A stretch of 62,508 nucleotides of DNA from assembly GCA_014360905.1 (NCBI GenBank), contig JACIWW010000018.1, forward strand, positions 1-62,508, written 5' to 3'. Numbering within the stretch: the stretch's first letter is position 1; every line of letters starts with the position of its first letter. Position numbers and translations under genes: made by a program. The notes below the pieces were generated by a model. That model was not told the origin of the DNA and searched no databases. It saw only the letters and a list, made by a program, of their open reading frames with translations. Below, piece after piece: positions 1 to 62,508 of this stretch. The stretch comes from Chloroflexota bacterium. GTDB lineage: Bacteria; Chloroflexota; Anaerolineae; UBA2200.

Positions 1-192
1 CTGAGTGCGGACAACAATCTGGCCGAACGGAGCCTTCGTCCGCTGGTGGTAGCGCGCAAGATCAGCGGGGGTACGCGGAGTAGCCGCGGTAGCAGGATCA
101 CGTTGGCCCTGGCCAGTCTCTTTGAGACGTGGAAAGCACGTGGGCTCAATCCCCTTACGCAGTGCTTCAGTATGCTTGCTCAAGGCCCTTAA
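1..192 (+). CDS. IS66-family transposase, C-terminal fragment (5' end outside window)
   Basis: Frame 1 is open from the first base to a TAA at 190-192 and encodes 63 residues. It contains the IS66 TnpC hallmark DNNLAERSLRPLVVARK followed by SGGTRSSRG, the region around the last catalytic acidic residue of the DDE transposase, and then a leucine-rich helix. The gene is cut by the window edge, so whether the element is complete cannot be told. It lies 60 bases upstream of the LacI promoter and marks the left boundary of the catabolic locus. No right terminal inverted repeat could be pinned down between 193 and 251. Confidence 0.8.
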   Translation: MSADNNLAERSLRPLVVARKISGGTRSSRGSRITLALASLFETWKARGLNPLTQCFSMLAQGP

Positions 193-251
193 CCTCGAAG
201 CTGAAATTTCTTACCTCAAATCTGAACAGTTACGACGGAGGCAAGGACCAT

Positions 252-280
252 TTGACAAAGCATGGAATTCATGCTATATT
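252..280 (+). promoter_or_regulatory. sigma-70-type promoter of the lacI-like gene
   Basis: TTGACA at 252-257 and TATATT at 275-280 are separated by 17 bases. Transcription would start near 287, inside the palindrome at 282-309, and 45 bases before the chosen start codon. Confidence 0.75.
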
Positions 281-281
281 G

Positions 282-309
282 TTGTTAACGCTACCGTTAG
301 CGTTAACAA
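282..309 (+). promoter_or_regulatory. palindromic operator, probably bound by the adjacent LacI-family regulator
   Basis: Two 12-base arms, TTGTTAACGCTA (282-293) and TAGCGTTAACAA (298-309), are perfect reverse complements around a 4-base centre (CCGT). The site covers the predicted transcription start, the classical position for repression and autoregulation. I noticed no second full copy elsewhere in the window. Confidence 0.7.
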
Positions 310-331
310 AAATCTTGGGAGAGACCTTCTG

Positions 332-1333
332 TTGTCCCAGCGCGTGACGATGACCGATGTCGCGAGACAAGCTGGCGTTTCTGTGATGACCGTCTCGCGA
401 GCGATCAATCGCAAACCTGATGTAAGTCCAGCCACCCGCCAACGGGTGCTTGAAATTGCTGAACGTCTGGGCTATCGGCCTGATAGCATTGCGCGTGGAT
501 TGGCCACCAAGCACACAGGTACGATCGGTCTGGTAGTGCCTGATGTGGCTAATCCCTTTTTCTCCGAAGTAGCGCGCGGAGCAGAGCACGTGGCCTATGC
601 TGAGGGATACAATGTCTTTCTGTGCAACACAGACGAAGACCTCGCCAGAGAAGTAGCGGTATTGCGCTCGCTGGAAGAGAAACGGGTGGATGGTATTGTG
701 CTATGCAGCTCGAGGCTCGAGGATGCAGAATTGCGCGCAGCCCTAGTCCATCACTCGGCGGTTGTCCTGGTCAATAGGCGCTTGGAAGGGGACAATGTGA
801 GCGCAGTGCTGGTAGATGATGAAGCTGGTGGTCGGATGGCGACACAGCATCTATTGCAATCTGGCCATCAAGCGATTGGTTTCCTAGCCGGCCCACCTGT
901 TTCGCGCAGTGGTCGTTTGCGGCTTAAAGGCTACTGTTCCGCCTTGGCACTGGCTGGACTATCCTGTCGTCCTGATTGGATGCCGCACTGTTCCCCCACG
1001 GTGGAGGGGGGGCGAAAAGCAGCTCGAGAGCTGCTTACCAAATTTCCAGAAATGACTGCCCTTTTCTGTTATAATGACTTGGTCGCAATCGGTGCGCTAC
1101 GGGCTAGCGCTGACCTGGGGCGAAGAGTGCCACATGACCTGGCAGTTGTAGGCGCCGATGATATCCCACTGGCTGCTCTGGTTACCCCATCTTTGACTAC
1201 TTGCCGTGCGCCCCGCTATGAACTGGGCAGTCGAGCGATGCGTTTGTTGCTGGATCTGATATCGGGTCGCTTCTCAGGATGCGAGGAGGTCGTACTGCAA
1301 CCAGAACTGGTCGTTCGTGCTAGCGCACCGTAA
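332..1333 (+). CDS. LacI-family transcriptional regulator
   Basis: A 333-residue LacI/GalR protein and the likely local regulator of the glycan locus. The N-terminus has the helix-turn-helix and hinge helix (MTDVARQAGVSVMTVSRAIN, then RPDSIARGLATKHTGTIG), followed by a periplasmic-binding-protein-like sensor domain (VVPDVANPFFSEVARGAE near residue 65; VVGADDIPLAALVTPSLTT near 275). The TTG at 332 was chosen because GGGAGAG at 317-323 is well spaced and it gives a normal family length; the frame stays open upstream to 122, but that part is transposase tail and promoter. GTG 344 and ATG 350 are alternatives. The effector is unknown; by context a sugar or uronate from the pathway. It reads into the cupin gene 48 bases downstream. 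Confidence 0.93.
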   Translation: MSQRVTMTDVARQAGVSVMTVSRAINRKPDVSPATRQRVLEIAERLGYRPDSIARGLATKHTGTIGLVVPDVANPFFSEVARGAEHVAYAEGYNVFLCNTDEDLAREVAVLRSLEEKRVDGIVLCSSRLEDAELRAALVHHSAVVLVNRRLEGDNVSAVLVDDEAGGRMATQHLLQSGHQAIGFLAGPPVSRSGRLRLKGYCSALALAGLSCRPDWMPHCSPTVEGGRKAARELLTKFPEMTALFCYNDLVAIGALRASADLGRRVPHDLAVVGADDIPLAALVTPSLTTCRAPRYELGSRAMRLLLDLISGRFSGCEEVVLQPELVVRASAP

Positions 1334-1381
1334 GGAGTAAAGATTAGTTTATCCTGAATGAGGGCCAAAGAAAGGGCATCT

Positions 1382-1843
1382 ATGTCCAAACGAAATTATG
1401 TTTATGGTCCGGCATTCATAACACGTTATCGTTTTCCAACTCATATCAACGACCTGATCCTCGACCGTGCAGAATCAGACGCTGCTGAAGCATTCTTCGT
1501 CATTGTGGAACCGGGCACTGCAGCGCCGCTACACGTCCACCATGACGTAGAGCAGATCTTCTATGTACTTGAAGGGACTGGCATACTACAGATTGGCAGC
1601 GATAATCCACAGTACTATGCCATCAAATCTGGTGATCTTGTGTATATCCCGTGCCACACATTCCACAGCACCCGCTGCGATGGCGAGCAACCACTTCGTT
1701 ATTTAAGTGTGGACTGTTTCATTTCTGGCAAACCTGCGGATGAACCAACTTGGGACAGTCATGTGCAGCGACTCTGTGAGCAAATGGGCTGGGATTTTGC
1801 GCAGATTCGAAATGCTAGTTCCTGTTCGGTCAGAGCGCTCTAA
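1382..1843 (+). CDS. small cupin-domain protein
   Basis: A 153-residue single-domain cupin. Motif 1 is complete (GTAAPLHVHHDVEQIFYVLEG, giving the His-x-His and Glu metal ligands). Motif 2 is present as GDLVYIPCHTFHS with the fourth ligand His; the usual PxG is PC. The ATG at 1382 follows an AAAGAAAGGG stretch; an upstream in-frame ATG at 1358 would add eight residues but lacks a better site. Such cupins include sugar isomerases, lyases and binding proteins, so the reaction cannot be named. It lies between lacI and the importer and is the first of two unrelated cupins in the locus (the other is at 15178), which fits a role in sugar or uronate isomerisation. Confidence 0.85.
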   Translation: MSKRNYVYGPAFITRYRFPTHINDLILDRAESDAAEAFFVIVEPGTAAPLHVHHDVEQIFYVLEGTGILQIGSDNPQYYAIKSGDLVYIPCHTFHSTRCDGEQPLRYLSVDCFISGKPADEPTWDSHVQRLCEQMGWDFAQIRNASSCSVRAL

Positions 1844-1961
1844 ATATGAAAAAGGAGGTGAGACAGCGGAGATACTATACAGAATCCTCGAGAGCGGGTG
1901 GAGAAACGGTGTGTTACATCTCATTGTCAACCAAAAATAGAGTAACAAAGGAGGGATAGAG

Positions 1962-3977
1962 ATGTTTCTCAAAGGAAGAGGATATTTATGGACGTCGCTG
2001 TTGACGGGGGTATTGGTGCTTTCTTTGACGCTTGGCGCTTGTGCTCCCCAACCAACACCCACACCTACGCCTATGCCACCGACACCTGTGCCAGCGCAAC
2101 CCACTCCTGTTCCGGCGACCCCCACGCCTGTGCCCGTGAAATACAACGAGGCACCGATGTTAGCCGAGCTGGTCAAGGCAGGCAAGTTGCCTCCGGTTGA
2201 GCAGCGTCTACCAGAGAATCCTTTAGTTGTCCCCGTAGTGGAAGAAATCGGCCAATATGGTGGTGTGTGGCGACGCGCGTTCCTTGGCCCTGCGGATGCC
2301 AACAACTACGTCCGTGTGGTGTATGATTCACTAGTGCGTTTCTCGCCCGATGGTGGCTCGATAGAACCCAAGATCGCTGAAGGGTGGGAGGTCTCTCAGG
2401 ACCTGACCACATGGACCATCAAGCTACGCAAAGGGGCCAAGTGGTCAGATGGTGCGCCTATGACCGCCGATGACATCATGTTCTGGTACAACGATGTGCT
2501 CCTCAACACGGACCTCACTCCTTCCCTTCCAGGCTGGATGAAGAATAAGGACGGCTCGCCCGCATTGGTCGAGAAGGTGGACGACTACACCGTGCGTTGG
2601 GTCTATAAGCAACCCAATGGTTTCTTCCTGACGGAGTTGGCCAACAAGGATGGAGGAGACCGGACCTATGCGGTCTTCTTGCCCGCACACTATCTGAAAC
2701 AGTTCCATCCCAAGTACACCCCCCAGGAAGAAATTGACAAGATCGTGAAGGCAGAGGGCTTTAACACCTGGGCCGAGATGTTTGCTGCCAAGAATGCTCC
2801 ACCTGAGAACCCAGAGCGGCCCACGATGGCTGCCTGGGTGCCGACAACCCGCGTCAGCGACCCCGTACTTGTTTTGAAGCGCAACCCGTATTACATTGGC
2901 GTAGACCCGGCTGGGAATCAACTGCCTTACATCGATGAGGTGCGGTTCACTTTCTTCGCTGACGCGCAGGCCCTGAACCTGGCCGCCATCGCTGGTGAGT
3001 TCGATCTACAGGCACGGCATATCAACATGGCCAATTACCCAGTGCTAAAGGAGAACGAGGCGAAGGGTAAATATCGAGTGATCACCTGGCCAACGTTCGG
3101 CGGTTCCGATGCGGCCGTATGGTTTAACCAAACCTATGACGCGGATCCGGAAATCGCTACACTGCTGCGCACAAAGGATTTCCGCATTGCTCTCTCCTAT
3201 GCCATTAACCGAGAGCAAATCAAAGAGTCGGTCTTCCTGGGGTTGGGTGAACCTCGGCAGTGTGTTCCTGCACCTTGGCATCCGTACTATCCTGGCGATG
3301 AGTGGGCTAAGAAGTACACAGAGTACAGGCCCGATGAAGCTAACAGGCTGCTGGATAGCATTGGTCTCACCAAGAAGGATGCAGAGGGCTTCCGATTGCT
3401 GCCGAGCGGCAAGCGGGTTATCCTGGAAATCAACGTGACGCCAGCCTTTGGTCCTTGGCCCGATGTGGCACAATTGATCGCTAGGGACTGGGAGCAAGTG
3501 GGTATCAAGACCATTGTCCAAATCAGGGAGCGTGCGTTGACCTGGCAGATGCGTGATAACAACGAATTGCAAGTCGAGATGTGGAACGATGATACCACCG
3601 GTTTCCCCTTCACTGGCAACTCCAAGTTTGATCCCCGTGATTATCCGCAGCCAGCCTTTGGCCCACTCTACCAGCGCTGGTACGCGACCGACGGCAAGGA
3701 AGGTGTTGAGCCTCCACCAGAGGTGAAGAAGATCGTGGAAATTATCGACTCCGCTGAGCTGCTTCCGCCTGAAGAGCAGGTCAAGCCCGCTCAAGAGCTG
3801 TTCAAATACTGGGTTGACAACTGCTGGAAGGTCGGCACTATTGGCTTGACGCCTATGGTTCAAGGAGTGGTAGTGGTCAGCAACAATTTCCGCAATGTAC
3901 CTACCACCCTGGGCAACGACTGGCCCTTGCGCACACCCGGCAACGCCCGGACTGAGCAGTTCTTCTTTAAACAATAA
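1962..3977 (+). CDS. ABC importer substrate-binding lipoprotein (SBP_bac_5 family)
   Basis: A 671-residue family-5 solute-binding lipoprotein. Residues 1-27 form a lipoprotein signal with lipobox LGAC (Cys27). A Thr/Pro linker of TPTP type runs to about residue 58, then the SBP_bac_5 domain (YDSLVRFSPDGGSIEPKIAEGWEVS; WTIKLRKGAKWSDGAPMTADDI). The start has a strong AAGGAGGG site. Although the family is often annotated as peptide-binding, related Opp-type systems of Thermotoga carry oligosaccharides. Here the neighbours are sulfatase, amino-sugar and uronate genes, so an oligosaccharide ligand is inferred. A hairpin just after the gene may set its level above that of the permeases. Confidence 0.93.
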   Translation: MFLKGRGYLWTSLLTGVLVLSLTLGACAPQPTPTPTPMPPTPVPAQPTPVPATPTPVPVKYNEAPMLAELVKAGKLPPVEQRLPENPLVVPVVEEIGQYGGVWRRAFLGPADANNYVRVVYDSLVRFSPDGGSIEPKIAEGWEVSQDLTTWTIKLRKGAKWSDGAPMTADDIMFWYNDVLLNTDLTPSLPGWMKNKDGSPALVEKVDDYTVRWVYKQPNGFFLTELANKDGGDRTYAVFLPAHYLKQFHPKYTPQEEIDKIVKAEGFNTWAEMFAAKNAPPENPERPTMAAWVPTTRVSDPVLVLKRNPYYIGVDPAGNQLPYIDEVRFTFFADAQALNLAAIAGEFDLQARHINMANYPVLKENEAKGKYRVITWPTFGGSDAAVWFNQTYDADPEIATLLRTKDFRIALSYAINREQIKESVFLGLGEPRQCVPAPWHPYYPGDEWAKKYTEYRPDEANRLLDSIGLTKKDAEGFRLLPSGKRVILEINVTPAFGPWPDVAQLIARDWEQVGIKTIVQIRERALTWQMRDNNELQVEMWNDDTTGFPFTGNSKFDPRDYPQPAFGPLYQRWYATDGKEGVEPPPEVKKIVEIIDSAELLPPEEQVKPAQELFKYWVDNCWKVGTIGLTPMVQGVVVVSNNFRNVPTTLGNDWPLRTPGNARTEQFFFKQ

Positions 3978-4002
3978 GTAGCAAGGGCAAGATGATTGGC
4001 AA

Positions 4003-4033
4003 CACGGAGACGCAGGGATCCTGCGTCTCCGTG
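4003..4033 (+). terminator. hairpin between binding-protein and permease genes (attenuator or mRNA-stabilising stem)
   Basis: A perfect 14-bp stem, CACGGAGACGCAGG (4003-4016) with CCTGCGTCTCCGTG (4020-4033) and a 3-base loop, followed by CTATCTTTT. The T-run is interrupted, so partial termination or 3'-end protection of the binding-protein mRNA is more likely than full termination. Confidence 0.6.
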
Positions 4034-4073
4034 CTATCTTTTCCAACTGTTCTGTGAGGTGAGAGGTAATCTA

Positions 4074-5063
4074 ATGTTCAGATATATTCTGCAACGACTT
4101 TTGCTGTTGCCATTGCTGGTGTTCATTTTTTCCGTCCTTGTCTTTGCACTGGTGCAAGCACCACCGGGAGACTTTTTAACCAATTATGCGGCGATTCTTG
4201 CTTCTTCTGGATCATCTATTGACCAAGCGCAATTAGATGCACTGAGGAGAACTTACGGCCTTGATAAGCCTTTCTACGTGCAGTACGGTAGATGGATGTG
4301 GAATATTCTGCAAGGCAATTTGGGTCTATCGCTCGAGTTCCAGCGGCCGAATAAAGAACTGATTGGGGATAGGCTGGTGTTGACCGTGGTGCTAGCCGCT
4401 TTCTCTTTTGGTTTTACATGGCTTGTCGCTATTCCGGCGGGTATCTATGCGGCCACCCATCAACACTCCCTGCTTGACTACGTATTTGCCGTTTTGAACT
4501 ACATTGGTGTTGCGACACCGAATTTCATGCTGGCCCTGATCCTGATGTGGATCGCGTTTTCCCGCTTTGGCATGAGCGTCACCGGCCTGTTTTCTCCCCA
4601 GTTTGTCGATGCGCCTTGGAGTTGGGCCCGTGTAACGGACTTGCTCAAGCACATTTGGGTGCCCATGATTGTCCTTGGTATTGGAGGTACGGCTAGGCTC
4701 ACCCGCGTGATGCGGGCCAATCTGCTTGATGAACTGAACAAGCCCTACGTGGTAGCTGCGCGTGCCAAAGGTCTATCGGAATGGAAACTGGTACTGAAGT
4801 ATCCCGTGCGGTTAGCGCTTAATCCGCTGGTTAGCACCATCGGTTGGTATCTGCCTCAGTTGTTCTCCGGTAGTTTGATCGTTGCTACCGTGATGAACCT
4901 GCCCAACATTGGTCCATTGCTGCTGCGAGCGCTGATTAGCCAAGATATGTACTTAGCTGGCAGTATCCTGTTGATCTATTGTTTCCTCGCTATTCTCGGA
5001 ACTTTGCTCTCAGATATCCTGCTCGCACTCTTAGACCCGCGCATCCGCATGGAAGGCTCGTGA
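4074..5063 (+). CDS. Opp/Dpp-type ABC importer, permease 1 (DppB-like)
   Basis: A 329-residue inner-membrane permease. The N-terminus MFRYILQRLLLLPLLVF is the typical first membrane helix of DppB/OppB proteins, followed by the large loop with APPGDFL. About six helices are visible, and the EAA-type loop reads ARAKGLSEWKLVLKYPVRLALNPL, the contact site for the ATPases. The start at 4074 was chosen over the open frame from 3996 because it begins exactly at the conserved terminus and follows GTGAGAGGTAA. It is the first permease of a binding protein-permease-permease-ATPase-ATPase set. Confidence 0.92.
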   Translation: MFRYILQRLLLLPLLVFIFSVLVFALVQAPPGDFLTNYAAILASSGSSIDQAQLDALRRTYGLDKPFYVQYGRWMWNILQGNLGLSLEFQRPNKELIGDRLVLTVVLAAFSFGFTWLVAIPAGIYAATHQHSLLDYVFAVLNYIGVATPNFMLALILMWIAFSRFGMSVTGLFSPQFVDAPWSWARVTDLLKHIWVPMIVLGIGGTARLTRVMRANLLDELNKPYVVAARAKGLSEWKLVLKYPVRLALNPLVSTIGWYLPQLFSGSLIVATVMNLPNIGPLLLRALISQDMYLAGSILLIYCFLAILGTLLSDILLALLDPRIRMEGS

Positions 5064-5067
5064 GACA

Positions 5068-6240
5068 ATGGTTGAAGAAAACAAGCCCTGCAGAGGGAAT
5101 TCTATGGTGGACGAAACTTCTTTGCTCAACGAATTTGTTACTAGTGAAGCTGCAGAGCGTATCTCGGTGGCACCAAACTGGAAACTGGTGTGGTGGCGTT
5201 TCAAGAAGCATCGCCTGGCTGTTTTCAGTGCAGTGGTGCTCCTTTTCTTGTATGTGATCGTTCTGTTCCCCGATTTTTTCAGTATTGTGCAACCAGAACT
5301 AGCCGATGCACGCTTAGCATTCATCCCCATGCAGGGCATTCGTCTCTTTGATGGCACCCGCTTCCGACCATGGGTTCCTGCAGTAGTAGGCAGACGTAAT
5401 CCTGTCACATTGCGCATGGAATGGGAAGTGGATGAAACCAAGAAAATACCGGTGGGACTCTTCGTAAGAGGATATCCCTATAAGATCTTTGGACGATTCC
5501 AGACCGATATCCATTTGCTGGGTCCTGCCAGTGGCAACCCTGAAGACAGGCTCTATCCTTTGGGCACTGATCGGTTAGGGCGCGACCAGTGGTCACGTCT
5601 CATGCATGGCACGCGGACCTCGATGACGGTTGGGCTGGTATCCGTTGTTTTGAGCGTGATCCTAGGAGTAATACTGGGTGGTATTTCTGGCTATTTTGGC
5701 GGGTTGCCCGATTTGATCATCCAGCGGTTGATCGAGATATTGCAGTCGCTGCCGACAATTCCGATTTGGTTGGCGATGACCGCTGCCATGCCAAGGGATT
5801 GGCCGTCAGATCGAGTATTCTTTACCATCACGCTCATCCTGGCTTTTGTCGGCTGGACTACGCTGGGTCGAGAGGTGCGTGGGCGATTTCTGGCTCTGCG
5901 TGAGGAAGATTTTGTCCTGGCTGCTGAATTGGCTGGATGTAGCCAGATGCGCATTATCACACGCCATATGGTTCCAGCATTTATGAGCCATATTATTGCT
6001 ACCAGCACGTTGGCCATTCCAGTGATGATCATCAGTGAAACATCGTTGAGTTTCCTCGGCCTAGGCATACGCCCCCCTGCGATCAGTTGGGGCGTCTTGT
6101 TACAGGAAGCGCAGAATATCCAGACCATTGCACACGCCCCCTGGCTTCTTTTGCCAGGCGTGGTGGTGATTGTTAGTGTGCTAGCATGGAACCTCGTAGG
6201 CGATGGTCTGCGAGATGCGGCTGATCCCTACGGTCATTAG
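5068..6240 (+). CDS. Opp/Dpp-type ABC importer, permease 2 (DppC-like)
   Basis: A 390-residue second permease, longer than a usual DppC (about 300). The N-terminal domain ends with WKLVWWRFKKHRLAVFSAVVL, the conserved first helix. An extracytoplasmic insertion of about 90 residues (roughly 85-170) precedes the core, which begins at RLYPLGTDRLGRDQWSRLM. The EAA loop is AAELAGCSQMRIITRHMVP. It starts 5 bases after permease 1; an internal ATG at 5104, preceded by GAGGGA, is also possible. Such insertions occur in importers of larger ligands (inference). Confidence 0.92.
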   Translation: MVEENKPCRGNSMVDETSLLNEFVTSEAAERISVAPNWKLVWWRFKKHRLAVFSAVVLLFLYVIVLFPDFFSIVQPELADARLAFIPMQGIRLFDGTRFRPWVPAVVGRRNPVTLRMEWEVDETKKIPVGLFVRGYPYKIFGRFQTDIHLLGPASGNPEDRLYPLGTDRLGRDQWSRLMHGTRTSMTVGLVSVVLSVILGVILGGISGYFGGLPDLIIQRLIEILQSLPTIPIWLAMTAAMPRDWPSDRVFFTITLILAFVGWTTLGREVRGRFLALREEDFVLAAELAGCSQMRIITRHMVPAFMSHIIATSTLAIPVMIISETSLSFLGLGIRPPAISWGVLLQEAQNIQTIAHAPWLLLPGVVVIVSVLAWNLVGDGLRDAADPYGH

Positions 6241-6262
6241 AACTTGAATGTATTGAGGTTTT

Positions 6263-7345
6263 ATGACTAAAGATACTCACGTCACGACAGCACGGAAATT
6301 CATGGAAAACCAAGCGAAACCATTGTTAGCAGTACGCGATCTGAAAGTTCACTTTTTCCTCGATGAGGGGACGGTCAAGGCAGTCGATGGTGTGAGCTTT
6401 GACGTTTTTCCTGGTCAGGTCTTGGGGATCGTGGGCGAAAGCGGCTGCGGCAAAAGCGTCGCCATGAAGGCGGTCCTGCGCATCCTGGAACCGCCGGGAC
6501 GCATTGTCGAAGGGCAGATCTTCCTTCGGCGCCAAGCTTCGCAGCGGGGACAAACAGGTGATAATGAAGTGGTTGATTTGGCTACGTTGGATCCAAACGG
6601 CAAGGAAATGCGCGATATCCGTGGGGCAGAGATTGCACTCATCCCACAAGAACCACAAGCTGCTTTTAGTCCGGTGCACACAGTGGGCGAGCAGATCATA
6701 GAAGCCATTATGCTCCATCAAGCAGTGAGCAAACGCGAGGCTAGCCAGATCGCTGTTGAGATGTTTCGTAGTGTAGGCATCCCAATGCCAGAACAGCGTC
6801 TTCACGAATATGCCTGGCAGTTGAGTGGCGGTCTGCGGCAACGCGCTATGATCGCTATGGCACTCTCATGTCATCCACGGCTATTGATTGCGGATGAACC
6901 GACGACAGCAATTGATGTAACGACACAAGCGCAGATTCTGCAACTCCTGCGTGACTTGCAGGAACAACGCAATACTGCCGTTATTTTCATCACCCATGAT
7001 CTGGGTGTAATTGCACAGATGGCGCACTATGTTCAAGTGATGTATTTGGGATTAATTATGGAAGAGGGGCCGGTAGACCAAATTTTTCATGCGCCAAAGC
7101 ACCCCTATACACAAGCTCTTCTGCGTTCCATTCCGAGTATTCAGTCCATCCCACGGGCGCGGCTTCCTTCCATCAGCGGATCCATACCACATCCTTTCAA
7201 TCGGCCTTCGGGATGTCCCTTTCATCCGCGTTGCCGACAATGTGAACCCGGCATCTGCGATCAGCAGATCCCGCCTCTTCAGTTTACTGGCAACCGACAA
7301 GCGGTGCGTTGCTTCCGTTATTCTGAGACGGAGGGACAAGAGTGA
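6263..7345 (+). CDS. Opp/Dpp-type ABC importer, ATP-binding protein 1 (DppD-like)
   Basis: A 360-residue ATPase with Walker A GESGCGKS (58-65), signature LSGGLRQR, Walker B LLIADEP and the switch His in FITHDLG. The C-terminal oligopeptide/dipeptide ABC extension is present ([13 protein letters not shown], then CPFHPRCRQCEPGIC), whose cysteines bind an Fe-S cluster in some relatives. The last codons overlap the next ATPase gene by 4 bases (GTGA), indicating translational coupling. The start at 6263 follows GAGG with a short spacer; ATG 6302 is an alternative. Confidence 0.93.
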   Translation: MTKDTHVTTARKFMENQAKPLLAVRDLKVHFFLDEGTVKAVDGVSFDVFPGQVLGIVGESGCGKSVAMKAVLRILEPPGRIVEGQIFLRRQASQRGQTGDNEVVDLATLDPNGKEMRDIRGAEIALIPQEPQAAFSPVHTVGEQIIEAIMLHQAVSKREASQIAVEMFRSVGIPMPEQRLHEYAWQLSGGLRQRAMIAMALSCHPRLLIADEPTTAIDVTTQAQILQLLRDLQEQRNTAVIFITHDLGVIAQMAHYVQVMYLGLIMEEGPVDQIFHAPKHPYTQALLRSIPSIQSIPRARLPSISGSIPHPFNRPSGCPFHPRCRQCEPGICDQQIPPLQFTGNRQAVRCFRYSETEGQE

Positions 7346-8394
7346 CAGACATTGCGCCAGCTAGAAAACGGGTATTGCTAGAGGTCAAGAATTTGTCCAA
7401 GTTCTTTCCAATTCAGAAGGGGTTTTTCAGGCGAGTGATTGGATATGTACGAGCAGTCGATGATGTTAGCTTTTTCATTAACGAAGGCGAAACGCTCGGC
7501 CTGGTCGGCGAAAGCGGTTGTGGCAAAACGACAACAGCGCGTTGTATCCTGCGGGCGCTTACTCCAACGAGTGGACAGATCCTCTTTCGCACGAAAGACG
7601 ATCAATTTGTAGATTTAGCGTGTCTATCCCGTCAAGAACTACGCCCATTTCGTCCGCAGATACAGATGATTTTTCAGGACCCTTATGGTTCGCTCAATCC
7701 GCGCATGACGCTTTTTGATATCGTTGGCGAGCCGCTCTTGGTCAACGGCATGAAAGATCGTAAAGAACGTGCTGAACGCGTCGCAGAATTGTTACGCCTG
7801 GTTGAGATGCGTCCTGAATACATGCAGCGTTTCCCTCACGCGTTCAGTGGTGGGCAGCGGCAGCGCATAGGTATTGCTCGTGCACTGGCGCTGAATCCGC
7901 GGTTGGTGGTTGCAGACGAGCCAGTCTCTGCTTTGGATGTGTCTGTTCAAGCACAAATCCTGAACTTGATGTTGGAGCTACAGAATCGATTACACCTGAC
8001 CTATCTATTTATTGCTCATAACCTAAGCGTTATCAAGCACATCAGCCACCGGGTTGTCGTGATGTATGTGGGCAAGATAGTAGAAACTGCGCGAACTCAA
8101 GAGTTATTCCAGTGTCCCAAACATCCCTATACTGCAGTACTGCTGGCAGCAGTGCCTACACCGGACCCGCATCGACGGATGGGCAAAATTGAATTGCAGG
8201 GAGAAGTGCCAAGCCCGGCTAACCCACCTTCAGGCTGCTATTTTCACCCGCGCTGTCCGTTTGTTATTGACCTCTGCCAAATGGAAGTGCCAACTCTGAG
8301 GGAGATCGCTCCAGAACACTGGGTCAGTTGTCACCGGGCCGATGAACTAGACCTTACCGATTTCAGTCTGGACAGATGCGTCAATCGAATGTAG
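7342..8394 (+). CDS. Opp/Dpp-type ABC importer, ATP-binding protein 2 (DppF-like)
   Basis: A 350-residue partner ATPase starting with GTG inside the previous stop. Walker A is GESGCGKT, signature FSGGQRQR, Walker B LVVADEP. The family feature PIQKGFFRRVIGYVRAVDDVSF lies at the N-terminus and the oligopeptide C-terminal motif (HPYTAVLLAAVPTPDP; CYFHPRCPF) at the end. The usual switch motif IAHDLSV reads IAHNLSV, an Asp to Asn change two positions after His. It completes the importer; the first catabolic enzyme follows after 4 bases. Confidence 0.93.
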   Translation: MTDIAPARKRVLLEVKNLSKFFPIQKGFFRRVIGYVRAVDDVSFFINEGETLGLVGESGCGKTTTARCILRALTPTSGQILFRTKDDQFVDLACLSRQELRPFRPQIQMIFQDPYGSLNPRMTLFDIVGEPLLVNGMKDRKERAERVAELLRLVEMRPEYMQRFPHAFSGGQRQRIGIARALALNPRLVVADEPVSALDVSVQAQILNLMLELQNRLHLTYLFIAHNLSVIKHISHRVVVMYVGKIVETARTQELFQCPKHPYTAVLLAAVPTPDPHRRMGKIELQGEVPSPANPPSGCYFHPRCPFVIDLCQMEVPTLREIAPEHWVSCHRADELDLTDFSLDRCVNRM

Positions 8395-8398
8395 CCAT

Positions 8399-9892
8399 AT
8401 GACCGAGCCATTGACACTGTATTGGGGGGATATCCATAATCACAATGAAATTGGCTATGGTCGAGGGTCGCTGGAGCGTTCTTATCGTTTGGCCCAGAAT
8501 ACCCTGGATTTCTATGCCTTTACACCGCATGGCTGGTGGCCTGATATGCCAGAACAGGATGAGGCACTTTGTAAAGCGCATCGAGAAGCTTTTGAGCGTG
8601 TGCAAGAACATTGGCCAGAAGTGATAGCACAGGCTAATGCTGCCAATCGGGATGGAACCTTTGTAAGCTACATCGGCTATGAATGGCATTCGCTAAACTG
8701 GGGAGACTATCACATTATTTTCCCTGACTCTTTTGGGCAGCTCTTTCATGCTCCTGATTTAGCTAGCCTGCTGAAATTTGCGCGGGAAAACGGAGCACTG
8801 GCAATTCCACATCATTCAGCATACAAGCAGGGGTGGCGTGGTACCAAGTGGGCCGAACACGATGAGCAGATATCCCCAGTGTGTGAAATCTATTCGGAAC
8901 ATGGCAACTCTTTTGAAACACCATCGTATTGGGGCATGTATGCTCATTCGATGGGAGGGAGCAACCGGTCACAGACGGTGATCGAGCAGCTGAAAATCGG
9001 TCGCATAATTGGATTTACAGCCGGAACAGATAATCATTTTGGCTATCCAGGGAGCTACGCTGAGGGGTTAACTGGAGTCTGGGCATCCCAACTGACCAGG
9101 CAGGCCATTTTTGATGCATTGCGCCGTCGACATAGTTATGCTATCACTGGAGATCGGATCAAGATATGGTTTGCTCTAGGCACCGGCATAATGGGTGATG
9201 TGTTACCTGCTAGCGTCTCCAGGGAGATAAGGCTCGAAATCGAGGCACTGGATGAGATTGATTACGTGGAGCTGAACAAAAATGGCTACGCACTTGCACG
9301 CTGGTGGGGTGATCGTTCGAATATTACAGGTAGCACACAGCACTTGTTGCGCCTTGAATGGGGCTGGGATGCTCTGTCCTCTGTACATCTCACTACTTGG
9401 GAAATCCAAGGCGAACTTCAGGGCGGTCGGCTAATGCGCATGATACCTTGTCTCGCTGGCGGTGGAGCTTCGACTGATCGTGTCAATTTGATGCATGTGC
9501 TGGACGCGACTCACTTCATCGTCGAGTCTTATACGTCTAGAATGAACCCATTGCCGACCAACTCGGTAGTTCTTGAGGTGGAAGCTAGTCAGGAATGCCA
9601 ACTGGCACTCGTCATTTTTGGACAGCATCCGAAAGGAGGAGCGTTTCGAGTATCCTGTGATGTGGTACTGAATCAATTACGGGACAACAATGTGTCATTG
9701 TCGGTGTTTGACAGTTTTTTGGCTCCTAAGGTGCGCATTGGGCCTGTCATTGAGAAGGATAAGGTCTCCCTAGTATCAGAGTTTGTTGATCCTAATCCAG
9801 GAGATAAAGATTTCTATTTTATCAAAGTAGTGCAGAAGAACGGCCATTTGGCTTGGTCTTCTCCTATCTGGTGTAATGAAAATCGCAACTAA
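8399..9892 (+). CDS. DUF3604/PHP-like metal-dependent hydrolase
   Basis: A 497-residue cytosolic protein without a signal peptide. The N-terminus reads LYWGDIHNHNEIGYGRG, with His13 and His15 as the HxH metal motif of PHP-type hydrolases. Further likely ligands are IPHHSAY, IYSEHGNSFE and GTDNHFGYPG, in the usual PHP order. The last ~150 residues look like a beta-sandwich. DUF3604 proteins are known from glycan and sulfatase loci but the reaction is not defined for this branch; a phosphoesterase or lactonase-like hydrolysis is possible. It is tightly spaced behind the ATPase gene. Confidence 0.75.
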   Translation: MTEPLTLYWGDIHNHNEIGYGRGSLERSYRLAQNTLDFYAFTPHGWWPDMPEQDEALCKAHREAFERVQEHWPEVIAQANAANRDGTFVSYIGYEWHSLNWGDYHIIFPDSFGQLFHAPDLASLLKFARENGALAIPHHSAYKQGWRGTKWAEHDEQISPVCEIYSEHGNSFETPSYWGMYAHSMGGSNRSQTVIEQLKIGRIIGFTAGTDNHFGYPGSYAEGLTGVWASQLTRQAIFDALRRRHSYAITGDRIKIWFALGTGIMGDVLPASVSREIRLEIEALDEIDYVELNKNGYALARWWGDRSNITGSTQHLLRLEWGWDALSSVHLTTWEIQGELQGGRLMRMIPCLAGGGASTDRVNLMHVLDATHFIVESYTSRMNPLPTNSVVLEVEASQECQLALVIFGQHPKGGAFRVSCDVVLNQLRDNNVSLSVFDSFLAPKVRIGPVIEKDKVSLVSEFVDPNPGDKDFYFIKVVQKNGHLAWSSPIWCNENRN

Positions 9893-9908
9893 AGGAAGGT
9901 TTGGAAAG

Positions 9909-11126
9909 ATGAATCTGCAAGAACTACACGCGTTTCTCCTCCATCACTTAACAGAAGAGGTAATGCCTTTCTGGATTCGCTATAGCCTGGACTGGAAAAA
10001 CGGAGGGATGTGGACCTGTCTAGCTGATGACGGTTCTATTCTGAGCCGCGACAAATACATCTGGTCGAACGCCCGGGCGCTTTGGACTTTTTCTGCTTTG
10101 GTCAATCGGATCACAAACAAGTACTCCATTAGGGAGGAGATTAAAGATGTATGGCGACGTGCCGCCATGAATCAATATCACTTCTTGAAACGTTATGGCC
10201 GTGATGCCAATGGATATTGGGTCTTTGTCGTGGACGAAGTGGGCAATGTTCTGGTTGGAGAAAACAGCATCGCTACAGATGCCTTTGCTATTTACGGTTT
10301 CATTGAATATTTTCGTATGACTGGAGATGAGGAAGCTTTGGCAATTGCTCGCGAAACGGCTGTTTCCTGCCGCGAACGACTCGCGCATCCCGGAAGCTAC
10401 AAGACAGCACCCTATACGACTCCATCGGGAATGAAGGCCCATCGAGAAGCCATGCAGTTTTCATTGATGTTCTCGGAGCTTGGACATGAATTGCGAGATG
10501 ACTCCTTTCTTGAAGAGGGCTTGAGGTACGGGCGAGAAGTGCTGGATCATTTTTATCGCGCTGACCGTGGGGTATTGTTAGAATATCTTGGTATGGATAA
10601 TAGTGTGTGGGATACACCAGCCGGGCGAGTAATGGTGCCAGGGCATGCCATTGAGAGCCTCTGGTTTCAGATTCACAACTTTACACGCGTTGGTGATACT
10701 GCTAGGGCACATTATGCTGCGGAAGCAATGCGCCCCTGCCTTGAAAAAGGGTGGGACCCTCTCTATGGGGGATTGTTTCTAGGTATAGATGTAGAGGGTA
10801 AGGAGCTTCCTTATTGGAAGCACGCCGATAAGAAGCTATGGTGGCCTTTCACGGAGGCGCTCTGTGGCACACTGCTCGCCTACGAGCAGGTGCGCGACGA
10901 ATGGTGCCTTGAATGGTATTGGAAAATTCATAATTGGGCTTTTGCTCATTTCCCGGATAAAGAGCATGGTGAATGGACGCAAAAACTGGATCGTCAGGGC
11001 AACAAGATCGATGAAGTGATCGCTTTGCCGGTCAAGGATCCGTTTCACTTGCCACGGGGTTTAATTGTTGCTATTGAGACCTTGGAAAGGCTGACAAGAA
11101 ACGATAGAAGGGCAAACTCAATATGA
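9909..11126 (+). CDS. AGE-family (N-acylglucosamine 2-epimerase-like) enzyme, copy 1
   Basis: A 405-residue (alpha/alpha)6-barrel protein of the N-acylglucosamine 2-epimerase superfamily. Visible family blocks: DWKNGGMWTCLADDG, the DKYIWSNARALWTFS helix, STDGFAIYGF-like IATDAFAIYGF, VPGHAIESLWF with a catalytic His, WWPFTEAL, and near the end GEWTQKLDRQGN. The start at 9909 follows AAAGGAAGG; the frame is open from 9876 into the previous gene. Members epimerise or isomerise GlcNAc/ManNAc, glucose/mannose or cellobiose, so the substrate is open. A paralogue is at 16359. Confidence 0.88.
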   Translation: MNLQELHAFLLHHLTEEVMPFWIRYSLDWKNGGMWTCLADDGSILSRDKYIWSNARALWTFSALVNRITNKYSIREEIKDVWRRAAMNQYHFLKRYGRDANGYWVFVVDEVGNVLVGENSIATDAFAIYGFIEYFRMTGDEEALAIARETAVSCRERLAHPGSYKTAPYTTPSGMKAHREAMQFSLMFSELGHELRDDSFLEEGLRYGREVLDHFYRADRGVLLEYLGMDNSVWDTPAGRVMVPGHAIESLWFQIHNFTRVGDTARAHYAAEAMRPCLEKGWDPLYGGLFLGIDVEGKELPYWKHADKKLWWPFTEALCGTLLAYEQVRDEWCLEWYWKIHNWAFAHFPDKEHGEWTQKLDRQGNKIDEVIALPVKDPFHLPRGLIVAIETLERLTRNDRRANSI

Positions 11127-12514
11127 TAGAAAGGCCCAATATTATTGAACTCATCTGGCATGATCTTGGAGACTGGCTATCCTGCTACAACCGACCTGAT
11201 TTGTCCTCTCCTTGCTTGCAGGCGCTAGCGGACGAGGGGGCAGTATTTGAGAACCATTTTTGCCCTGCCCCTCAGTGCTCTCCCAGCCGCGCCTCTATTA
11301 AGACTGGCCGTTATCCCCAATCTCATGGAATTCTTGGCCTGACTCACCGGGGTTGGCGTTATAAAGAAGGCGAGGAAGATTTGCCGCTTATCCTACGCCG
11401 GGTTGGCTATCAGACGTTTCTCATTGGTTTCCAGCATGAGCGGGATAATGTGGCGGAACTGACGTATAACGAGAGTTGGACCGAGCTCGCCAACGCAGTT
11501 GGGCTCAGTTTAGAGACGGACGCTGAATCAGTGGCTAATCGAGCGATGGAGTTCCTCAAATGCCGCGCAGCAGCTTGTCAACCCTTTTTTCTATCGATTG
11601 GCTTCTTCGATGTGCATCGTCCATTTGGTACGAAGTATGATGCTGAGGTTGCTAAACAACTCAATGTCCCTGCTTTCTTGCCAGATGAGCCTGTCGTGCG
11701 TAAGGACTTGGCTTCATTCTATGAATGCATTCACAAGGCAGACGCGTCCACAGGACGGGTATTGCAGACGCTCCGAGAAGTCGGTCTGGAGGATAACACG
11801 CTCGTTTACTTCACTACTGATCATGGGCCTGAATTCCCTCGCGCTAAAATGACACTGTACGATCCAGGACTGAAAGTGGCGCTCGTTTTTAAGTATCCTG
11901 GCGTTATACAGCCTGGCACTCGAGTACGAGCCCTGACCAGCCATGTAGACATATTGCCTACTCTATTGGAAGTAGCCAATGTGCCTATTCCCCCCAATGT
12001 CCAGGGTCATTCAATGCTCAAACTCTTGAGGGGTGAGCCATACGAGGCCCGAGGTGCAATTTTTGCAGAGATGACTTGGCATGGGGGTGAATATGATCCA
12101 ATGCGCTGTATACGAACAAGTCAGTTCAAATATATACGTAACTTCTTGCCTGGCTGGCCGGTGCAGATCGGAGGTCCCTGCGTTCAGCGATATGGCGAAG
12201 CATTCATCAACAAGCACTTTGCTCATGCGCGCCCAGAAGAGGAACTATATGATCTGCAAGCAGATCCCTGGGAGCAGAATAACCTGGCAGAAGATGCCGC
12301 ATATCAACCGCTGAAGGAGGAGCTGGCCAACCGTCTCTCCTCATGGGAGAGAGAGGTTGATGACCCAATTTTGCGAGGGCCAGTCCTACCCGCGGATGCG
12401 ACAAAAGTTGGCTCTGGCTGTGTGTGGGCCAAGTTCCCACCTCACAACCCCCTGAAGGAGGAGTTCCGTTTTGGTATTGTACGCACAAGAGATTTTGGTG
12501 AAGAGCCACTGTAA
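11123..12514 (+). CDS. sulfatase (S1 family, cysteine-type, cytoplasmic)
   Basis: A 463-residue type-I sulfatase that would remove ester or N-linked sulfate from a carbohydrate. The formylglycine motif is C52-S-P-S-R56 (CSPSRASIKTGRYP). Other ligand motifs are IWHDLGDW near residue 13, VYFTTDHGPEFP and LYDPGLKVALVFKYPG. There is no signal peptide, so it acts in the cytoplasm on imported material. Cys rather than Ser at the modified position fits maturation by the anSME encoded next. It overlaps the epimerase gene by 4 bases (ATGA). The closest recognisable style is N-sulfoglucosamine sulfohydrolase-like, but the substrate cannot be fixed. Confidence 0.92.
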   Translation: MIERPNIIELIWHDLGDWLSCYNRPDLSSPCLQALADEGAVFENHFCPAPQCSPSRASIKTGRYPQSHGILGLTHRGWRYKEGEEDLPLILRRVGYQTFLIGFQHERDNVAELTYNESWTELANAVGLSLETDAESVANRAMEFLKCRAAACQPFFLSIGFFDVHRPFGTKYDAEVAKQLNVPAFLPDEPVVRKDLASFYECIHKADASTGRVLQTLREVGLEDNTLVYFTTDHGPEFPRAKMTLYDPGLKVALVFKYPGVIQPGTRVRALTSHVDILPTLLEVANVPIPPNVQGHSMLKLLRGEPYEARGAIFAEMTWHGGEYDPMRCIRTSQFKYIRNFLPGWPVQIGGPCVQRYGEAFINKHFAHARPEEELYDLQADPWEQNNLAEDAAYQPLKEELANRLSSWEREVDDPILRGPVLPADATKVGSGCVWAKFPPHNPLKEEFRFGIVRTRDFGEEPL

Positions 12515-12573
12515 CTGGCCAATTGCTTAGAAACTATAGTGTTTTGTGGCGGGAGAGACTGTATAACATATAT

Positions 12574-13845
12574 ATGAATATTGTATATAAACTGATAGAC
12601 GCACAGCGAGGTTATAGTGTGAATCAGCGAAAGGGGTCAGTAGCTACCGTTGCGCCGTCGGTGCTACCCCCAGCTTTCCATGTCATGGTGAAGCCCCGTG
12701 GTGCGCTCTGCAATCTACATTGTAGTTATTGTTATTATCTATCTAAAGAGATGCTTTACCCTGAGAGTCGTTTTCGGATGACCACCGAAATGTTAGAGCT
12801 CTTTACCCGCCAGTATATCCAGGCGCAAAGCGTTCCCGAGGTGACCTTTGCCTGGCAGGGAGGCGAGCCGACTCTAATGGGGCTAGATTTCTTTCGCCTG
12901 GCTGTGACTTTGCAGAAAAAATACCGCAAGCCAGGGATGCGCGTTTGTAACACGCTGCAAACTAACGGTACCACCCTGACCCGTGAGTGGTGTCGCTTTT
13001 TTCGAGAACATAACTTTCTGATTGGCGTGAGCCTGGACGGCCCTCGCGAACTTCATGATGCTTATCGGCGTGACAAGAGGGATGCTCCGACTTTCGATCG
13101 CGTAATGAATGGGTTGGCGCTGCTAAAACAGTACGGCGTGGAGTTCAATATCTTGGCCGCTGTCCATGCGGCTAACGCTGCGCATCCGTTGGAGGTATAC
13201 CGCTTTCTGCGGGATGAAGTGGGCGCTAAGTTCATTCAGTTCATTCCCATCGTCGCACGAATGAATGCCCTAGATGGCCAGGAAAACGTTCGGGTTACTG
13301 GGTACTCGGTAGGAGGGCGGCAATATGGAGACTTTCTTATCGCTATCTTTGACGAATGGATACGTCAAGATATCGGTCGTGTCTCCGTGCAGATTTTTGA
13401 TGTGGCACTGGCTGCTTGGCTAGGTGAACAGCCTGGCCTGTGCGTTTTTGGGAAAACGTGCGGTATGGCTATGGCCTTGGAGCATAATGGTGATCTCTAT
13501 GCATGCGATCATTTTGTAGAACCCACGCACCTTCTGGGCAACATTCAGCGGGTTCCCCTGCTTGAAATGGTGGGCTCGGAGCGACAATGGCAATTCGGAC
13601 AGGCCAAGCGTACTACGCTGCCACGCTATTGTCGTGGGTGTAAAGTGCGTTTTGTTTGTAATGGTGGCTGCCCTAAGGATCGCTTTATCCGCACGCCTGA
13701 CGGTGAGCCAGGGTTGAATTACTTGTGCGAGGGATTCAAAGCATTCTTCGCGTACATTGACACACCTATGCGGATTCTGACTGCGAAACTCCGGAATAAC
13801 CTGGTCAGGGTCCGCCTCAATCAAATGTCCCAACGGATGTCTTAA
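12574..13845 (+). CDS. anaerobic sulfatase-maturating radical SAM enzyme (anSME)
   Basis: Radical SAM/SPASM protein that oxidises the active-site Cys of the neighbouring sulfatase to formylglycine. The radical SAM motif CNLHCSYC follows the family signature PPAFHVMVKPRGA. Typical anSME blocks are FAWQGGEPTLMGLDFF, TLQTNGTTL and VSLDGP. The C-terminal auxiliary-cluster cysteines are CVFGKTCGMAMALEHNGDLYACDHF and CRGCKVRFVCNGGCPKDRF. The start is uncertain: ATG 12574 has no good site, GTG 12619 follows GCGAGG, and TTG 12523 also opens the frame. It lies directly after the only sulfatase in the window. Confidence 0.9.
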   Translation: MNIVYKLIDAQRGYSVNQRKGSVATVAPSVLPPAFHVMVKPRGALCNLHCSYCYYLSKEMLYPESRFRMTTEMLELFTRQYIQAQSVPEVTFAWQGGEPTLMGLDFFRLAVTLQKKYRKPGMRVCNTLQTNGTTLTREWCRFFREHNFLIGVSLDGPRELHDAYRRDKRDAPTFDRVMNGLALLKQYGVEFNILAAVHAANAAHPLEVYRFLRDEVGAKFIQFIPIVARMNALDGQENVRVTGYSVGGRQYGDFLIAIFDEWIRQDIGRVSVQIFDVALAAWLGEQPGLCVFGKTCGMAMALEHNGDLYACDHFVEPTHLLGNIQRVPLLEMVGSERQWQFGQAKRTTLPRYCRGCKVRFVCNGGCPKDRFIRTPDGEPGLNYLCEGFKAFFAYIDTPMRILTAKLRNNLVRVRLNQMSQRMS

Positions 13846-13870
13846 CAACGGATTTGAGAGGAGGATCAAA

Positions 13871-15070
13871 ATGATGGGCCAAGGGATAGAGCAGCCAAAG
13901 GGACGGTTTGCACTGTGTAATGGACAGGTGATTCTGCCCCAGGAAATCGTGACTGACAAGGCAGTTGTCGTGGAAGGAAAGAAGATCGCAGGCCTTGCCG
14001 ATATCGACTCTCTGGGCGTTGATATAGAAAGGATCGATGTGGGAGGGCGCTATATTGCACCAGGTCTCATCGATATTCACACGCACGGTGCATTGGGCCA
14101 TACTTTCAATGAACCGGATGCAGTGGCGTTTTCTGCTATTACCGAGGAGAACGCGAGACACGGTATTACCTCGTTGCTCGCAACTCTATCGACGGCACCA
14201 ATCCCAAACCTGGTGCAATGTTTGGAGTTCAGTCGGCATTGGATGCATGCACGGCATGAAGGCGCTCAAATGCTTGGCGTCCATCTAGAAGGGCCCTATT
14301 TCAGCTTGGCACAGAAAGGTGCCCAAGACCCGCAAAACATCCGCACTCCGGATGATGACACGCCTGATATTCTCCTGAGGCACTCTGATGTAATTAGAAT
14401 CATGACCTATGCGCCAGAGTTGCCGGGAGCGCTAGAACTCACAGCGAAGATAGCAGCGCTAGGCATTGTTCCAGCAGCGGGGCATAGTTCTGCCAAGGAA
14501 GAACATGTGCTAGCAGCGATGCAGGTTGGACTGCGCCACATCATCCATATCTGGAGTGGGCAATCAAGCACTGTGCGCGAAGGCCCCTGGCGCAAGCCCG
14601 GCCTCTTGGAAGCAGCGTTGGTCTTTGATGGGTTGACTGTGGAAATGATCTCGGATTGCAAGCACTTGCCTCCCACCTTGATGAAACTCGCATACAAATG
14701 CATTGGGGCTGATCGCTTATGTGTGATTTCAGATGCTACTAGCGGTGCAGGGATGCCAGAAGGTACTCGTTTTCGTATGGGAGATATGGAGTATGAAGTC
14801 CATGACGGGGTGGGCATGATGCTAGATCGCACGGCGTTTGCAGGCAGTACTACGCTCATCAACCAGATGGTGCCCATCTTAGTACGAGCTGTCGGTATCC
14901 CGCTGGTGGAAGCAATCCGGATGGCAACGCTGACACCAGCGCGAGTGATTGGTTTTGATAACCGTAAAGGGAGCATTGCAGTGGGCAAAGATGCCGATCT
15001 CGCTATCTTCGATGAGGATTTCACGGCTTGGCGTACTATGATCGGTGGGCAGTGGGTATACGCAGCATAG
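13871..15070 (+). CDS. nagA: N-acetylglucosamine-6-phosphate deacetylase (NagA-like)
   Basis: A 399-residue amidohydrolase that converts GlcNAc-6-phosphate to glucosamine-6-phosphate and acetate. Metal and catalytic residues: HTHG (His70, His72), HLEGPYF (Glu140), GHSSA (His205), His226 in HIIHIWSGQ, and Asp288 in VISDATSGAG. The HTHG pair and loop sequences differ somewhat from the enterobacterial form, so a related N-acyl sugar is possible. GAGAGGAGGATC precedes the ATG. The acid end product feeds NagB two genes downstream. No GlcNAc kinase was seen in the window. Confidence 0.88.
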   Translation: MMGQGIEQPKGRFALCNGQVILPQEIVTDKAVVVEGKKIAGLADIDSLGVDIERIDVGGRYIAPGLIDIHTHGALGHTFNEPDAVAFSAITEENARHGITSLLATLSTAPIPNLVQCLEFSRHWMHARHEGAQMLGVHLEGPYFSLAQKGAQDPQNIRTPDDDTPDILLRHSDVIRIMTYAPELPGALELTAKIAALGIVPAAGHSSAKEEHVLAAMQVGLRHIIHIWSGQSSTVREGPWRKPGLLEAALVFDGLTVEMISDCKHLPPTLMKLAYKCIGADRLCVISDATSGAGMPEGTRFRMGDMEYEVHDGVGMMLDRTAFAGSTTLINQMVPILVRAVGIPLVEAIRMATLTPARVIGFDNRKGSIAVGKDADLAIFDEDFTAWRTMIGGQWVYAA

Positions 15071-15177
15071 ACCCTGCTCATTTAGTTTTTGGGACAGCTT
15101 GGTCAAGGTCTGGCCTTGAAACGCTTGGTTCGCTGATTAGTCTAGTCTAATTTATTAAAAGGAGAAAGGAGTTGACA

Positions 15178-15525
15178 ATGGAACTGTATCTAAAAAAATT
15201 TGAGGAATGTCCGACTTATGATCAAGATGATGGTCCGAACGTCGAGTTCCGCAGGCTTTTAGGACCTGGGGTAGTGCCTGGCCTGGCTATTGGGTTGGTC
15301 ACGCTGCAAGGACCAACTTATACCAAGCCGCGCCGCCATGCTGACTTTCATCAGGTCTATCTGATCATCTCGGGTAGCGGAACAGTAAAGATTGGAGAGC
15401 ATACAACACACGTACAAGGCCCAACGATCGCAGTGATACCACGCGACACGGCCCACTCGGTTGAACTGACTGAAGGTGAGACAATGCAATACATTTACAT
15501 CAGTGAGTTCATTACGGAGGATTGA
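15178..15525 (+). CDS. small cupin-domain protein, second of the locus
   Basis: A 115-residue cupin barrel. Motif 1 is reduced: PRRHADFHQVYLIISGSG keeps HADFHQ in place of the standard HxH...E, and motif 2 reads GPTIAVIPRDTAHSVEL with the final His. The ATG at 15178 is 6 bases after AAGGAG; a TTG at 15172 is in frame. It lies between nagA and nagB with 107 bases upstream and 18 downstream. Function unknown; sensing or isomerising an amino sugar would suit the place. Confidence 0.78.
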   Translation: MELYLKKFEECPTYDQDDGPNVEFRRLLGPGVVPGLAIGLVTLQGPTYTKPRRHADFHQVYLIISGSGTVKIGEHTTHVQGPTIAVIPRDTAHSVELTEGETMQYIYISEFITED

Positions 15526-15543
15526 CTCTAGAGGAGGATCTGT

Positions 15544-16329
15544 ATGTCCCCTAAACCACTTTATCAAACGAAACTACAGAACTTGCCTATTAGCATCTTC
15601 CGCACCAATGAGGAATTGGGTATGGCAGCAGCAGAAGAGGCAGCAGGGATTATTCAGCAGGCCATCGATGAGAGACAGCGCGCCAATATCATTCTGGCCA
15701 CAGGCAATTCTCAGCTTACCTTTCTGGCTGCATTAAGAAAGGAAGAGATTGATTGGTCAAAAGTTAACGTCTTCCATATGGATGAATATGTGGGCATTGA
15801 TCCCAACCATCCGGCGAGTTTTCCTGGCTTCCTGAAACGGCATTTCCTTGATTACATCAATGTCAGAGCTTTTTATCCTATCCGAGGACAAGTGGGCTAT
15901 TTGGAGGCAGTATGTAAAGAGTACGCAGAACTGTTGCGCGCATATCCAGCGGATTTGTGTGCCCTGGGGATTGGCGAGAATGGTCATCTGGCCTTCAATG
16001 ACCCTCCCTTTGCTGAGTTCAATGACCCAGTATGGGTAAAAGTAGTAAAGCTGGATGAGGTGTCCCGGCAACAACAGGTTAAGGAAGGGCATTTTGCTGC
16101 CATCCAGGAAGTTCCAACCCATGCTATCACGCTAACCATCCCCGCACTATTGGCTGCCAAACGGGTGCTAGCAATTGTGCCGGAAGCACGCAAGGCCGAA
16201 GCCGTTTACAGAGCCTTGAGAGGCCCGCTGAGTGAGGCTTGTCCCGCTTCTATCCTGCGTCAAACAGCCCACGCACATTTGTTCTTGGATGTGGATTCGG
16301 CGGCGAAAGTATACCCAAATGCTGTTTAA
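15544..16329 (+). CDS. nagB: glucosamine-6-phosphate deaminase/isomerase (NagB-like)
   Basis: A 261-residue NagB/6-phosphogluconolactonase-fold protein that would convert glucosamine-6-phosphate to fructose-6-phosphate and ammonia. ATGNSQLTF is the phosphate-binding loop, FHMDEYVG carries Asp80, and GIGENGHLAFNDPP is the ring-opening triad. Compared with the usual GIGxDGHIAFNEP, Asp is replaced by Asn146 and Glu by Asp153. Catalytic His148 is kept, so this is a distinct subfamily and activity on glucosamine-6-phosphate is likely but not certain. GAGGAGGATCTGT precedes the start. Confidence 0.85.
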   Translation: MSPKPLYQTKLQNLPISIFRTNEELGMAAAEEAAGIIQQAIDERQRANIILATGNSQLTFLAALRKEEIDWSKVNVFHMDEYVGIDPNHPASFPGFLKRHFLDYINVRAFYPIRGQVGYLEAVCKEYAELLRAYPADLCALGIGENGHLAFNDPPFAEFNDPVWVKVVKLDEVSRQQQVKEGHFAAIQEVPTHAITLTIPALLAAKRVLAIVPEARKAEAVYRALRGPLSEACPASILRQTAHAHLFLDVDSAAKVYPNAV

Positions 16330-16358
16330 CGCAGCTTTTGCCCTGGAGGGTTGATTAC

Positions 16359-17543
16359 ATGATGATTCATGCCAGGTTCTGCGACTTGCTCGCGATGTAT
16401 CGCTCAGAACTTCTTGAACGCGTTGTGCCATTCTGGCTCAAATACGCTGTAGACTGGGAATATGGAGGCATATCTACCTGCATCTCCGATGAAGGTCAGG
16501 TCTTGTCCACGGACAAATATATGTGGTCGCAACTTCGAGCGATCTGGACCTTCTCCGCCTTGTATAACATGATTGAGCCTAGACCGGAGTGGCTTGACGT
16601 AGCAAAACACATCTTCGCTTTTGTCAAAAAGCATGGCCGTGATCAAAAAGGGCAGTGGCTTTTTGCGGTCAGTAAGAACGGCGAGCCTTTGCAGGGAGCT
16701 ATCAGTATTTACACTGATGGATTTGCCATCTATGGGCTCACTGAGTTGGCTAAGGCTACTGGGAACCAGGAGGCGATCACGCTGGCGTTGGAAACATACG
16801 AAAGTGTGCAACGCAGATTGTCTTGTCCAGGAGCGTATGGCACAGCTCCCTATCCGCTACCCGAGCATGGCAAGGCGCATGGTGTGTCCATGCTATTTGC
16901 TCTTGCTTTTAATGAATTAGGACATTATTTGAACGACCGCGAGGTTATTGATGCCAGCCTCTTTCATGCAAACGAAATTATGGAAGTGTACTGGCAACCT
17001 GAGCGAAAGATGCTCTACGAGTTTGTCTCTCTGGACAATACATTGATAGATTCACCACAGGGCCGCAGTGTTGTACCTGGGCATGCGATTGAAAGCATGT
17101 GGTTTGTAATGCACATCTACCAGCGTGAAGGCAACGACGAACGAGTTCGGCAGGCTATTGAGATACTTCGCTGCCATATCGAATTGGGTTGGGATTCAGA
17201 GTATGGAGGCATTCTGCTAGCGCGAGATGCAGAGGGACAGACTCCATGGTGGAAATTTGCTGATGCAAAGCTCTGGTGGCCGCACACCGAAGCTCTTTAT
17301 GCCCTTTTGCTCGCTTACGAAATAGCGAGAGCGCCCTGGTGCCTGGAATGGTTCGAGCGAGTGCACAACTATGCTTTTACCCATTATCCTGTTGCCAAGT
17401 ATGGGGAGTGGACCCAAAGGCTGGATCGAAAAGGGAACAAGTTCACCGAGACCGTGGCTTTGCCGGTGAAAGACCCCTTCCATCTGCCGAGAGCGCTAAT
17501 CTACTGTAGTAAAGTGCTGCAAAGACTGGTAGATGAACAATAA
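16359..17543 (+). CDS. AGE-family (N-acylglucosamine 2-epimerase-like) enzyme, copy 2
   Basis: A 394-residue paralogue of the product at 9909. Matching blocks include DWEYGGISTCISDEG, TDKYMWSQLRAIWTFSALY, VPGHAIESMWF, WWPHTEAL and GEWTQRLDRKGNKF followed by ALPVKDPFHLPRAL. The active-site His residues are kept in both copies. ATG 16359 was chosen because GGAGGG (16345-16350) is 8 bases upstream; the frame runs open from 16239 inside nagB. Being next to nagB suggests an amino-sugar substrate, while copy 1 lies beside the sulfatase. Confidence 0.88.
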   Translation: MMIHARFCDLLAMYRSELLERVVPFWLKYAVDWEYGGISTCISDEGQVLSTDKYMWSQLRAIWTFSALYNMIEPRPEWLDVAKHIFAFVKKHGRDQKGQWLFAVSKNGEPLQGAISIYTDGFAIYGLTELAKATGNQEAITLALETYESVQRRLSCPGAYGTAPYPLPEHGKAHGVSMLFALAFNELGHYLNDREVIDASLFHANEIMEVYWQPERKMLYEFVSLDNTLIDSPQGRSVVPGHAIESMWFVMHIYQREGNDERVRQAIEILRCHIELGWDSEYGGILLARDAEGQTPWWKFADAKLWWPHTEALYALLLAYEIARAPWCLEWFERVHNYAFTHYPVAKYGEWTQRLDRKGNKFTETVALPVKDPFHLPRALIYCSKVLQRLVDEQ

Positions 17544-17563
17544 GATGCGCTTAAGGAGGGCGC

Positions 17564-18718
17564 ATGTTAAGCTCTAGGGAGCGTTTGCTAACAGCTCTAT
17601 GTCACCAAGAGCCAGATCGCGTTCCCTTTGATCTGGGCAGCACGCAAGTAAGCGGCATCCACGTGGTTGCCTACCGCAACCTGCGCCAGGCATTGGGGCT
17701 ATCACCAGTTCAAGTAGAGCTATGCGACTATATCCAGCAGTTGGCACTCCCTGATGACGATTTGGTCGAACGATTTGGCGTGGATGTACGCGGATTATTC
17801 CCGCTCAACAGCCATAACTGGAATGTCCATGAGGAGGAGAGGGGTGCATATTGGATTTATCATGACGAGTGGGGCATAACCTACCGCAGGCCTAAGCCAG
17901 ACGGGCTCTACTATACTATTGTTCAAGTGCCTTTGGACAATCCAGATCTATCTGTGCAAGATATCGAACGGCACTCCTGGCCTGATATGGCCGACCGGCG
18001 ACGTATTGCGGGGCTGCGGGAATTGGCCGAGCGCTACCGTGTTGCTGGCTATGCGGTAGTGCTCAAAGACCCATTTGCTGGCATCTTTGAGATGGCACAG
18101 CGTATTGTAGGGATGCAGAACTGCCTGATTATCATGGCCTTGGAAAAGAAGCTGGCAAGCGCACTCTTTGACAAGCTGCTCGAACTCAAATTGTCTTTCT
18201 GGGAGGTAGCGTTGCCAGTCTTGGCCGATGTGGTGGATGTAGTTGCCCAGTTCGATGATTACGGCACACAATCGTCGCAATTGATTTCTCCGAGCATGTT
18301 TCGCGAACTGCTCAAGCCACGTCTAAAGATCTTGTTTGATCGAGTAAAGCAGCTGGCTCCGCATGCTAAACGATTCTTTCATTCATGTGGCAATGTTCGA
18401 TCATTGTTACCCGATTTTATCGAGGTTGGTGTCGAGATCATTAACCCTGTACATATTCGGGCAGTGGGAATGGAACCAGCTGCACTCAAACGTGACTTTG
18501 GTAAGGAACTCGTTTTCTGGGGCGGCGGTGTGGATACCCAGGGAGTTCTACCTAGAGGTACGCCACAAGAAGTAAAAGACGATGTGCGGCGAAATATCGA
18601 GGCATTTGCTCCTGGTGGTGGTTTTGTTTTCAATACGATACACAACATCCAGGCTGATGTCCCTCCCCAAAATATCATCGCGATGTGGGAGGCGTTACAA
18701 GAGTATGGGGTATACTGA
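17564..18718 (+). CDS. UroD/MtaA-superfamily protein 1
   Basis: A 384-residue TIM-barrel protein of the uroporphyrinogen decarboxylase superfamily. The opening SSRERLLTALCHQEPDRVPFDLG is typical of the methylcobamide methyltransferase-like branch. FFHSCGNVRSLLPDF (His273-x-Cys275) matches the zinc-binding HxC of MtaA/MtbA-type enzymes; the later Cys ligand is not obvious, but FNTIHNIQADVPPQNI ends the barrel as in many environmental relatives. No heme genes surround it, so heme biosynthesis is unlikely. A methyl transfer or demethylation in the catabolic pathway is an inference. Confidence 0.8.
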   Translation: MLSSRERLLTALCHQEPDRVPFDLGSTQVSGIHVVAYRNLRQALGLSPVQVELCDYIQQLALPDDDLVERFGVDVRGLFPLNSHNWNVHEEERGAYWIYHDEWGITYRRPKPDGLYYTIVQVPLDNPDLSVQDIERHSWPDMADRRRIAGLRELAERYRVAGYAVVLKDPFAGIFEMAQRIVGMQNCLIIMALEKKLASALFDKLLELKLSFWEVALPVLADVVDVVAQFDDYGTQSSQLISPSMFRELLKPRLKILFDRVKQLAPHAKRFFHSCGNVRSLLPDFIEVGVEIINPVHIRAVGMEPAALKRDFGKELVFWGGGVDTQGVLPRGTPQEVKDDVRRNIEAFAPGGGFVFNTIHNIQADVPPQNIIAMWEALQEYGVY

Positions 18719-18739
18719 GTTGAGGGCTATGTAATGTAA

Positions 18740-19807
18740 ATGGGTGTCACTGCTGATCAATTCCTGCCAGTTGAACTAGTTTTCAATTCCAATTGGTGGT
18801 ATCACATAGCAGGGATTTCATTCGACGAATCGTTCTATTTTGACGCTGAAACCCGTATCCGCAATGACATAACGATGCGACGTGTGCTCTACGAGCGCTA
18901 TAGCGATTTGGGCATGGGCGAGTGCACCCCACAACCTCGTCCTATAGTAGGTTCTTTACATGTTGCGGGAGGCTTTGTTATCCCTGCGCTGCTCGGAGTG
19001 GATATCCTCTTTGCACCCAATGCTGCCCCTCAACCGAAAACACTTGGCTTATCAAGTGCACAGGTTGAAACCATGCAAAAGCCTGATTGGCCTAAGATGT
19101 GGCCTATGGCCTGCCTCATTGCGGATATGGACAAACTCGAAGCAGAGTATGGCTATTTAATCGGCGATGTCAATACCGATGGACTCCTGAATGCAGCCTA
19201 CCATCTATATAGTCAGGATCTTTTCGTGGATTTTTATCAGGCTCCTAGGCGCATCCAGCACCTGCTCCATATCATTGGAGAACTGATTGTAGATGTTGCT
19301 TTATATGTACGCGAGAGAACGGGTAGTTGCTCTGTTTCAGTTAACCGCATGGTAGAACATGTAGAGCGAGGGCTTTTCCTTCATGCCAACTGCTCAGTGC
19401 AGATGATCTCACCTCAGAGTTACCGAGAACTGCACCTGCCTGTAGAGCAACGCATGGCTGAGCGGATCCAGCCTTTTGGCATCCATCACTGTGGCGATAA
19501 CATGCACTACTTTGCGCCTGACTACGCAAGATTGCCCGCGATATTTTTCGATGTTGGATGGGGTTCTGACGTAAGACGCTGCCGCGAAGTACTGCCCCAA
19601 GCCTTTTTCAGCCTGCGGCTCAGTCCGATACGCATGTTGCAATGTACCCCCAAGGAGATTGCTGAAGATACGGAGAAGCTGTTATTGGCTGCTGGCCCAT
19701 TAGAACAAGCTGGAATTTGCTGCATCAATATGGACTATGGCACCCCCGATGACAACATATTTGCGATGTTTGAGGTCGTCCAAAGATATCGACATTACGG
19801 AGCATAG
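18740..19807 (+). CDS. UroD/MtaA-superfamily protein 2
   Basis: A 355-residue, more divergent member. The probable zinc ligands are in FGIHHCGDNMHYF (His249/His250, Cys251) and Cys327/Cys328 in AGICCINMDYGTPDDNI, giving the full His-x-Cys...Cys pattern expected of corrinoid methyltransferases. The C-terminal TPDDNIFAMFEVV is the usual closing helix. The ribosome site is weak (GAGGG 13 bases upstream). It shares little obvious sequence with copies 1 and 3 outside these motifs, so the three are old paralogues, not recent duplicates. Confidence 0.75.
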   Translation: MGVTADQFLPVELVFNSNWWYHIAGISFDESFYFDAETRIRNDITMRRVLYERYSDLGMGECTPQPRPIVGSLHVAGGFVIPALLGVDILFAPNAAPQPKTLGLSSAQVETMQKPDWPKMWPMACLIADMDKLEAEYGYLIGDVNTDGLLNAAYHLYSQDLFVDFYQAPRRIQHLLHIIGELIVDVALYVRERTGSCSVSVNRMVEHVERGLFLHANCSVQMISPQSYRELHLPVEQRMAERIQPFGIHHCGDNMHYFAPDYARLPAIFFDVGWGSDVRRCREVLPQAFFSLRLSPIRMLQCTPKEIAEDTEKLLLAAGPLEQAGICCINMDYGTPDDNIFAMFEVVQRYRHYGA

Positions 19808-19812
19808 ATATA

Positions 19813-20865
19813 ATGGATGCACCCTGGGAGCGATTTAAGCAAGCAGCACAACTGCGATCGCCAGAGCAAATTCCTGTTGCTTTCATCGTGGATAGCCCTT
19901 GGCTACCAGGCTATGCGGGCATTGACACACGAGATTATTTTCTCTTCCCTGAGAAGTGGCTAGAAATTAATAAAGGCTTGTTGGAACGCTTTCCCGATGC
20001 CGTCTGGATTCCTGGTTTCTGGGTTGAATTTGGAATGGCTACTGAACCCTCCGCCTTTGGTGCTCGGCTGCGCTTTTATCCAGATCGCCCTCCTTCAATC
20101 GAGCCTTTGGTAACTGACCTTGCTTTTTGGGCAGCCGTGAAACCAGCTAATCCAAAAGAAGATGGACTGATGCCTTTGGTACTCCACCTTTACCAAGTTA
20201 TGGAAAAACGCTTGCAAGCTGAAGGTTTGGGCATCAAAATGGTCTGTGCGCGCGGACCGATGACCGTGGCATCTTGGCTGGTCGGAATGACTTCACTCAT
20301 GATCGGAGTGGCAATAGAACGTGGTTTGGTCGCGCGTTTTCTGGATGTGTTAACCACGACCATCATCCACTGGTTGCAGGCGCAACTCGACATGCTTCGG
20401 GCGGCAGAAGGCATTATGGTGTTAGATGACGTGATTGGGATGGTCTCGAAACAGGATTACGAGGCGTTGATCGCGCCACACTTGCGCCGTATTTTCGACC
20501 AATTTCAAGGGCTGATCCGAGTCTATCATAACGATACTCCTTGCCCGCATTTACTGGATAGCCTGGTCGAAGCCAACTTTGATGTATTTAATTTCAGCCA
20601 TGAGATGGATATCGGTCAAGTCAAAAACAGGATTGGTCATCGCGTCGCGCTCATGGGCAACGTACCACCGCTGGAGGTAGGTGTATATGGCACACCCGCA
20701 GATGTGATGCGATGTGCTAAAGAATGTCTGGACAAAGGCGGTGCAGGAGGCATGATCCTTTCCTTCGGCGGTGGGGTATCGCCAGGCACTCCGCCTGAGA
20801 ACATTGATGCCATGCTACAAGCCGCACGCGAATGGTCACAAACGAAACGGAAGGCACAATTATGA
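19813..20865 (+). CDS. UroD/MtaA-superfamily protein 3
   Basis: A 350-residue third member of the superfamily. The opening WERFKQAAQLRSPEQIPVAF, IMVLDDVIGMVSKQDYEALI and the closing GGGVSPGTPPENIDAM are typical. The zinc-site segment is RVYHNDTPCPHLLDS, with His239 and Cys244 spaced differently from HxC, so metal binding is less certain. The gene starts 5 bases after copy 2 and overlaps uxaC by 4 bases (ATGA), tying the trio to uronate metabolism in one transcript. Confidence 0.78.
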   Translation: MDAPWERFKQAAQLRSPEQIPVAFIVDSPWLPGYAGIDTRDYFLFPEKWLEINKGLLERFPDAVWIPGFWVEFGMATEPSAFGARLRFYPDRPPSIEPLVTDLAFWAAVKPANPKEDGLMPLVLHLYQVMEKRLQAEGLGIKMVCARGPMTVASWLVGMTSLMIGVAIERGLVARFLDVLTTTIIHWLQAQLDMLRAAEGIMVLDDVIGMVSKQDYEALIAPHLRRIFDQFQGLIRVYHNDTPCPHLLDSLVEANFDVFNFSHEMDIGQVKNRIGHRVALMGNVPPLEVGVYGTPADVMRCAKECLDKGGAGGMILSFGGGVSPGTPPENIDAMLQAAREWSQTKRKAQL

Positions 20866-22298
20866 GGCATTCTGAATGGCAACCACACGAAGACCGACTT
20901 TTTGATCCTGATCCAACACAGAGACGCATTGCACGAGGGTTGTACAAGTTGGTGGCCGATTTGCCCTTGATCTGCCCACACGGCCACGTATCTCCCCAAC
21001 TCTTCGCCAATGAGAATGCTACCTTCGGCTCGCCGGCCGAGATGCTGATCATCCCCGACCACTATGTGTTCCGTATGTTGTATTCGCAAGGTATTCCTCT
21101 GGAAGCCCTGGGCATCCCTCGCACGGACGGTGGCCCGGTGGAAAAGGACCACCGCAGGATCTGGCAGATTTTTGCTGAGCACTTTTATCTCTTCCGTGGT
21201 ACGCCCACGGGCATCTGGCTCAGTCAGGAACTACACGACGTTTTCGGCATCGAAGAGCGATTGAATGGCGAGACTGCACAGCGTATCTATGACCAGATCG
21301 AGGCCAAGTTAGCAACCCCCGCGTTTCGTCCTAAAGCCCTCTTTGAACAATTCAATATCGAGGTGCTCTGTACCACTGATGCCGCCACGGATACCTTGCA
21401 GCACCATCAGACCATTCGAGCTTCTGGCTGGAAGGGCGACATCCGACCCACATTCCGCCCCGACGCAGTGATCAATCTGGCAGCACCCGACTGGCAGACT
21501 CATATCAACGAACTGAGCGAAGTCAGTGGCATCACCGTGCATTCTTACAGCACCTTTATTCAAGCCTTGGAGGAGCGCCGGGCCTTTTTTAAGCGCATGG
21601 GAGCCAAAGCGACTGACCACGCGGCTGAATCAGCCTACACTGCCGAGCTAAGCCCCTCTGAGGCCGAGGCGATCTTTCAACGCGCCCTGCGTGGCCAGGC
21701 CACAACCGACGATAGCCGCCGCTTCATTGCGCACATGTTAATCGAAAGCGCCCGTATGAGCGTAGAAGATGGCTTGGTGATGCAGCTCCATCCAGGCTCT
21801 CTCCGCGATCATAGTACTGTCATCTTCACCCGCTTTGGTCCGGACAAGGGAGCAGATATTCCTATCTCAAGCGAGTTTACACGGAATTTGCGTCCCTTGC
21901 TGAACAAATATGGCCACGACACGCGGCTAACCCTGATCCTGTTCACCCTTGATGAAGCGACCTACGCGCGGGAGTTGGCGCCTCTGGCTGGGTTTTATCC
22001 CGCCGTGAAACTCGGGCCTCCCTGGTGGTTCTACGACAGTCCCAATGGCATGCAGCGCTACTTTGATCAGGTAATGGAGACGGCTGGGATCTACAATACG
22101 GTTGGTTTCAACGACGACACGCGTGCTTTTCCCTCCATCCCGGCGCGTCATGATCTGTGGCGTCGAGCCAGCGCGAACTGGTTGGCAGGTCTCGTCGCGC
22201 GACACATTATCAAGGAAGATGAGGCTGCGGAGATGATGAGGGAGATGGCGTACGGCCTGGCCAAGCGCGCCTATCGTTTTGATCAGATGGAGGATTGA
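20862..22298 (+). CDS. uxaC: glucuronate isomerase
   Basis: A 478-residue UxaC-family isomerase converting D-glucuronate to D-fructuronate (and D-galacturonate to D-tagaturonate). Family blocks: LPLICPHGHVSPQLFA with His40 and His42, GTPTGIWLSQEL, FNIEVLCTTDAATDTLQHH, GDIRPTFRPDAVINL, LVMQLHPGS and YNTVGFNDDTRAFPSIPARHDLWRR. The start is the ATG overlapping the preceding stop. Codon style matches uxaE and the two genes after it, which look more GC-rich than the region before. Confidence 0.95.
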   Translation: MRHSEWQPHEDRLFDPDPTQRRIARGLYKLVADLPLICPHGHVSPQLFANENATFGSPAEMLIIPDHYVFRMLYSQGIPLEALGIPRTDGGPVEKDHRRIWQIFAEHFYLFRGTPTGIWLSQELHDVFGIEERLNGETAQRIYDQIEAKLATPAFRPKALFEQFNIEVLCTTDAATDTLQHHQTIRASGWKGDIRPTFRPDAVINLAAPDWQTHINELSEVSGITVHSYSTFIQALEERRAFFKRMGAKATDHAAESAYTAELSPSEAEAIFQRALRGQATTDDSRRFIAHMLIESARMSVEDGLVMQLHPGSLRDHSTVIFTRFGPDKGADIPISSEFTRNLRPLLNKYGHDTRLTLILFTLDEATYARELAPLAGFYPAVKLGPPWWFYDSPNGMQRYFDQVMETAGIYNTVGFNDDTRAFPSIPARHDLWRRASANWLAGLVARHIIKEDEAAEMMREMAYGLAKRAYRFDQMED

Positions 22299-22299
22299 C

Positions 22300-23772
22300 A
22301 TGGGAGTGGAGGGAATGAACGCTTTCACTGTGTATCCGCGCTCGATCGTCGAAGCTGCTGAGACTGTTTTCTTCCTTGCCCGCGATGACCACACAGGGCA
22401 GAAATGGCTTGGCGTTCGCGGAGATGCATCTGAATTTGAAGCCACAGCGAAGACAAACGACACCTGGCTTTGCCCGCTCTCAGCAGCGAATGCCGCGGCT
22501 CTACGCGAACGGTTGCCCTGGTTGCAGCCAGTACCGCTAGGTCTGCAAATGTCATTCGGTTTAGGTGACCGCCTCGGCCTGGCTACTCCAGGCCATGTGC
22601 GTGCTGTCTATGGTAAGGACATTGCACCGATCTTTGCTCAACAATCGGTGCGCGAAAATACGCGCACCGGACGTAATCCCCAGCAGGTGCTCGATGAGGC
22701 AATGTGGGGCACCTTCCAGGAAGGCTGGCGGGAACCTTGGGGTGCAGATGCCGACCACGTTAAAAACGCCGCCGATTTTGATCCATTTATTGCTGCTGGC
22801 TATACTTTCTTTACCATCGATCCCGGTGACCATGTGGACAATGACGCGCAAAGAGCATCAGCCGCAGAGCTGACGACCAAGGTACATACCCTACCCTGGG
22901 ACATTCTCGAGGACACACTGCAGGATATGGAGCGGCGTTATCTGGGGCGGTCCTTTAGCTTGCAGGATACTGTACTTGTGTTCGACAGAGCAGGTCTCTG
23001 GCGAGCGGCGGCCAAGTATGGACGAGCCATCGCCCATACTGTGCAGATGTACCGCTACCTTGTGGAAAGAGTAAACCAACGCGAGGGGCGAGGCTTTGAA
23101 TTGGAAATTTCCGTGGATGAGACGGAAACCCCCACTTCGCCCGAGGAACACTTTTTTGTGGCCAGTGAATTGCAGCGGCTGGGAGTGCGTTGGGTGAGCC
23201 TGGCCCCGCGCTTCGTGGGGCGCTTTGAGAAAGGCGTAGACTATATCGGCGATTTGGGTGCTTTTGAGGCAGAGTTCAGGCAGCATGTTGCAGTTGCCCA
23301 AGCCCTTGGGCCTTACAAGCTCAGCCTCCACTCTGGTTCAGATAAGTTCAGCATCTATCTGATCATCGCGCAATGCGCTGGTGGTCGGGCCCATGTCAAG
23401 ACGGCTGGCACGAGCTACTTGGAGGCTCTGCGAGCAATAGCGGATATTGCTCCGGCACTTTTCAGGGAAATACTGGCCTTTGCGCGGGAACGCTATGCCA
23501 CGGATAAGGCGACCTACCACGTGTCCGCTGATGTAAGCAAGGTGCCCATAGCCGATCAATTGCCAGATATGGAGCTTGCCAGCGTGTTAGACCTCTTCGA
23601 TGGGCGGCAGGTGCTGCATGTCACCTTTGGTTCTGTATTGACCGAGAGAAACGCGGACGGGAGCTATCGCTTCCGCGAGCGCTTGCTGAGTGCGCTGCGA
23701 AATAAAGAAGAGCAGTATTTCGCATTATTGCAGGCTCATTTTGCGAAGCATCTCGCACCATTTGCGAGGTGA
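22300..23772 (+). CDS. uxaE: tagaturonate/fructuronate epimerase (UxaE-like)
   Basis: A 490-residue protein resembling the UxaE family, which interconverts D-tagaturonate and D-fructuronate at C3 or C4 level in Thermotoga-type uronate pathways. Seen: LGDRLGLATPGHVRAVYG, TRTGRNPQQVLDEAMWGTFQEG, AGYTFFTIDPGDHVDN, ISVDETETPTSPEEHFFVASEL, PYKLSLHSGSDKFSIY and VKTAGTSYLEALRAIA, with several conserved His, Asp and Glu residues in a TIM-barrel-like layout. ATG 22300 is spaced correctly from GGAGG; the frame is open from 22279. It joins the glucuronate and galacturonate branches at fructuronate. Confidence 0.82.
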   Translation: MGVEGMNAFTVYPRSIVEAAETVFFLARDDHTGQKWLGVRGDASEFEATAKTNDTWLCPLSAANAAALRERLPWLQPVPLGLQMSFGLGDRLGLATPGHVRAVYGKDIAPIFAQQSVRENTRTGRNPQQVLDEAMWGTFQEGWREPWGADADHVKNAADFDPFIAAGYTFFTIDPGDHVDNDAQRASAAELTTKVHTLPWDILEDTLQDMERRYLGRSFSLQDTVLVFDRAGLWRAAAKYGRAIAHTVQMYRYLVERVNQREGRGFELEISVDETETPTSPEEHFFVASELQRLGVRWVSLAPRFVGRFEKGVDYIGDLGAFEAEFRQHVAVAQALGPYKLSLHSGSDKFSIYLIIAQCAGGRAHVKTAGTSYLEALRAIADIAPALFREILAFARERYATDKATYHVSADVSKVPIADQLPDMELASVLDLFDGRQVLHVTFGSVLTERNADGSYRFRERLLSALRNKEEQYFALLQAHFAKHLAPFAR

Positions 23773-23824
23773 TGGGAATAGTACCAAGCGTCATACTCGA
23801 CTTCTAATACAAAGGAGATCACAC

Positions 23825-25552
23825 ATGGAACTTCGAACGTATTTAGAGGCACAAATTGCACAGGAATTACAGCAAAAGCGCTCTTTTGCCCTGAGCGACG
23901 TTGTGCACATGATTGAGGTTGGGCAGAGCGAAGAAGCCGCGGATTACTTGCTATTCTTCTCGCGCCCAAGGGAACTACCTGCGCAATTGCGCCAGTTGCG
24001 TCAGCTTCTCTCCGGCCGGCTTGCCGAGGATGGTCAAGACTTCCAGAGAAACTGTATCTCGTTTTTGACCCATCTAATACTTGACTTGAGCTCTATGCTG
24101 ACAAAGTGGAACTTGCAGAACGCAGACCTTCATGGGGAACAGGTTTTGACGGATGCAGAGGTTCAGGATGAAATCACTGCCAACTTACGGCTTTTGACCG
24201 ATTGGGAGGCTCTGTGCCCGTCAGCAGCGCGTGAACTCCAGGCTGAATGGAGAAATATGGCCAAGGCCAGGTTCGTAGCTGAGAAGGCAGTGCAGCCGGA
24301 GGCGGAGGCCGAGAAGTTGGTGGGTGGCGCGATTTGTGAATACATCCGCAACATGGCTGAGGCTTTCCGCCAGAGCAATCTGCGCAGGATGGCCGAGATG
24401 CGCGTAACAGGACTCAATTGCACTGAGTTGGGGAATGACTATGCTGCTTTCCTCAAGTACACGATGTACCTAGGAGCCTCCTTTGTGACGACAAATCCTG
24501 TCCTGGTGGATGTTGCGTGGGATGCAGACCCTGCCTATTGGGATCCAATCATGGATCAGCTCGTCATGGCTAATCCCCAGGCCAGTGCCGAAGAACTAGC
24601 GCGGCTGGCTACATTGGAGGTCGTACTGGCGAATATGCGTCTCTTGCGTCCCATCTTCCTCGTGACGGAAGGCGGTATGGGTTGCGTGAGCTTGCAAGTC
24701 AATCCCAAGAAGCACGGCGATGCACAGGCCATGATCGCAGATGCGACGGCTATCTACGAGGAATTGAGAGCGCGACTGGACGGTGGGGTGCCCAATGTCG
24801 TGTTCAAATTGCCGGGTACGCTGGCTGGCCTGGAAGCGTGTCGGGCTCTTACCAGCAAGGGCATCGGCGTCAATATCACGGTCAATTTTGGCCTTTTCCA
24901 GCAACTACGTTTCGCGGCTGCCATTCGCGAGGGGCAGGCGATCTTCGCTACGCTGACCGAGATGAATGGTCGCTTGGCCTATCCTGTGCGCGACGAGTTG
25001 TTGGGGAAACTCCCCGAATTGGCTGCGCATGGCATCAGCCAAGCCGATGCATTAGAAGCAGCCGCCTGGTCGGGCGTAGCAGTGGTCAAGAAACTTCACA
25101 AGTTGCTCGAAGAGCGAGGCTATGACCTAAAGCGTATCAAACCCCTTGTCGCATCGTTGCGAGTCTATAAGGATAGCCCAGGCTACGAGCGCCTGCCCAG
25201 TGCATGTCCAGACGTGACGGAGACAGTCGGCACCAGCATCATTACCGTCTTTCCCGATGTGCGCCATGCTTTCGATAGGGAACCCGAGATAGAACTAGAT
25301 GCCGATCGAATTCACGAGCCGGTGCCGTCCCACGTGCTCGATGTCCTGACTCACAGCGAGATTTTCAAACAGGCCTATTATGTAGCGGATACAAATTGGG
25401 TACGGGATGAAGAGGAATGTTTCCAACCCAGTAAGGTTTTGACTTTGGAAGATGAGGCAGCGGTAGCTGCTTGGCCGCCTGTTTACAATACGTTAAAGCA
25501 GTTCGCAGATAGTTACGATCACTTTGTGCAGCGGCTAGTGAGCCGCCGCTGA
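23825..25552 (+). CDS. large transaldolase-family protein
   Basis: A 575-residue protein, about 250 longer than standard transaldolase. Residues 1-190 are a helical, unrecognised extension. The barrel contains FVTTNPVLV (TTNP 222-225), CVSLQVNP, and VVFKLPGTLAGLEA, where Lys328 aligns with the Schiff-base Lys of TalB (KLAST motif). Asp205 sits where TalB Asp17 is expected, while the catalytic Glu96 position is Gln291. ITVNFGLFQQLRFAAAI is the following strand. The ATG at 23825 has AAAGGAGATC upstream; the frame is open from 23690. Its place after UxaC and UxaE suggests a ketouronate donor; see the finding on this cassette. Confidence 0.8.
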   Translation: MELRTYLEAQIAQELQQKRSFALSDVVHMIEVGQSEEAADYLLFFSRPRELPAQLRQLRQLLSGRLAEDGQDFQRNCISFLTHLILDLSSMLTKWNLQNADLHGEQVLTDAEVQDEITANLRLLTDWEALCPSAARELQAEWRNMAKARFVAEKAVQPEAEAEKLVGGAICEYIRNMAEAFRQSNLRRMAEMRVTGLNCTELGNDYAAFLKYTMYLGASFVTTNPVLVDVAWDADPAYWDPIMDQLVMANPQASAEELARLATLEVVLANMRLLRPIFLVTEGGMGCVSLQVNPKKHGDAQAMIADATAIYEELRARLDGGVPNVVFKLPGTLAGLEACRALTSKGIGVNITVNFGLFQQLRFAAAIREGQAIFATLTEMNGRLAYPVRDELLGKLPELAAHGISQADALEAAAWSGVAVVKKLHKLLEERGYDLKRIKPLVASLRVYKDSPGYERLPSACPDVTETVGTSIITVFPDVRHAFDREPEIELDADRIHEPVPSHVLDVLTHSEIFKQAYYVADTNWVRDEEECFQPSKVLTLEDEAAVAAWPPVYNTLKQFADSYDHFVQRLVSRR

Positions 25553-25574
25553 GAGGAATAAGGGAGGGAAAAAC

Positions 25575-26846
25575 ATGTCAGATTTTGAGAAAGCAAGAGA
25601 ATTGATGCGCGAGTTCAAGGGGGATAGCTACGTATACGGCTTGGGCGTGCTGGACGAAATAGGAAGCCTGACCGCCGAGCTAGGCAAGCGGGCTGCTCTG
25701 GTGTATACTGTGTTCCCTGGCAATGAAGTGCTCATCCAGAGGATCGAAGATTCGCTGAAGGCAGCCGGTGTTGAGCTGCTTGGAACAATCGAAGGGGCTG
25801 CACCCAATGCGCCGCGCGAGGACCTCTTCCGTATCACAGCCGAACTTAAGGCGCTGAATCCCGACGTCATCGTATGCCTGGGTGGTGGTAGTACCCTGGA
25901 TGCCACCAAGGCTGCCGAAGTATTGCGTACTCTAGGTGGTGAAATTGATGAGTACTTTGGCACGGGCAGGGTAACGGAGAAGCTGCGCCAGACCGGCAAG
26001 AAACTCACCCCGGTAGTTGCCATCCAGACAGCGGCCAGTTCCGGGGCGCACCTGACCAAATATTCCAATATCACGGATGTGCACACTGGGCAGAAGAAAT
26101 TGATCGTGGATGATGCGATTGTGCCCGTCCGAGCGCTCTTTGACTACGAACTGACCAAGACCATGCCGCCAGGATTCACAGCGGATGGGGCGTTGGATGG
26201 CGTTGCGCATGCGCTGGAAGTACTCATAGGAGCAGTGGGGAAACCCTATTACTCCAAGATGGTGGAGGTAGCCAGCGAGGCTATTCGCCTGGTGGTGAAC
26301 TATGTCGAGCGCGCGGTGAAGAATCCCCATGATATGGAGGCACGCACTGCGTTGGGTCTGGCCACCGATCTGGGTGGTTATTCCATTATGTTAGGTGGCA
26401 CCAATGGCGGGCATCTCACCAGTTTCTCGCTCGTGGACATCCTCAGCCACGGTCGAGCGTGTGCGATCATGAACCCCTACTATGTCGTTTTCTTCGCTCC
26501 AGCCGTGGAGGAGCCACTGCGCATTGTGGGTAACATTTTCAAGGAGGCTGGCCTGACCGATGCCGACATAGATGCGCTCAGTGGACGCGAGTTGGGCATG
26601 GCTGTGGCCAAAGCGATGATGGAGCTCAGCCGACGCATTGGTTTCCCGACCACTTTGGGAGAGGTCAAGGGCTTCACCCAAGAGCATATCGAGCGTGCGC
26701 TGACTGCAGCCAAAGATCCACAACTCAAGATGAAGTTGGAGAACATGCCTGTGCCACTGACAGCAGAGATGGTTGACGAGTACATGGCGCCCATTCTGGA
26801 AGCGGCCCGCACAGGCGACCTGACCCTGATCAAGAACGTTCCGTAG
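25575..26846 (+). CDS. iron-containing alcohol dehydrogenase family protein
   Basis: A 423-residue group-III (Fe/Zn) dehydrogenase. The NAD(P)-binding loop is GGGS (103-106) and the metal site is Asp208 and His212 (GALDGVAHALEV), His280 and His292 (SHGRACAIMNPYYV). It ends the locus and is 22 bases after the transaldolase-like gene, with AAGGGAGGGAAAAAC upstream. By context the substrate is a small aldehyde or ketouronate of the uronate branch: either fructuronate/tagaturonate reduction, or reduction of tartronate semialdehyde to glycerate. Sequence alone cannot decide. Confidence 0.9.
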   Translation: MSDFEKARELMREFKGDSYVYGLGVLDEIGSLTAELGKRAALVYTVFPGNEVLIQRIEDSLKAAGVELLGTIEGAAPNAPREDLFRITAELKALNPDVIVCLGGGSTLDATKAAEVLRTLGGEIDEYFGTGRVTEKLRQTGKKLTPVVAIQTAASSGAHLTKYSNITDVHTGQKKLIVDDAIVPVRALFDYELTKTMPPGFTADGALDGVAHALEVLIGAVGKPYYSKMVEVASEAIRLVVNYVERAVKNPHDMEARTALGLATDLGGYSIMLGGTNGGHLTSFSLVDILSHGRACAIMNPYYVVFFAPAVEEPLRIVGNIFKEAGLTDADIDALSGRELGMAVAKAMMELSRRIGFPTTLGEVKGFTQEHIERALTAAKDPQLKMKLENMPVPLTAEMVDEYMAPILEAARTGDLTLIKNVP

Positions 26847-26860
26847 AAAGAGTTTTTCAG

Positions 26861-26944
26861 TAGGGCGGGAGGGAATCGAACCCTCATGGACTCAACGTCC
26901 AGCGGATTTTAAGTCCGCAGCGTCTGCCGTTTCGCCACCGCCCC
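26861..26944 (-). tRNA. tRNA-Leu (anticodon UAA)
   Basis: An 84-nt class II tRNA read on the minus strand. The acceptor pairs GGGGCGG with CCGCCCU (one G-U at the end), the anticodon arm is GCGGA-CUUAAAA-UCCGC, there is a long variable arm with UGGAC/GUCCA, and the T arm is GAGGG-UUCGAUU-CCCUC. No CCA is encoded. It is the last gene of the four-tRNA array. Confidence 0.95.
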
Positions 26945-26953
26945 AAAGCAAAG

Positions 26954-26979
26954 GGCTGATAGCGTACACGCTATCAGCC
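26954..26979 (-). other. hairpin between tRNA-Cys and tRNA-Leu
   Basis: A perfect 11-bp stem, GGCTGATAGCG with CGCTATCAGCC, around TACA. No T-run follows on either strand. It lies in the spacer of the tRNA precursor and may be a processing element or a weak stop before tRNA-Leu. Confidence 0.5.
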
Positions 26980-26989
26980 ACTATCACAG

Positions 26990-27061
26990 AGGCGACGGTC
27001 GGAATTGAACCGACGATCGGGATTTTGCAGACCCCTGCCTTAACCACTTGGCTACGTCGCC
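26990..27061 (-). tRNA. tRNA-Cys (anticodon GCA)
   Basis: 72 nt. Acceptor GGCGACG/CGUCGCC with discriminator U, as usual for Cys. Anticodon loop CUGCAAA between GGGGU and AUCCC; T arm GUCGG-UUCAAUU-CCGAC. No encoded CCA. Confidence 0.95.
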
Positions 27062-27118
27062 TTGGAAGAACTTACCACAGAGATGTTCATTACAGTCTCT
27101 GCGTTGAAGCATTCCTGG

Positions 27119-27190
27119 AGCGGAAGACGGGATTCGAACCCGCGGCCCTCTCCTTGGCAAGGAGATGCTCTACCGCTGAGCCACTTCCGC
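27119..27190 (-). tRNA. tRNA-Gly (anticodon GCC)
   Basis: 72 nt. Acceptor GCGGAAG/CUUCCGC, anticodon arm with CUCCU-UGCCAAG-GGAG style loop giving GCC, T arm GCGGG-UUCGAAU-CCCGU. No encoded CCA. Confidence 0.95.
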
Positions 27191-27195
27191 CTGCA

Positions 27196-27268
<73 letters not shown>

Positions 27269-27279
27269 GAACCAATTCT

Positions 27280-27308
27280 ATTTTATACGAGATTGCTCGT
27301 ATTGTCAA
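27280..27308 (-). promoter_or_regulatory. promoter of the tRNA-Phe-Gly-Cys-Leu array
   Basis: On the minus strand TTGACA (27308-27303) and TAAAAT (27285-27280) are 17 bases apart. Transcription would begin about 5 bases before tRNA-Phe. No other promoter is evident within the array. Confidence 0.75.
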
Positions 27309-27400
27309 AATGACCATGCATCTGACAGAAGTTGTCTCTGCTGCTGAACGTATCAGGTTAAGGGTGCCTTATCCTCTTCATTTTCTGGCTTGCTGTTGCA

Positions 27401-28552
27401 TTACTTGATCGGCGGTACTTTGTCGGAAGACCAGTACCGCTTGACCGCCTCTGAATTCCGCTGTTGCTCAAGCCAATCATCCAGCGCAGAGGCCTTCTTC
27501 TGTGCCAGAAAGTCTTCATCCAGGGGCCGGTTGGGATCGCGCTCGATAAGGTTGATGATATGGTATCCGAAACTTGTCTGTACAATATCGCTGATTTCCC
27601 CTGGCTGAAGGGCAAACGCTGCTTCCTCGAATGCAGTGACCATCACGCCGCGTGGGAACCAACCCAGATCGCCACCCTCGCTGGCAGAGCCTGTATCTTT
27701 TGAAAGTTCCTTGGCCAAAGCGGCAAAATCCTCGCCTGCCTGAAGGCGTTCCTTCACTTTCTGTGCTTCTTCCTCTGTTTCCACCAGGATGTGCCGTGCA
27801 TGGACCTGCTCCGCTGTCGTGGGTACTTCCGCAGCAAGCGCCTCCTCAAGCTTGCGTCGGTATATGCTTGATTCGAACAGACGACGAAAGGCTGCTTCGC
27901 TCATCCCCGCGTTCTTGCGCACGGCAATGACGTACTGGTTGTAGTTCGTCTGAAATTCCTCCAAGGTCATTGGTGCTTCCGTAGGGGTCGGAGTTACTGT
28001 GATCGTGAGGGTTGCAGTAATTGGTGTCGGCGTTGGAGTAGGTGGGTTGCGTTGGTAGCCGAACTGCTGTTCAATTTCCTCCTGTAGCTCTTCAGGCGTG
28101 ACGGTGATATTGCGACGGGCAGCTTCCTGCCGGATCAACTCATCATCAATCATACTGTCCAAAACGGCCATCGGTACGTTTGCCTGTTCCAATTGGATTC
28201 GCTGAAGCTGCTGTTGGAAATACTGGACAAGGAATTGCTGCTCCTCCGCAGTAGGGTCTAGAAGCGACAATTGATATTGTATCCTGTTGGCCATGCTTGC
28301 CAATTCAAAACGCCGATACTTGACCATCGCTTGATAGTCCCTCGTGGAGATAGGCTTGTCGTTCACCAAAGCGATGGGTGCGGAAGGCTTCGCTATGTAT
28401 TCCTGGTAGAAGCCAAAACCTAGCACTGCCAACACAGTGAGGGCAGTTACGGCAGCAATTGCATACAGAATTCGCCGCTGTTGTGCTTCGCGTTCCCTTT
28501 TCGACATTTGTTTTCTCGTCAAGACCTCGGTTGGCTTACCTTTTTTGGCCAT
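27401..28552 (-). CDS. membrane-anchored PpiC-type peptidyl-prolyl isomerase (SurA/PrsA-like foldase)
   Basis: A 383-residue extracytoplasmic foldase. A basic cytoplasmic N-terminus (KRERE) precedes one membrane helix (about 28-50, ending GFGFYQEY). A SurA-N-like helical domain follows, starting ALVNDKPISTRDYQ and interrupted by a TPTPTP-rich insertion near residue 180. The parvulin domain is residues ~255-345: VHARHILVETEEEAQ, FAALAKELSKD, GGDLGWFPRGVMV, FGYHIINL. It lies downstream of rpsR with a hairpin between. In related bacteria such proteins fold secreted proteins and lipoproteins, several of which are encoded in the window. Confidence 0.9.
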   Translation of the reverse strand: MAKKGKPTEVLTRKQMSKREREAQQRRILYAIAAVTALTVLAVLGFGFYQEYIAKPSAPIALVNDKPISTRDYQAMVKYRRFELASMANRIQYQLSLLDPTAEEQQFLVQYFQQQLQRIQLEQANVPMAVLDSMIDDELIRQEAARRNITVTPEELQEEIEQQFGYQRNPPTPTPTPITATLTITVTPTPTEAPMTLEEFQTNYNQYVIAVRKNAGMSEAAFRRLFESSIYRRKLEEALAAEVPTTAEQVHARHILVETEEEAQKVKERLQAGEDFAALAKELSKDTGSASEGGDLGWFPRGVMVTAFEEAAFALQPGEISDIVQTSFGYHIINLIERDPNRPLDEDFLAQKKASALDDWLEQQRNSEAVKRYWSSDKVPPIK

Positions 28553-28586
28553 TCATTTGCCTCGAATTTATGCTAAGAGTAAGATC

Positions 28587-28620
28587 GGGTTCGCAGCCGC
28601 AAAACGGTGGCTGCGAACCC
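28587..28620 (-). terminator. hairpin after rpsR
   Basis: A perfect 12-bp stem, GGGTTCGCAGCC with GGCTGCGAACCC and a 10-base loop, 20 bases after the rpsR stop on the minus strand. The following bases GATCTTACTCTT are only moderately T-rich, so termination may be partial. Confidence 0.6.
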
Positions 28621-28640
28621 ACATTCAAGCTCGCCCAGTG

Positions 28641-28967
28641 CTAACCTTTGCGAACTAGTTCAGCAACAAAGGGCAGTAGCGCCAGATGCCGTGCACGCTT
28701 GATGGCCACAGCTAGGCAACGCTGGTGCTTAGCACAAAGGCCAGTGCTACGCCGGGCCGCAATCTTACCCCGCTCTGTGATATAGTTCTGCAACAGATCA
28801 ACCTTTTTGTAGTCAATGGTCAGAGACTTGTTCGCACAAAAAGGGCATTGCCGACGAGGACTCGGTCGGTAAAACCCTGGGCGTTGGTCTCTTTCCATAT
28901 CTTGTTGTACAGGAGCAGGACGTCGTGTTCGTGCTGCTCGCTGTTCCCCCTCTGTATTGGTAGTCAA
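28641..28967 (-). CDS. rpsR: 30S ribosomal protein bS18
   Basis: A 108-residue bS18. The core is typical: [55 protein letters not shown] plus CAKHQRC gives the four-cysteine, zinc-binding version of the protein. The N-terminal 35 residues are basic and variable. It is 31 bases after rpsF, without the ssb gene that separates the two in many bacteria. Confidence 0.97.
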
Positions 28968-28998
28968 GTTAACCTCCTTAGGATAACATCACCACGAA

Positions 28999-29298
28999 CT
29001 ATGGTGTGCTCGTTTCGTCTTTGCGTACGATCAGATAGCGAATCACGTCTTCCATCAACCGTAGAGCTCTGTCCAGGCTGCGCACAGCCGATGCAGGCAG
29101 TTCTAGTAGCATCAAGTAATAGAAACCTTCCCGATGCTTTTTGATGGGATACGCCAGCCTACGTTTGCCCCAAGGCTCGACCTGGCGAACCTGGCCTTGG
29201 AGATCGCTAATGGTTTGCGAAACCTTGTTTACCAGCGTGGTAAGGGGTTCTTCTTCCATCTCAGGCTGGACGATAAAGACCAGTTCGTATTCTGGCAT
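28999..29298 (-). CDS. rpsF: 30S ribosomal protein bS6
   Basis: A 99-residue bS6, the partner of bS18 in the small subunit. Seen: MPEYELVFIVQPEMEEE, QVEPWGKRRLAYPIKKHREGFYYLM and a final helix with RALRLMEDVIRYLIVRKDE. The ATG at 29298 is 7 bases after AGGAGG; a GTG two codons upstream is less likely. The mRNA leader is structured (next entry). Confidence 0.97.
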   Translation of the reverse strand: MPEYELVFIVQPEMEEEPLTTLVNKVSQTISDLQGQVRQVEPWGKRRLAYPIKKHREGFYYLMLLELPASAVRSLDRALRLMEDVIRYLIVRKDETSTP

Positions 29299-29324
29299 CG
29301 TCACACCTCCTTTCCTCGGGATTG

Positions 29325-29367
29325 CCGCAGGTCTGTCCTGTTGGGCGAACAGAACAGCCTGGGGCGG
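29325..29367 (-). promoter_or_regulatory. structured rpsF leader, possible S6:S18 autoregulatory element
   Basis: On the minus strand CCGC...AGG and CCT-GCGG form an outer stem with a CCC bulge. Inside it lies a 10-bp stem, CTGTTCTGTT with AACAGGACAG (one G-U), and loop CGCCC. It ends 27 bases before the rpsF start. S6:S18 leaders of several phyla have a stem with an unpaired C-rich bulge; whether this is a homologue was not tested. Confidence 0.4.
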
Positions 29368-29400
29368 AAAGGTTGCTTATAGCAAACCTTTAAGGATTTC

Positions 29401-29428
29401 ATTTTAGCACAAATGCAAGAAAATGCAA
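29401..29428 (-). promoter_or_regulatory. promoter of rpsF-rpsR
   Basis: TTGCAT (29428-29423), a 16-base spacer and TAAAAT (29406-29401) with the extended TGC just upstream. Gives a leader of about 95 bases carrying the hairpin. Confidence 0.6.
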
Positions 29429-29567
29429 AACCATGAAAAGGAGGTGTTGAAAAACATATCAGTTACTTGAAGAAATGTCTTCATGTTGCGTGATAGTTAA
29501 TGAATGGCTAATACATATTGTGGTTTGGGTTGACAAGAAAGGACTTTTTCAACTCTCTCATTGGCGC

Positions 29568-29597
29568 TTTACATGCCTAACACGATCGGTGTATAAT
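29568..29597 (+). promoter_or_regulatory. promoter of the YhhN-family gene
   Basis: TTTACA (29568-29573), an 18-base spacer and a perfect TATAAT (29592-29597), about 89 bases before the start codon. The 380-base intergenic stretch 29305-29685 thus holds two divergent promoters and the rpsF leader, with nothing else recognised. Confidence 0.65.
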
Positions 29598-29685
29598 TTT
29601 CGCATAATATATTCCCTAAAAGTTGAGCGTCTAGTGCGTTGCCTCAACGCAGTAAGATCTACACTTGCGCTGTGGGAGGTGCCGC

Positions 29686-30435
29686 ATGTTCCCATTACCC
29701 TATCGCTATCCCTTCAACTGGTTTCTGTACGCGCTGTTCGCTTTAGAACTTGCTTTGCTTGCGGGTGGACTTTTCTTTGGCAAACTGAACAAAGAGGAAA
29801 CAGGTCGCCTGCCACGCCCATTGCGGATGCTCCTGTCGGCACTGTTGGTGTTGGCCGCTTTTCTGGGTTGGCAGGTAGGCGCACGCGAGACACCCTTTCA
29901 GAGCTACGCCACCCTAATCTTCTTGGGCATGGTTGCCGGTTTTGTCGGTGATTTGATCATGGCAGAACTGATACCAGTGCCCAACCGGCTTATCTTTGGC
30001 ATGATCGAATTCGGCATTGGCCACCTATTCTACATTGCCGCGTTTCTGAACCTAGGGTTCCATTCCCGCTTGATCCACATAAGCGCTTACATTATCATTC
30101 TACTGCTCGCAATGCTCGGATTTTGCCTATGGGCATGGTATGCCTATGTGCGCAAACCTGGTGGGAGCAAAGCAATTAATATTGGCAGTTTGGCCTACAG
30201 TTTGCTGATTGGGCTCATGGTTGCATTAGCCATGATCTTGGCGATTGGCAATACGCGCTTCGTGCCTCTGGCGCTGGGGACATGGCTATTTCTGTCCTCT
30301 GACCTTATCCTGGGCAACTGGGTTATCCGTGGTCATACCTGGAGGTCAGTGAACGATGTCATCTGGGTTGCGTATGTTTGTGGGCAATTGCTTATCGTTT
30401 ATTCGGTGGCAGCAGCATTAAATACGTGGCAATAA
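29686..30435 (+). CDS. YhhN/TMEM86-family integral membrane protein (lysoplasmalogenase-like)
   Basis: A 249-residue protein with about eight hydrophobic helices. Family features are FLGMVAGFVGDLIMAEL with the conserved Asp, FGIGHLFYIAAF with the conserved His, and FLSSDLILGNWV near the end. Relatives hydrolyse the vinyl-ether bond of lysoplasmalogens; plasmalogens are typical anaerobe lipids, which fits. GGAGG lies 7 bases before ATG 29686. A single gene with its own promoter. Confidence 0.8.
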   Translation: MFPLPYRYPFNWFLYALFALELALLAGGLFFGKLNKEETGRLPRPLRMLLSALLVLAAFLGWQVGARETPFQSYATLIFLGMVAGFVGDLIMAELIPVPNRLIFGMIEFGIGHLFYIAAFLNLGFHSRLIHISAYIIILLLAMLGFCLWAWYAYVRKPGGSKAINIGSLAYSLLIGLMVALAMILAIGNTRFVPLALGTWLFLSSDLILGNWVIRGHTWRSVNDVIWVAYVCGQLLIVYSVAAALNTWQ

Positions 30436-30459
30436 CACCAAGAGAAGGAATTTGCGCGC

Positions 30460-30741
30460 TCAGCGTCCGATATGGACGAGTGTGCCCCGGGTGAGGCAAT
30501 AGATAGCCAGAGCAAGCAGCAGCGCCGTGCCCAACATAAAGAGCCCCATCAAAAGGCGTTGCAATCCCTCAAGGACGCGATCAAGACCCTCCCCTACGTT
30601 GGTCATGCCGCGGGCCAGGAGAAGCATCCCTGCCGCAACCAGCGCCACAAATCCTGTCGCCGCCAGCACCATTGCGCTGGTGGCTGGATCAAGTCCAAGA
30701 AGATCACAGAACCTCAGCACAAGTCGATATAGGGCGTCCAT
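30460..30741 (-). CDS. small two-helix membrane protein, unknown function
   Basis: A 93-residue protein with membrane helices at about 23-44 and 66-87, joined by an amphipathic stretch (MTNVGEGLDRVLEGLQRLL). No known family recognised. AAAGGAAAG precedes the ATG, and TATAAT at 30773-30768 on the same strand offers a -10 box. Convergent with the YhhN gene. Confidence 0.65.
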   Translation of the reverse strand: MDALYRLVLRFCDLLGLDPATSAMVLAATGFVALVAAGMLLLARGMTNVGEGLDRVLEGLQRLLMGLFMLGTALLLALAIYCLTRGTLVHIGR

Positions 30742-30805
30742 GCTTGGCTTTCCTTTGCTTAACGCAAATTATAGTAATAAAAGCGCAAAAGCAAAGTGCA
30801 CCATA

Positions 30806-31672
30806 CTATCTTTTGCTTTTCCGCCAGCCGTTGGCGATTGCTTCTTCCTCAGTGCAGAACCAGCGTTCTCCCTTGCTGGGATCGATAGTCGTCTGGTCAT
30901 AGTAACGCTGGCCGGGCATATGATATATCTTCTCTCCCGTGCTTGAACTGATATTACCCTTAATCACGCAGCCCGGTGGTGGCGTGATGCATCCTTGAGG
31001 ACAGCCCGCTGAAAGTGTGGGTGTACTTGTAGCTGCCTGAGCTGTAACGGTAGCCGTGGCTTTCTGAGGCGTAGCCGAGGGCGTAACCGTAGGAGTTGCT
31101 GTGGGCCAGCACCCTACGAGACCCGCCTGGCGTGCTTGTTGCTCCATCTGCGTCAAAAGTGCTTGGTACTTTACATCCGGCGGATATGCGATGGCCCTGG
31201 CATAGCCCATAGCCACTAGTTCGGCGTTGACCATGATATACTCATCCGATCCTGCAACCCACACGTAACGCAGCAACCTGCCATACTGATCGGTTTCACT
31301 GATATCCTTTTCTAAGTAAACAATCTTGCCCAGGCGTGTGACCAAATAGGTATTAAAACGCCTCGCTTCTTCGAAACATAATTCACCCTCTTCAGGCGCA
31401 TTGATGCCAATATATCGCACTCGATATGCCTGGCCAAGGATCAGGACCTCGGTTGTATCCCCATCATGGACCTGCACAACTTGCGCTTCCTGCCAGCCCT
31501 GCAAAGCGGGCAAGAACACTGGGGTGTCGGTAGGGCTTGGTGTGTTGGAGAGGTAGGGTGTGTAGGTGGGCAAAGGGGTATAGGTAGGCTGCAGAGTTGT
31601 GGTTGGTCTCGCCTCGTCTCCACAGGCCGTGAGCAAAAGGATGAGGGTTATCAAAATAAGAATCTTCCGCAC
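30806..31672 (-). CDS. secreted thermonuclease-family lipoprotein
   Basis: A 288-residue SNase-like lipoprotein. Lipobox LLTAC (Cys17), a Thr/Pro linker to about residue 58, then the nuclease domain with VVQVHDGDTTEVLI, VRYIGINAPEEGE and YGRLLRYVWV, covering the Asp, Arg and Glu active-site positions. A second TPTATP linker leads to a C-terminal module with GCPQGCITPPPGC and WFCTEEEAIANGWRKSKR. The GTG at 31672 was chosen because upstream codons overlap tRNA-Glu and AGAGGA is correctly placed. It probably degrades extracellular DNA or RNA. Confidence 0.88.
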   Translation of the reverse strand: MRKILILITLILLLTACGDEARPTTTLQPTYTPLPTYTPYLSNTPSPTDTPVFLPALQGWQEAQVVQVHDGDTTEVLILGQAYRVRYIGINAPEEGELCFEEARRFNTYLVTRLGKIVYLEKDISETDQYGRLLRYVWVAGSDEYIMVNAELVAMGYARAIAYPPDVKYQALLTQMEQQARQAGLVGCWPTATPTVTPSATPQKATATVTAQAATSTPTLSAGCPQGCITPPPGCVIKGNISSSTGEKIYHMPGQRYYDQTTIDPSKGERWFCTEEEAIANGWRKSKR

Positions 31673-31714
31673 AGGGATTGTCCTCTCTGCCACGGCGCGT
31701 AGTGATACGAAAAA

Positions 31715-31787
31715 TGCCCCCAGGGGAATTCGAATCCCCGTCGCAGCCTTGAAAGGGCTGTGTCCTAGGCCTCTAGACGATGGGGGC
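31715..31787 (-). tRNA. tRNA-Glu (anticodon UUC)
   Basis: 73 nt. Acceptor GCCCCCA/UGGGGGC with discriminator A, anticodon loop UUUCAAG between AGCCC and GGCU, T arm GGGGA-UUCGAAU-UCCCC. A run of five T follows directly on the minus strand. Confidence 0.95.
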
Positions 31788-31797
31788 AGACACAATT

Positions 31798-31826
31798 ATT
31801 GTACTCGAAATGGGACACTTGGTCAA
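31798..31826 (-). promoter_or_regulatory. promoter of tRNA-Glu
   Basis: TTGACC (31826-31821), 17-base spacer, TACAAT (31803-31798), about 11 bases before the tRNA. It lies just after the AOR stop codon. Confidence 0.7.
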
Positions 31827-31836
31827 ACTCACGAAC

Positions 31837-33666
31837 TTACCAAGCTAGGTCTTCCAAGCCCAACTCTTGCAACTTGGCACGAGTAGGCATACCTGTTTGT
31901 CGGTCCCAGCCGCGCACCCGATAGTATGCAGGTAGCAGCACATCCATATCAGGCACCTGTGTCTCTACGGCATCGCCGGGCAGCGGTTGTAGCAGTAGTT
32001 TGGGCAAGCGGTCATTCTCAGCCGTCAGGCCCAACTTGCCATTGAGCAGACGCTTGAGGTTAAAAGCGCGCTCCCCAAGAGGCAGGAGATCGCTTAGCTG
32101 CAAGTCCCAACCGGTAGCGCTATTGAGCATGTCCAGGATATAGTTTGCTGGCGGATTGCCAAAAACGCACATAATCAGCGAATTGTAAAGACTACGCCAG
32201 TTCATGACCCGAGCGGTCATCAGTGCTTTCTCCTCCGAACTTTCCAGGCGGTTGCCAATCTGGATATCGAGTTCAGGCACTGGAGCACCCAGATCTACCA
32301 GGTACATATCACCCTGATTGTGACAGGCGCCTCGGGGCGAAGTGGCATAGACCAAGGCCATACCTGTAAACGCACGCGGTTCATGCATGGGCACTTCCAG
32401 CCCATTAACCTGCACTGCTAAATCCTCAACGCCATACTTGCGACCTAAGTAACGCGACCCTTCAGCCAGCACTGCTCCAAAACCCTTACGGCTAGCAATT
32501 TGTTCAACTAGGGTCAAAGCGGTTTCGATATCGCCCCATCTCAATTCCAGGCCGCCAGTATCGGCCTTGGAAATAATTCCTTGGTCGTACAAATAATAAG
32601 CGAAGGCAATCGTTACGCCTGCACTAATTGTGTCCAGCCCGTATACATTACATAAATGGCTGGCATAAGCCGCTCCGGGCAGGTCATCGCTGAGGATCAA
32701 CGAGCCAAAAGCAACCGCCGTCTCGTACTCTGGTCCATCAATCCTTTCTGTCACGTGTTTGCCTGTTACTTTCGTCACCCGACCGCAGCCCACGACGCAG
32801 CGATAGCAGGCTTTTCTGCCCATAAGGATGGTTTCGGCCATTGTTGCACCGCTTAGATTGGACACAGGTTCCCACAAGGCCATAGTAAAGTACTTGCTGG
32901 GCACATCGCCTATCCACATCGTCGTGTCAATCGCAGAAGCTGTACCGCCTGCAGCGAGAAATTGTGCCTTGACATCCGCTTTGATTTCCTCGGCCGCTGC
33001 CTGGGCTGCGGCTTTGAATTTCGCCTCGTCGGCCAGCGGCACCTGGAAATCACCGCCAACAGCGATTGCTTTCAGGTTCTTTGCGCCCATCACCGCACCC
33101 ATCCCAGTGCGTCCCGCTGCGCGGCCCCAATCATTCATCACGGCAGCGTACTTGACCAAATTCTCGCCTGCCAAGCCGATGCAGGCAATACTAAGTTGGA
33201 ATTGCTTTTGCTCATCTCGGATGGCGGCTTGCGTCTCATACGAGTCTTTGCCCCAGAGCCCCCTGGCATCCCTGAGCTCTGCCCCTCCATTCCAAATGAA
33301 AAGGTACACTGGATAAGGCGCTCTGCCGGTGAACAATATGCCATCGTATCCGGAGAAGCGCAGGTACGGACCAAAGCGGCCACCAGAGTTTGACTCACCC
33401 CAAAGGCCAGTTAGGGGGGAGCGGGCACAGACCACATAGCGCCCACACAAAGGAGCTGCCGTTCCAACGAGTGGCCCAGTCATGAATATCAGTGGGTTCT
33501 CTGGACCAAGTGGATCGGTATTGCGGTCAACACGATCGTAAAGGTAGTGGCAAGCCAAACCGGCTCCACCAACAAACTGCCGCGCGGCTCGTTCATCCAG
33601 TGGTAAAGTGGAAATATGACCGTTGCTTAGGTCTACGACCAGCAACTTGCCCATGAAACCGTGCAT
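31837..33666 (-). CDS. aldehyde:ferredoxin oxidoreductase family protein (tungstopterin)
   Basis: A 609-residue AOR-family enzyme oxidising aldehydes to acids, or the reverse, with ferredoxin. The N-terminal domain is canonical (GKLLVVDLSNG, FVGGAGLACHYLYD, MTGPLVGTAAPLCGRYVV). Ligands of the 4Fe-4S cluster are Cys287, Cys290, Cys294 (CYRCVVGC) and Cys448 (GACHNQGDMY). GRTGMGAVMGAKNLKAIAV is the pterin-binding segment. AAGGAGGACAAC precedes the ATG. It is the last gene of an operon with a dehydrogenase and an SCP2-like protein, consistent with aldehyde-alcohol exchange. Enzymes of this family are oxygen sensitive and indicate anaerobic life. Confidence 0.95.
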   Translation of the reverse strand: MHGFMGKLLVVDLSNGHISTLPLDERAARQFVGGAGLACHYLYDRVDRNTDPLGPENPLIFMTGPLVGTAAPLCGRYVVCARSPLTGLWGESNSGGRFGPYLRFSGYDGILFTGRAPYPVYLFIWNGGAELRDARGLWGKDSYETQAAIRDEQKQFQLSIACIGLAGENLVKYAAVMNDWGRAAGRTGMGAVMGAKNLKAIAVGGDFQVPLADEAKFKAAAQAAAEEIKADVKAQFLAAGGTASAIDTTMWIGDVPSKYFTMALWEPVSNLSGATMAETILMGRKACYRCVVGCGRVTKVTGKHVTERIDGPEYETAVAFGSLILSDDLPGAAYASHLCNVYGLDTISAGVTIAFAYYLYDQGIISKADTGGLELRWGDIETALTLVEQIASRKGFGAVLAEGSRYLGRKYGVEDLAVQVNGLEVPMHEPRAFTGMALVYATSPRGACHNQGDMYLVDLGAPVPELDIQIGNRLESSEEKALMTARVMNWRSLYNSLIMCVFGNPPANYILDMLNSATGWDLQLSDLLPLGERAFNLKRLLNGKLGLTAENDRLPKLLLQPLPGDAVETQVPDMDVLLPAYYRVRGWDRQTGMPTRAKLQELGLEDLAW

Positions 33667-33760
33667 GTTGTCCTCCTTGGCAAATGGTCAGGATGCCACA
33701 AAGCCAAACGAAAGGATATGAGGCATGAGACAAACAGCCCAGTATCCCGTGGTCTACATT

Positions 33761-34924
33761 TCAGAAGTCAATTGGCTTGCCTGCAAACGCATAGTGGTAA
33801 AGGCGCTCTAATTCTGCTCTGTCAGGAATGCGTGCACTGGCCACCAATGTGGCATCGCTTTCGGCATTTTCGATCAATTTGGGTAAAGCGGCTTCGAATT
33901 GCTGTGTGGTAATACCAGCATCTTGCAGTGACAGCGGTTGGTTGATGTTCCTGGCTAAATTGCGGATCTGGTTTGCCAGTACTCGCGCACCTTCCTCTGG
34001 TGATGCTACGGTGAGGCCGATAAAACGAGCGATATCTGCGTAGCGGTCGGCTATCACATTGCCTGTGAATTCGACCGTGTAGGGCAGGACCAGACCCACA
34101 GCGCGTCCATGGGGCATGTGAAAAACGGCGCCTAAGGAGTGCCCCATTGCATGAGCCATCGCTGCTAAGGAATTGCCAAAGCCCAAGCCAGCGATACAAG
34201 CAGCGTTGTGCATCTTCTCCCGCGCTTCCGTGTCCCTGCCATTGGCTACCGCACGCGGCAGATAATCAAAAACCAGCTTGGTCGCCATCAGGCACAGACC
34301 ATCGCAGAAGTCATTATGCCAGGCAGTCGTGTAGCCCTCAACTGCATGCGTCAGGGCGTCCATACCAGTATCGGCAGTGATCTGCGGAGGCAATCCGGCG
34401 ACAAACACCGGATCCACGATTGCCATGTCGGCCATGTTTTCACGTGAGCCAAGTGATAATTTGCGTTGCTCTTGCGTATCGGTCAGCACAATCGCCCAGG
34501 TGACCTCAGCACCAGTGCCGCTCGTAGTCGGGATCGTGATCAACCGCGCTTTTTGGCGCAACTTGAGCGGTTCGACCGGATTGATTCCCTCAGGCACCAA
34601 CTCGGGATGCTCATAGAGTACCCACATGGCCTTCGCCGCATCCATGGAAGATCCTCCCCCCAAGCCGATAATCCAGTCCGGTTCATACTCGCGCATGAGG
34701 TCTGCACCTCTTCTCACGGTCTGCAGCGAAGGATCAGGCTCTACTTCGGCAAAGACTCGATACTCTAATCCCGCTGCGCGCAGTTGTTGCGCGACCATCT
34801 CCACGTAGCCCAACCGGGCAATATTGGCATCGGTCACGATGAATGCTTTCTTCCCTTCGATGCGGGTTAATTCGCTTAATGCCTCTTCGCCGAAGACAAT
34901 CAAGGGGCTATTAAAGTACCACAC
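33761..34924 (-). CDS. iron-containing alcohol dehydrogenase
   Basis: A 387-residue Fe-ADH. GLGGGSSMDAAKA binds NAD(P). Metal residues are Asp189 and His193 (TGMDALTHAVEG), His258 or His262 (AMAHAMGHSLGA) and His272 (PHGRAVGLVLPY). The best match in style is to butanol/lactaldehyde-type dehydrogenases. It is a different branch from the dehydrogenase at 25575. It lies 94 bases upstream of the AOR gene and 115 bases after the SCP2-like gene. Confidence 0.93.
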   Translation of the reverse strand: MWYFNSPLIVFGEEALSELTRIEGKKAFIVTDANIARLGYVEMVAQQLRAAGLEYRVFAEVEPDPSLQTVRRGADLMREYEPDWIIGLGGGSSMDAAKAMWVLYEHPELVPEGINPVEPLKLRQKARLITIPTTSGTGAEVTWAIVLTDTQEQRKLSLGSRENMADMAIVDPVFVAGLPPQITADTGMDALTHAVEGYTTAWHNDFCDGLCLMATKLVFDYLPRAVANGRDTEAREKMHNAACIAGLGFGNSLAAMAHAMGHSLGAVFHMPHGRAVGLVLPYTVEFTGNVIADRYADIARFIGLTVASPEEGARVLANQIRNLARNINQPLSLQDAGITTQQFEAALPKLIENAESDATLVASARIPDRAELERLYHYAFAGKPIDF

Positions 34925-35039
34925 TCTGCTTTCCCTCCTAGAAGTACATCGCTACAGGATAACACCTTAGGTTGTTGTGCACCCTGCTGGTTTTCCTTAC
35001 TGCTGTTCTACAACCAGCCTTAGCAATCAAAAACTGAGG

Positions 35040-35447
35040 TTACTCGGGGAATTCGGTCGGGACCCTGGTCGTACATTCAACCAATTCTTTGGCTGCTTTG
35101 ACCGCTTTCATGATCTTGACCATGTCACCTTGGAGCTTCATCTGCCGCGTCATCATGCCCTGGATGGGATCCAATTTCTTATCAATCACTTTACGCCATA
35201 CGCTGAGCGGGGCACTGATCACGAACGCGGGCGTCTTGGCCGAACGGTCCTCATATACGCCGACTTCGCGGCACTTGCCATGCCACAAATCCATATACAT
35301 GACCAGCTCTTTTTCAATCGGTCCGCCTGGTTCAACGATGAAATAAAAATCCCCTTCCCAGGTTTTAGCCGCTTCTGCATAGGCCTCGCTGGCGTTAATC
35401 GCTTCTTGCAGTGCTTTGACCCACTCCTCGGATCCAAACTTGTACAT
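35040..35447 (-). CDS. SCP2 sterol-binding-like domain protein
   Basis: A 135-residue protein with the SCP2 pattern: an N-terminal helix ([13 protein letters not shown]), a beta sheet with [13 protein letters not shown] and a final helix ending near [16 protein letters not shown]. Such domains bind long-chain lipids or acyl derivatives. ATG 35447 is preceded by AAAGGAGGG. It is the promoter-proximal gene before the alcohol and aldehyde enzymes, so a carrier role for a hydrophobic substrate is possible (inference). Confidence 0.75.
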
Positions 35448-35486
35448 GTGACCCTCCTTTGTCAGATTTGAGACGCGCTGCTGCAC

Positions 35487-35514
35487 ATTATACACTTCAG
35501 CACATACATGTCAA
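35487..35514 (-). promoter_or_regulatory. strong promoter of the SCP2-ADH-AOR operon
   Basis: Consensus TTGACA (35514-35509) and TATAAT (35492-35487) are separated by 16 bases. The 306-base stretch 35448-35753 holds this promoter and the divergent one at 35636, with nothing else recognised. Confidence 0.75.
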
Positions 35515-35635
35515 TTGACGAAGCTTCCTGACCTCAGACATCAAGGGTACGTCCTCTCCCTTCTAAAGTCGGATCAGGACTGTACTGCTAAGGAATAAGC
35601 GATGTGGCATGAGTAATGCAGTGAGTGCAGTGTTT

Positions 35636-35664
35636 TTGACATTTGCCTGAGGGTGTACTATCCT
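35636..35664 (+). promoter_or_regulatory. promoter of the deoxynucleoside kinase pair
   Basis: TTGACA (35636-35641), a 17-base spacer and TATCCT (35659-35664), 89 bases before the GTG start. Confidence 0.6.
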
Positions 35665-35753
35665 ATGTGTCAGAGAATCACCACCAGGGAGGATACTAAA
35701 TTACGGATGCCTCCTCGATTCAGCCAACGATCGCATTTGGGAAGGAGATTTCT

Positions 35754-36779
35754 GTGCCCGAGAGATATTACGTGGCTATCGAAGGCCCCATCGGTGTAGG
35801 GAAGACCACACTGGCGCGACTCATTCACAAGCAACTGGATGCAGAATTGCTCCTCGAGGTCTTTGAAGAGAATCCATTCCTCAGCAAATTCTATACTGAC
35901 CGCGAGAAATATGCCTTTCAAACGCAGATTTTCTTCTTATTGAGTCGCTATCGCCAGCAGCATGATGTCATTGCCAAAGTGCTACAGCATTCCTCTTTGG
36001 TCAGTGATTACACCTTCGCCAAAGATCAACTTTTCGCCCGCTTGAACCTTGCCGGCAGCGAACTAGCAGTCTACGAAATGCTCCATGGCGTGCTCGCCGA
36101 AAAAATACCTCTGCCCGACCTAGTGGTCTATTTGCGGGCAAACTTGGATGTGCTGTTAGAGCGTATCGCTGTGCGAGACCGTACCTACGAGCGTGCCATG
36201 TCGAGCGAGTACCTAGCCGCTGTGATGCAAGCGTATGAGTCCTTCTTTGCCAACTATAATCAAGCACCAGTGCTCACCATTGACACAAACGAGCTCAATA
36301 TCGTGCGCAAGGAAGAAGACCTAGCCTATGTGCTGGAACGCATCAGGTCAGCGCTGGGCACGGGCACGCATCAACGTCCCCTGTTGGAGATAGAGACACC
36401 AGCACAGGAGCGAGGCAGAGCTATCATCGAAGGACGGCGTCGCCGCTTGAGCGATTTGCAATACTGGCATCGTGCAGCAGATCAAGAAACTGGAACCAAA
36501 GGGAACCTATACCGTGATTTCATTGCTCTGCAGGCAGAGGTAGGCAACATCGCCAACGAATTGGGGCAAGTCTGGGCCACACAAGAGAAATGGCTGGAGC
36601 AAGTTGGCAATCACGAGGAAGCTCAGGCTCGCGCTCTGCAAGAGCGCATCGCCACTCTGAAGGAGCGCTTGGCTGGTTCTTTGGCTTGCTTGCTCCGATT
36701 GGCCAATGACATGGGCATCAGTTTGGAAGAAGCCTACCTGGCCAGGATTCGAAAAGGCTGCAACCCACCGCATGCATAA
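35754..36779 (+). CDS. deoxynucleoside kinase fused to a MazG-like helical domain
   Basis: A 341-residue protein. Residues 1-205 are a deoxyadenosine/deoxyguanosine-type kinase for nucleoside salvage: P-loop GPIGVGKTT (11-19), EENPFLSKFY, FQTQIFFLLSRYRQ, SDYTFAKDQLFA and LVVYLRANLDVLLERI. Residues ~252-335 (LYRDFIALQAEVGNIANELG; RLAGSLACLLRLANDMGISLEEAYLARI) resemble an all-alpha MazG-type NTP pyrophosphohydrolase. However, the EExxE and ExxD metal motifs read AEVGN and RLAG, so this domain has probably lost activity. GTG start after GAAGGAGATTTCT. A plain kinase follows 15 bases later. Confidence 0.85.
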   Translation: MPERYYVAIEGPIGVGKTTLARLIHKQLDAELLLEVFEENPFLSKFYTDREKYAFQTQIFFLLSRYRQQHDVIAKVLQHSSLVSDYTFAKDQLFARLNLAGSELAVYEMLHGVLAEKIPLPDLVVYLRANLDVLLERIAVRDRTYERAMSSEYLAAVMQAYESFFANYNQAPVLTIDTNELNIVRKEEDLAYVLERIRSALGTGTHQRPLLEIETPAQERGRAIIEGRRRRLSDLQYWHRAADQETGTKGNLYRDFIALQAEVGNIANELGQVWATQEKWLEQVGNHEEAQARALQERIATLKERLAGSLACLLRLANDMGISLEEAYLARIRKGCNPPHA

Positions 36780-36794
36780 GCGAGGAGGTTGGTG

Positions 36795-37430
36795 ATGAAA
36801 AAGTTTATCGCCGTGGCTGGGAATATCGGAGTGGGTAAATCAACGCTCACCGCACTGCTGAGCGAAAGGTTGGGCTGGGAAGCTTTCTACGAAGCCGTAG
36901 ATGACAACCCTTATTTGGCTGACTTTTATAAGGACATGCGCCAGTGGAGTTTTCATTCGCAGATCTTCTTCCTCTCGCGCCGCCTGCGCCACCTTCGCCA
37001 AATCCTCGACAGACCAGGCACGGTGGTACAAGACCGCAGCGTCTACGAAGATGCCGAGATTTTCGCCGAAAACCTGTACCGTCAGGGGCACATGACCGAG
37101 CGCGATTACCACACCTATCGCGAACTGTACGAAGCGATGACATTGTTTCTACCTCCGCCAGACCTGGTGGTTTACCTGCGTGCCTCCGTTCCCACCCTGA
37201 TGCAGCGCATTCGCATGCGTGGACGCGATTTCGAGCGGGACGTCTCCTCTGAGTACCTCGAACAGTTGAATCAGCTTTACGAGGAGTGGATTGAGCATTT
37301 CTCGCTATGTCCAGTGCTGACCGTACCTTCTGACAACTTAGATTTTGTCAAGTATAACTCGCACATGGAGCTCATCGCGGCCAAGATTGTGGAGAAACTC
37401 ACAGGGAAGGAGGTAGTCGTCTTTGACTGA
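36795..37430 (+). CDS. deoxynucleoside kinase (deoxyadenosine/deoxycytidine type)
   Basis: A 211-residue kinase of normal length. P-loop GNIGVGKST (9-17), DDNPYLADFYKDM, FHSQIFFLSRRLRH, the DRSVYEDAEIFAENLY motif and LVVYLRASVPTLMQRIRMRGRDFER. The DRS motif differs from the SDYTFAKD of its neighbour, so the two probably have different nucleoside preferences and may act as a heterodimer, as known for lactobacillar tandem kinases. ATG 36795 is 6 bases after GAGGAGG. Confidence 0.92.
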   Translation: MKKFIAVAGNIGVGKSTLTALLSERLGWEAFYEAVDDNPYLADFYKDMRQWSFHSQIFFLSRRLRHLRQILDRPGTVVQDRSVYEDAEIFAENLYRQGHMTERDYHTYRELYEAMTLFLPPPDLVVYLRASVPTLMQRIRMRGRDFERDVSSEYLEQLNQLYEEWIEHFSLCPVLTVPSDNLDFVKYNSHMELIAAKIVEKLTGKEVVVFD

Positions 37431-37499
37431 GGGCCAGAGGTCTGGCATATACGTACTGTAAAAGCGGATGTAATGGCAAAGAGCGGGCTATTGCTGAGT

Positions 37500-38126
37500 T
37501 TAATTCCTTTTCTCCAGCCAACGCCAAAAAGCATCTGCAAACAGGGTAGTTCGCAGCAGCCTCTCCATCACCGGGTCAGTTATATTTAAGGCGCGTCGAT
37601 CGCGCAGATACAGGGCCAAGGAACGAGCAAAGTAAGTACGAGCATCGCGACACGCTTCTGCGTCAAAGCTGTATCCCAACGAGAACAATTCGACTATACT
37701 GGCGCCAACCTTCTGCAAAGCAGGGTTAATTCCTCCCCCTTCAGAAAGCCAAGGTCCTTCCTCGCTTCCCGCGCTCCCCAGCAAGTGGTCAACCAAATGC
37801 CCTATAGGAACCAGCGCTTCCAGTGGGTCATTGACCCAATCAGACAGCCTTACATAAGCGACATGAAGCAACATACTCTGCTTCAGCCTTTGCTCTCCGA
37901 CCACGTAGCCAGAGGGCAATTGCGTGAGCACGACATGACCACCGGGTTGCTGAAGCCAGAAGCGTGCCAACCCGGAGGGGAAGATGCGCAACTGACCCAG
38001 CAGCTCGTCGAGTGGGGCCCAAATGTGAGAGTAATGATGCTGAACTTCTAAAGGCGACCGCTCAAGTGCTCGGGGAGCAATATGTATTCTATCTACTTTA
38101 AGCCGTTCGAGGGTCTGTTTGTCCAT
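37500..38126 (-). CDS. hypothetical protein
   Basis: A 208-residue soluble protein I do not recognise. It has a mixed helix-strand N-terminal half (IHIAPRALERSPLEVQHHYSHIW) and a helical C-terminal half ending RTTLFADAFWRWLEKRN. No signal peptide or membrane segment. The coding sequence is continuous, with the codon style of its neighbours. Divergent from the glycosyltransferase gene and convergent with the kinase pair. Confidence 0.7.
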   Translation of the reverse strand: MDKQTLERLKVDRIHIAPRALERSPLEVQHHYSHIWAPLDELLGQLRIFPSGLARFWLQQPGGHVVLTQLPSGYVVGEQRLKQSMLLHVAYVRLSDWVNDPLEALVPIGHLVDHLLGSAGSEEGPWLSEGGGINPALQKVGASIVELFSLGYSFDAEACRDARTYFARSLALYLRDRRALNITDPVMERLLRTTLFADAFWRWLEKRN

Positions 38127-38234
38127 CCTTTTTTGCCAATGCGATTATACCTGTAGCTAAATAGAATGCCAACCCTCTTCACCTGTACTTGGTGCTGCTG
38201 CTATTGTATGCTAAACTACCAACTGACTTGGACA

Positions 38235-39128
38235 ATGGGTATGAAACTCACGATTATTATTACTGCCTATCGCGAAGAAAAGACCATCGGACGGGCAATT
38301 GAAGCCTTTCTTGCGCAGGATTTGCCTGACGACTACGAACTGTTGGTGGTTTGTCCCGACGACGAGACGGCTGCCGTAGTAGCAGAGTACGCAGCGCAGA
38401 ACGCACATATCCGACTCTTGCGTGACCATGCAGAGGGCAAGCCAGCCGCATTGAACCTGGCCTTAAGCGCTGCAAAAGGGGAGATTATGATCCTGAGCGA
38501 TGGCGACGTCTATGTTGGCCCTGGCGCTGTGGGTGCGCTTTTAGCCGCATTCGCGGATCCCAAAGTTGGCATTGTGAGCGGGCGACCGGTTTCCGTGAAC
38601 CCACGCAGCACGATGCTGGGCTATTGGTCGCATGTGCTCGTAGATGCTGGAGCACACCAACAGAGACTATTGCGGGCCAGCTGTGGGGAATTCCTAGAAT
38701 GCTCTGGATACCTCTACGCCTTCCGTCGCTCATTGGTAAGCCCAATCCCCGCCGATTCGCTCGCAGAGGACGGACTCATCTCGCATCGCATCTGGGAACA
38801 GGGCTGGCGCACTGCCTATGCTCCAGAAGCTCTAGTGTATGTCAAATATCCAACCACCTACCGGGATTGGATGATACAGAAAATTCGCTCTATGGGTGGG
38901 TATGTACAGCGCTATGTGAACAGCTCAAGAGGCATGAGGTCATTTCGCCGTGAAGCAATTGCCGGGGCTTGGAGTGCTCTCCGATATGCTCGCAGTGGCA
39001 GAGAACTGTGGTGGACGCTATTATTGTTCATAGCCAGAACGTACGTCTGGCTGCGGGTTTGGTGGGAAGTCAAGCTGCGCAAGAAACCCTTTGCTGCTCT
39101 CTGGCAGCGAGTGAACAGCACCAAGTAG
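38235..39128 (+). CDS. family 2 glycosyltransferase
   Basis: A 297-residue GT-A glycosyltransferase. KLTIIITAYREEKTIGRAIEAFL is the nucleotide-sugar binding start, SDGDVYVGPGAV carries the DxD-type motif, and YLYAFRRSLVSPIPADSLAEDGLISHRIWEQGWRT includes the ED acceptor segment. The C-terminus is basic and may sit at the membrane. ATG 38235 or 38241 is the likely start; upstream codons are Cys-rich and unlike the family. It precedes an acyltransferase by 9 bases, which suggests glycolipid synthesis. Confidence 0.88.
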   Translation: MGMKLTIIITAYREEKTIGRAIEAFLAQDLPDDYELLVVCPDDETAAVVAEYAAQNAHIRLLRDHAEGKPAALNLALSAAKGEIMILSDGDVYVGPGAVGALLAAFADPKVGIVSGRPVSVNPRSTMLGYWSHVLVDAGAHQQRLLRASCGEFLECSGYLYAFRRSLVSPIPADSLAEDGLISHRIWEQGWRTAYAPEALVYVKYPTTYRDWMIQKIRSMGGYVQRYVNSSRGMRSFRREAIAGAWSALRYARSGRELWWTLLLFIARTYVWLRVWWEVKLRKKPFAALWQRVNSTK

Positions 39129-39137
39129 AGAAGTAAA

Positions 39138-39818
39138 ATGAGAATAGTGCGCTGGATTTCGGTCAAAGTCATCCAATTAGCAACCAAGATTCTGCTCAAA
39201 GTGAAAACAGAAGGACTAGAGCGCATACCGCGCACTGGGCCGGTCCTCTTAATTATAAACCATATCAATTTCATTGACCCTTTACTGATCTACACGATAC
39301 TACCACGCTCGGTCACTGGCCTTGCCAAGCAAGAGCTCTGGTCCAACCCCTTTACCAGGCTCATTGCCGATTCCTGGGGAACTATCCCGATACGTCGTGG
39401 CGAGTTGGACCTCAATGCCGTGCGCAGTGCGCTTCGCGTGCTGCGCGGAGGTGGGATGCTGGGATTGGCACCAGAAGGCACGCGCAGCCATCATGGCCGT
39501 CTACAAAGAGGTCGCCCAGGCATCGTGCTTCTTGCCTCCCGTGCGCCTGGCATGCTTATCCTGCCCCTGGTTGTGTATGGGCAAGAGCGGTTCTTCCAGA
39601 ACTTACGTCATCTGCGCCGTACCGAGGTGCGAATCGTAGCAGGACAGGGATTCTACCTGAATCCTGGAAACGCACAGATAACCCACCAAATACGCCAAGA
39701 GATAACCGATGAAATCATGGCTCAGATCGCGGCGCTGCTCCCGCCCGAGTACCGCGGCGTGTACAGCAACTCGGCAGCTACCAAGCATTATCTGCGTTTT
39801 CCCAGTGACATAGAGTAA
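39138..39818 (+). CDS. 1-acyl-sn-glycerol-3-phosphate acyltransferase (PlsC-like)
   Basis: A 226-residue acyltransferase that would make phosphatidic acid or a related lipid. The catalytic NHINFID is a complete HX4D motif, GTIPIRRGELDLNAV matches block II, and APEGTRSHHGRLQRGRPG is block III. It lies between a glycosyltransferase and rsmD, and is spaced like an operon member. Confidence 0.92.
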   Translation: MRIVRWISVKVIQLATKILLKVKTEGLERIPRTGPVLLIINHINFIDPLLIYTILPRSVTGLAKQELWSNPFTRLIADSWGTIPIRRGELDLNAVRSALRVLRGGGMLGLAPEGTRSHHGRLQRGRPGIVLLASRAPGMLILPLVVYGQERFFQNLRHLRRTEVRIVAGQGFYLNPGNAQITHQIRQEITDEIMAQIAALLPPEYRGVYSNSAATKHYLRFPSDIE

Positions 39819-39831
39819 AGAGCGAAAAGCA

Positions 39832-40395
39832 ATGAGAGTAATTGGGGGGGAAGCAAAAGGACGGCGACTTTTCTCCGTGCCGAGGCAATCCACACGACCC
39901 ATCACGGACAGGGTTAAGGAAGCCTTGTTCGATATCCTAGCAGAACGAGTGCAGCAGGCACGCTTCCTTGATTTGTTCGCTGGAACGGGGAGCGTTGGCA
40001 TTGAAGCGCTGAGCCGTGGAGCACAGGAGGCAACCTTTGTCGAGCGAGACGAACGTGCTTTGGCTACTCTCCACCGCAATCTGGCCGCTACGCAACTAGC
40101 CAGTCTCGCTCAGGTGGTGCGGCGCGATGTCTTCAAGTTCATCGCTAGCTACAAGGGCGACCCCTTTGACATCATCTACGTTGCGCCACCCCAATACCAG
40201 GGATTGTGGGCAAGGACACTCCACGCGTTGGACAATTCGGCACTATTGGCGCCGGGCGCACTGGTCATAGCACAAATTCATCCCAAGGAATACGCGTCAC
40301 TCGAATTGAGCCAACTAGTCTTATCCGATCAGCGCAAGTATGGGAGCACATTGCTCTGTTTCTATGAAATGCGTCCAAACCACGCTGACGGTTAA
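39832..40395 (+). CDS. rsmD: 16S rRNA (guanine-966-N2)-methyltransferase RsmD family
   Basis: A 187-residue class-I methyltransferase. MRVIGGEAKGRRLFSVP, RPITDRVKEALFDIL and LDLFAGTGSVGIEALSRGA are characteristic, and VERDERALATLHRN binds SAM. The catalytic DPPY/F motif is replaced by APPQYQGLW, a change worth noting. Its stop overlaps the convergent lipoprotein gene by 4 bases. Confidence 0.88.
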   Translation: MRVIGGEAKGRRLFSVPRQSTRPITDRVKEALFDILAERVQQARFLDLFAGTGSVGIEALSRGAQEATFVERDERALATLHRNLAATQLASLAQVVRRDVFKFIASYKGDPFDIIYVAPPQYQGLWARTLHALDNSALLAPGALVIAQIHPKEYASLELSQLVLSDQRKYGSTLLCFYEMRPNHADG

Positions 40396-41504
40396 GAAGG
40401 CTCAGCATAGTCCATCTTCCAGCGATTCCCAATACGGACCAGTCTCCAGCGTACCTCAATAAGTGGGCTGGGCTGGCCGGTCTTAGGCTGGAAGATGACC
40501 TTAGCAGTCACAAGAGCCGTCGTGGAATCTTCCTGGGTGGGGTAATAACTGAGTTCCTGCACGATCGCGCGCTGTATTTGATCCGGAGGAAGCGGCGAGC
40601 CATATCTGAGCTTGAGCTGCGTCAATTCGGTTGCCGCCTGGGGACTCAGATAGTCCGCAAGAGCCGGCTGGGCATCGCTCTTGCCCAGCGTCTGGTAGAA
40701 AGCGAGGACGATTTTCTCCGGGTATGGGGTATCTAGAATCGTGGCTGGTATCCCTTCTGGGAAGTCAACACGCGATTCAAATGGCGCTACCAAGGTCGTG
40801 GTATTGGCCAGGAAATAGCCATCCGCTTCTGGTAAAGTGCCTGGCTTGTACTCACGCCTTGTAACCAATTGACTGCGCTCGTAGCCAGCGCGACTGGTGA
40901 CAGTAACTTGGAGATTCCCAGGGTTGAAACTCACGCCGCCATCGCTGCGGAAAAAGCCAATACAGCGATACAAAGGAGGGTTGTCCACAGGCGGGCCCTT
41001 CGGGTCACGAGTTACACGGAAAAAGACGAGTTCCGTCTCGGTGCTAAAAACCAACTCCTTACGAACATTGCCGTCTTCTCGGACAATCTCAGCTAAAGAT
41101 AGGTTAGGTATATCCTGCGACAGATAGTTCTGATCGGGCGTGCGCAATTTGTACGGGTAAGCAATGGGCAATTGCACTTCGGGGTCAACGACAATATCGT
41201 AAATCAGGGCTGCTACCGGTCCGCCCCCTCCCACCTGATCAAAGCGATAGAAGACCACCCACTCTAACTGACCATCGGAATCAGTGTCTTCTCGCTTGAT
41301 GTCCAAATAGGTCTTGCCAGGCAAGAAGCCTCTGCCAAATACGTCCTCGGGAAAGCTAATCGTCTTCGCTGGCGGGGTTGGCGTGGGCGTTGTGCCGCAG
41401 GCTGTCAGTGTGAGAACAAGAAGGAACATAGCACAACTGGTCAACCGCACGATGGTAAGGATGGATCGCAAAGGCTGATTACGACGGCTTGCTCTCTGCA
41501 TCAT
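40392..41504 (-). CDS. lipoprotein, unknown function
   Basis: A 370-residue exported lipoprotein: lipobox LTAC with Cys36, then a short TPTPTP linker. The body is rich in beta strands (REDTDSDGQLEWVVFYRFDQ; VSFNPGNLQVTVTSRAGYERSQLVTRREY) and ends with a domain that resembles small NTF2-like folds (ALVTAKVIFQPKTGQ; IEVRWRLVRIGNRWKMDYAE). No enzyme motif was found. The start overlaps the lon gene by 26 bases, which suggests co-transcription with it. Confidence 0.78.
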   Translation of the reverse strand: MMQRASRRNQPLRSILTIVRLTSCAMFLLVLTLTACGTTPTPTPPAKTISFPEDVFGRGFLPGKTYLDIKREDTDSDGQLEWVVFYRFDQVGGGGPVAALIYDIVVDPEVQLPIAYPYKLRTPDQNYLSQDIPNLSLAEIVREDGNVRKELVFSTETELVFFRVTRDPKGPPVDNPPLYRCIGFFRSDGGVSFNPGNLQVTVTSRAGYERSQLVTRREYKPGTLPEADGYFLANTTTLVAPFESRVDFPEGIPATILDTPYPEKIVLAFYQTLGKSDAQPALADYLSPQAATELTQLKLRYGSPLPPDQIQRAIVQELSYYPTQEDSTTALVTAKVIFQPKTGQPSPLIEVRWRLVRIGNRWKMDYAEPS

Positions 41505-43926
41505 GTCTTTCCACACTCCGCCTATTCTTAGCTGAAGCAACGCGCTTCTGTCTCTGGTCCTGCTCTAATGAAACTAGCGCTATTGGCACAACCTCTTCCA
41601 TCCGTTCCACGAAAACAAAATTCAATCCCCGTTGTACTTTGCGCGGGATATCAACGAGGTCTTTTCGGTTGCGCTTTGGCAGAAGCACAGTTTTTAGTCC
41701 AGCTCGATATGCGGCAAGCACCTTCTCACGTAAGCCACCAATGGGCAATACGTGACCACGCAGGGTGATCTCACCAGTCATCGCCACTTCACGATGGACA
41801 GGCCGTCGCGTCAAGGCAGAGATCATCGCCGTGGCAATAGTGATGCCAGCGGACGGCCCATCTTTGGGGATAGCGCCTTCGGGTACATGCACATGGATAT
41901 CTACTTTATCAAAGTCAACGTTCTTGATGCCCAATTCCTGCGCATGTGCTCGCGCATAACTCAATGCAGCCTGAGCAGATTCCTGCATCACCTCTCCCAA
42001 TTGGCCAGTGAGCAGCAGATTGCCCTTACCGGGCATTACGGTTACCTCAACGGCCATGGTATCTCCACCCGCTTCGGTCCAGGAAAGACCGGTAGCTACC
42101 CCTACCTCATCCGCTTTTTCGGCCTCGCCATACAAGAACTCTGGTGGGCCCAGGTACTTGTGCAAACTCTGTGGTAGGATATAACGCGGCGGCTGTTTGC
42201 CTTCTGCTACCCGTCTTGCGATTTTACGGCAAATAGTCGCGATTCCGCGTTCGAGATTGCGCACGCCAGCCTCAAATGTATACTCCCGGATCATGCGCCG
42301 CAATGTCTGACGAGGGAAGTGAAGGCCACTTAACCCGTGCTGCTCAAGCTGGCGTGGCACGAGGAACTGTCTCGCGATTTCGATCTTCTCTTCCTCAATG
42401 TACCCTGGAAACTCAATGACTTCCAGGCGATCCCTCAGCGCAGGTGGAATGGGATCGAGAATGTTCGCCGTCGTGATGAACATCACTTTGGATAAATTGT
42501 AGGGCACCTCCAGATAGTGATCGGAGAAAGCATAATTTTGCTCTGGATCCAGGACCTCTAGCAATGCTGCCGATGGATCACCTCGGAAATCAATGCCCAA
42601 TTTATCTATCTCATCCAACATAAAGACAGGATTGATTGTGCCTGCGCGGCGCATCGTCTGGATAATGCGACCTGGCAATGCTCCGATGTAGGTACGACGA
42701 TGGCCTCGAATTTCGGCTTCGTCGCGGATTCCTCCCAGGCTAACGCGCACAAAATTTCGCCCAAGGGCCTCGGCAATGGACTTGCCCAATGAGGTCTTGC
42801 CAGTTCCCGGTGGCCCTACAAAACAGAGAATAGTGGTGCCGATCTTTTCTGGCGCAAGCTTGCGCACTGCGATGTACTCCAGAATACGCTCCTTGGCCCT
42901 TGTCAATCCATAGTGATTCTTGTTTAGCACTTCGGTAGCATGGGCAATGTCCAGATTATCTTCCGTACATTGGGCCCACGGCAGATCGAGCAGCCAGTCA
43001 ATATAGGTGTGGATGATGCTGGCTTCTGGAGCGACAGAGGGCATGCTTGCCAGGCGGCTGAGTTCCTTTTCCGCCCTCTCGCGCACTTCGTCGGGCATTT
43101 GGGCTGTGGCTATCCTCTGCTGCAATTCAGCAGTTTCGCGAGCCAGGGGGTCGCTTTCGCCTAGTTCGCTCTGGATGACGCGCATCTGCTCGCGCAGGAA
43201 GTATTCACGCTGGCTCTTGTCCACCTCTTGCTGCACCTGCGAATGGATGCGGCTTTCTAGTTCCAGCACATCCAGTTCCTTCGCTAATAACACACTGATT
43301 TTCTCCAGCCTGGCCAAGGGGTCAACGGTTTCCAATAGCTCTTGCCGGCTGGCTACATCCAGATCTAGATTTGAGGCCACCAGGTCGGCCAGCCAATTTG
43401 GCTCATTGACATTCATCGCCATGACGAAAGCATCATCTGGTATGTTCCGGCTCAGCCGTACTACCTTCTCAAACAGTGTCAATACAGCACGCATAAGCGC
43501 TTCCGTGGCGATGGAAGGCTCAACGTTCTTGAGAACGGGCTGCACGTATGCGATCAAATACGGCTCTGTCTTGATTAGCTTCAAAAGGCGCAAGCGCCTG
43601 CGCCCATGGACAAAGACACTAGTAGTTTGATCCGGCATGCGCCAGACACGACCTATAACTGCTTCCGTGCCTAATTCATAGAGATCGTCAATGCCAGGTT
43701 CCTGCACCTCGGGATCTCTTTGGGTGAAAACAGCAATGCGCTGATCACCGGCAACTGCCGCTTCCACGGCTTTCATAGAGCGATCGCGGCTCACAAAGAG
43801 AGGAGCAGCCACATACGGAAACAACACAGTATCCCGTACAGGCAATAACGGAAGAGCCTCGGGTTCCATATTGTCATCAAATGCGGGTTTCGTTGGAAAA
43901 GGACCAGGTTCCCAATCATCCATCAT
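41479..43926 (-). CDS. lon: ATP-dependent protease Lon
   Basis: An 815-residue Lon. The N-terminal substrate domain starts [21 protein letters not shown]. Walker A is GPPGTGKTS (371-379), Walker [11 protein letters not shown], and the proteolytic dyad is Ser692 ([10 protein letters not shown]) and Lys735 ([14 protein letters not shown]). Degrades misfolded and regulatory proteins in the cytoplasm. On the minus strand TTGACA and TAAAAT lie upstream with a short 15-base spacer (43975-43949), a possible weak or regulated promoter. The stop region overlaps the lipoprotein start. Confidence 0.97.
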
Positions 43927-44051
43927 AACTAAAGCAGCCTCCGCAGAACTTTATTTTACTATACCACATTTTGTGTCAAATGCATAGCTACGTTGAAAGA
44001 AGGGCAAGCTTCTAGCCATATTCGGACAGGTACACCATCGCACGGAGCAAC

Positions 44052-44080
44052 TTGCTTCCCTAGGGGCTGTGCGCTAAAAT
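44052..44080 (+). promoter_or_regulatory. promoter of the gamma-CA/amrS operon
   Basis: TTGCTT (44052-44057), 17-base spacer, TAAAAT (44075-44080), about 34 bases before the transcription-proximal start codon at 44121. Confidence 0.55.
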
Positions 44081-44120
44081 GAGACAAAGAGAAATCTAGT
44101 GAGTCAAAGGAGCGCGGAGA

Positions 44121-44648
44121 ATGTCCGTCTACGAATTTGAAGGGCGCAAACCAAAGCTGGGCCAGGGGACTTATGTCCATCCTTCCGCAGATATTATCGG
44201 TGCTGTGTCTATCGGTGATAACTGCTGGATTGGGCCAGGAGCACGCCTGCGTGGCGACTATGGCATGATCATCATCGGGGATGGTACCAGCATTGAGGAT
44301 AACTGTGTAATACATGCTCGCCCTGATGAGGTCACGAGCATCGGCAAAAATGTAACGATAGGACATGGCTGCGTGATTCACAATGCGACTATTCAAGACC
44401 ACGCTGTGATTGGCATGGGTTCGGTTGTCAGCGATTGGGCAAAGGTCGGAGAGTGGGCCGTAGTTGGTGAGGGAGCAGTTGTCAGACAGGAGCAAGAGGT
44501 TCCTGACGGCTGTATTGCTGTGGGCGTTCCGGCTAGATTGCTGGACAAACAGGTCAGCGAGGAATACAAGGCTGAGTGGTCAAGGTTCAAGAGCATCTAC
44601 CAGGACCTGGCACGAAGGTATCCGCTGGGTCTAAAGGAGGTCTCGTGA
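44121..44648 (+). CDS. gamma-carbonic-anhydrase-like hexapeptide-repeat protein
   Basis: A 175-residue left-handed beta-helix protein with repeated [IV]G hexapeptides from residue 30 to 135. CVIHARP and TIGHGCVIHNAT keep the three His metal ligands of gamma-class carbonic anhydrases. A C-terminal helix (SEEYKAEWSRFKSIYQDL) packs against the trimer. Activity may be carbonic anhydrase or a related PaaY/CaiE-type function. It shares one base with the amrS start (TGATG). Confidence 0.88.
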   Translation: MSVYEFEGRKPKLGQGTYVHPSADIIGAVSIGDNCWIGPGARLRGDYGMIIIGDGTSIEDNCVIHARPDEVTSIGKNVTIGHGCVIHNATIQDHAVIGMGSVVSDWAKVGEWAVVGEGAVVRQEQEVPDGCIAVGVPARLLDKQVSEEYKAEWSRFKSIYQDLARRYPLGLKEVS

Positions 44649-45688
44649 TGCAAGAAGCAAGGCTCTATGAGAAACTAGAGGACAGGAAGGTACAATGCCA
44701 TTTGTGCGCACACCGCTGTACTATCGCTGAGGGGAAACGAGGGGTTTGCTTGGTGCGCGAGAACAGAGATGGCACGCTCTACACACTGGTGTACGGCTTG
44801 TCCATCTCCCAAGCTATTGATCCTGTGGAAAAGAAGCCTCTTTTCCACTTCTATCCTGGGTCGTCCACCTTTTCCTTTGCTACAGTGGGTTGTAATTTCC
44901 GTTGTTCCTTTTGTCAGAATTGGCAAATCTCACAGACAGTGCGGGATGGGGGACAGATTGAGGGACATGAAGCCTCACCAGACCACCTTGCCGCTGCTGC
45001 GCGCCATTACGGCTGCAAGAGCATCGCCTACACCTACACCGAGCCTACTATCTTTTTCGAATACGCCTATGACACTGCGGTAAGGGCAGATAGATGGGGC
45101 ATCAAAAGCATCTACGTCACCAATGGCTATATGACGGAGGAAATGCTTGATGCATTCGGACGCTATCTACATGCGGCGAATGTGGATCTCAAATCCTTCA
45201 GCGATAGTTTTTACCGCAAGATCTGCGGGGCACGGCTGCAACCGGTGCTCGATGCCATCAAGGCAATGAAGAAGAGAGGCATCTGGGTGGAGATCACCAC
45301 TCTAGTAGTACCAGGACAGAACGATTCAGAAGAAGAACTCCGCCAGTTGGCAGAGTTCATTGCCAAAGAAGCGGGGGTGGACACCCCCTGGCATGTTAGC
45401 CGCTTTCGTCCCGATTACAAGATGCACAATGTAGGCCCTACACCGCTGTCAACCTTACACCGTGCCCGTGAGATCGGTCTGCAAGCGGGCCTGCGTTATG
45501 TGTATGAAGGCAACGTGCCCGGAAGCGAAGGTGAGAACACCTACTGTTACAACTGCCACAACCTATTGATCCGCCGTTTTGGCTTTAATGTCCTGGCAAA
45601 CCTCGTCCTCCCGGATTCCAAATGCCCTCATTGCGGCACTACGATTGACGGAGTAGGATTATCTAACAAAAGCGCGTTTAAAGGCTGA
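44648..45688 (+). CDS. amrS: AmrS-type radical SAM enzyme (AmmeMemoRadiSam family), copy 1
   Basis: A 346-residue radical SAM protein. Cys82, Cys86 and Cys89 (CNFRCSFCQNWQIS) bind the cluster. The N-terminal CHLCAHRC and Cys34 and the C-terminal CYNCH and CPHCG look like extra metal sites. YTYTEPTIFFEYAYD and DLKSFSDSFYRKICG are typical of the family. The usual partners AMMECR1 and Memo are not adjacent. The exact reaction is still poorly defined in the family. AAAGGAGGTC precedes ATG 44648. Confidence 0.9.
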   Translation: MQEARLYEKLEDRKVQCHLCAHRCTIAEGKRGVCLVRENRDGTLYTLVYGLSISQAIDPVEKKPLFHFYPGSSTFSFATVGCNFRCSFCQNWQISQTVRDGGQIEGHEASPDHLAAAARHYGCKSIAYTYTEPTIFFEYAYDTAVRADRWGIKSIYVTNGYMTEEMLDAFGRYLHAANVDLKSFSDSFYRKICGARLQPVLDAIKAMKKRGIWVEITTLVVPGQNDSEEELRQLAEFIAKEAGVDTPWHVSRFRPDYKMHNVGPTPLSTLHRAREIGLQAGLRYVYEGNVPGSEGENTYCYNCHNLLIRRFGFNVLANLVLPDSKCPHCGTTIDGVGLSNKSAFKG

Positions 45689-45690
45689 AG

Positions 45691-46572
45691 ATGAGCTGGC
45701 GAGCAATATCCTTGCCTCGTCTATTGCCGCGCACTAAAACCGCTGAGACCGGGACACGCTACTCCTATTCGCCTCGGCTGGCATTATCAATCGCTGCATC
45801 CATCCTCTTGGGCCAAAAGCGTGCGTTCAGCGCCGATGCAAAGCAATTGCTTGTTGGGATCCAACCGGAACCCCGCGTGGAAAATGCGCATCTGATCCCT
45901 CCAGAGGATGCCTTTGTCGTCGTCACCAATCATTACTACAAGCCGGGCTACGGAGTATGGTGGGGCATTGCTCTCATCACAGCAGCCATTGTCCAAGCGC
46001 GCGCTACATCCGATGAAGTGATTTGGCTAATGACCAATCGCTGGACTTATCCCGATGCTCTGCGCCGTCGGCTGTTGACTCCGATAACGCACTTGCTCTT
46101 CACTAGACTCGCCCAAATTTACGGTTTTGTCTCCATGCCGCCTATGCCACCCCAGCCACAGTACCTGCAAGAGGGGGTGCGCTCTGTGAGGCAAGTGCTC
46201 TTTTTGCTCAGCAATGCGCATAGCGAACGTAAACCGTTGATTGGTCTTGCCCCTGAAGGGCGCGATAGCCCTGATGGTAGCTTGATCGAACCCCCGCCAG
46301 GCAGTGGGCGGCTCTTGCTGCATATGGCCAATTTGGGGCTGAAAGTGTTGCCTGTTGGCGTAGCAGAGGTGGATGGGGTGCTAACCGCTAGCTTTGGTCC
46401 ACCTTTCACTCTCGGCTCATGGCCTGAGTTAAGCAAAGAGGAACAGGACCGCCAGGCGAGCAGTCAAGTGATGGCTGCTATTGGCGCACAGTTGCCCCCC
46501 ACACTATGGGGCGTGTTTGCTACACAGATTCAGAAGGCACTGTTTGTGAACAGGATCTCAACCGAGCAATAG
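45691..46572 (+). CDS. PlsC-like acyltransferase family protein
   Basis: A 293-residue protein of the glycerophosphate acyltransferase fold. Block I reads TNHYYKPGYGVWWG, so the catalytic His is present but the Asp of HX4D is Gly. LAPEGRDSPDGSLIEPPPGSGRLLLHMA is block III. No clear membrane helix at the N-terminus. It starts 2 bases after amrS and overlaps the convergent GH36 gene by 15 bases. It may act on an unusual substrate or be non-catalytic. Confidence 0.72.
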   Translation: MSWRAISLPRLLPRTKTAETGTRYSYSPRLALSIAASILLGQKRAFSADAKQLLVGIQPEPRVENAHLIPPEDAFVVVTNHYYKPGYGVWWGIALITAAIVQARATSDEVIWLMTNRWTYPDALRRRLLTPITHLLFTRLAQIYGFVSMPPMPPQPQYLQEGVRSVRQVLFLLSNAHSERKPLIGLAPEGRDSPDGSLIEPPPGSGRLLLHMANLGLKVLPVGVAEVDGVLTASFGPPFTLGSWPELSKEEQDRQASSQVMAAIGAQLPPTLWGVFATQIQKALFVNRISTEQ

Positions 46573-48903
46573 CTCTACGGTAGCTCTCTCGTTCAGCAGG
46601 AAGCCGGTTTGCCAAATGCCAGCGGCTATCTGGCGCGGACGCTGTGGACGGCCGTTGACCAGCGCTTTGGACACAACATGCTTACCAGGAACGGAGAAAA
46701 CCAATCGGCCGAACTGTCTTCCGGGCTTCTCCAACTCTACGACAAGCCTGTGGGGTGAGGCATACACCTCTTTCACTTCCATCGCTCCCTGCAATACATG
46801 AAACGTCGAGGTTAACAATTGCGGTTGTTCAGATACAGGTTTTAACAGCAATAACACCGTTTCGTGCGGTTGATGCGGCTCAATAACCACCTGGTTTTGC
46901 GCTACACCCAAATAGCGTTGCCGCCAATAATTGAACACGTGATAGGATCTGGTGGGCAGTCCAAGCTGAGCTAGATCGAGCTTGGTAACACGTGAATGGT
47001 CATCCCAGTTGAGCAAAGCGACAATCACCCAAGAATCCCAAGGGGTCTCTATCGGGAGAACCAATACCTGAGGGCGTTCGTTTTGAAAGAGGTCTAGTGG
47101 GATAGCACTGCGGCCATAGGGTGGCAGGACTCGCTGCAAATATTTAGGCCGTCCACGACGAATGGTCGGCAAATTGTCGCTGCTCAGCACTAGACCACCA
47201 CTCAATCCAACAATAGTTGTTAGGGTGCGCATCTCATTCAGGACCAGGTTGGAATCATCGCCCCGTGGCCTAAGCACCAAGCAATCCGGATCATTTAACC
47301 AGAGCTTGCCATGCAAGAAACTGCGGGTGATGACGTTGAGGATGGCATTTGCGGCTGATGGCGCCGATAAATCTTGCCAAAATGGCTCCCAATCCACGTG
47401 GACATCAGGGCCTATGCGCATGGTATCCACTATGCCCACAGAGGGCCCAAGAGGTGCACCACAGCCCAGCAGGACATGATCACCAATGGCAGAACGGATA
47501 ATCTCCAATCCTCGTCGCACTGCCTGGGCCCGGGTGATGTGGTCATTATGACGCACTCCAGGGAGGGCTGCCGCATACAAGAAATCCACTTTGAAAAAGC
47601 GAAAGCCCCACTCATCACTGAGGATATGGAATAGATCCCGCAGCCAATCCTGTACGGCGGGCAAGGATAGGTCTAGCCCATAGATATCCATACCCCAGTG
47701 CTGCCAAGCAACAATTGGCTCGCCCTGCTCGTTGCGCAGCACCCAATCAGGATGCTTAGCATATAGCTTGGAAGCGGAACTCGCTGCAAACGGCGCTGTC
47801 CAGATACCTGGCCGATGGCCCGTTGCAGCGATTTGTTCGGCGATGTGTTTCATGCCTTGCGGATACTTGGCACTGTTGACATCTAACCAATCACCAATGG
47901 CCGTCTCATAGCCATCGTCAATCAAGATAACATCCAGAGGTAATTGCCTTCTCTCAATCCAGTTCAAATTGGCCAAGACATCATTCTCCGTATCTTCACC
48001 AAAGAAGTAGTACCAAGTGCACCAGCCAGTGGGGATATCAGTTGCCACTCGTGCATGCATGGTTTCCCCCAAGCGTGTGGCGTACAATTCTATGAGCCTC
48101 AGAGGATCAGGGTCAACGGTAAAAAGGAGTGTCTCTGAGCACAGCTTTTCGCTCGGAGCCAAGGAAACTCCATCCGCGTAAGAAATGGCTTCTAGTCTTT
48201 GGAATTGGTATCTATCTGAGACCTCCAGGCGCAACTCAGCAAGTTGATCTGCGGTCGTGATAAAACCCAGTAGCAGAGAAGGATCCAATGAAACGCCTGC
48301 GGAGCTCCTCGCGGAAATCGTGGTAGGGGCTACACTTTCTACAGCCGGCACGATGACTGTAAACCATTCGCTGCTGATGGTCTTTCTGGCTTGCAGTAGG
48401 GAATGAGGTTGGTGCTTTGTACGATAATCATCGGTGTTTGGATCAACCCACAGGCCATCCGCTACCTGCCGAGCAAATGTGGGTGTCCATGATTGCCAGC
48501 CATTCTGGTAGCAACGCCAGTTTCGGGGTGGGGAGGCAAAGTTCAGCGAAGCACCGCGCTGCGCGTCCACATCGAGCACGTGCAACTCAGCGATGCGAAT
48601 TGTTTGAGAGCCGACATTCTCGACTTCGAGGCTTAGGCGCATCTCTTTACCAAGCCACAATTGCCAGGTTAGCTGCACTTCGTCATTGGCAGCGCTCAAG
48701 CTAACACTGTCCTGAGCCAGTCCGTAAGATACAGCATGGCCAGCTAGAGCGAGGCTTTTCTTCTGCCCCTTTGTGCCGGTATAGATCACTTTGGCTGTGG
48801 CTCGATCGAGCAATACCTTGCCTTGATGAACAAATTTGACTAGGCCAACGCCGGGCTGCAAAACAACTTGATCACGAATGTAAATCTCCCGCTCAGACAT
48901 CAT
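46558..48903 (-). CDS. alpha-galactosidase, GH36 family
   Basis: A 781-residue intracellular glycosidase (no signal peptide). The beta-sandwich N-terminal domain runs to about residue 280. The TIM barrel starts PTGWCTWYYFFGED; the nucleophile is Asp440 in FRFFKVDFLYAA and the acid/base is Asp500 in DTMRIGPDVHVDWEPF, both strongly like the Thermotoga enzyme. VILIDDGYETAIGDW and PGIWTAPFAAS bind the galactose. Its own ribosome site (GAAGGAGGGTT) follows the ABC operon terminator. It would hydrolyse alpha-galactosides such as raffinose or melibiose, perhaps imported by the neighbouring system. Confidence 0.94.
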   Translation of the reverse strand: MMSEREIYIRDQVVLQPGVGLVKFVHQGKVLLDRATAKVIYTGTKGQKKSLALAGHAVSYGLAQDSVSLSAANDEVQLTWQLWLGKEMRLSLEVENVGSQTIRIAELHVLDVDAQRGASLNFASPPRNWRCYQNGWQSWTPTFARQVADGLWVDPNTDDYRTKHQPHSLLQARKTISSEWFTVIVPAVESVAPTTISARSSAGVSLDPSLLLGFITTADQLAELRLEVSDRYQFQRLEAISYADGVSLAPSEKLCSETLLFTVDPDPLRLIELYATRLGETMHARVATDIPTGWCTWYYFFGEDTENDVLANLNWIERRQLPLDVILIDDGYETAIGDWLDVNSAKYPQGMKHIAEQIAATGHRPGIWTAPFAASSASKLYAKHPDWVLRNEQGEPIVAWQHWGMDIYGLDLSLPAVQDWLRDLFHILSDEWGFRFFKVDFLYAAALPGVRHNDHITRAQAVRRGLEIIRSAIGDHVLLGCGAPLGPSVGIVDTMRIGPDVHVDWEPFWQDLSAPSAANAILNVITRSFLHGKLWLNDPDCLVLRPRGDDSNLVLNEMRTLTTIVGLSGGLVLSSDNLPTIRRGRPKYLQRVLPPYGRSAIPLDLFQNERPQVLVLPIETPWDSWVIVALLNWDDHSRVTKLDLAQLGLPTRSYHVFNYWRQRYLGVAQNQVVIEPHQPHETVLLLLKPVSEQPQLLTSTFHVLQGAMEVKEVYASPHRLVVELEKPGRQFGRLVFSVPGKHVVSKALVNGRPQRPRQIAAGIWQTGFLLNERATVELLLG

Positions 48904-48961
48904 AACCCTCCTTCTAGTCTTTGGCCTATTGCTGTATTGGGTTTAGCTATGTACAAATAGA

Positions 48962-48993
48962 TAAAAAGAGGCCAGATGATTTGACTGGCCTCT
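48962..48993 (-). terminator. rho-independent terminator of the second ABC operon
   Basis: On the minus strand AGAGGCCAG, a 9-base loop and CTGGCCTCT form a 9-bp stem followed by a T-run (TTTTTAT). It lies 66 bases after the last ATPase gene and before GH36. Confidence 0.85.
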
Positions 48994-49058
48994 CTCGAGA
49001 AAATCATGTTCTTCCTATCACCATAAAGGCTGCAGTTGGACGCATCGAGACGCATCCA

Positions 49059-50045
49059 CTACGTTACTCTATGGCACGCTACCCAGTGTTCTCCACCGAT
49101 GTCCTTGAATTCGGGCTCGACGACATCGCATACTCCTTCGATCTTGAGCCCGCATCGTGTGTGGAAATGACATCCTTTAGGTGGGTTCGCTGGGCTAGGT
49201 ACATCGCCAACCAGGATAATGCGTTTGCGTTTTTCCTCCACCACGGGGTCTGGAATGGGTACAGCAGATAGCAATGCCTGGGTATAAGGATGGCGTGCAT
49301 CCGCATATAGCTTATCCCGTGAAGTCAGTTCCACGATTTTGCCTAGGTACATGACAGCCACTCGGTCGCTGATATGTCGTACTACCGATAGGTCATGGGC
49401 AATGAATAAATAAGTCAGGTGGAACTTGGCCTGCAGTTCTTCCAATAGATTGATAATCTGTGCCTGAATGGACACATCCAACGCTGAAATGGGCTCATCG
49501 CAGACTATGAAATCGGGTTGTACTGCTAAAGCCCTGGCCACACCGATACGCTGACGTTGTCCGCCGGAGAATTCATGGGGATAGCGGTTGATGAAGTAGC
49601 GATTCAGTCCGACGATTTCCAGCAGGTCCATTACGCGTTCGCGCAGTTCCTTGCCTTTCATGATATTGTGCACCTCGAGGGGCTCGCCAATGATATCGCC
49701 CACCGTCATGCGCGGATTCAACGAAGCGTACGGGTCTTGGAAAATCATCTGCATCTTGCGTCGCATGCGACGCAACTCTTCACCTTTAAGTTTGCATAGG
49801 TCTTTGCCCTCGAAGTACACTTCCCCCGCCGTAGGGCGATATAGTTGCAGAATAGCGCGACCAGTAGTAGACTTGCCACAACCGCTTTCACCTACCAAGC
49901 CCAGGGTCTCGCCTCGGCGAATGAAAAAGCTAATTCCATCCACCGCCTTGATATCACCAATATGGCGCTGGAATATGATCCCTTGGGTGATTGGGAACCA
50001 CATCTTTAGATTCTTGACATCCAGTAGAATCTCATTCTCAGGCAT
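49059..50045 (-). CDS. Opp-type ABC importer, ATP-binding protein (OppF-like)
   Basis: A 328-residue ATPase. GESGCGKS, signature FSGGQRQR, Walker B FIVCDEP and IAHDLSV are all standard. [20 protein letters not shown] and the C-terminal [16 protein letters not shown] and [10 protein letters not shown] define the OppF branch. ATG 50045 begins just behind the stop of oppD, with GGAGGG 12 bases upstream. Last gene of the operon before the terminator. Confidence 0.94.
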
Positions 50046-50046
50046 G

Positions 50047-51030
50047 TTATCTTTTCCCTCCAGTAACATCAACCCAACAGGCAACGCTGTGTCGCCGAGC
50101 GACCGTTTCCAATTTGGGGTTCTCCTCGAGACACCGATCAATAGCATAACGACAACGCGGTGCGAATGGACACCCTGGAGGCATATCAATCAAGTCTGGT
50201 GGTAAGCCCTCTATAGGTGTCAGTTTCTTCTTACGCTCGGCATCCAATCGCGGTATGGATTGCAAAAGTCCAAGCGTATAAGGGTGTCGCGGATCCGCAT
50301 ACAGATCCTTCACATCCGCTGTTTCGATAATGTAGCCAGCGTACATCACATTGACACGATCGGCTAGTCCAGCGATAACACCCAAATCATGGGTGATCCA
50401 AATCACCGCCATGCCGATTTCCTTTTTCAGTTGCCTGACAAGATCCGTAATTTGGGCCTGAATTGTAACGTCCAGAGCGGTGGTCGGCTCATCAGCAATC
50501 AGCAATTGTGGGTTACAGGACAGGCCCATGGCAATCATGACTCTCTGGCGCATGCCTCCAGAGAACTGATGAGGATAGTCATCAATGCGATTGGCCGCGT
50601 CAGGAATTCTCACCATTTCCAGAAGTTCAATCGTGCGTTTGCGGGCTTGCCGTTTATCCATGCCAAGGTGCAACTCCAGTGCTTCGCTTACCTGCTGATT
50701 GATGGTGAGAACTGGATTCAGAGAAGTCATGGGGTCTTGAAAAATCATGGCTATTTTGTTGCCCCGCACGGAGCGAATCTCCTCATCGCTCATCTTCAAC
50801 AAGTCTCGTCCTTGAAACCAGGCTTCTCCGCCTACGATTCGGCCTGGCGGTGAAGGGACTAGACGCATCAGAGACAGAACACTGACGCTCTTTCCACAAC
50901 CGCTTTCGCCTACAATGCCTAAAGTCTCGCCTTCGTTCAGGTCGAAGTCAATTCCATTGACAGCATTGACCACGCCATCCTGCGTGAAAAACTGTGTTTT
51001 GAGCCCCTTCACCTGCAACAACGTACCCAT
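50047..51030 (-). CDS. Opp-type ABC importer, ATP-binding protein (OppD-like)
   Basis: A 327-residue ATPase. Walker [24 protein letters not shown] and WITHDLG. The C-terminal segment [13 protein letters not shown] and [14 protein letters not shown] is typical of OppD. ATG 51030 is 7 bases after GGGAGG; the frame is open from 51060. Confidence 0.94.
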
Positions 51031-51112
51031 AACACATCCTCCCTTCCAACTATAATCCAATTATTGCGAGACGTGAAAAACTTTCTGGAGGGAACAACCC
51101 GGTTGCTGTTCC

Positions 51113-52723
51113 CTATCGTTCAATATACACGTTGCTCAGCCACGGGAAAATGGCTGGAGCATAGAGTGCCCCCTTGACATAGGGCTTGGTCAGTACATAG
51201 TCCACGCTATGCCATAAAGGCACCCAAGGCGCCTCGGCGACAATAATTTCTTCTGCCTGCCTGTACAATTCCATACGACGCGGTGTAGTTGTTTCGATAC
51301 GTGCCTCTTCTAAGAGCCGATCCACTTGGGAATTTGCGTAGCGAGTATGGTTCAGTCCGCTCTGACTATGGAAGAGAATATCCAAAAAATTCTCTGGGTC
51401 TGGATAATCGGCTATCCAACCTAGGTTGAAGAACTGCGGCTCCGCTGCAAGCACATCCTCCGATTGTTCCACGGCGATCTCGATACCGAGGTTCTCACGA
51501 TACATAGCCACGATGGCTTCCATGTAACTAGGAAGCTGCCCCTCACGTCCGCTGATACTGAGCGTTATCGGAGGCAGATGTGTTACATCTCCGTATCGGG
51601 ATTCCACAATGAGTTGCTTCGCCCGTTGTGGATCATAACTTAGTAGCGAAGTCTCGCGCTTGTAATCAGGCATGCCCGGAGGTACAATGCCTTGCGCAGG
51701 CGTTCTCATGCCTTTCCACACCACATCGCATATCTTTTGTCGGTCAACCGTCAAGTTAAACGCTTGGCGGATCTTCACATCATCAAATGGCGGCTGTCTC
51801 ACGTCGAAACCAAGGTATTGTATATCTAATTGTGGCACAATAGATAACTCGGCATGTAAGGGATTGGTCGGATCGCGCACGCGCTCAATATCCGCGGGGC
51901 CTACGCCAACGATATCCAGTTCGCCATTTTCATACATGCTCATGGGTGAGCCACCGGTAAGCAAGAAAACCACCTGTGCTAGCTTGGGTTTGCCGCGATG
52001 ATAATAGTCATTACGCTGCAACACAATCCGCTGCTTGCTATACTCCTGCAACTTGAATGGCCCAGTGCCATTAGGCCGCTTGAACCAATCAGCTTGGTCC
52101 ACGGTTTCCTGATCCACCACGAATGCGGTGGAATAAGTCAGCTTAGCTAAGAAGTACGCCTTCGGTGCATCAATTGTGATCCGTAGTGTGCGCTCATCCA
52201 ATACTTCGACACCGCGGATCTCATTTGCTTGTCCTGCCAGCTTCTCCTTAGCACCAACAATATCACCTAAATAAACTTCAGCCACAGTGGAGCCCGTGCG
52301 CGGGTCACAGGCACGCTCCAGAGAATACTTGAAGTCAGCAGCTGTGACAGGGCGCCCATTGTGAAAACGAGCTCCTTCCTGTAGAAAGAATGTATAGGTT
52401 TTCCCATCTTCGCTGATTTCCCAGCGCTTGGCCAGGTCTGGTATAACTTCGAGCTTCTCGTTCAACGTTACCAGCCCGCCAAAGATCTCCACCACGTACT
52501 CTGCAGATATGGCATCCTCAACCAGTGCCGGGTCCAGTGTGAGCGGTTCGCTGCCAAAAAGGCGCAATGTGCCGCCATCGGTAGAGCGCACGATCGGGGC
52601 TATCCCAGAGCTCGGCACAGAGCGTATCCAGAACCATGCCACTGCTGCACAGCCAAGGCACAGAAACAACGCAAGGCAGAGCAGCAGAACAATCACAAGA
52701 ATAGGCCAGTGCTTTTGCAACAT
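51113..52723 (-). CDS. Opp-type ABC importer, substrate-binding lipoprotein (OppA-like)
   Basis: A 536-residue SBP_bac_5 protein. A hydrophobic N-terminus with LGCAAV is a probable lipobox, but the stretch continues long enough to act as an uncleaved anchor. GGTLRLFGSEPLTLDPALVEDA, WEISEDGKTYTFFLQEGARFHNGRPVTAADFKYSLER and NLTVDRQKICDVVW are family blocks close to peptide-binding OppA. It sits between the permease and ATPase genes. The neighbouring GH36 gene would suit an oligosaccharide, but the sequence style leans to peptides. Confidence 0.9.
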   Translation of the reverse strand: MLQKHWPILVIVLLLCLALFLCLGCAAVAWFWIRSVPSSGIAPIVRSTDGGTLRLFGSEPLTLDPALVEDAISAEYVVEIFGGLVTLNEKLEVIPDLAKRWEISEDGKTYTFFLQEGARFHNGRPVTAADFKYSLERACDPRTGSTVAEVYLGDIVGAKEKLAGQANEIRGVEVLDERTLRITIDAPKAYFLAKLTYSTAFVVDQETVDQADWFKRPNGTGPFKLQEYSKQRIVLQRNDYYHRGKPKLAQVVFLLTGGSPMSMYENGELDIVGVGPADIERVRDPTNPLHAELSIVPQLDIQYLGFDVRQPPFDDVKIRQAFNLTVDRQKICDVVWKGMRTPAQGIVPPGMPDYKRETSLLSYDPQRAKQLIVESRYGDVTHLPPITLSISGREGQLPSYMEAIVAMYRENLGIEIAVEQSEDVLAAEPQFFNLGWIADYPDPENFLDILFHSQSGLNHTRYANSQVDRLLEEARIETTTPRRMELYRQAEEIIVAEAPWVPLWHSVDYVLTKPYVKGALYAPAIFPWLSNVYIER

Positions 52724-52851
52724 TCTTGCCTAGGCTCAATAAAAGAATCTGTCCCTGCTCTTCCATAGAGGGGCAGTATCTCTATTCCTCTTCAATCCCG
52801 TTGGACTGAGGGACGACGCTTGAACGACAACGCGATGGCATCCAATGTGCA

Positions 52852-53907
52852 CTAACTGGTGCCTTTCATCTTAGGATCGAGCGCATCCCGCAGACCATCG
52901 CCCAGGAAATTGAAGGCGAACATGGTCAGAGACAGGGCCAATGCTGGGAACAATACCATGTGTGGATAGGCACGGATGGATTGTGCGCCCTCTGAAATCA
53001 TTGCGCCCCAGCTTGGTGTTGGTGGATCCACCCCCAGCCCAATAAAACTGAGGAACACCTCCGTGGTGATATAGCCTGGAATAGCCAGCGTTTCCGCTAC
53101 GATGCATGGGCCAATGATATTGGGCAGGATATGGCGTACAATAATCCGTATGTCGCCAGCCCCGATCATATGCGCTGCTTCGATGAACTCTTTCTCTTTC
53201 AGCGACAAAATCTGGCCCCGCGCTAGCCGCGCCATGCCCATCCAGGCCGTGATACCAATGCCCATGAAGATGAACAGCATCCCACCGCCCTGCAGACCTA
53301 GGATGCGGTCTACCACGCGGTTCACCTGATTGAACGTATAGGCCACTGTCCCAGGTTCTACTTTAGCAAAGGTGGATTTGAAGAAAGCCATCATCAAGAT
53401 GATCAACAACATCGTAGGAAAAGCGTACATGATATCCACAATGCGCATCATGATGTTGTCCACTTTACCGCCGTAGTAGCCTGAGATACAGCCATAGACC
53501 AAGCCAATGATCAGCGCAGTAAAGGCACCCATAAACCCGACAGGCAGTGAAACGCGCGTGCCATAGATCAGCCGGCTGAGCATATCACGTCCGAGGTAAT
53601 CCGAACCGAGCAGGAACTTGGAACTCGTTTTGGCATAGGCAGAGATGTTCCCCGGCAACAGGCCGATCAACCACTCAGGAACGGTATACGCTTCGGCCGA
53701 ATCTCCTTTAGCGTAATGGTAAGGCGCAATGACGGGAGCCATAATCGCGGTAAGGATGAGCAAGATCACAACGACACCGCCCAAGACTGCAGCCCGGTTG
53801 CGTATCAGCCTCTCCCACGCATCCCGCCACAGGTTAGCTGGCTTACCTTGCCGCTCGCTCAGGCGCAATGCGGCTTTCTGTTGTGCTGTTAGTTCTTGTA
53901 TTGCCAT
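52852..53907 (-). CDS. Opp-type ABC importer, permease (OppC-like)
   Basis: A 351-residue permease. NLWRDAWERLIRNRAAVLGGVVV is the conserved first helix, LLGSDYLGRDMLSRLIYGTRVSL the core start, and AAHMIGAGDIRIIVRHILPN the EAA loop. A ~25-residue insertion (KSTFAKVEPGTVAYTFNQV) lies in a loop of the core. ATG 53907 follows GAGG with 9 bases. Confidence 0.93.
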   Translation of the reverse strand: MAIQELTAQQKAALRLSERQGKPANLWRDAWERLIRNRAAVLGGVVVILLILTAIMAPVIAPYHYAKGDSAEAYTVPEWLIGLLPGNISAYAKTSSKFLLGSDYLGRDMLSRLIYGTRVSLPVGFMGAFTALIIGLVYGCISGYYGGKVDNIMMRIVDIMYAFPTMLLIILMMAFFKSTFAKVEPGTVAYTFNQVNRVVDRILGLQGGGMLFIFMGIGITAWMGMARLARGQILSLKEKEFIEAAHMIGAGDIRIIVRHILPNIIGPCIVAETLAIPGYITTEVFLSFIGLGVDPPTPSWGAMISEGAQSIRAYPHMVLFPALALSLTMFAFNFLGDGLRDALDPKMKGTS

Positions 53908-53918
53908 ATAACTAAACC

Positions 53919-54839
53919 TCACGTGTAACGAATACGCGGATCCAGAAAGGCATAAGTAATGTCTACAGCCAAATTGGCAATGACCAGAAACACTGCGTAG
54001 AGCAAAATTGTGCCCATCACTACTGGATAATCGCGGTTCGTAATGCTGGTAATAAAGTACTTGCCCATTCCTGGTATAGCGAATATCTGTTCAACAACGA
54101 ATGTCCCTGTCACCAGTACTGCAAACATAGGACCTAGGATAGTCGCTACTGGGATAAAGGCATTTTTCAACGCATGACGGACCATGACTGCTCGCTCAGT
54201 TAGGCCCTTAGCTCGCGCTGTGCGGATGTAATCCTCGCGGATTACCTGCAACATGCTCGCCCTTGTCAGGCGTGCAATAATGGCCGACTCGCGCATTCCC
54301 AGTGCAAGAGAAGGCAAAACCATCTTGGCAGGCGTGCCCCAACCAGCCACTGGAAACCATCTCAATGTCAAGGCAAAGATCAGTATCAGCAATGGCCCTA
54401 GGACAATACCAGGCACTGAGACGCCAAAGATAGCCACAGCCATACCCAAATAGTCCCAGAACGAATTTTGCTTTAACGCTGACAGAATGCCCAAAGGTAC
54501 CCCGATGCCCAGTGCAATGAGCAAGGCCAAAATTCCTAACTGCGCCGAGATTGGCAAATGGTCAGCAAAGATATCGTTCACCCTACGACTGCGGGAAGAA
54601 TACACTGGTCCGAAGTCAAAATGGAATATAATGTCGCTTATATATTTCACGTATTGCTTCCAGACTGGTTGATCCAACCCGTAGTACTTGTTTAGGTTCG
54701 CGATGATTTCAGCGGGCAATGCTTTTTCGCGGTCAAAGGGCCCCCCTGGAACAGCATGTGCCAAAGCGAATGTGATCACTGAGATGAAAAACAACACGGG
54801 AATCATCCACAGCAACCGACGCGCAATATAACGGATCAT
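53919..54839 (-). CDS. Opp-type ABC importer, permease (OppB-like)
   Basis: A 306-residue permease with the standard MIRYIARRLLWMIPVLFFISV terminus cut short here, HAVPGGPFDREKALP and the EAA loop TARAKGLTERAVMVRHALKNA. First gene of the operon, 35 bases after the promoter region, with AGAGGAGGAACGA upstream. Confidence 0.94.
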   Translation of the reverse strand: MIRYIARRLLWMIPVLFFISVITFALAHAVPGGPFDREKALPAEIIANLNKYYGLDQPVWKQYVKYISDIIFHFDFGPVYSSRSRRVNDIFADHLPISAQLGILALLIALGIGVPLGILSALKQNSFWDYLGMAVAIFGVSVPGIVLGPLLILIFALTLRWFPVAGWGTPAKMVLPSLALGMRESAIIARLTRASMLQVIREDYIRTARAKGLTERAVMVRHALKNAFIPVATILGPMFAVLVTGTFVVEQIFAIPGMGKYFITSITNRDYPVVMGTILLYAVFLVIANLAVDITYAFLDPRIRYT

Positions 54840-54873
54840 TCGTTCCTCCTCTTAAATAACCCTAACTTAGTAA

Positions 54874-54901
54874 ATTGTATATCAAAAACGCATATAGTCA
54901 A
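54874..54901 (-). promoter_or_regulatory. promoter of the second Opp-type operon
   Basis: TTGACT (54901-54896), 16-base spacer, TACAAT (54879-54874). The 405-base stretch 54840-55244 holds this and the divergent fusA-like promoter; 54902-55047 shows nothing else. Confidence 0.6.
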
Positions 54902-55047
54902 ATTCTCATTGTAAACCATAACCAAGAGTGCCCTTTTACACTACTAGATCACATCTAGCCCTAGAATTCCTCACCAGAAGCGTTCACCAGTCCACACAAT
55001 ATCTATCCTTGTTAGAGGGCGCTTTTCTCCTTTTTAACACTTGCAGG

Positions 55048-55069
55048 AGAGGTGTAAATTGACACCTCT
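55048..55069 (+). promoter_or_regulatory. palindrome over the -35 box of the EF-G paralogue promoter
   Basis: AGAGGTGT (55048-55055) and ACACCTCT (55062-55069) are perfect inverted repeats with a 6-base spacer. The site overlaps the -35 hexamer at 55059-55064, a place where a repressor would block transcription. The regulator is unknown. Confidence 0.55.
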
Positions 55070-55087
55070 ATAATTCTATCATACAAT
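55059..55087 (+). promoter_or_regulatory. promoter of the EF-G paralogue
   Basis: TTGACA (55059-55064), 17-base spacer, TACAAT (55082-55087). It leaves a leader of about 150 bases. A second TTGACA at 55158-55163 with TACATT 19 bases later is weaker. Confidence 0.65.
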
Positions 55088-55244
55088 AGCCCTGTTGTGA
55101 AAAGCTGAGTTGGTAAGAGTTGCTGTGCAAGGAAGCCATTGTAGAGCGAGATGCGAGTTGACAATGGGCCAGTTTTGCAAGTTACATTATCTAGAGGGTG
55201 CTGAGGAGTCATCGAAGCATCACCCTCATAATTCAGGAGGATAG

Positions 55245-57317
55245 ATGAAGAGTTACAAGGTCGAGGAATTGAGAAACGTCAGCCTCATCGCACACAGTGG
55301 GGCAGGCAAAACTTCCCTGACCGAAGCGATGTTGTACAATGCTGGGGTGATCACTCGCTTGGGCAGAGTGGATGAGGGCAACACAGTGTCCGACTACGAC
55401 CCTGAAGAAATCCGGCGCAAGATCTCGGTTAATACATCGGTTACCCCCTGGGAATGGGAGGGACACAAGGTAAACCTGCTGGATACTCCTGGTTATGCTG
55501 ATTTTGTTGGCGAGGTCAAGGGTGCAATCCGGGTTTCCGACGCAGTGGTTGTCACGCTGTGCGCAGCTTCAGGAGTTGAAGTAGGCACCGAACTGGTGTG
55601 GCAATATGCGGATGAGCTCAAATTGCCGCGCTTGGCATTCATCAACAAGATGGATCGCGAAAACGCCAGTTTCCAACGAACTCTTGAGCAGATGAGGGCC
55701 AAGTTCTCTGCTAACTTTGTTCCCCTGCAATTGCCGATTGGCTCTCAGGCTAATTTCAAAGGCGTAGTAGACCTGCTGTCTATGCAAGCTTTTCTTGGCG
55801 ATGGAAAGAAAGGGAGCGATATCCCTGCCGAGTTGCGCGATGAAGCACAAGCTATGCGCCAACAGCTTGTTGAAGTGGCTGCTGAAACGGATGATGAGCT
55901 GATCGTGAAGTACCTCGATGGCGAAGATCTCAGTATTCAGGAGATCCAACGAGGCCTAGCCATAGCCGTTGCATCTGGTAAGATTGTGCTGGTACTATGC
56001 GGCTCAGCGACTCAGAATATCGGCGTCCGTCTGCTGCAAGACGCTATTGTGCGTTATCTGCCTTCGCCGGCTGCGACCGAAGCAAGAGCCACGAATGTAC
56101 GCGATAATAGCGAAGCAGTTATTAGGGCTACGATGGTAGAGCCTTTTGCTGCGCTAGTTTTCAAGACCATGGCAGATCCATATGTAGGGAAACTCACTTA
56201 TTTCCGTGTATATTCTGGCGTTCTCCAGAGCGATTCTCGTGTTTGGAATGCCAACAAGGGCGAAGAAGAGCGGATCGGACAGCTTTTCTTCCTTCTCGGC
56301 AAAGAGCAGACGCCTACGAAGGAGGTTATCGCTGGAGACATTGGTGCGGTAACAAAACTTCAGTTTACCACGACGGGTGATACGCTTTGCGATAAGGATC
56401 ATCCTCTCATTCTGCCAGGTATTACTTTCCCGCACCCAGTGGCTTTCGCTGCAGTTAGCCCAAAGACCAAAGCCGACTTGGACAAGATGGGCAGCGCGCT
56501 GGCACGATTGGTCGAGGAAGACCCAACCTTGGTGGTGAGTCGCGACCCGGATACCGGTGAGACCGTTATTTCGGGCATGGGGGATTCACATATTGACATT
56601 GCCGTCAAGCGTCTTCAGCAAAAGTTTGGCGTTGACGTGGTTACCTCCGTGCCCAAAGTACCTTATAAAGAGACGATCACCAAGACAGTACAAGTGCAGG
56701 GGCGACACAAGAAGCAAACGGGCGGGCGTGGTCAGTTTGGTGATGTGTGGATTCGCTTTGAACCATTGCCGCGCGGCGCCGGTTTCGAGTTTGTAGATGA
56801 AGTTTTTGGCGGGCATGTGCCACGCAATTTCATCCCGGCTGTGGAAAAGGGTTTGCGTGAAGCGATGACAAAAGGAGTGTTGGCTGGCTATCCAGTCACC
56901 GACTTCCGCGCCGCATTGTACGATGGTTCCTCCCACCCTGTGGACTCTTCGGAAATCGCTTTCAAACTCGCGGCACATCTGGCTTTCAAGAAAGGCATGG
57001 AGGAAGGCAACCCAATCCTGTTGGAACCCATCATGAGGGTGACGATTATCGTGCCGGAGCAGTTCATGGGCGATGTGTTGGGCGACCTGAACACGAAACG
57101 GGCACGGGTTCTGGGCATGGAACAGCAAAAGGGGAACAGCATCATCAGTGCAGAGGCCCCATTGGCTGAGATGCAACGGTATGCTGCCGATTTGCGTTCG
57201 ATGACGCAGGGTCGAGGCTACTTCAGCATGGAGTTTGTGCGCTATGACCAAGTCCCTGCCCATATCGCGCAGACCATTATCGAACAAGCCAGGAAAGAAA
57301 AAGAAGAAGGGGCCTAA
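55245..57317 (+). CDS. elongation factor G paralogue (EF-G2-like)
   Basis: A 690-residue translational GTPase with all five EF-G domains. The P-loop is AHSGAGKTSLTEA (16-28) instead of the canonical AHIDAGKTTTTER, switch II is DTPGYADF and G4 is NKMD, the mark of the second EF-G group (FusA2-like), not the housekeeping factor. Later blocks GMGDSHIDIAVKRL, KQTGGRGQFGDVWI and PIMRVTIIVPEQFMGDVLGDLNTKRARVLGM are domains III to V. Possible roles are ribosome recycling or stress-time translation. It stands alone between a promoter with a palindrome and a terminator. Confidence 0.92.
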   Translation: MKSYKVEELRNVSLIAHSGAGKTSLTEAMLYNAGVITRLGRVDEGNTVSDYDPEEIRRKISVNTSVTPWEWEGHKVNLLDTPGYADFVGEVKGAIRVSDAVVVTLCAASGVEVGTELVWQYADELKLPRLAFINKMDRENASFQRTLEQMRAKFSANFVPLQLPIGSQANFKGVVDLLSMQAFLGDGKKGSDIPAELRDEAQAMRQQLVEVAAETDDELIVKYLDGEDLSIQEIQRGLAIAVASGKIVLVLCGSATQNIGVRLLQDAIVRYLPSPAATEARATNVRDNSEAVIRATMVEPFAALVFKTMADPYVGKLTYFRVYSGVLQSDSRVWNANKGEEERIGQLFFLLGKEQTPTKEVIAGDIGAVTKLQFTTTGDTLCDKDHPLILPGITFPHPVAFAAVSPKTKADLDKMGSALARLVEEDPTLVVSRDPDTGETVISGMGDSHIDIAVKRLQQKFGVDVVTSVPKVPYKETITKTVQVQGRHKKQTGGRGQFGDVWIRFEPLPRGAGFEFVDEVFGGHVPRNFIPAVEKGLREAMTKGVLAGYPVTDFRAALYDGSSHPVDSSEIAFKLAAHLAFKKGMEEGNPILLEPIMRVTIIVPEQFMGDVLGDLNTKRARVLGMEQQKGNSIISAEAPLAEMQRYAADLRSMTQGRGYFSMEFVRYDQVPAHIAQTIIEQARKEKEEGA

Positions 57318-57336
57318 CGCCCTATTCAGGAGGGGG

Positions 57337-57375
57337 AAACAGCCACTGTCTGCAAGCAGTGGCTGTTTTTCTTTT
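57337..57375 (+). terminator. rho-independent terminator after the EF-G paralogue
   Basis: A 12-bp stem, AAACAGCCACTG (57337-57348) with CAGTGGCTGTTT (57357-57368), followed by TTCTTTT. Confidence 0.9.
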
Positions 57376-57403
57376 GGAACTCGTAATATTCAGCTAGTCC
57401 GGC

Positions 57404-57883
57404 TCAAACGGTGAAATAGCCTGGGTCAACGCCAAGATAGGGGCCTAAAACCTCGAACTCGGCGGGAGGGATATCGCGTTCGCCCTCCTCGTATTGCGCG
57501 ATGCGCCGGGCGGAGATGCCCAACTTTTCCGCACATTCTTTTTGCGTTTTGCCTGCTTGCTGCCTTGCCTGGCGTAGCAATGCTCCGATGATCTTGCGCT
57601 GGATGCGCGGGACAGCTCGATAAACCATCTCCATATCCTCATCTTCCACTGTGCTTTCATCGTCAAAGAAATAACCCAGTGGCGTGTCGCACAATTCCGC
57701 TATCACTTCCAACTCGGGAAGGGAGAGATCATGGCGGCCCTGTTCGTATGCCGCATAGCGATGCTTGGACACGCGCAATGCAGCGGCGAGTTCTGTCTGA
57801 CTTCTGCCAGCCCTAATGCGGACATTGCGCAACAAAATGCCCATGATCTTCTGGCGAATGGCTTGTCTGTCTGGCTCACTCAT
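57404..57883 (-). CDS. XRE-family regulator with two tandem HTH domains
   Basis: A 159-residue protein made of two Cro/C1-type helix-turn-helix units: residues 17-73 (LLRNVRIRAGRSQTELAAAL, VSKHRYAAYEQG) and 100-156 (ALLRQARQQAGKTQKECAEK, ISARRIAQYEEG). They share the same layout and the end pattern PLGYFF / DPGYFT, so they arose by internal duplication. No ligand domain is present. GGGGAGGTGCC precedes ATG 57883. Transcribed away from the AmrS-like gene. Target sites unknown. Confidence 0.88.
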   Translation of the reverse strand: MSEPDRQAIRQKIMGILLRNVRIRAGRSQTELAAALRVSKHRYAAYEQGRHDLSLPELEVIAELCDTPLGYFFDDESTVEDEDMEMVYRAVPRIQRKIIGALLRQARQQAGKTQKECAEKLGISARRIAQYEEGERDIPPAEFEVLGPYLGVDPGYFTV

Positions 57884-57922
57884 GGCACCTCCCCGTTGCA
57901 CGAAATGCAGCACGCGATTGCC

Positions 57923-57951
57923 ATTATATCCTATTCAACGCTGAACCGCAA
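57923..57951 (-). promoter_or_regulatory. promoter of the double-HTH regulator
   Basis: TTGCGG (57951-57946), 17-base spacer, perfect TATAAT (57928-57923), about 40 bases before the start codon. Confidence 0.55.
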
Positions 57952-58084
57952 TATTGACTGCTCGTCAAACGTTAAAATGGAATAAGGTGGGTGTTGGCTA
58001 ATATAGCCCGTCCATCTAGCCAATTGCCTGTTCTGGACGAGGAGCGCAATGCAAGTTATACTGTAAGGCAGTGTGAGGGAACCA

Positions 58085-59071
58085 ATGATGGATGCCAAAG
58101 ATGCGGTACAATGTACTCTGTGCCGTCGCGGCTGTCTCATCCAGACAGGACAGGTTGGCTTCTGCCGCACACGGCGCAATGACCAGGGGCAACTGCGCAG
58201 CATTGTCTACGGGCGGCTGGCTGCCCTGGAAAGCCGCCCCATTGAGATCAAACCCTTTTTTCATTTTTATCCAGGCTCTACCGCGCTGACCTACTGCTGT
58301 TATTCGTGTAACTTACGTTGTCGCTGGTGCCAGAACTGGCACTTGAGCCGTGCGGATCCGCTAAGCGTACAAGCGGAGTACGTGTCTCCGCAAGATCTAG
58401 TGGACATGGCTCTGCGCCTGGGCGATCAGGGACTGTGTTGTAGTTTCACAGAACCCACTCTGTTGCATGAATACAACCTTGTGGCCTTTTCCCTGGCGAA
58501 AGCAGCCGGGCTGTATACTTGCTATGTATCCAACGGCTACATGACACTTAACACTTTGCGCGAGTTGCGCGAGGCAGGTTTGGATGCCATTAAGATTGAT
58601 GTAAAAGGCGATTCAGAAGTGTACCGCGAGTATTGCGCAGCTCCTCATGGAGAGATGGTATGGGAGACGGCTGCTGCAGCCAAAGAGATGGGACTTCACG
58701 TAGAAATTGTAAACCTGGTCGTCACCGGGGTCAATGACTCAGAACAAGCATTGCGTAATTTGATTGAGAGGCATTTGCAGGCTGTTGGTCCCGAGACGCC
58801 ATTGCATTTTACCCGCTACTATCCGGCCTACCAGATGCATGCTCCTCCTACGCCGATTTCCACACTTGAACATGCTTATGAGTTAGCGCGCCATGCTGGA
58901 CTGGCATACCCCTACCTAGGCAATGTGCCTGGACATCGTGGTGAGAATACCTATTGTCCCTCTTGTGGTCAGCTCTTGATCGAGCGTTCTGCATATACCG
59001 TGCGACGCAATTTGTTGACCCCGCAGAAGAAATGCCCCTCGTGTGGACGAGCTATACCATGCATTGGGTAA
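58085..59071 (+). CDS. AmrS-like radical SAM enzyme, copy 2
   Basis: A 328-residue relative of the protein at 44648. Radical SAM cysteines Cys75, Cys79 and Cys82 (CNLRCRWCQNWHLS), the N-terminal CTLCRRGC and Cys27, CCSFTEPTLLHEYN, IKIDVKGDSEVYREYC and the C-terminal CPSCG pairs are kept. It is about 35 percent similar by eye to copy 1 and so an old paralogue. The ATG at 58085 is preceded by GAGGGA. Adjacent genes are a regulator and a PTS; no Memo or AMMECR1 gene is nearby. Confidence 0.88.
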   Translation: MMDAKDAVQCTLCRRGCLIQTGQVGFCRTRRNDQGQLRSIVYGRLAALESRPIEIKPFFHFYPGSTALTYCCYSCNLRCRWCQNWHLSRADPLSVQAEYVSPQDLVDMALRLGDQGLCCSFTEPTLLHEYNLVAFSLAKAAGLYTCYVSNGYMTLNTLRELREAGLDAIKIDVKGDSEVYREYCAAPHGEMVWETAAAAKEMGLHVEIVNLVVTGVNDSEQALRNLIERHLQAVGPETPLHFTRYYPAYQMHAPPTPISTLEHAYELARHAGLAYPYLGNVPGHRGENTYCPSCGQLLIERSAYTVRRNLLTPQKKCPSCGRAIPCIG

Positions 59072-59172
59072 TAGCTTGAATGGCAGCACAAAATTCTCTA
59101 GAATAAAAGCCTCGCCGACAGAGCTCAGCCGGCCCCTGAACCCTTGATTACCAATAACTGGCAAGAGGAGTA

Positions 59173-59210
59173 GGGCTATCGGCTATTGCCAGCCTCTTAG
59201 CCGATAGCCC
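59173..59210 (-). terminator. hairpin at the end of the PTS operon
   Basis: A perfect 13-bp stem, GGGCTATCGGCTA with TAGCCGATAGCCC and a 12-base loop, 9 bases after the IIB stop on the minus strand. The following T content is low (TACTCCTCTT), so it may stop convergent transcription from both sides inefficiently. Confidence 0.6.
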
Positions 59211-59218
59211 AGAAGAAA

Positions 59219-59518
59219 CTAATCTTCTTTGCGTAGCACTTCCAAGATTTGGGCCTTAACCGCATCAATCCCAATGCCAGAAAGAAATGGCACTCCATTA
59301 ATCACTGGAACGCCCAAATCCTTGGGCACCGTTGTCGTGGCCACGATCAAGTGTGGCTTGAATACCATAGCCCGGCCACGAGCTTCAGCTGCTTTGCACT
59401 GAGTTACACTTACTGGGATGCCAGCTTCTTTTGCGATTTCCTTCACTTTCTCGGCTACTACTGTTGCTGTGGCAATAGCCGTGCCACAGGCGATCAGTAC
59501 GCGCTTCTCACTCGGCAT
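59219..59518 (-). CDS. PTS galactitol-type IIB component (GatB-like)
   Basis: A 99-residue phosphocarrier. RVLIACGTAIATATVVAEKV holds the phosphorylated Cys11, and HLIVATTTVPKDLGVPVINGVPFLSG is the typical middle. It passes phosphate from IIA to the sugar bound in IIC. ATG 59518 follows GGAGG with 9 bases. Last gene of the operon. Confidence 0.9.
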   Translation of the reverse strand: MPSEKRVLIACGTAIATATVVAEKVKEIAKEAGIPVSVTQCKAAEARGRAMVFKPHLIVATTTVPKDLGVPVINGVPFLSGIGIDAVKAQILEVLRKED

Positions 59519-59532
59519 TGTTTTGCACCTCC

Positions 59533-60009
59533 TTATCCAACCCGGCAATGTTGACGAAAAATACGAACGATCTCAGGTGCATTCTTGGCCTGGACAATCT
59601 GCTTTAACAGGCCAGGAGTCTGGAACATCTGCACCATAGCTTGTAACATTTTAACCATAATTTCAGATTTGGCAACTGCTAGAAGGCAGATAACTTGAAT
59701 AGGGACAGTGCTGCCTGGATTCCCCATCTCACCAAACTCAATAGGTTTTTCTAATATACCTACGGCAACAGCCTGCTTCAGCACATGCTCCACATCGGTG
59801 TGTGGAATGGCTACACCAACCTCCGCTGTGGGCAAGCCAGTGGAGAATTCCTGTTCTCGTTGAATAACCGCCGGAATGAATGATTCCTTTACAAACCCTC
59901 CTTTTTGCAGCAGAGTGCCCAACTGGGTAATTGCATCAACGGCGTCCTTTGCGCTCATAGGAACAAGCACAAGATCTTCATAAAACCATTGGGTATCCTC
60001 AGCACTCAT
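59533..60009 (-). CDS. PTS IIA component, fructose/galactitol type (GatA-like)
   Basis: A 158-residue IIA domain. VGVAIPHTDVEHV contains the phosphorylated His70; FIPAVIQREQEFSTGLPT is the conserved segment before it. It accepts phosphate from HPr. ATG 60009 is inside the end of the preceding membrane-protein gene (11-base overlap). No EI or HPr gene was seen in the window. Confidence 0.9.
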   Translation of the reverse strand: MSAEDTQWFYEDLVLVPMSAKDAVDAITQLGTLLQKGGFVKESFIPAVIQREQEFSTGLPTAEVGVAIPHTDVEHVLKQAVAVGILEKPIEFGEMGNPGSTVPIQVICLLAVAKSEIMVKMLQAMVQMFQTPGLLKQIVQAKNAPEIVRIFRQHCRVG

Positions 60010-60433
60010 CCCGAATTTCGCCCTCCTTCGTCTGCAGTTGTATGCCATTTTTGGCTAGCAGTGCTGCAATCCACTGTGGGGAAAAGGATAGTTTTTGTTG
60101 CACAGTCTCGGGGCGCACTGGTACCGGCCAGATTTCCAGGCGATGCGGTATGAATAGTCCCCACTGCCGCACCGACGCGCTCCAGCGGGGGTAAATGCGC
60201 TTGTAAAGGCCCCCGGCGGTAATGTTGGGCTTCTTGGTTAGCCATTCGCGGCTCATCTCCAGGACAAGCCGCGCGGTGCGCTGTTCAATGCGGTACAGTT
60301 GCCACCGGCCCAATAGGTACAATAGCAAAAGTAATGCGAATATTGACGTTGTTGCTCCTGGATGGCCCCTTAGCCAATTCAAGAGGGCTCCCCCGCTTTT
60401 TCCAAGCATGCTTCGGATCATTACTTCAATCAT
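59999..60433 (-). CDS. small membrane protein within the PTS operon, unknown function
   Basis: A 144-residue protein with one hydrophobic helix (about 30-46, SIFALLLLLYLLGRWQLYR) and a cytoplasmic C-terminal half (LTKKPNITAGGLYKRIYPRWSASVRQWGLFIPHRLEIWPVP). No family recognised. ATG 60433 (or 60421) is the likely start. It overlaps the IIA start, so it is translated as part of the operon and may assist the transporter (inference). Confidence 0.65.
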   Translation of the reverse strand: MIEVMIRSMLGKSGGALLNWLRGHPGATTSIFALLLLLYLLGRWQLYRIEQRTARLVLEMSREWLTKKPNITAGGLYKRIYPRWSASVRQWGLFIPHRLEIWPVPVRPETVQQKLSFSPQWIAALLAKNGIQLQTKEGEIRDEC

Positions 60434-60458
60434 TGTAATAGCTCTTTCTTGTACAGGT

Positions 60459-60488
60459 AAGGGGGTGGGAAAACTTACCCACCCCCTT
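60459..60488 (-). terminator. hairpin between IIC and the downstream PTS genes
   Basis: An 11-bp stem, AAGGGGGTGGG with CCCACCCCCTT and an 8-base loop. The following bases on the minus strand (ACCTGTAC) lack a T-run, so it is more likely an attenuator or RNA-stability element. Confidence 0.55.
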
Positions 60489-60560
60489 GCTTCTTGCAGT
60501 GTAGGAGTTTCTGGACAGGTACAAGAAGGCTTGCTCCTCGTCCGGTCTATTATCCGTACC

Positions 60561-61949
60561 CTACTCGCTAGGTCCGCCTGCAGCGATCTCCCATGCCTTC
60601 GCATTGCGCCGGTAGAGTGCCATCACCACAACCAGAATGGCCAGAATGATGAGTGGGCCGATGAAGCTAAGGGTACGTGCGGTCATCAGGAGCACGAAGG
60701 TCAAGAAGTTAAATCCGTCGCAGATGCTGGATATCTCTGTGGCACCAGCGGGCATGGTAAACTTGGCGTCAATGGCTGCCCTGGTGAAGAGGGTAGAGGT
60801 TGCAGTGCCAATATAGAAGCCGATGGCAATCACCAGAGCGCCAATAATGATGATACGCACGACGTTGCCACGGGTAATCGGCGCCGTCATACAAACTAGG
60901 AACGGAATGACCGCCAGGTCGGCAAAGGGCAGCACCTTGTTGCCAGGCAGGATGATAGCCAGCAGAATGGTAATGGGCACCAACACCAGAGAAGCAGCAA
61001 TGGCTGCAGGGTGGCCAATGAGGATGGCCGAGTCGAGACCGACATAAATTTCGCGGCCAGCGTATCGCCTCTGCATGAACTCACGCGCGGCGTCGGATAG
61101 GGGTAGCAGACCCTCCATCAATATGCCCACCATGCGCGGGAGCAGGAGCATGACCGCGCTCAGGTTGATGCCCGTTTGCAGTGTCTTGACGATGGAGTCC
61201 CTGAGATTGGCCGGGTTGAAGAAGGCGATCAAGCCAAGTATGACACCAATCACTAATCCGAGAATGACCGGCTCTCCAATGACTCCTAATCTTTGTTGGA
61301 TAGCATCCGGATCAGCCTCGAGGTCCTTGAGGCCAGGGATTTTGTTTAGCACCCAGTTGAGCGGAATGGCCACAGGCACATACGCTGCGGAAAACCCGTG
61401 TGGAATAGAAAGGCCAGGCATGCCAAAAAAGCTTTGGATACCAGGTGCCGTCCAGTCAGCCAGGAATAGAACAATGGCTGCATTGACCGCAGCTGCAGCA
61501 AGCCCAAGTGCAAGGCTGCCAGTTGCTGCCACGACCATGGCGCCAGTGAAAGCAAAATGCCAAAAGTTCCAAACATCAACGTTTAGCGTTTTGGTCGCGT
61601 TGAGCGCCAGCATAACGAGGTTGACGATGATCGCAATGGGGATGATGTAAGTTCCAACAGTGGAGGCAAAGGCGATGGCTGCGGCGGATGGCCAACCAAC
61701 GTCAACCACTGTCAGGTTAACCCCCGTGCGTTGCACAATAGCCTGGGCTGCATCACTCAGGTTGGTCCACATCAGGCCAATCACAAGGTTAATACCGACG
61801 AAGGCTACACCGATAGTGACGCCGGAGCGAAAGGCCCTGCCTGGTTTGGCCCCGAGAACTAGACCCAAAATGAAGATGATGATGGGTAGAACGACGGTTG
61901 CACCAAGAGCAGAGAGAATACTTTGTAAGCCAGCAAAAAACTGTGCCAT
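60561..61949 (-). CDS. PTS galactitol-type IIC permease (GatC-like)
   Basis: A 462-residue permease with about ten membrane helices. GLVLGAKPGRAFRSGVTIGVAFVGINLVIG, DVGWPSAAAIAFASTVGTYIIPI and VDVWNFWHFAFTGAMV are close to the galactitol family. It transports and, with IIB, phosphorylates a hexitol or similar sugar. AGGAGG is 7 bases before the ATG. First gene of the operon; no polyol-phosphate dehydrogenase is beside it. Confidence 0.92.
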   Translation of the reverse strand: MAQFFAGLQSILSALGATVVLPIIIFILGLVLGAKPGRAFRSGVTIGVAFVGINLVIGLMWTNLSDAAQAIVQRTGVNLTVVDVGWPSAAAIAFASTVGTYIIPIAIIVNLVMLALNATKTLNVDVWNFWHFAFTGAMVVAATGSLALGLAAAAVNAAIVLFLADWTAPGIQSFFGMPGLSIPHGFSAAYVPVAIPLNWVLNKIPGLKDLEADPDAIQQRLGVIGEPVILGLVIGVILGLIAFFNPANLRDSIVKTLQTGINLSAVMLLLPRMVGILMEGLLPLSDAAREFMQRRYAGREIYVGLDSAILIGHPAAIAASLVLVPITILLAIILPGNKVLPFADLAVIPFLVCMTAPITRGNVVRIIIIGALVIAIGFYIGTATSTLFTRAAIDAKFTMPAGATEISSICDGFNFLTFVLLMTARTLSFIGPLIILAILVVVMALYRRNAKAWEIAAGGPSE

Positions 61950-61993
61950 AAGAAAACCTCCTTGTTCATTGTATAATACTTCTAAGATTCACC

Positions 61994-62044
61994 TTACTCT
62001 AACTTTAGCAGTTTATGCAACTTGATATCCTTTGCGCCTGGCAT
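61994..62044 (-). other. possible 16-codon leader peptide with a strong Shine-Dalgarno sequence
   Basis: AAAGGAGGTGAT on the minus strand (62055-62044) is almost fully complementary to the 3' end of 16S rRNA. An ATG overlaps it and reads MPGAKDIKLHKLLKLE and a stop. The SD-to-ATG spacer is only 2 bases, so the peptide may not be made; the site could serve another purpose in the PTS leader. Confidence 0.3.
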
Positions 62045-62315
62045 CACCTCCTTTCTATCTATGTATAAAAGGATCTATCACATTGCTCTGGTTTTTTGCT
62101 GCGGCAAGGAGGGCTTCATGAATTGTCACATACAGTCATATCTCTAAAATTGTTCAATCTTATTGTGGCAAAGACATCTAACAGCCGTTTTTATGCAGGT
62201 AATTGGACCTTGGTCTAGAATAACGCTAATTCAGCACGAGATCTAGCTACAGCCTTAGTATTGCTCTCCATTGCTGATATTTGAGAACGGGTTAAAAAGA
62301 GAACACTACGTACAT

Positions 62316-62344
62316 TTGACAAAATCATTCACATTTGTCACAAT
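62316..62344 (+). promoter_or_regulatory. possible promoter of the gene at the window edge
   Basis: TTGACA (62316-62321), 17-base spacer, CACAAT (62339-62344; 4 of 6 matches). Weak by its -10 box. Confidence 0.3.
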
Positions 62345-62447
62345 GTTAATATATTGCAAATCGTTGAATTTGTCAAATTACAGTGCGCTTGCGCCAACAG
62401 ATCGTTACCAGGTGGTACAGGCGATTTTGACAAAAGGGGGTGCTCCT

Positions 62448-62508
62448 GTGGTAAAAGAATTGTGGAAACAACTGCACCAGGAGGAGCACCGCCTATGGCC
62501 GATCTGGC
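62448..62508 (+). CDS. possible gene start, truncated by the window edge
   Basis: GTG at 62448, 7 bases after GGGGG, opens a frame without stops to the edge (VVKELWKQLHQEEHRLWPIW). The same frame is open from 62343, so TTG starts at 62364 or 62370 are alternatives. Charged and helical; the family is not recognisable from 20 residues. Confidence 0.3.
   Translation, partial: MVKELWKQLHQEEHRLWPIW

Follow-up and report, generated by a model that had tools for sequence, protein, structure and literature searches.

What purpose is served by a pyrophosphohydrolase-like domain that has lost most of its metal ligands and stays fused to a deoxynucleoside kinase? The question is raised by an open reading frame of 341 amino acids with a GTG start (35754-36779, forward strand) in the window, by which we mean the whole stretch of DNA that was analysed, 62,508 nucleotides of a Chloroflexota bacterium. 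A frameshift or pseudogene was ruled out, as the frame is open in all 6 genomes of the window's family. An earlier note, made from the sequence of this DNA, had described the product as a deoxynucleoside kinase joined to a MazG-like part of about 85 residues. The fusion was borne out by the Pfam family PF01712, by the Pfam MazG matches of the relatives and by the predicted fold, while the MazG-like part proved longer, about 110 residues (228-338) in four helices. The parts of the gene and its neighbouring kinase are given in Table 1.

Table 1. Coordinates in the window of the fused gene, its parts and the second kinase.
Feature	Coordinates	Strand	Basis or remark
Ribosome-binding-site-like GGAAGGAG	35740-35747	+	Precedes the GTG start of the 35754-36779 frame; read from sequence
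Deoxynucleoside kinase domain, residues 1-200	35754..36353	+	PF01712 E 5.3e-40; Foldseek best match 8puu
Linker, residues 201-227, partly disordered	36354..36434	+	pLDDT <50 at 204-216 and 218-224
Degenerate MazG-like four-helix domain, residues 228-338	36435..36767	+	Fold prediction and Pfam matches of relatives
AEVGN, former EExxE metal motif, residues 261-265	36534..36548	+	Aligned to EExxE of 67/97 relatives
RLAG, former ExxD metal motif, residues 305-308	36666..36677	+	Aligned to ExxD of 67/97 relatives
Former K-M-x-x-N-x-x-R nucleotide-holding segment, now R-I-x-x-G-x-x-P, residues 331-338	36744..36767	+	Alignment with 67 catalytic-type tails
Second deoxynucleoside kinase, DRS motif, ATG at 36795	36795..37430	+	PF01712 E 3.6e-59

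The kinase and its neighbourhood

Residues 8-198 matched PF01712 with 137.8 bits against a curated cut-off of 27 (E 5.3e-40), the P-loop GxxGxGK(S/T) was present as GPIGVGKTT (residues 11-19), and the predicted kinase fold was nearest to deoxynucleoside kinases of Giardia (8puu, the best match, Foldseek E 2.6e-11), human and Mycoplasma. By family, the product is a deoxynucleoside kinase. It is like the non-TK1-like deoxynucleoside kinases (PF01712; Mycoplasma dAK 2jaq, Giardia dAK 8puu) in kinase domain, P-loop and fold, and differs from them in its MazG-type tail and in having SDYxFAKD where 8puu, as well as the second kinase of the window, has DRS. D85, Y86, F88, K90 and D91 of the first kinase were invariant across 74 aligned relatives, and SDYxFAKD is, as far as sequence can tell, the mark of a distinct kinase subfamily. 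DRS was present in 57 of 72 neighbouring second kinases; B. subtilis dGK, like the first kinase, is not known to have it. For the whole protein the predicted structure had a mean pLDDT of 83.9 and a pTM of 0.59, the placement of the domains relative to each other being uncertain; the tail was predicted to form helices at 232-246, 252-284, 287-320 and 324-335, following a poorly ordered linker (204-224).

The second kinase begins 15 bases after the stop of the first gene on the same strand. The count was limited to the 101 loci that extend 900 bases or more downstream, and in 72 of them a second kinase was found on the same strand at -80 to 300 bases. It accompanied every state of the tail (catalytic 42/61, one-off 4/7, degenerate 16/19, tail-less 10/14), which argues that the pairing is independent of the tail state. 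Directly downstream of the kinase pair lies a 208-residue frame (37500-38126, reverse strand) that matched no Pfam family at E values up to 5; on the other side are an SCP2-like frame (35040-35495) and, on the reverse strand at 31837-34924, an aldehyde ferredoxin oxidoreductase gene adjoining that of an iron-containing alcohol dehydrogenase. The same genome has, elsewhere, a third deoxynucleoside kinase, and its single other MazG protein is a 501-residue frame that contains two MazG matches. A PF03819 match over the cut-off was found in 45/45 chosen genomes with degenerate, catalytic or tail-less forms, suggesting that the cell may be able to do without the fused activity. When the same 45 genomes were judged by eye, no clear pattern of an extra free-standing MazG was seen where the fused site had been lost.

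MazG kinship of the tail and the loss of its site

On its own, the tail of the window matched no Pfam family at E<=0.01 and fell below every Pfam cut-off, that of PF03819 included; the nearest approach was PF12643 (E 0.023, 15.4 bits against 27). The link to MazG therefore rests on the relatives and on the fold. Pfam MazG (PF03819) was matched at E<=0.01 by 60 of 74 aligned tails, and its curated cut-off of 22 bits was passed by all five tails chosen for this comparison (L008, L017, L068, L007 and L010, 22.7-32.1 bits). A profile built from 59 mostly motif-keeping tails, with the window left out, matched solved MazG proteins, namely 1vmg (E 1.5e-11), RS21-C6/DCTPP1 (2e-9), Bacillus MazG (5ie9, 4.5e-9) and YpjD (5e-8). 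Structure prediction, which the earlier note had put forward as a check, gave a four-helix model of the tail (pLDDT 90.2) that superposed on 5ie9 with a Z of 11.2 (1.5 A, 89 residues); since structural Z values below about 13 can be common among helical bundles, the point is carried by the sequence evidence of the relatives. The 15 best rows of a structure search with the tail model were all of the MazG superfamily, two of them titled just "Bi-functional enzyme", which we take to be HisIE. Chance resemblance to MazG was ruled out by the PF03819 matches of the relatives, the profile matches to solved MazG proteins and the predicted fold, and the tail is, as judged from its relatives and its model, a true relative of MazG with the all-alpha NTP-PPase fold.

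The four-helix fold is common to the tail and the all-alpha NTP pyrophosphohydrolases (MazG, DCTPP1/RS21-C6, YpjD, HisE, dimeric dUTPase), whose EExxE/ExxD motifs and K-x-x-x-N-x-x-R segment also occur in most of the fused relatives, whereas the tail of the window lacks those residues and is joined to a kinase. In an alignment of 98 full-length proteins (97 distinct ones and one copy of the window), all five metal ligands (E,E,E / E,D) were present in 67 of the 97, one was missing in 10, and two or more in 20. At these positions the window reads A,E,N / R,G, with one ligand kept and four lost, and the replacements at lost ligands differ from relative to relative. According to the report on MazZ of cyanophage S-2L, a (d)GTP pyrophosphohydrolase (7ody; PMC8342488), this MazG-like enzyme is a homotetramer, its ions are held by E34, E35, E38, E50 and D53, and a second chain contributes K76, N80 and W85 to the pocket, with R83 beside the phosphate. 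With the register set by spacing and not by structural superposition, the metal ligands and K76, N80, R83 and W85 fall in line with residues of the catalytic fused tails, the latter four at residues 331, 335, 338 and 340 of the window, where it has R, G, P and H. Among the 67 catalytic-type tails this segment was nearly uniform, with K in 66, M in 67, N in 67, R in 66 and W in 58. MazZ is a stand-alone enzyme with a guanine-reading Asp60 (PMC8342488), in contrast to the fused tails; at the aligned residue 315 all 67 catalytic fused tails have Lys, which suggests a base preference other than that of MazZ.

In order to weigh the site against its scaffold, nine site positions were compared with 19 further conserved positions of non-polar character, the site list having been made after the alignment and the MazZ paper had been viewed. 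Over the window's family (six genomes), 5/54 site positions and 74/114 scaffold positions were kept (Fisher p 2e-12, the rows not being independent), and in the window alone 1/9 and 13/19, respectively (p 0.013), which points to a selective loss of the site with the scaffold retained. The degenerate tail was common to all six genomes, among which the site positions also differ; the window still has Gln236, His239 and Asp243, three residues that catalytic tails conserve. Because of its kinship to catalytic MazG, the site of the window's family must be regarded as lost, and MazG descent together with this loss is, in our judgement, close to certain. The replacement of EExxE and ExxD by AEVGN and RLAG, pointed out in the earlier note, held in the alignment with full-length relatives. 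Its reading of the domain as one that binds nucleotides without hydrolysing them was upheld in so far as the metal site is gone; continued dNTP binding was not supported, since the residues aligned with K/N/R/W are R, G, P and H. The tail of the window's family is thus probably devoid of both hydrolysis and canonical nucleotide binding.

Distribution, history and selection

Within the class, a search with the whole profile at E<=1e-40, in which tail-less and second kinases were counted too, matched 209 of 298 sampled genomes, and in 76 class genomes a match reached at least profile position 333 of 348. Across the phylum, 26 of 251 sampled genomes matched at 1e-60; two outside the class (G307 and G430) had matches that stopped at positions 204 and 223, without the tail, and within this sample of Chloroflexota the fusion was seen in the window's class only. 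When relatives were searched for across bacteria and archaea, 448 were obtained, and each of the best 80 had a title that placed it in Chloroflexota. A phage origin was rejected, as a scan of viral contigs yielded one distant kinase whose match ended before the tail. No paper on a fusion of a deoxynucleoside kinase with MazG was found in literature searches, subscription papers and the Pfam architecture tables being outside their scope; both component families are known, but for neither the fusion nor the inactivated form under selection did these searches turn up a published description.

The full-length form was present in 6/6 genomes of the window's family and in a seventh genome of its order. 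Beyond the 97 full-length rows there were 14 more without all or most of the tail, 13 of which stop in or shortly past the linker, with L175 being a shortened remnant. In a further 20 loci outside the tree the tails were shortened, divergent or absent. Several families (L179-L193) had shortened C-terminal tails, many with the pattern F-x-x-L/x-x-A-V/I/M-G, which are apparently reduced MazG remnants. Rows were selected by their similarity to the window, first as the best 80 of 448, next as the top 30 in the class sample and last as 60 regions from a list, and the proportions of catalytic, degenerate and tail-less forms should therefore not be read as frequencies in the population. A search with the tail profile for a tail in another frame at tail-less loci found none; the only match was at L163, a gene cut by the contig end that was removed from the tail-less group. 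On a tree of the kinase columns, the degenerate state took 13-14 changes and tail absence 7-8, and the hypothesis that the 20 degenerate rows arose only once was rejected (p-AU 3.2e-5). As this tree is unrooted, loss of the domain in the tail-less lines is put as likely. In the order-level relative L124, EExxE is kept and RLAE stands in place of ExxD; a clade of L124 and the window's family was not rejected (p-AU 0.752), and it is thus possible that ExxD was lost before EExxE in the window's line.

Selection on the tail was estimated from pairwise dN/dS by the method of Nei and Gojobori, in which dS was often >1. Between the window and the same-genus L119 (the same protein as L006) the tail had a dN/dS of 0.055 (bootstrap 0.024-0.106, with 16/400 saturated draws excluded) and the kinase 0.031. 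Two other pairs of the window's family gave 0.066 for the tail and 0.070 for the kinase (L120 and L121) and 0.193 for the tail (L122 and L123), and six bootstrapped catalytic pairs gave 0.052-0.176 for the tail. Other lineages with part or all of the site lost, compared with catalytic relatives, had higher values (L059, 0.521 and 0.507; L160, 0.58; L133, 0.313), the L059 and L160 pairs straddling the loss of the site, which the two genus pairs postdate. The tail is still under purifying selection within two genera. Across the six genomes of the family 35% of tail columns were invariant, below all 29 catalytic sextets (37-67%, median 61%) matched to the family by similar kinase conservation, and over the whole family window-type tails evolve faster than catalytic ones. 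A fair reading is that the family's tail is under reduced but real constraint.

The role of the tail

The reading that we consider best, and to which we give about an even chance, is that the tail was once a hydrolase, lost its site and kept its helical fold, which now serves the kinase without catalysis, as a module for structure or oligomerisation. The ancestor would have been a two-domain enzyme of the Anaerolineae-type Chloroflexota, a deoxynucleoside kinase joined to a MazG-type NTP pyrophosphohydrolase, in which the kinase half would turn nucleoside into dNMP and the catalytic tail, as its residues suggest, dNTP into dNMP and PPi. The window's family would then have lost both the metal ligands and the residues that hold the nucleotide, while retaining the helical fold. 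MazG domains form dimers and tetramers, and the tail therefore probably joins kinase dimers, or the first kinase with the downstream kinase, into a larger assembly that would tune substrate affinity; such a role would be the simplest use of a selected scaffold. A precedent among deoxynucleoside kinases is the tetrameric deoxyadenosine kinase of Giardia, the best fold match here, where terminal extensions govern both assembly and affinity; they tetramerise the enzyme, and their deletion lifts KM about 50-fold (PMC11662666). These extensions are short tails and not a MazG domain. A structural role is favoured by the kept fold, the low dN/dS within two genera and the presence of the tail throughout the family. 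Against it are the weaker constraint on the family's tails than on catalytic ones, the value of the L122-L123 pair and the many relatives with the tail absent or shortened, which indicate that it is dispensable in the class.

The main rival is slow decay, in which the need for hydrolysis had gone, the site disappeared and the domain is drifting toward the shortened and tail-less forms of other families. The repeated losses (20/97 degenerate rows, 14 without the tail or most of it, and the rejected single origin), remnants such as L175, the PF03819 matches in all 45 genomes and the faster evolution of the family's tails all speak for a vestige; however, the within-genus values of 0.055 and 0.066 are catalytic-like and several-fold under those of L059 or L160, and the tail is full-length and open in 6/6 genomes of the family, so that we hold decay to be a serious but less probable account. 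Binding of dNTPs without cutting, by which the tail would regulate the kinase as the earlier note had proposed, appears improbable. The fold is retained under selection and Gln236, His239 and Asp243 are still in place, but neither metal motif is left and the residues aligned with K/N/R/W have been replaced, so that the old pocket is unlikely to serve as a dNTP sensor, and the site positions vary within the six genomes, unlike a maintained pocket. MazG sites form between chains, and it may be asked whether the tail is still a hydrolase by way of replaced ligands or a partner chain completing the site, much as the MazZ pocket is built by residues of two chains (PMC8342488). With four of five metal ligands absent from the chain, replacements that vary among relatives, the genome's other MazG protein located elsewhere and no partner known, we regard this as very improbable.

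One class of bacteria carries the same gene with its hydrolase catalytic, inactivated, shortened or missing, a natural series for testing the role of the domain. The stage that tells most is that of the window's family, in which the domain is kept and the site is gone. We suggest, tentatively, that the Anaerolineae-type protein is a bifunctional enzyme making dNMP from both ends, and that its hydrolase half in the window's family is a selected pseudoenzyme assembling or regulating the kinase pair. If this is true, salvage and pool limitation would be found in one chain, the kinase working from the nucleoside and MazG from the dNTP, and the fusion of a salvage kinase with a dNTP pyrophosphohydrolase would set opposing control of the dNTP pool in a single protein.
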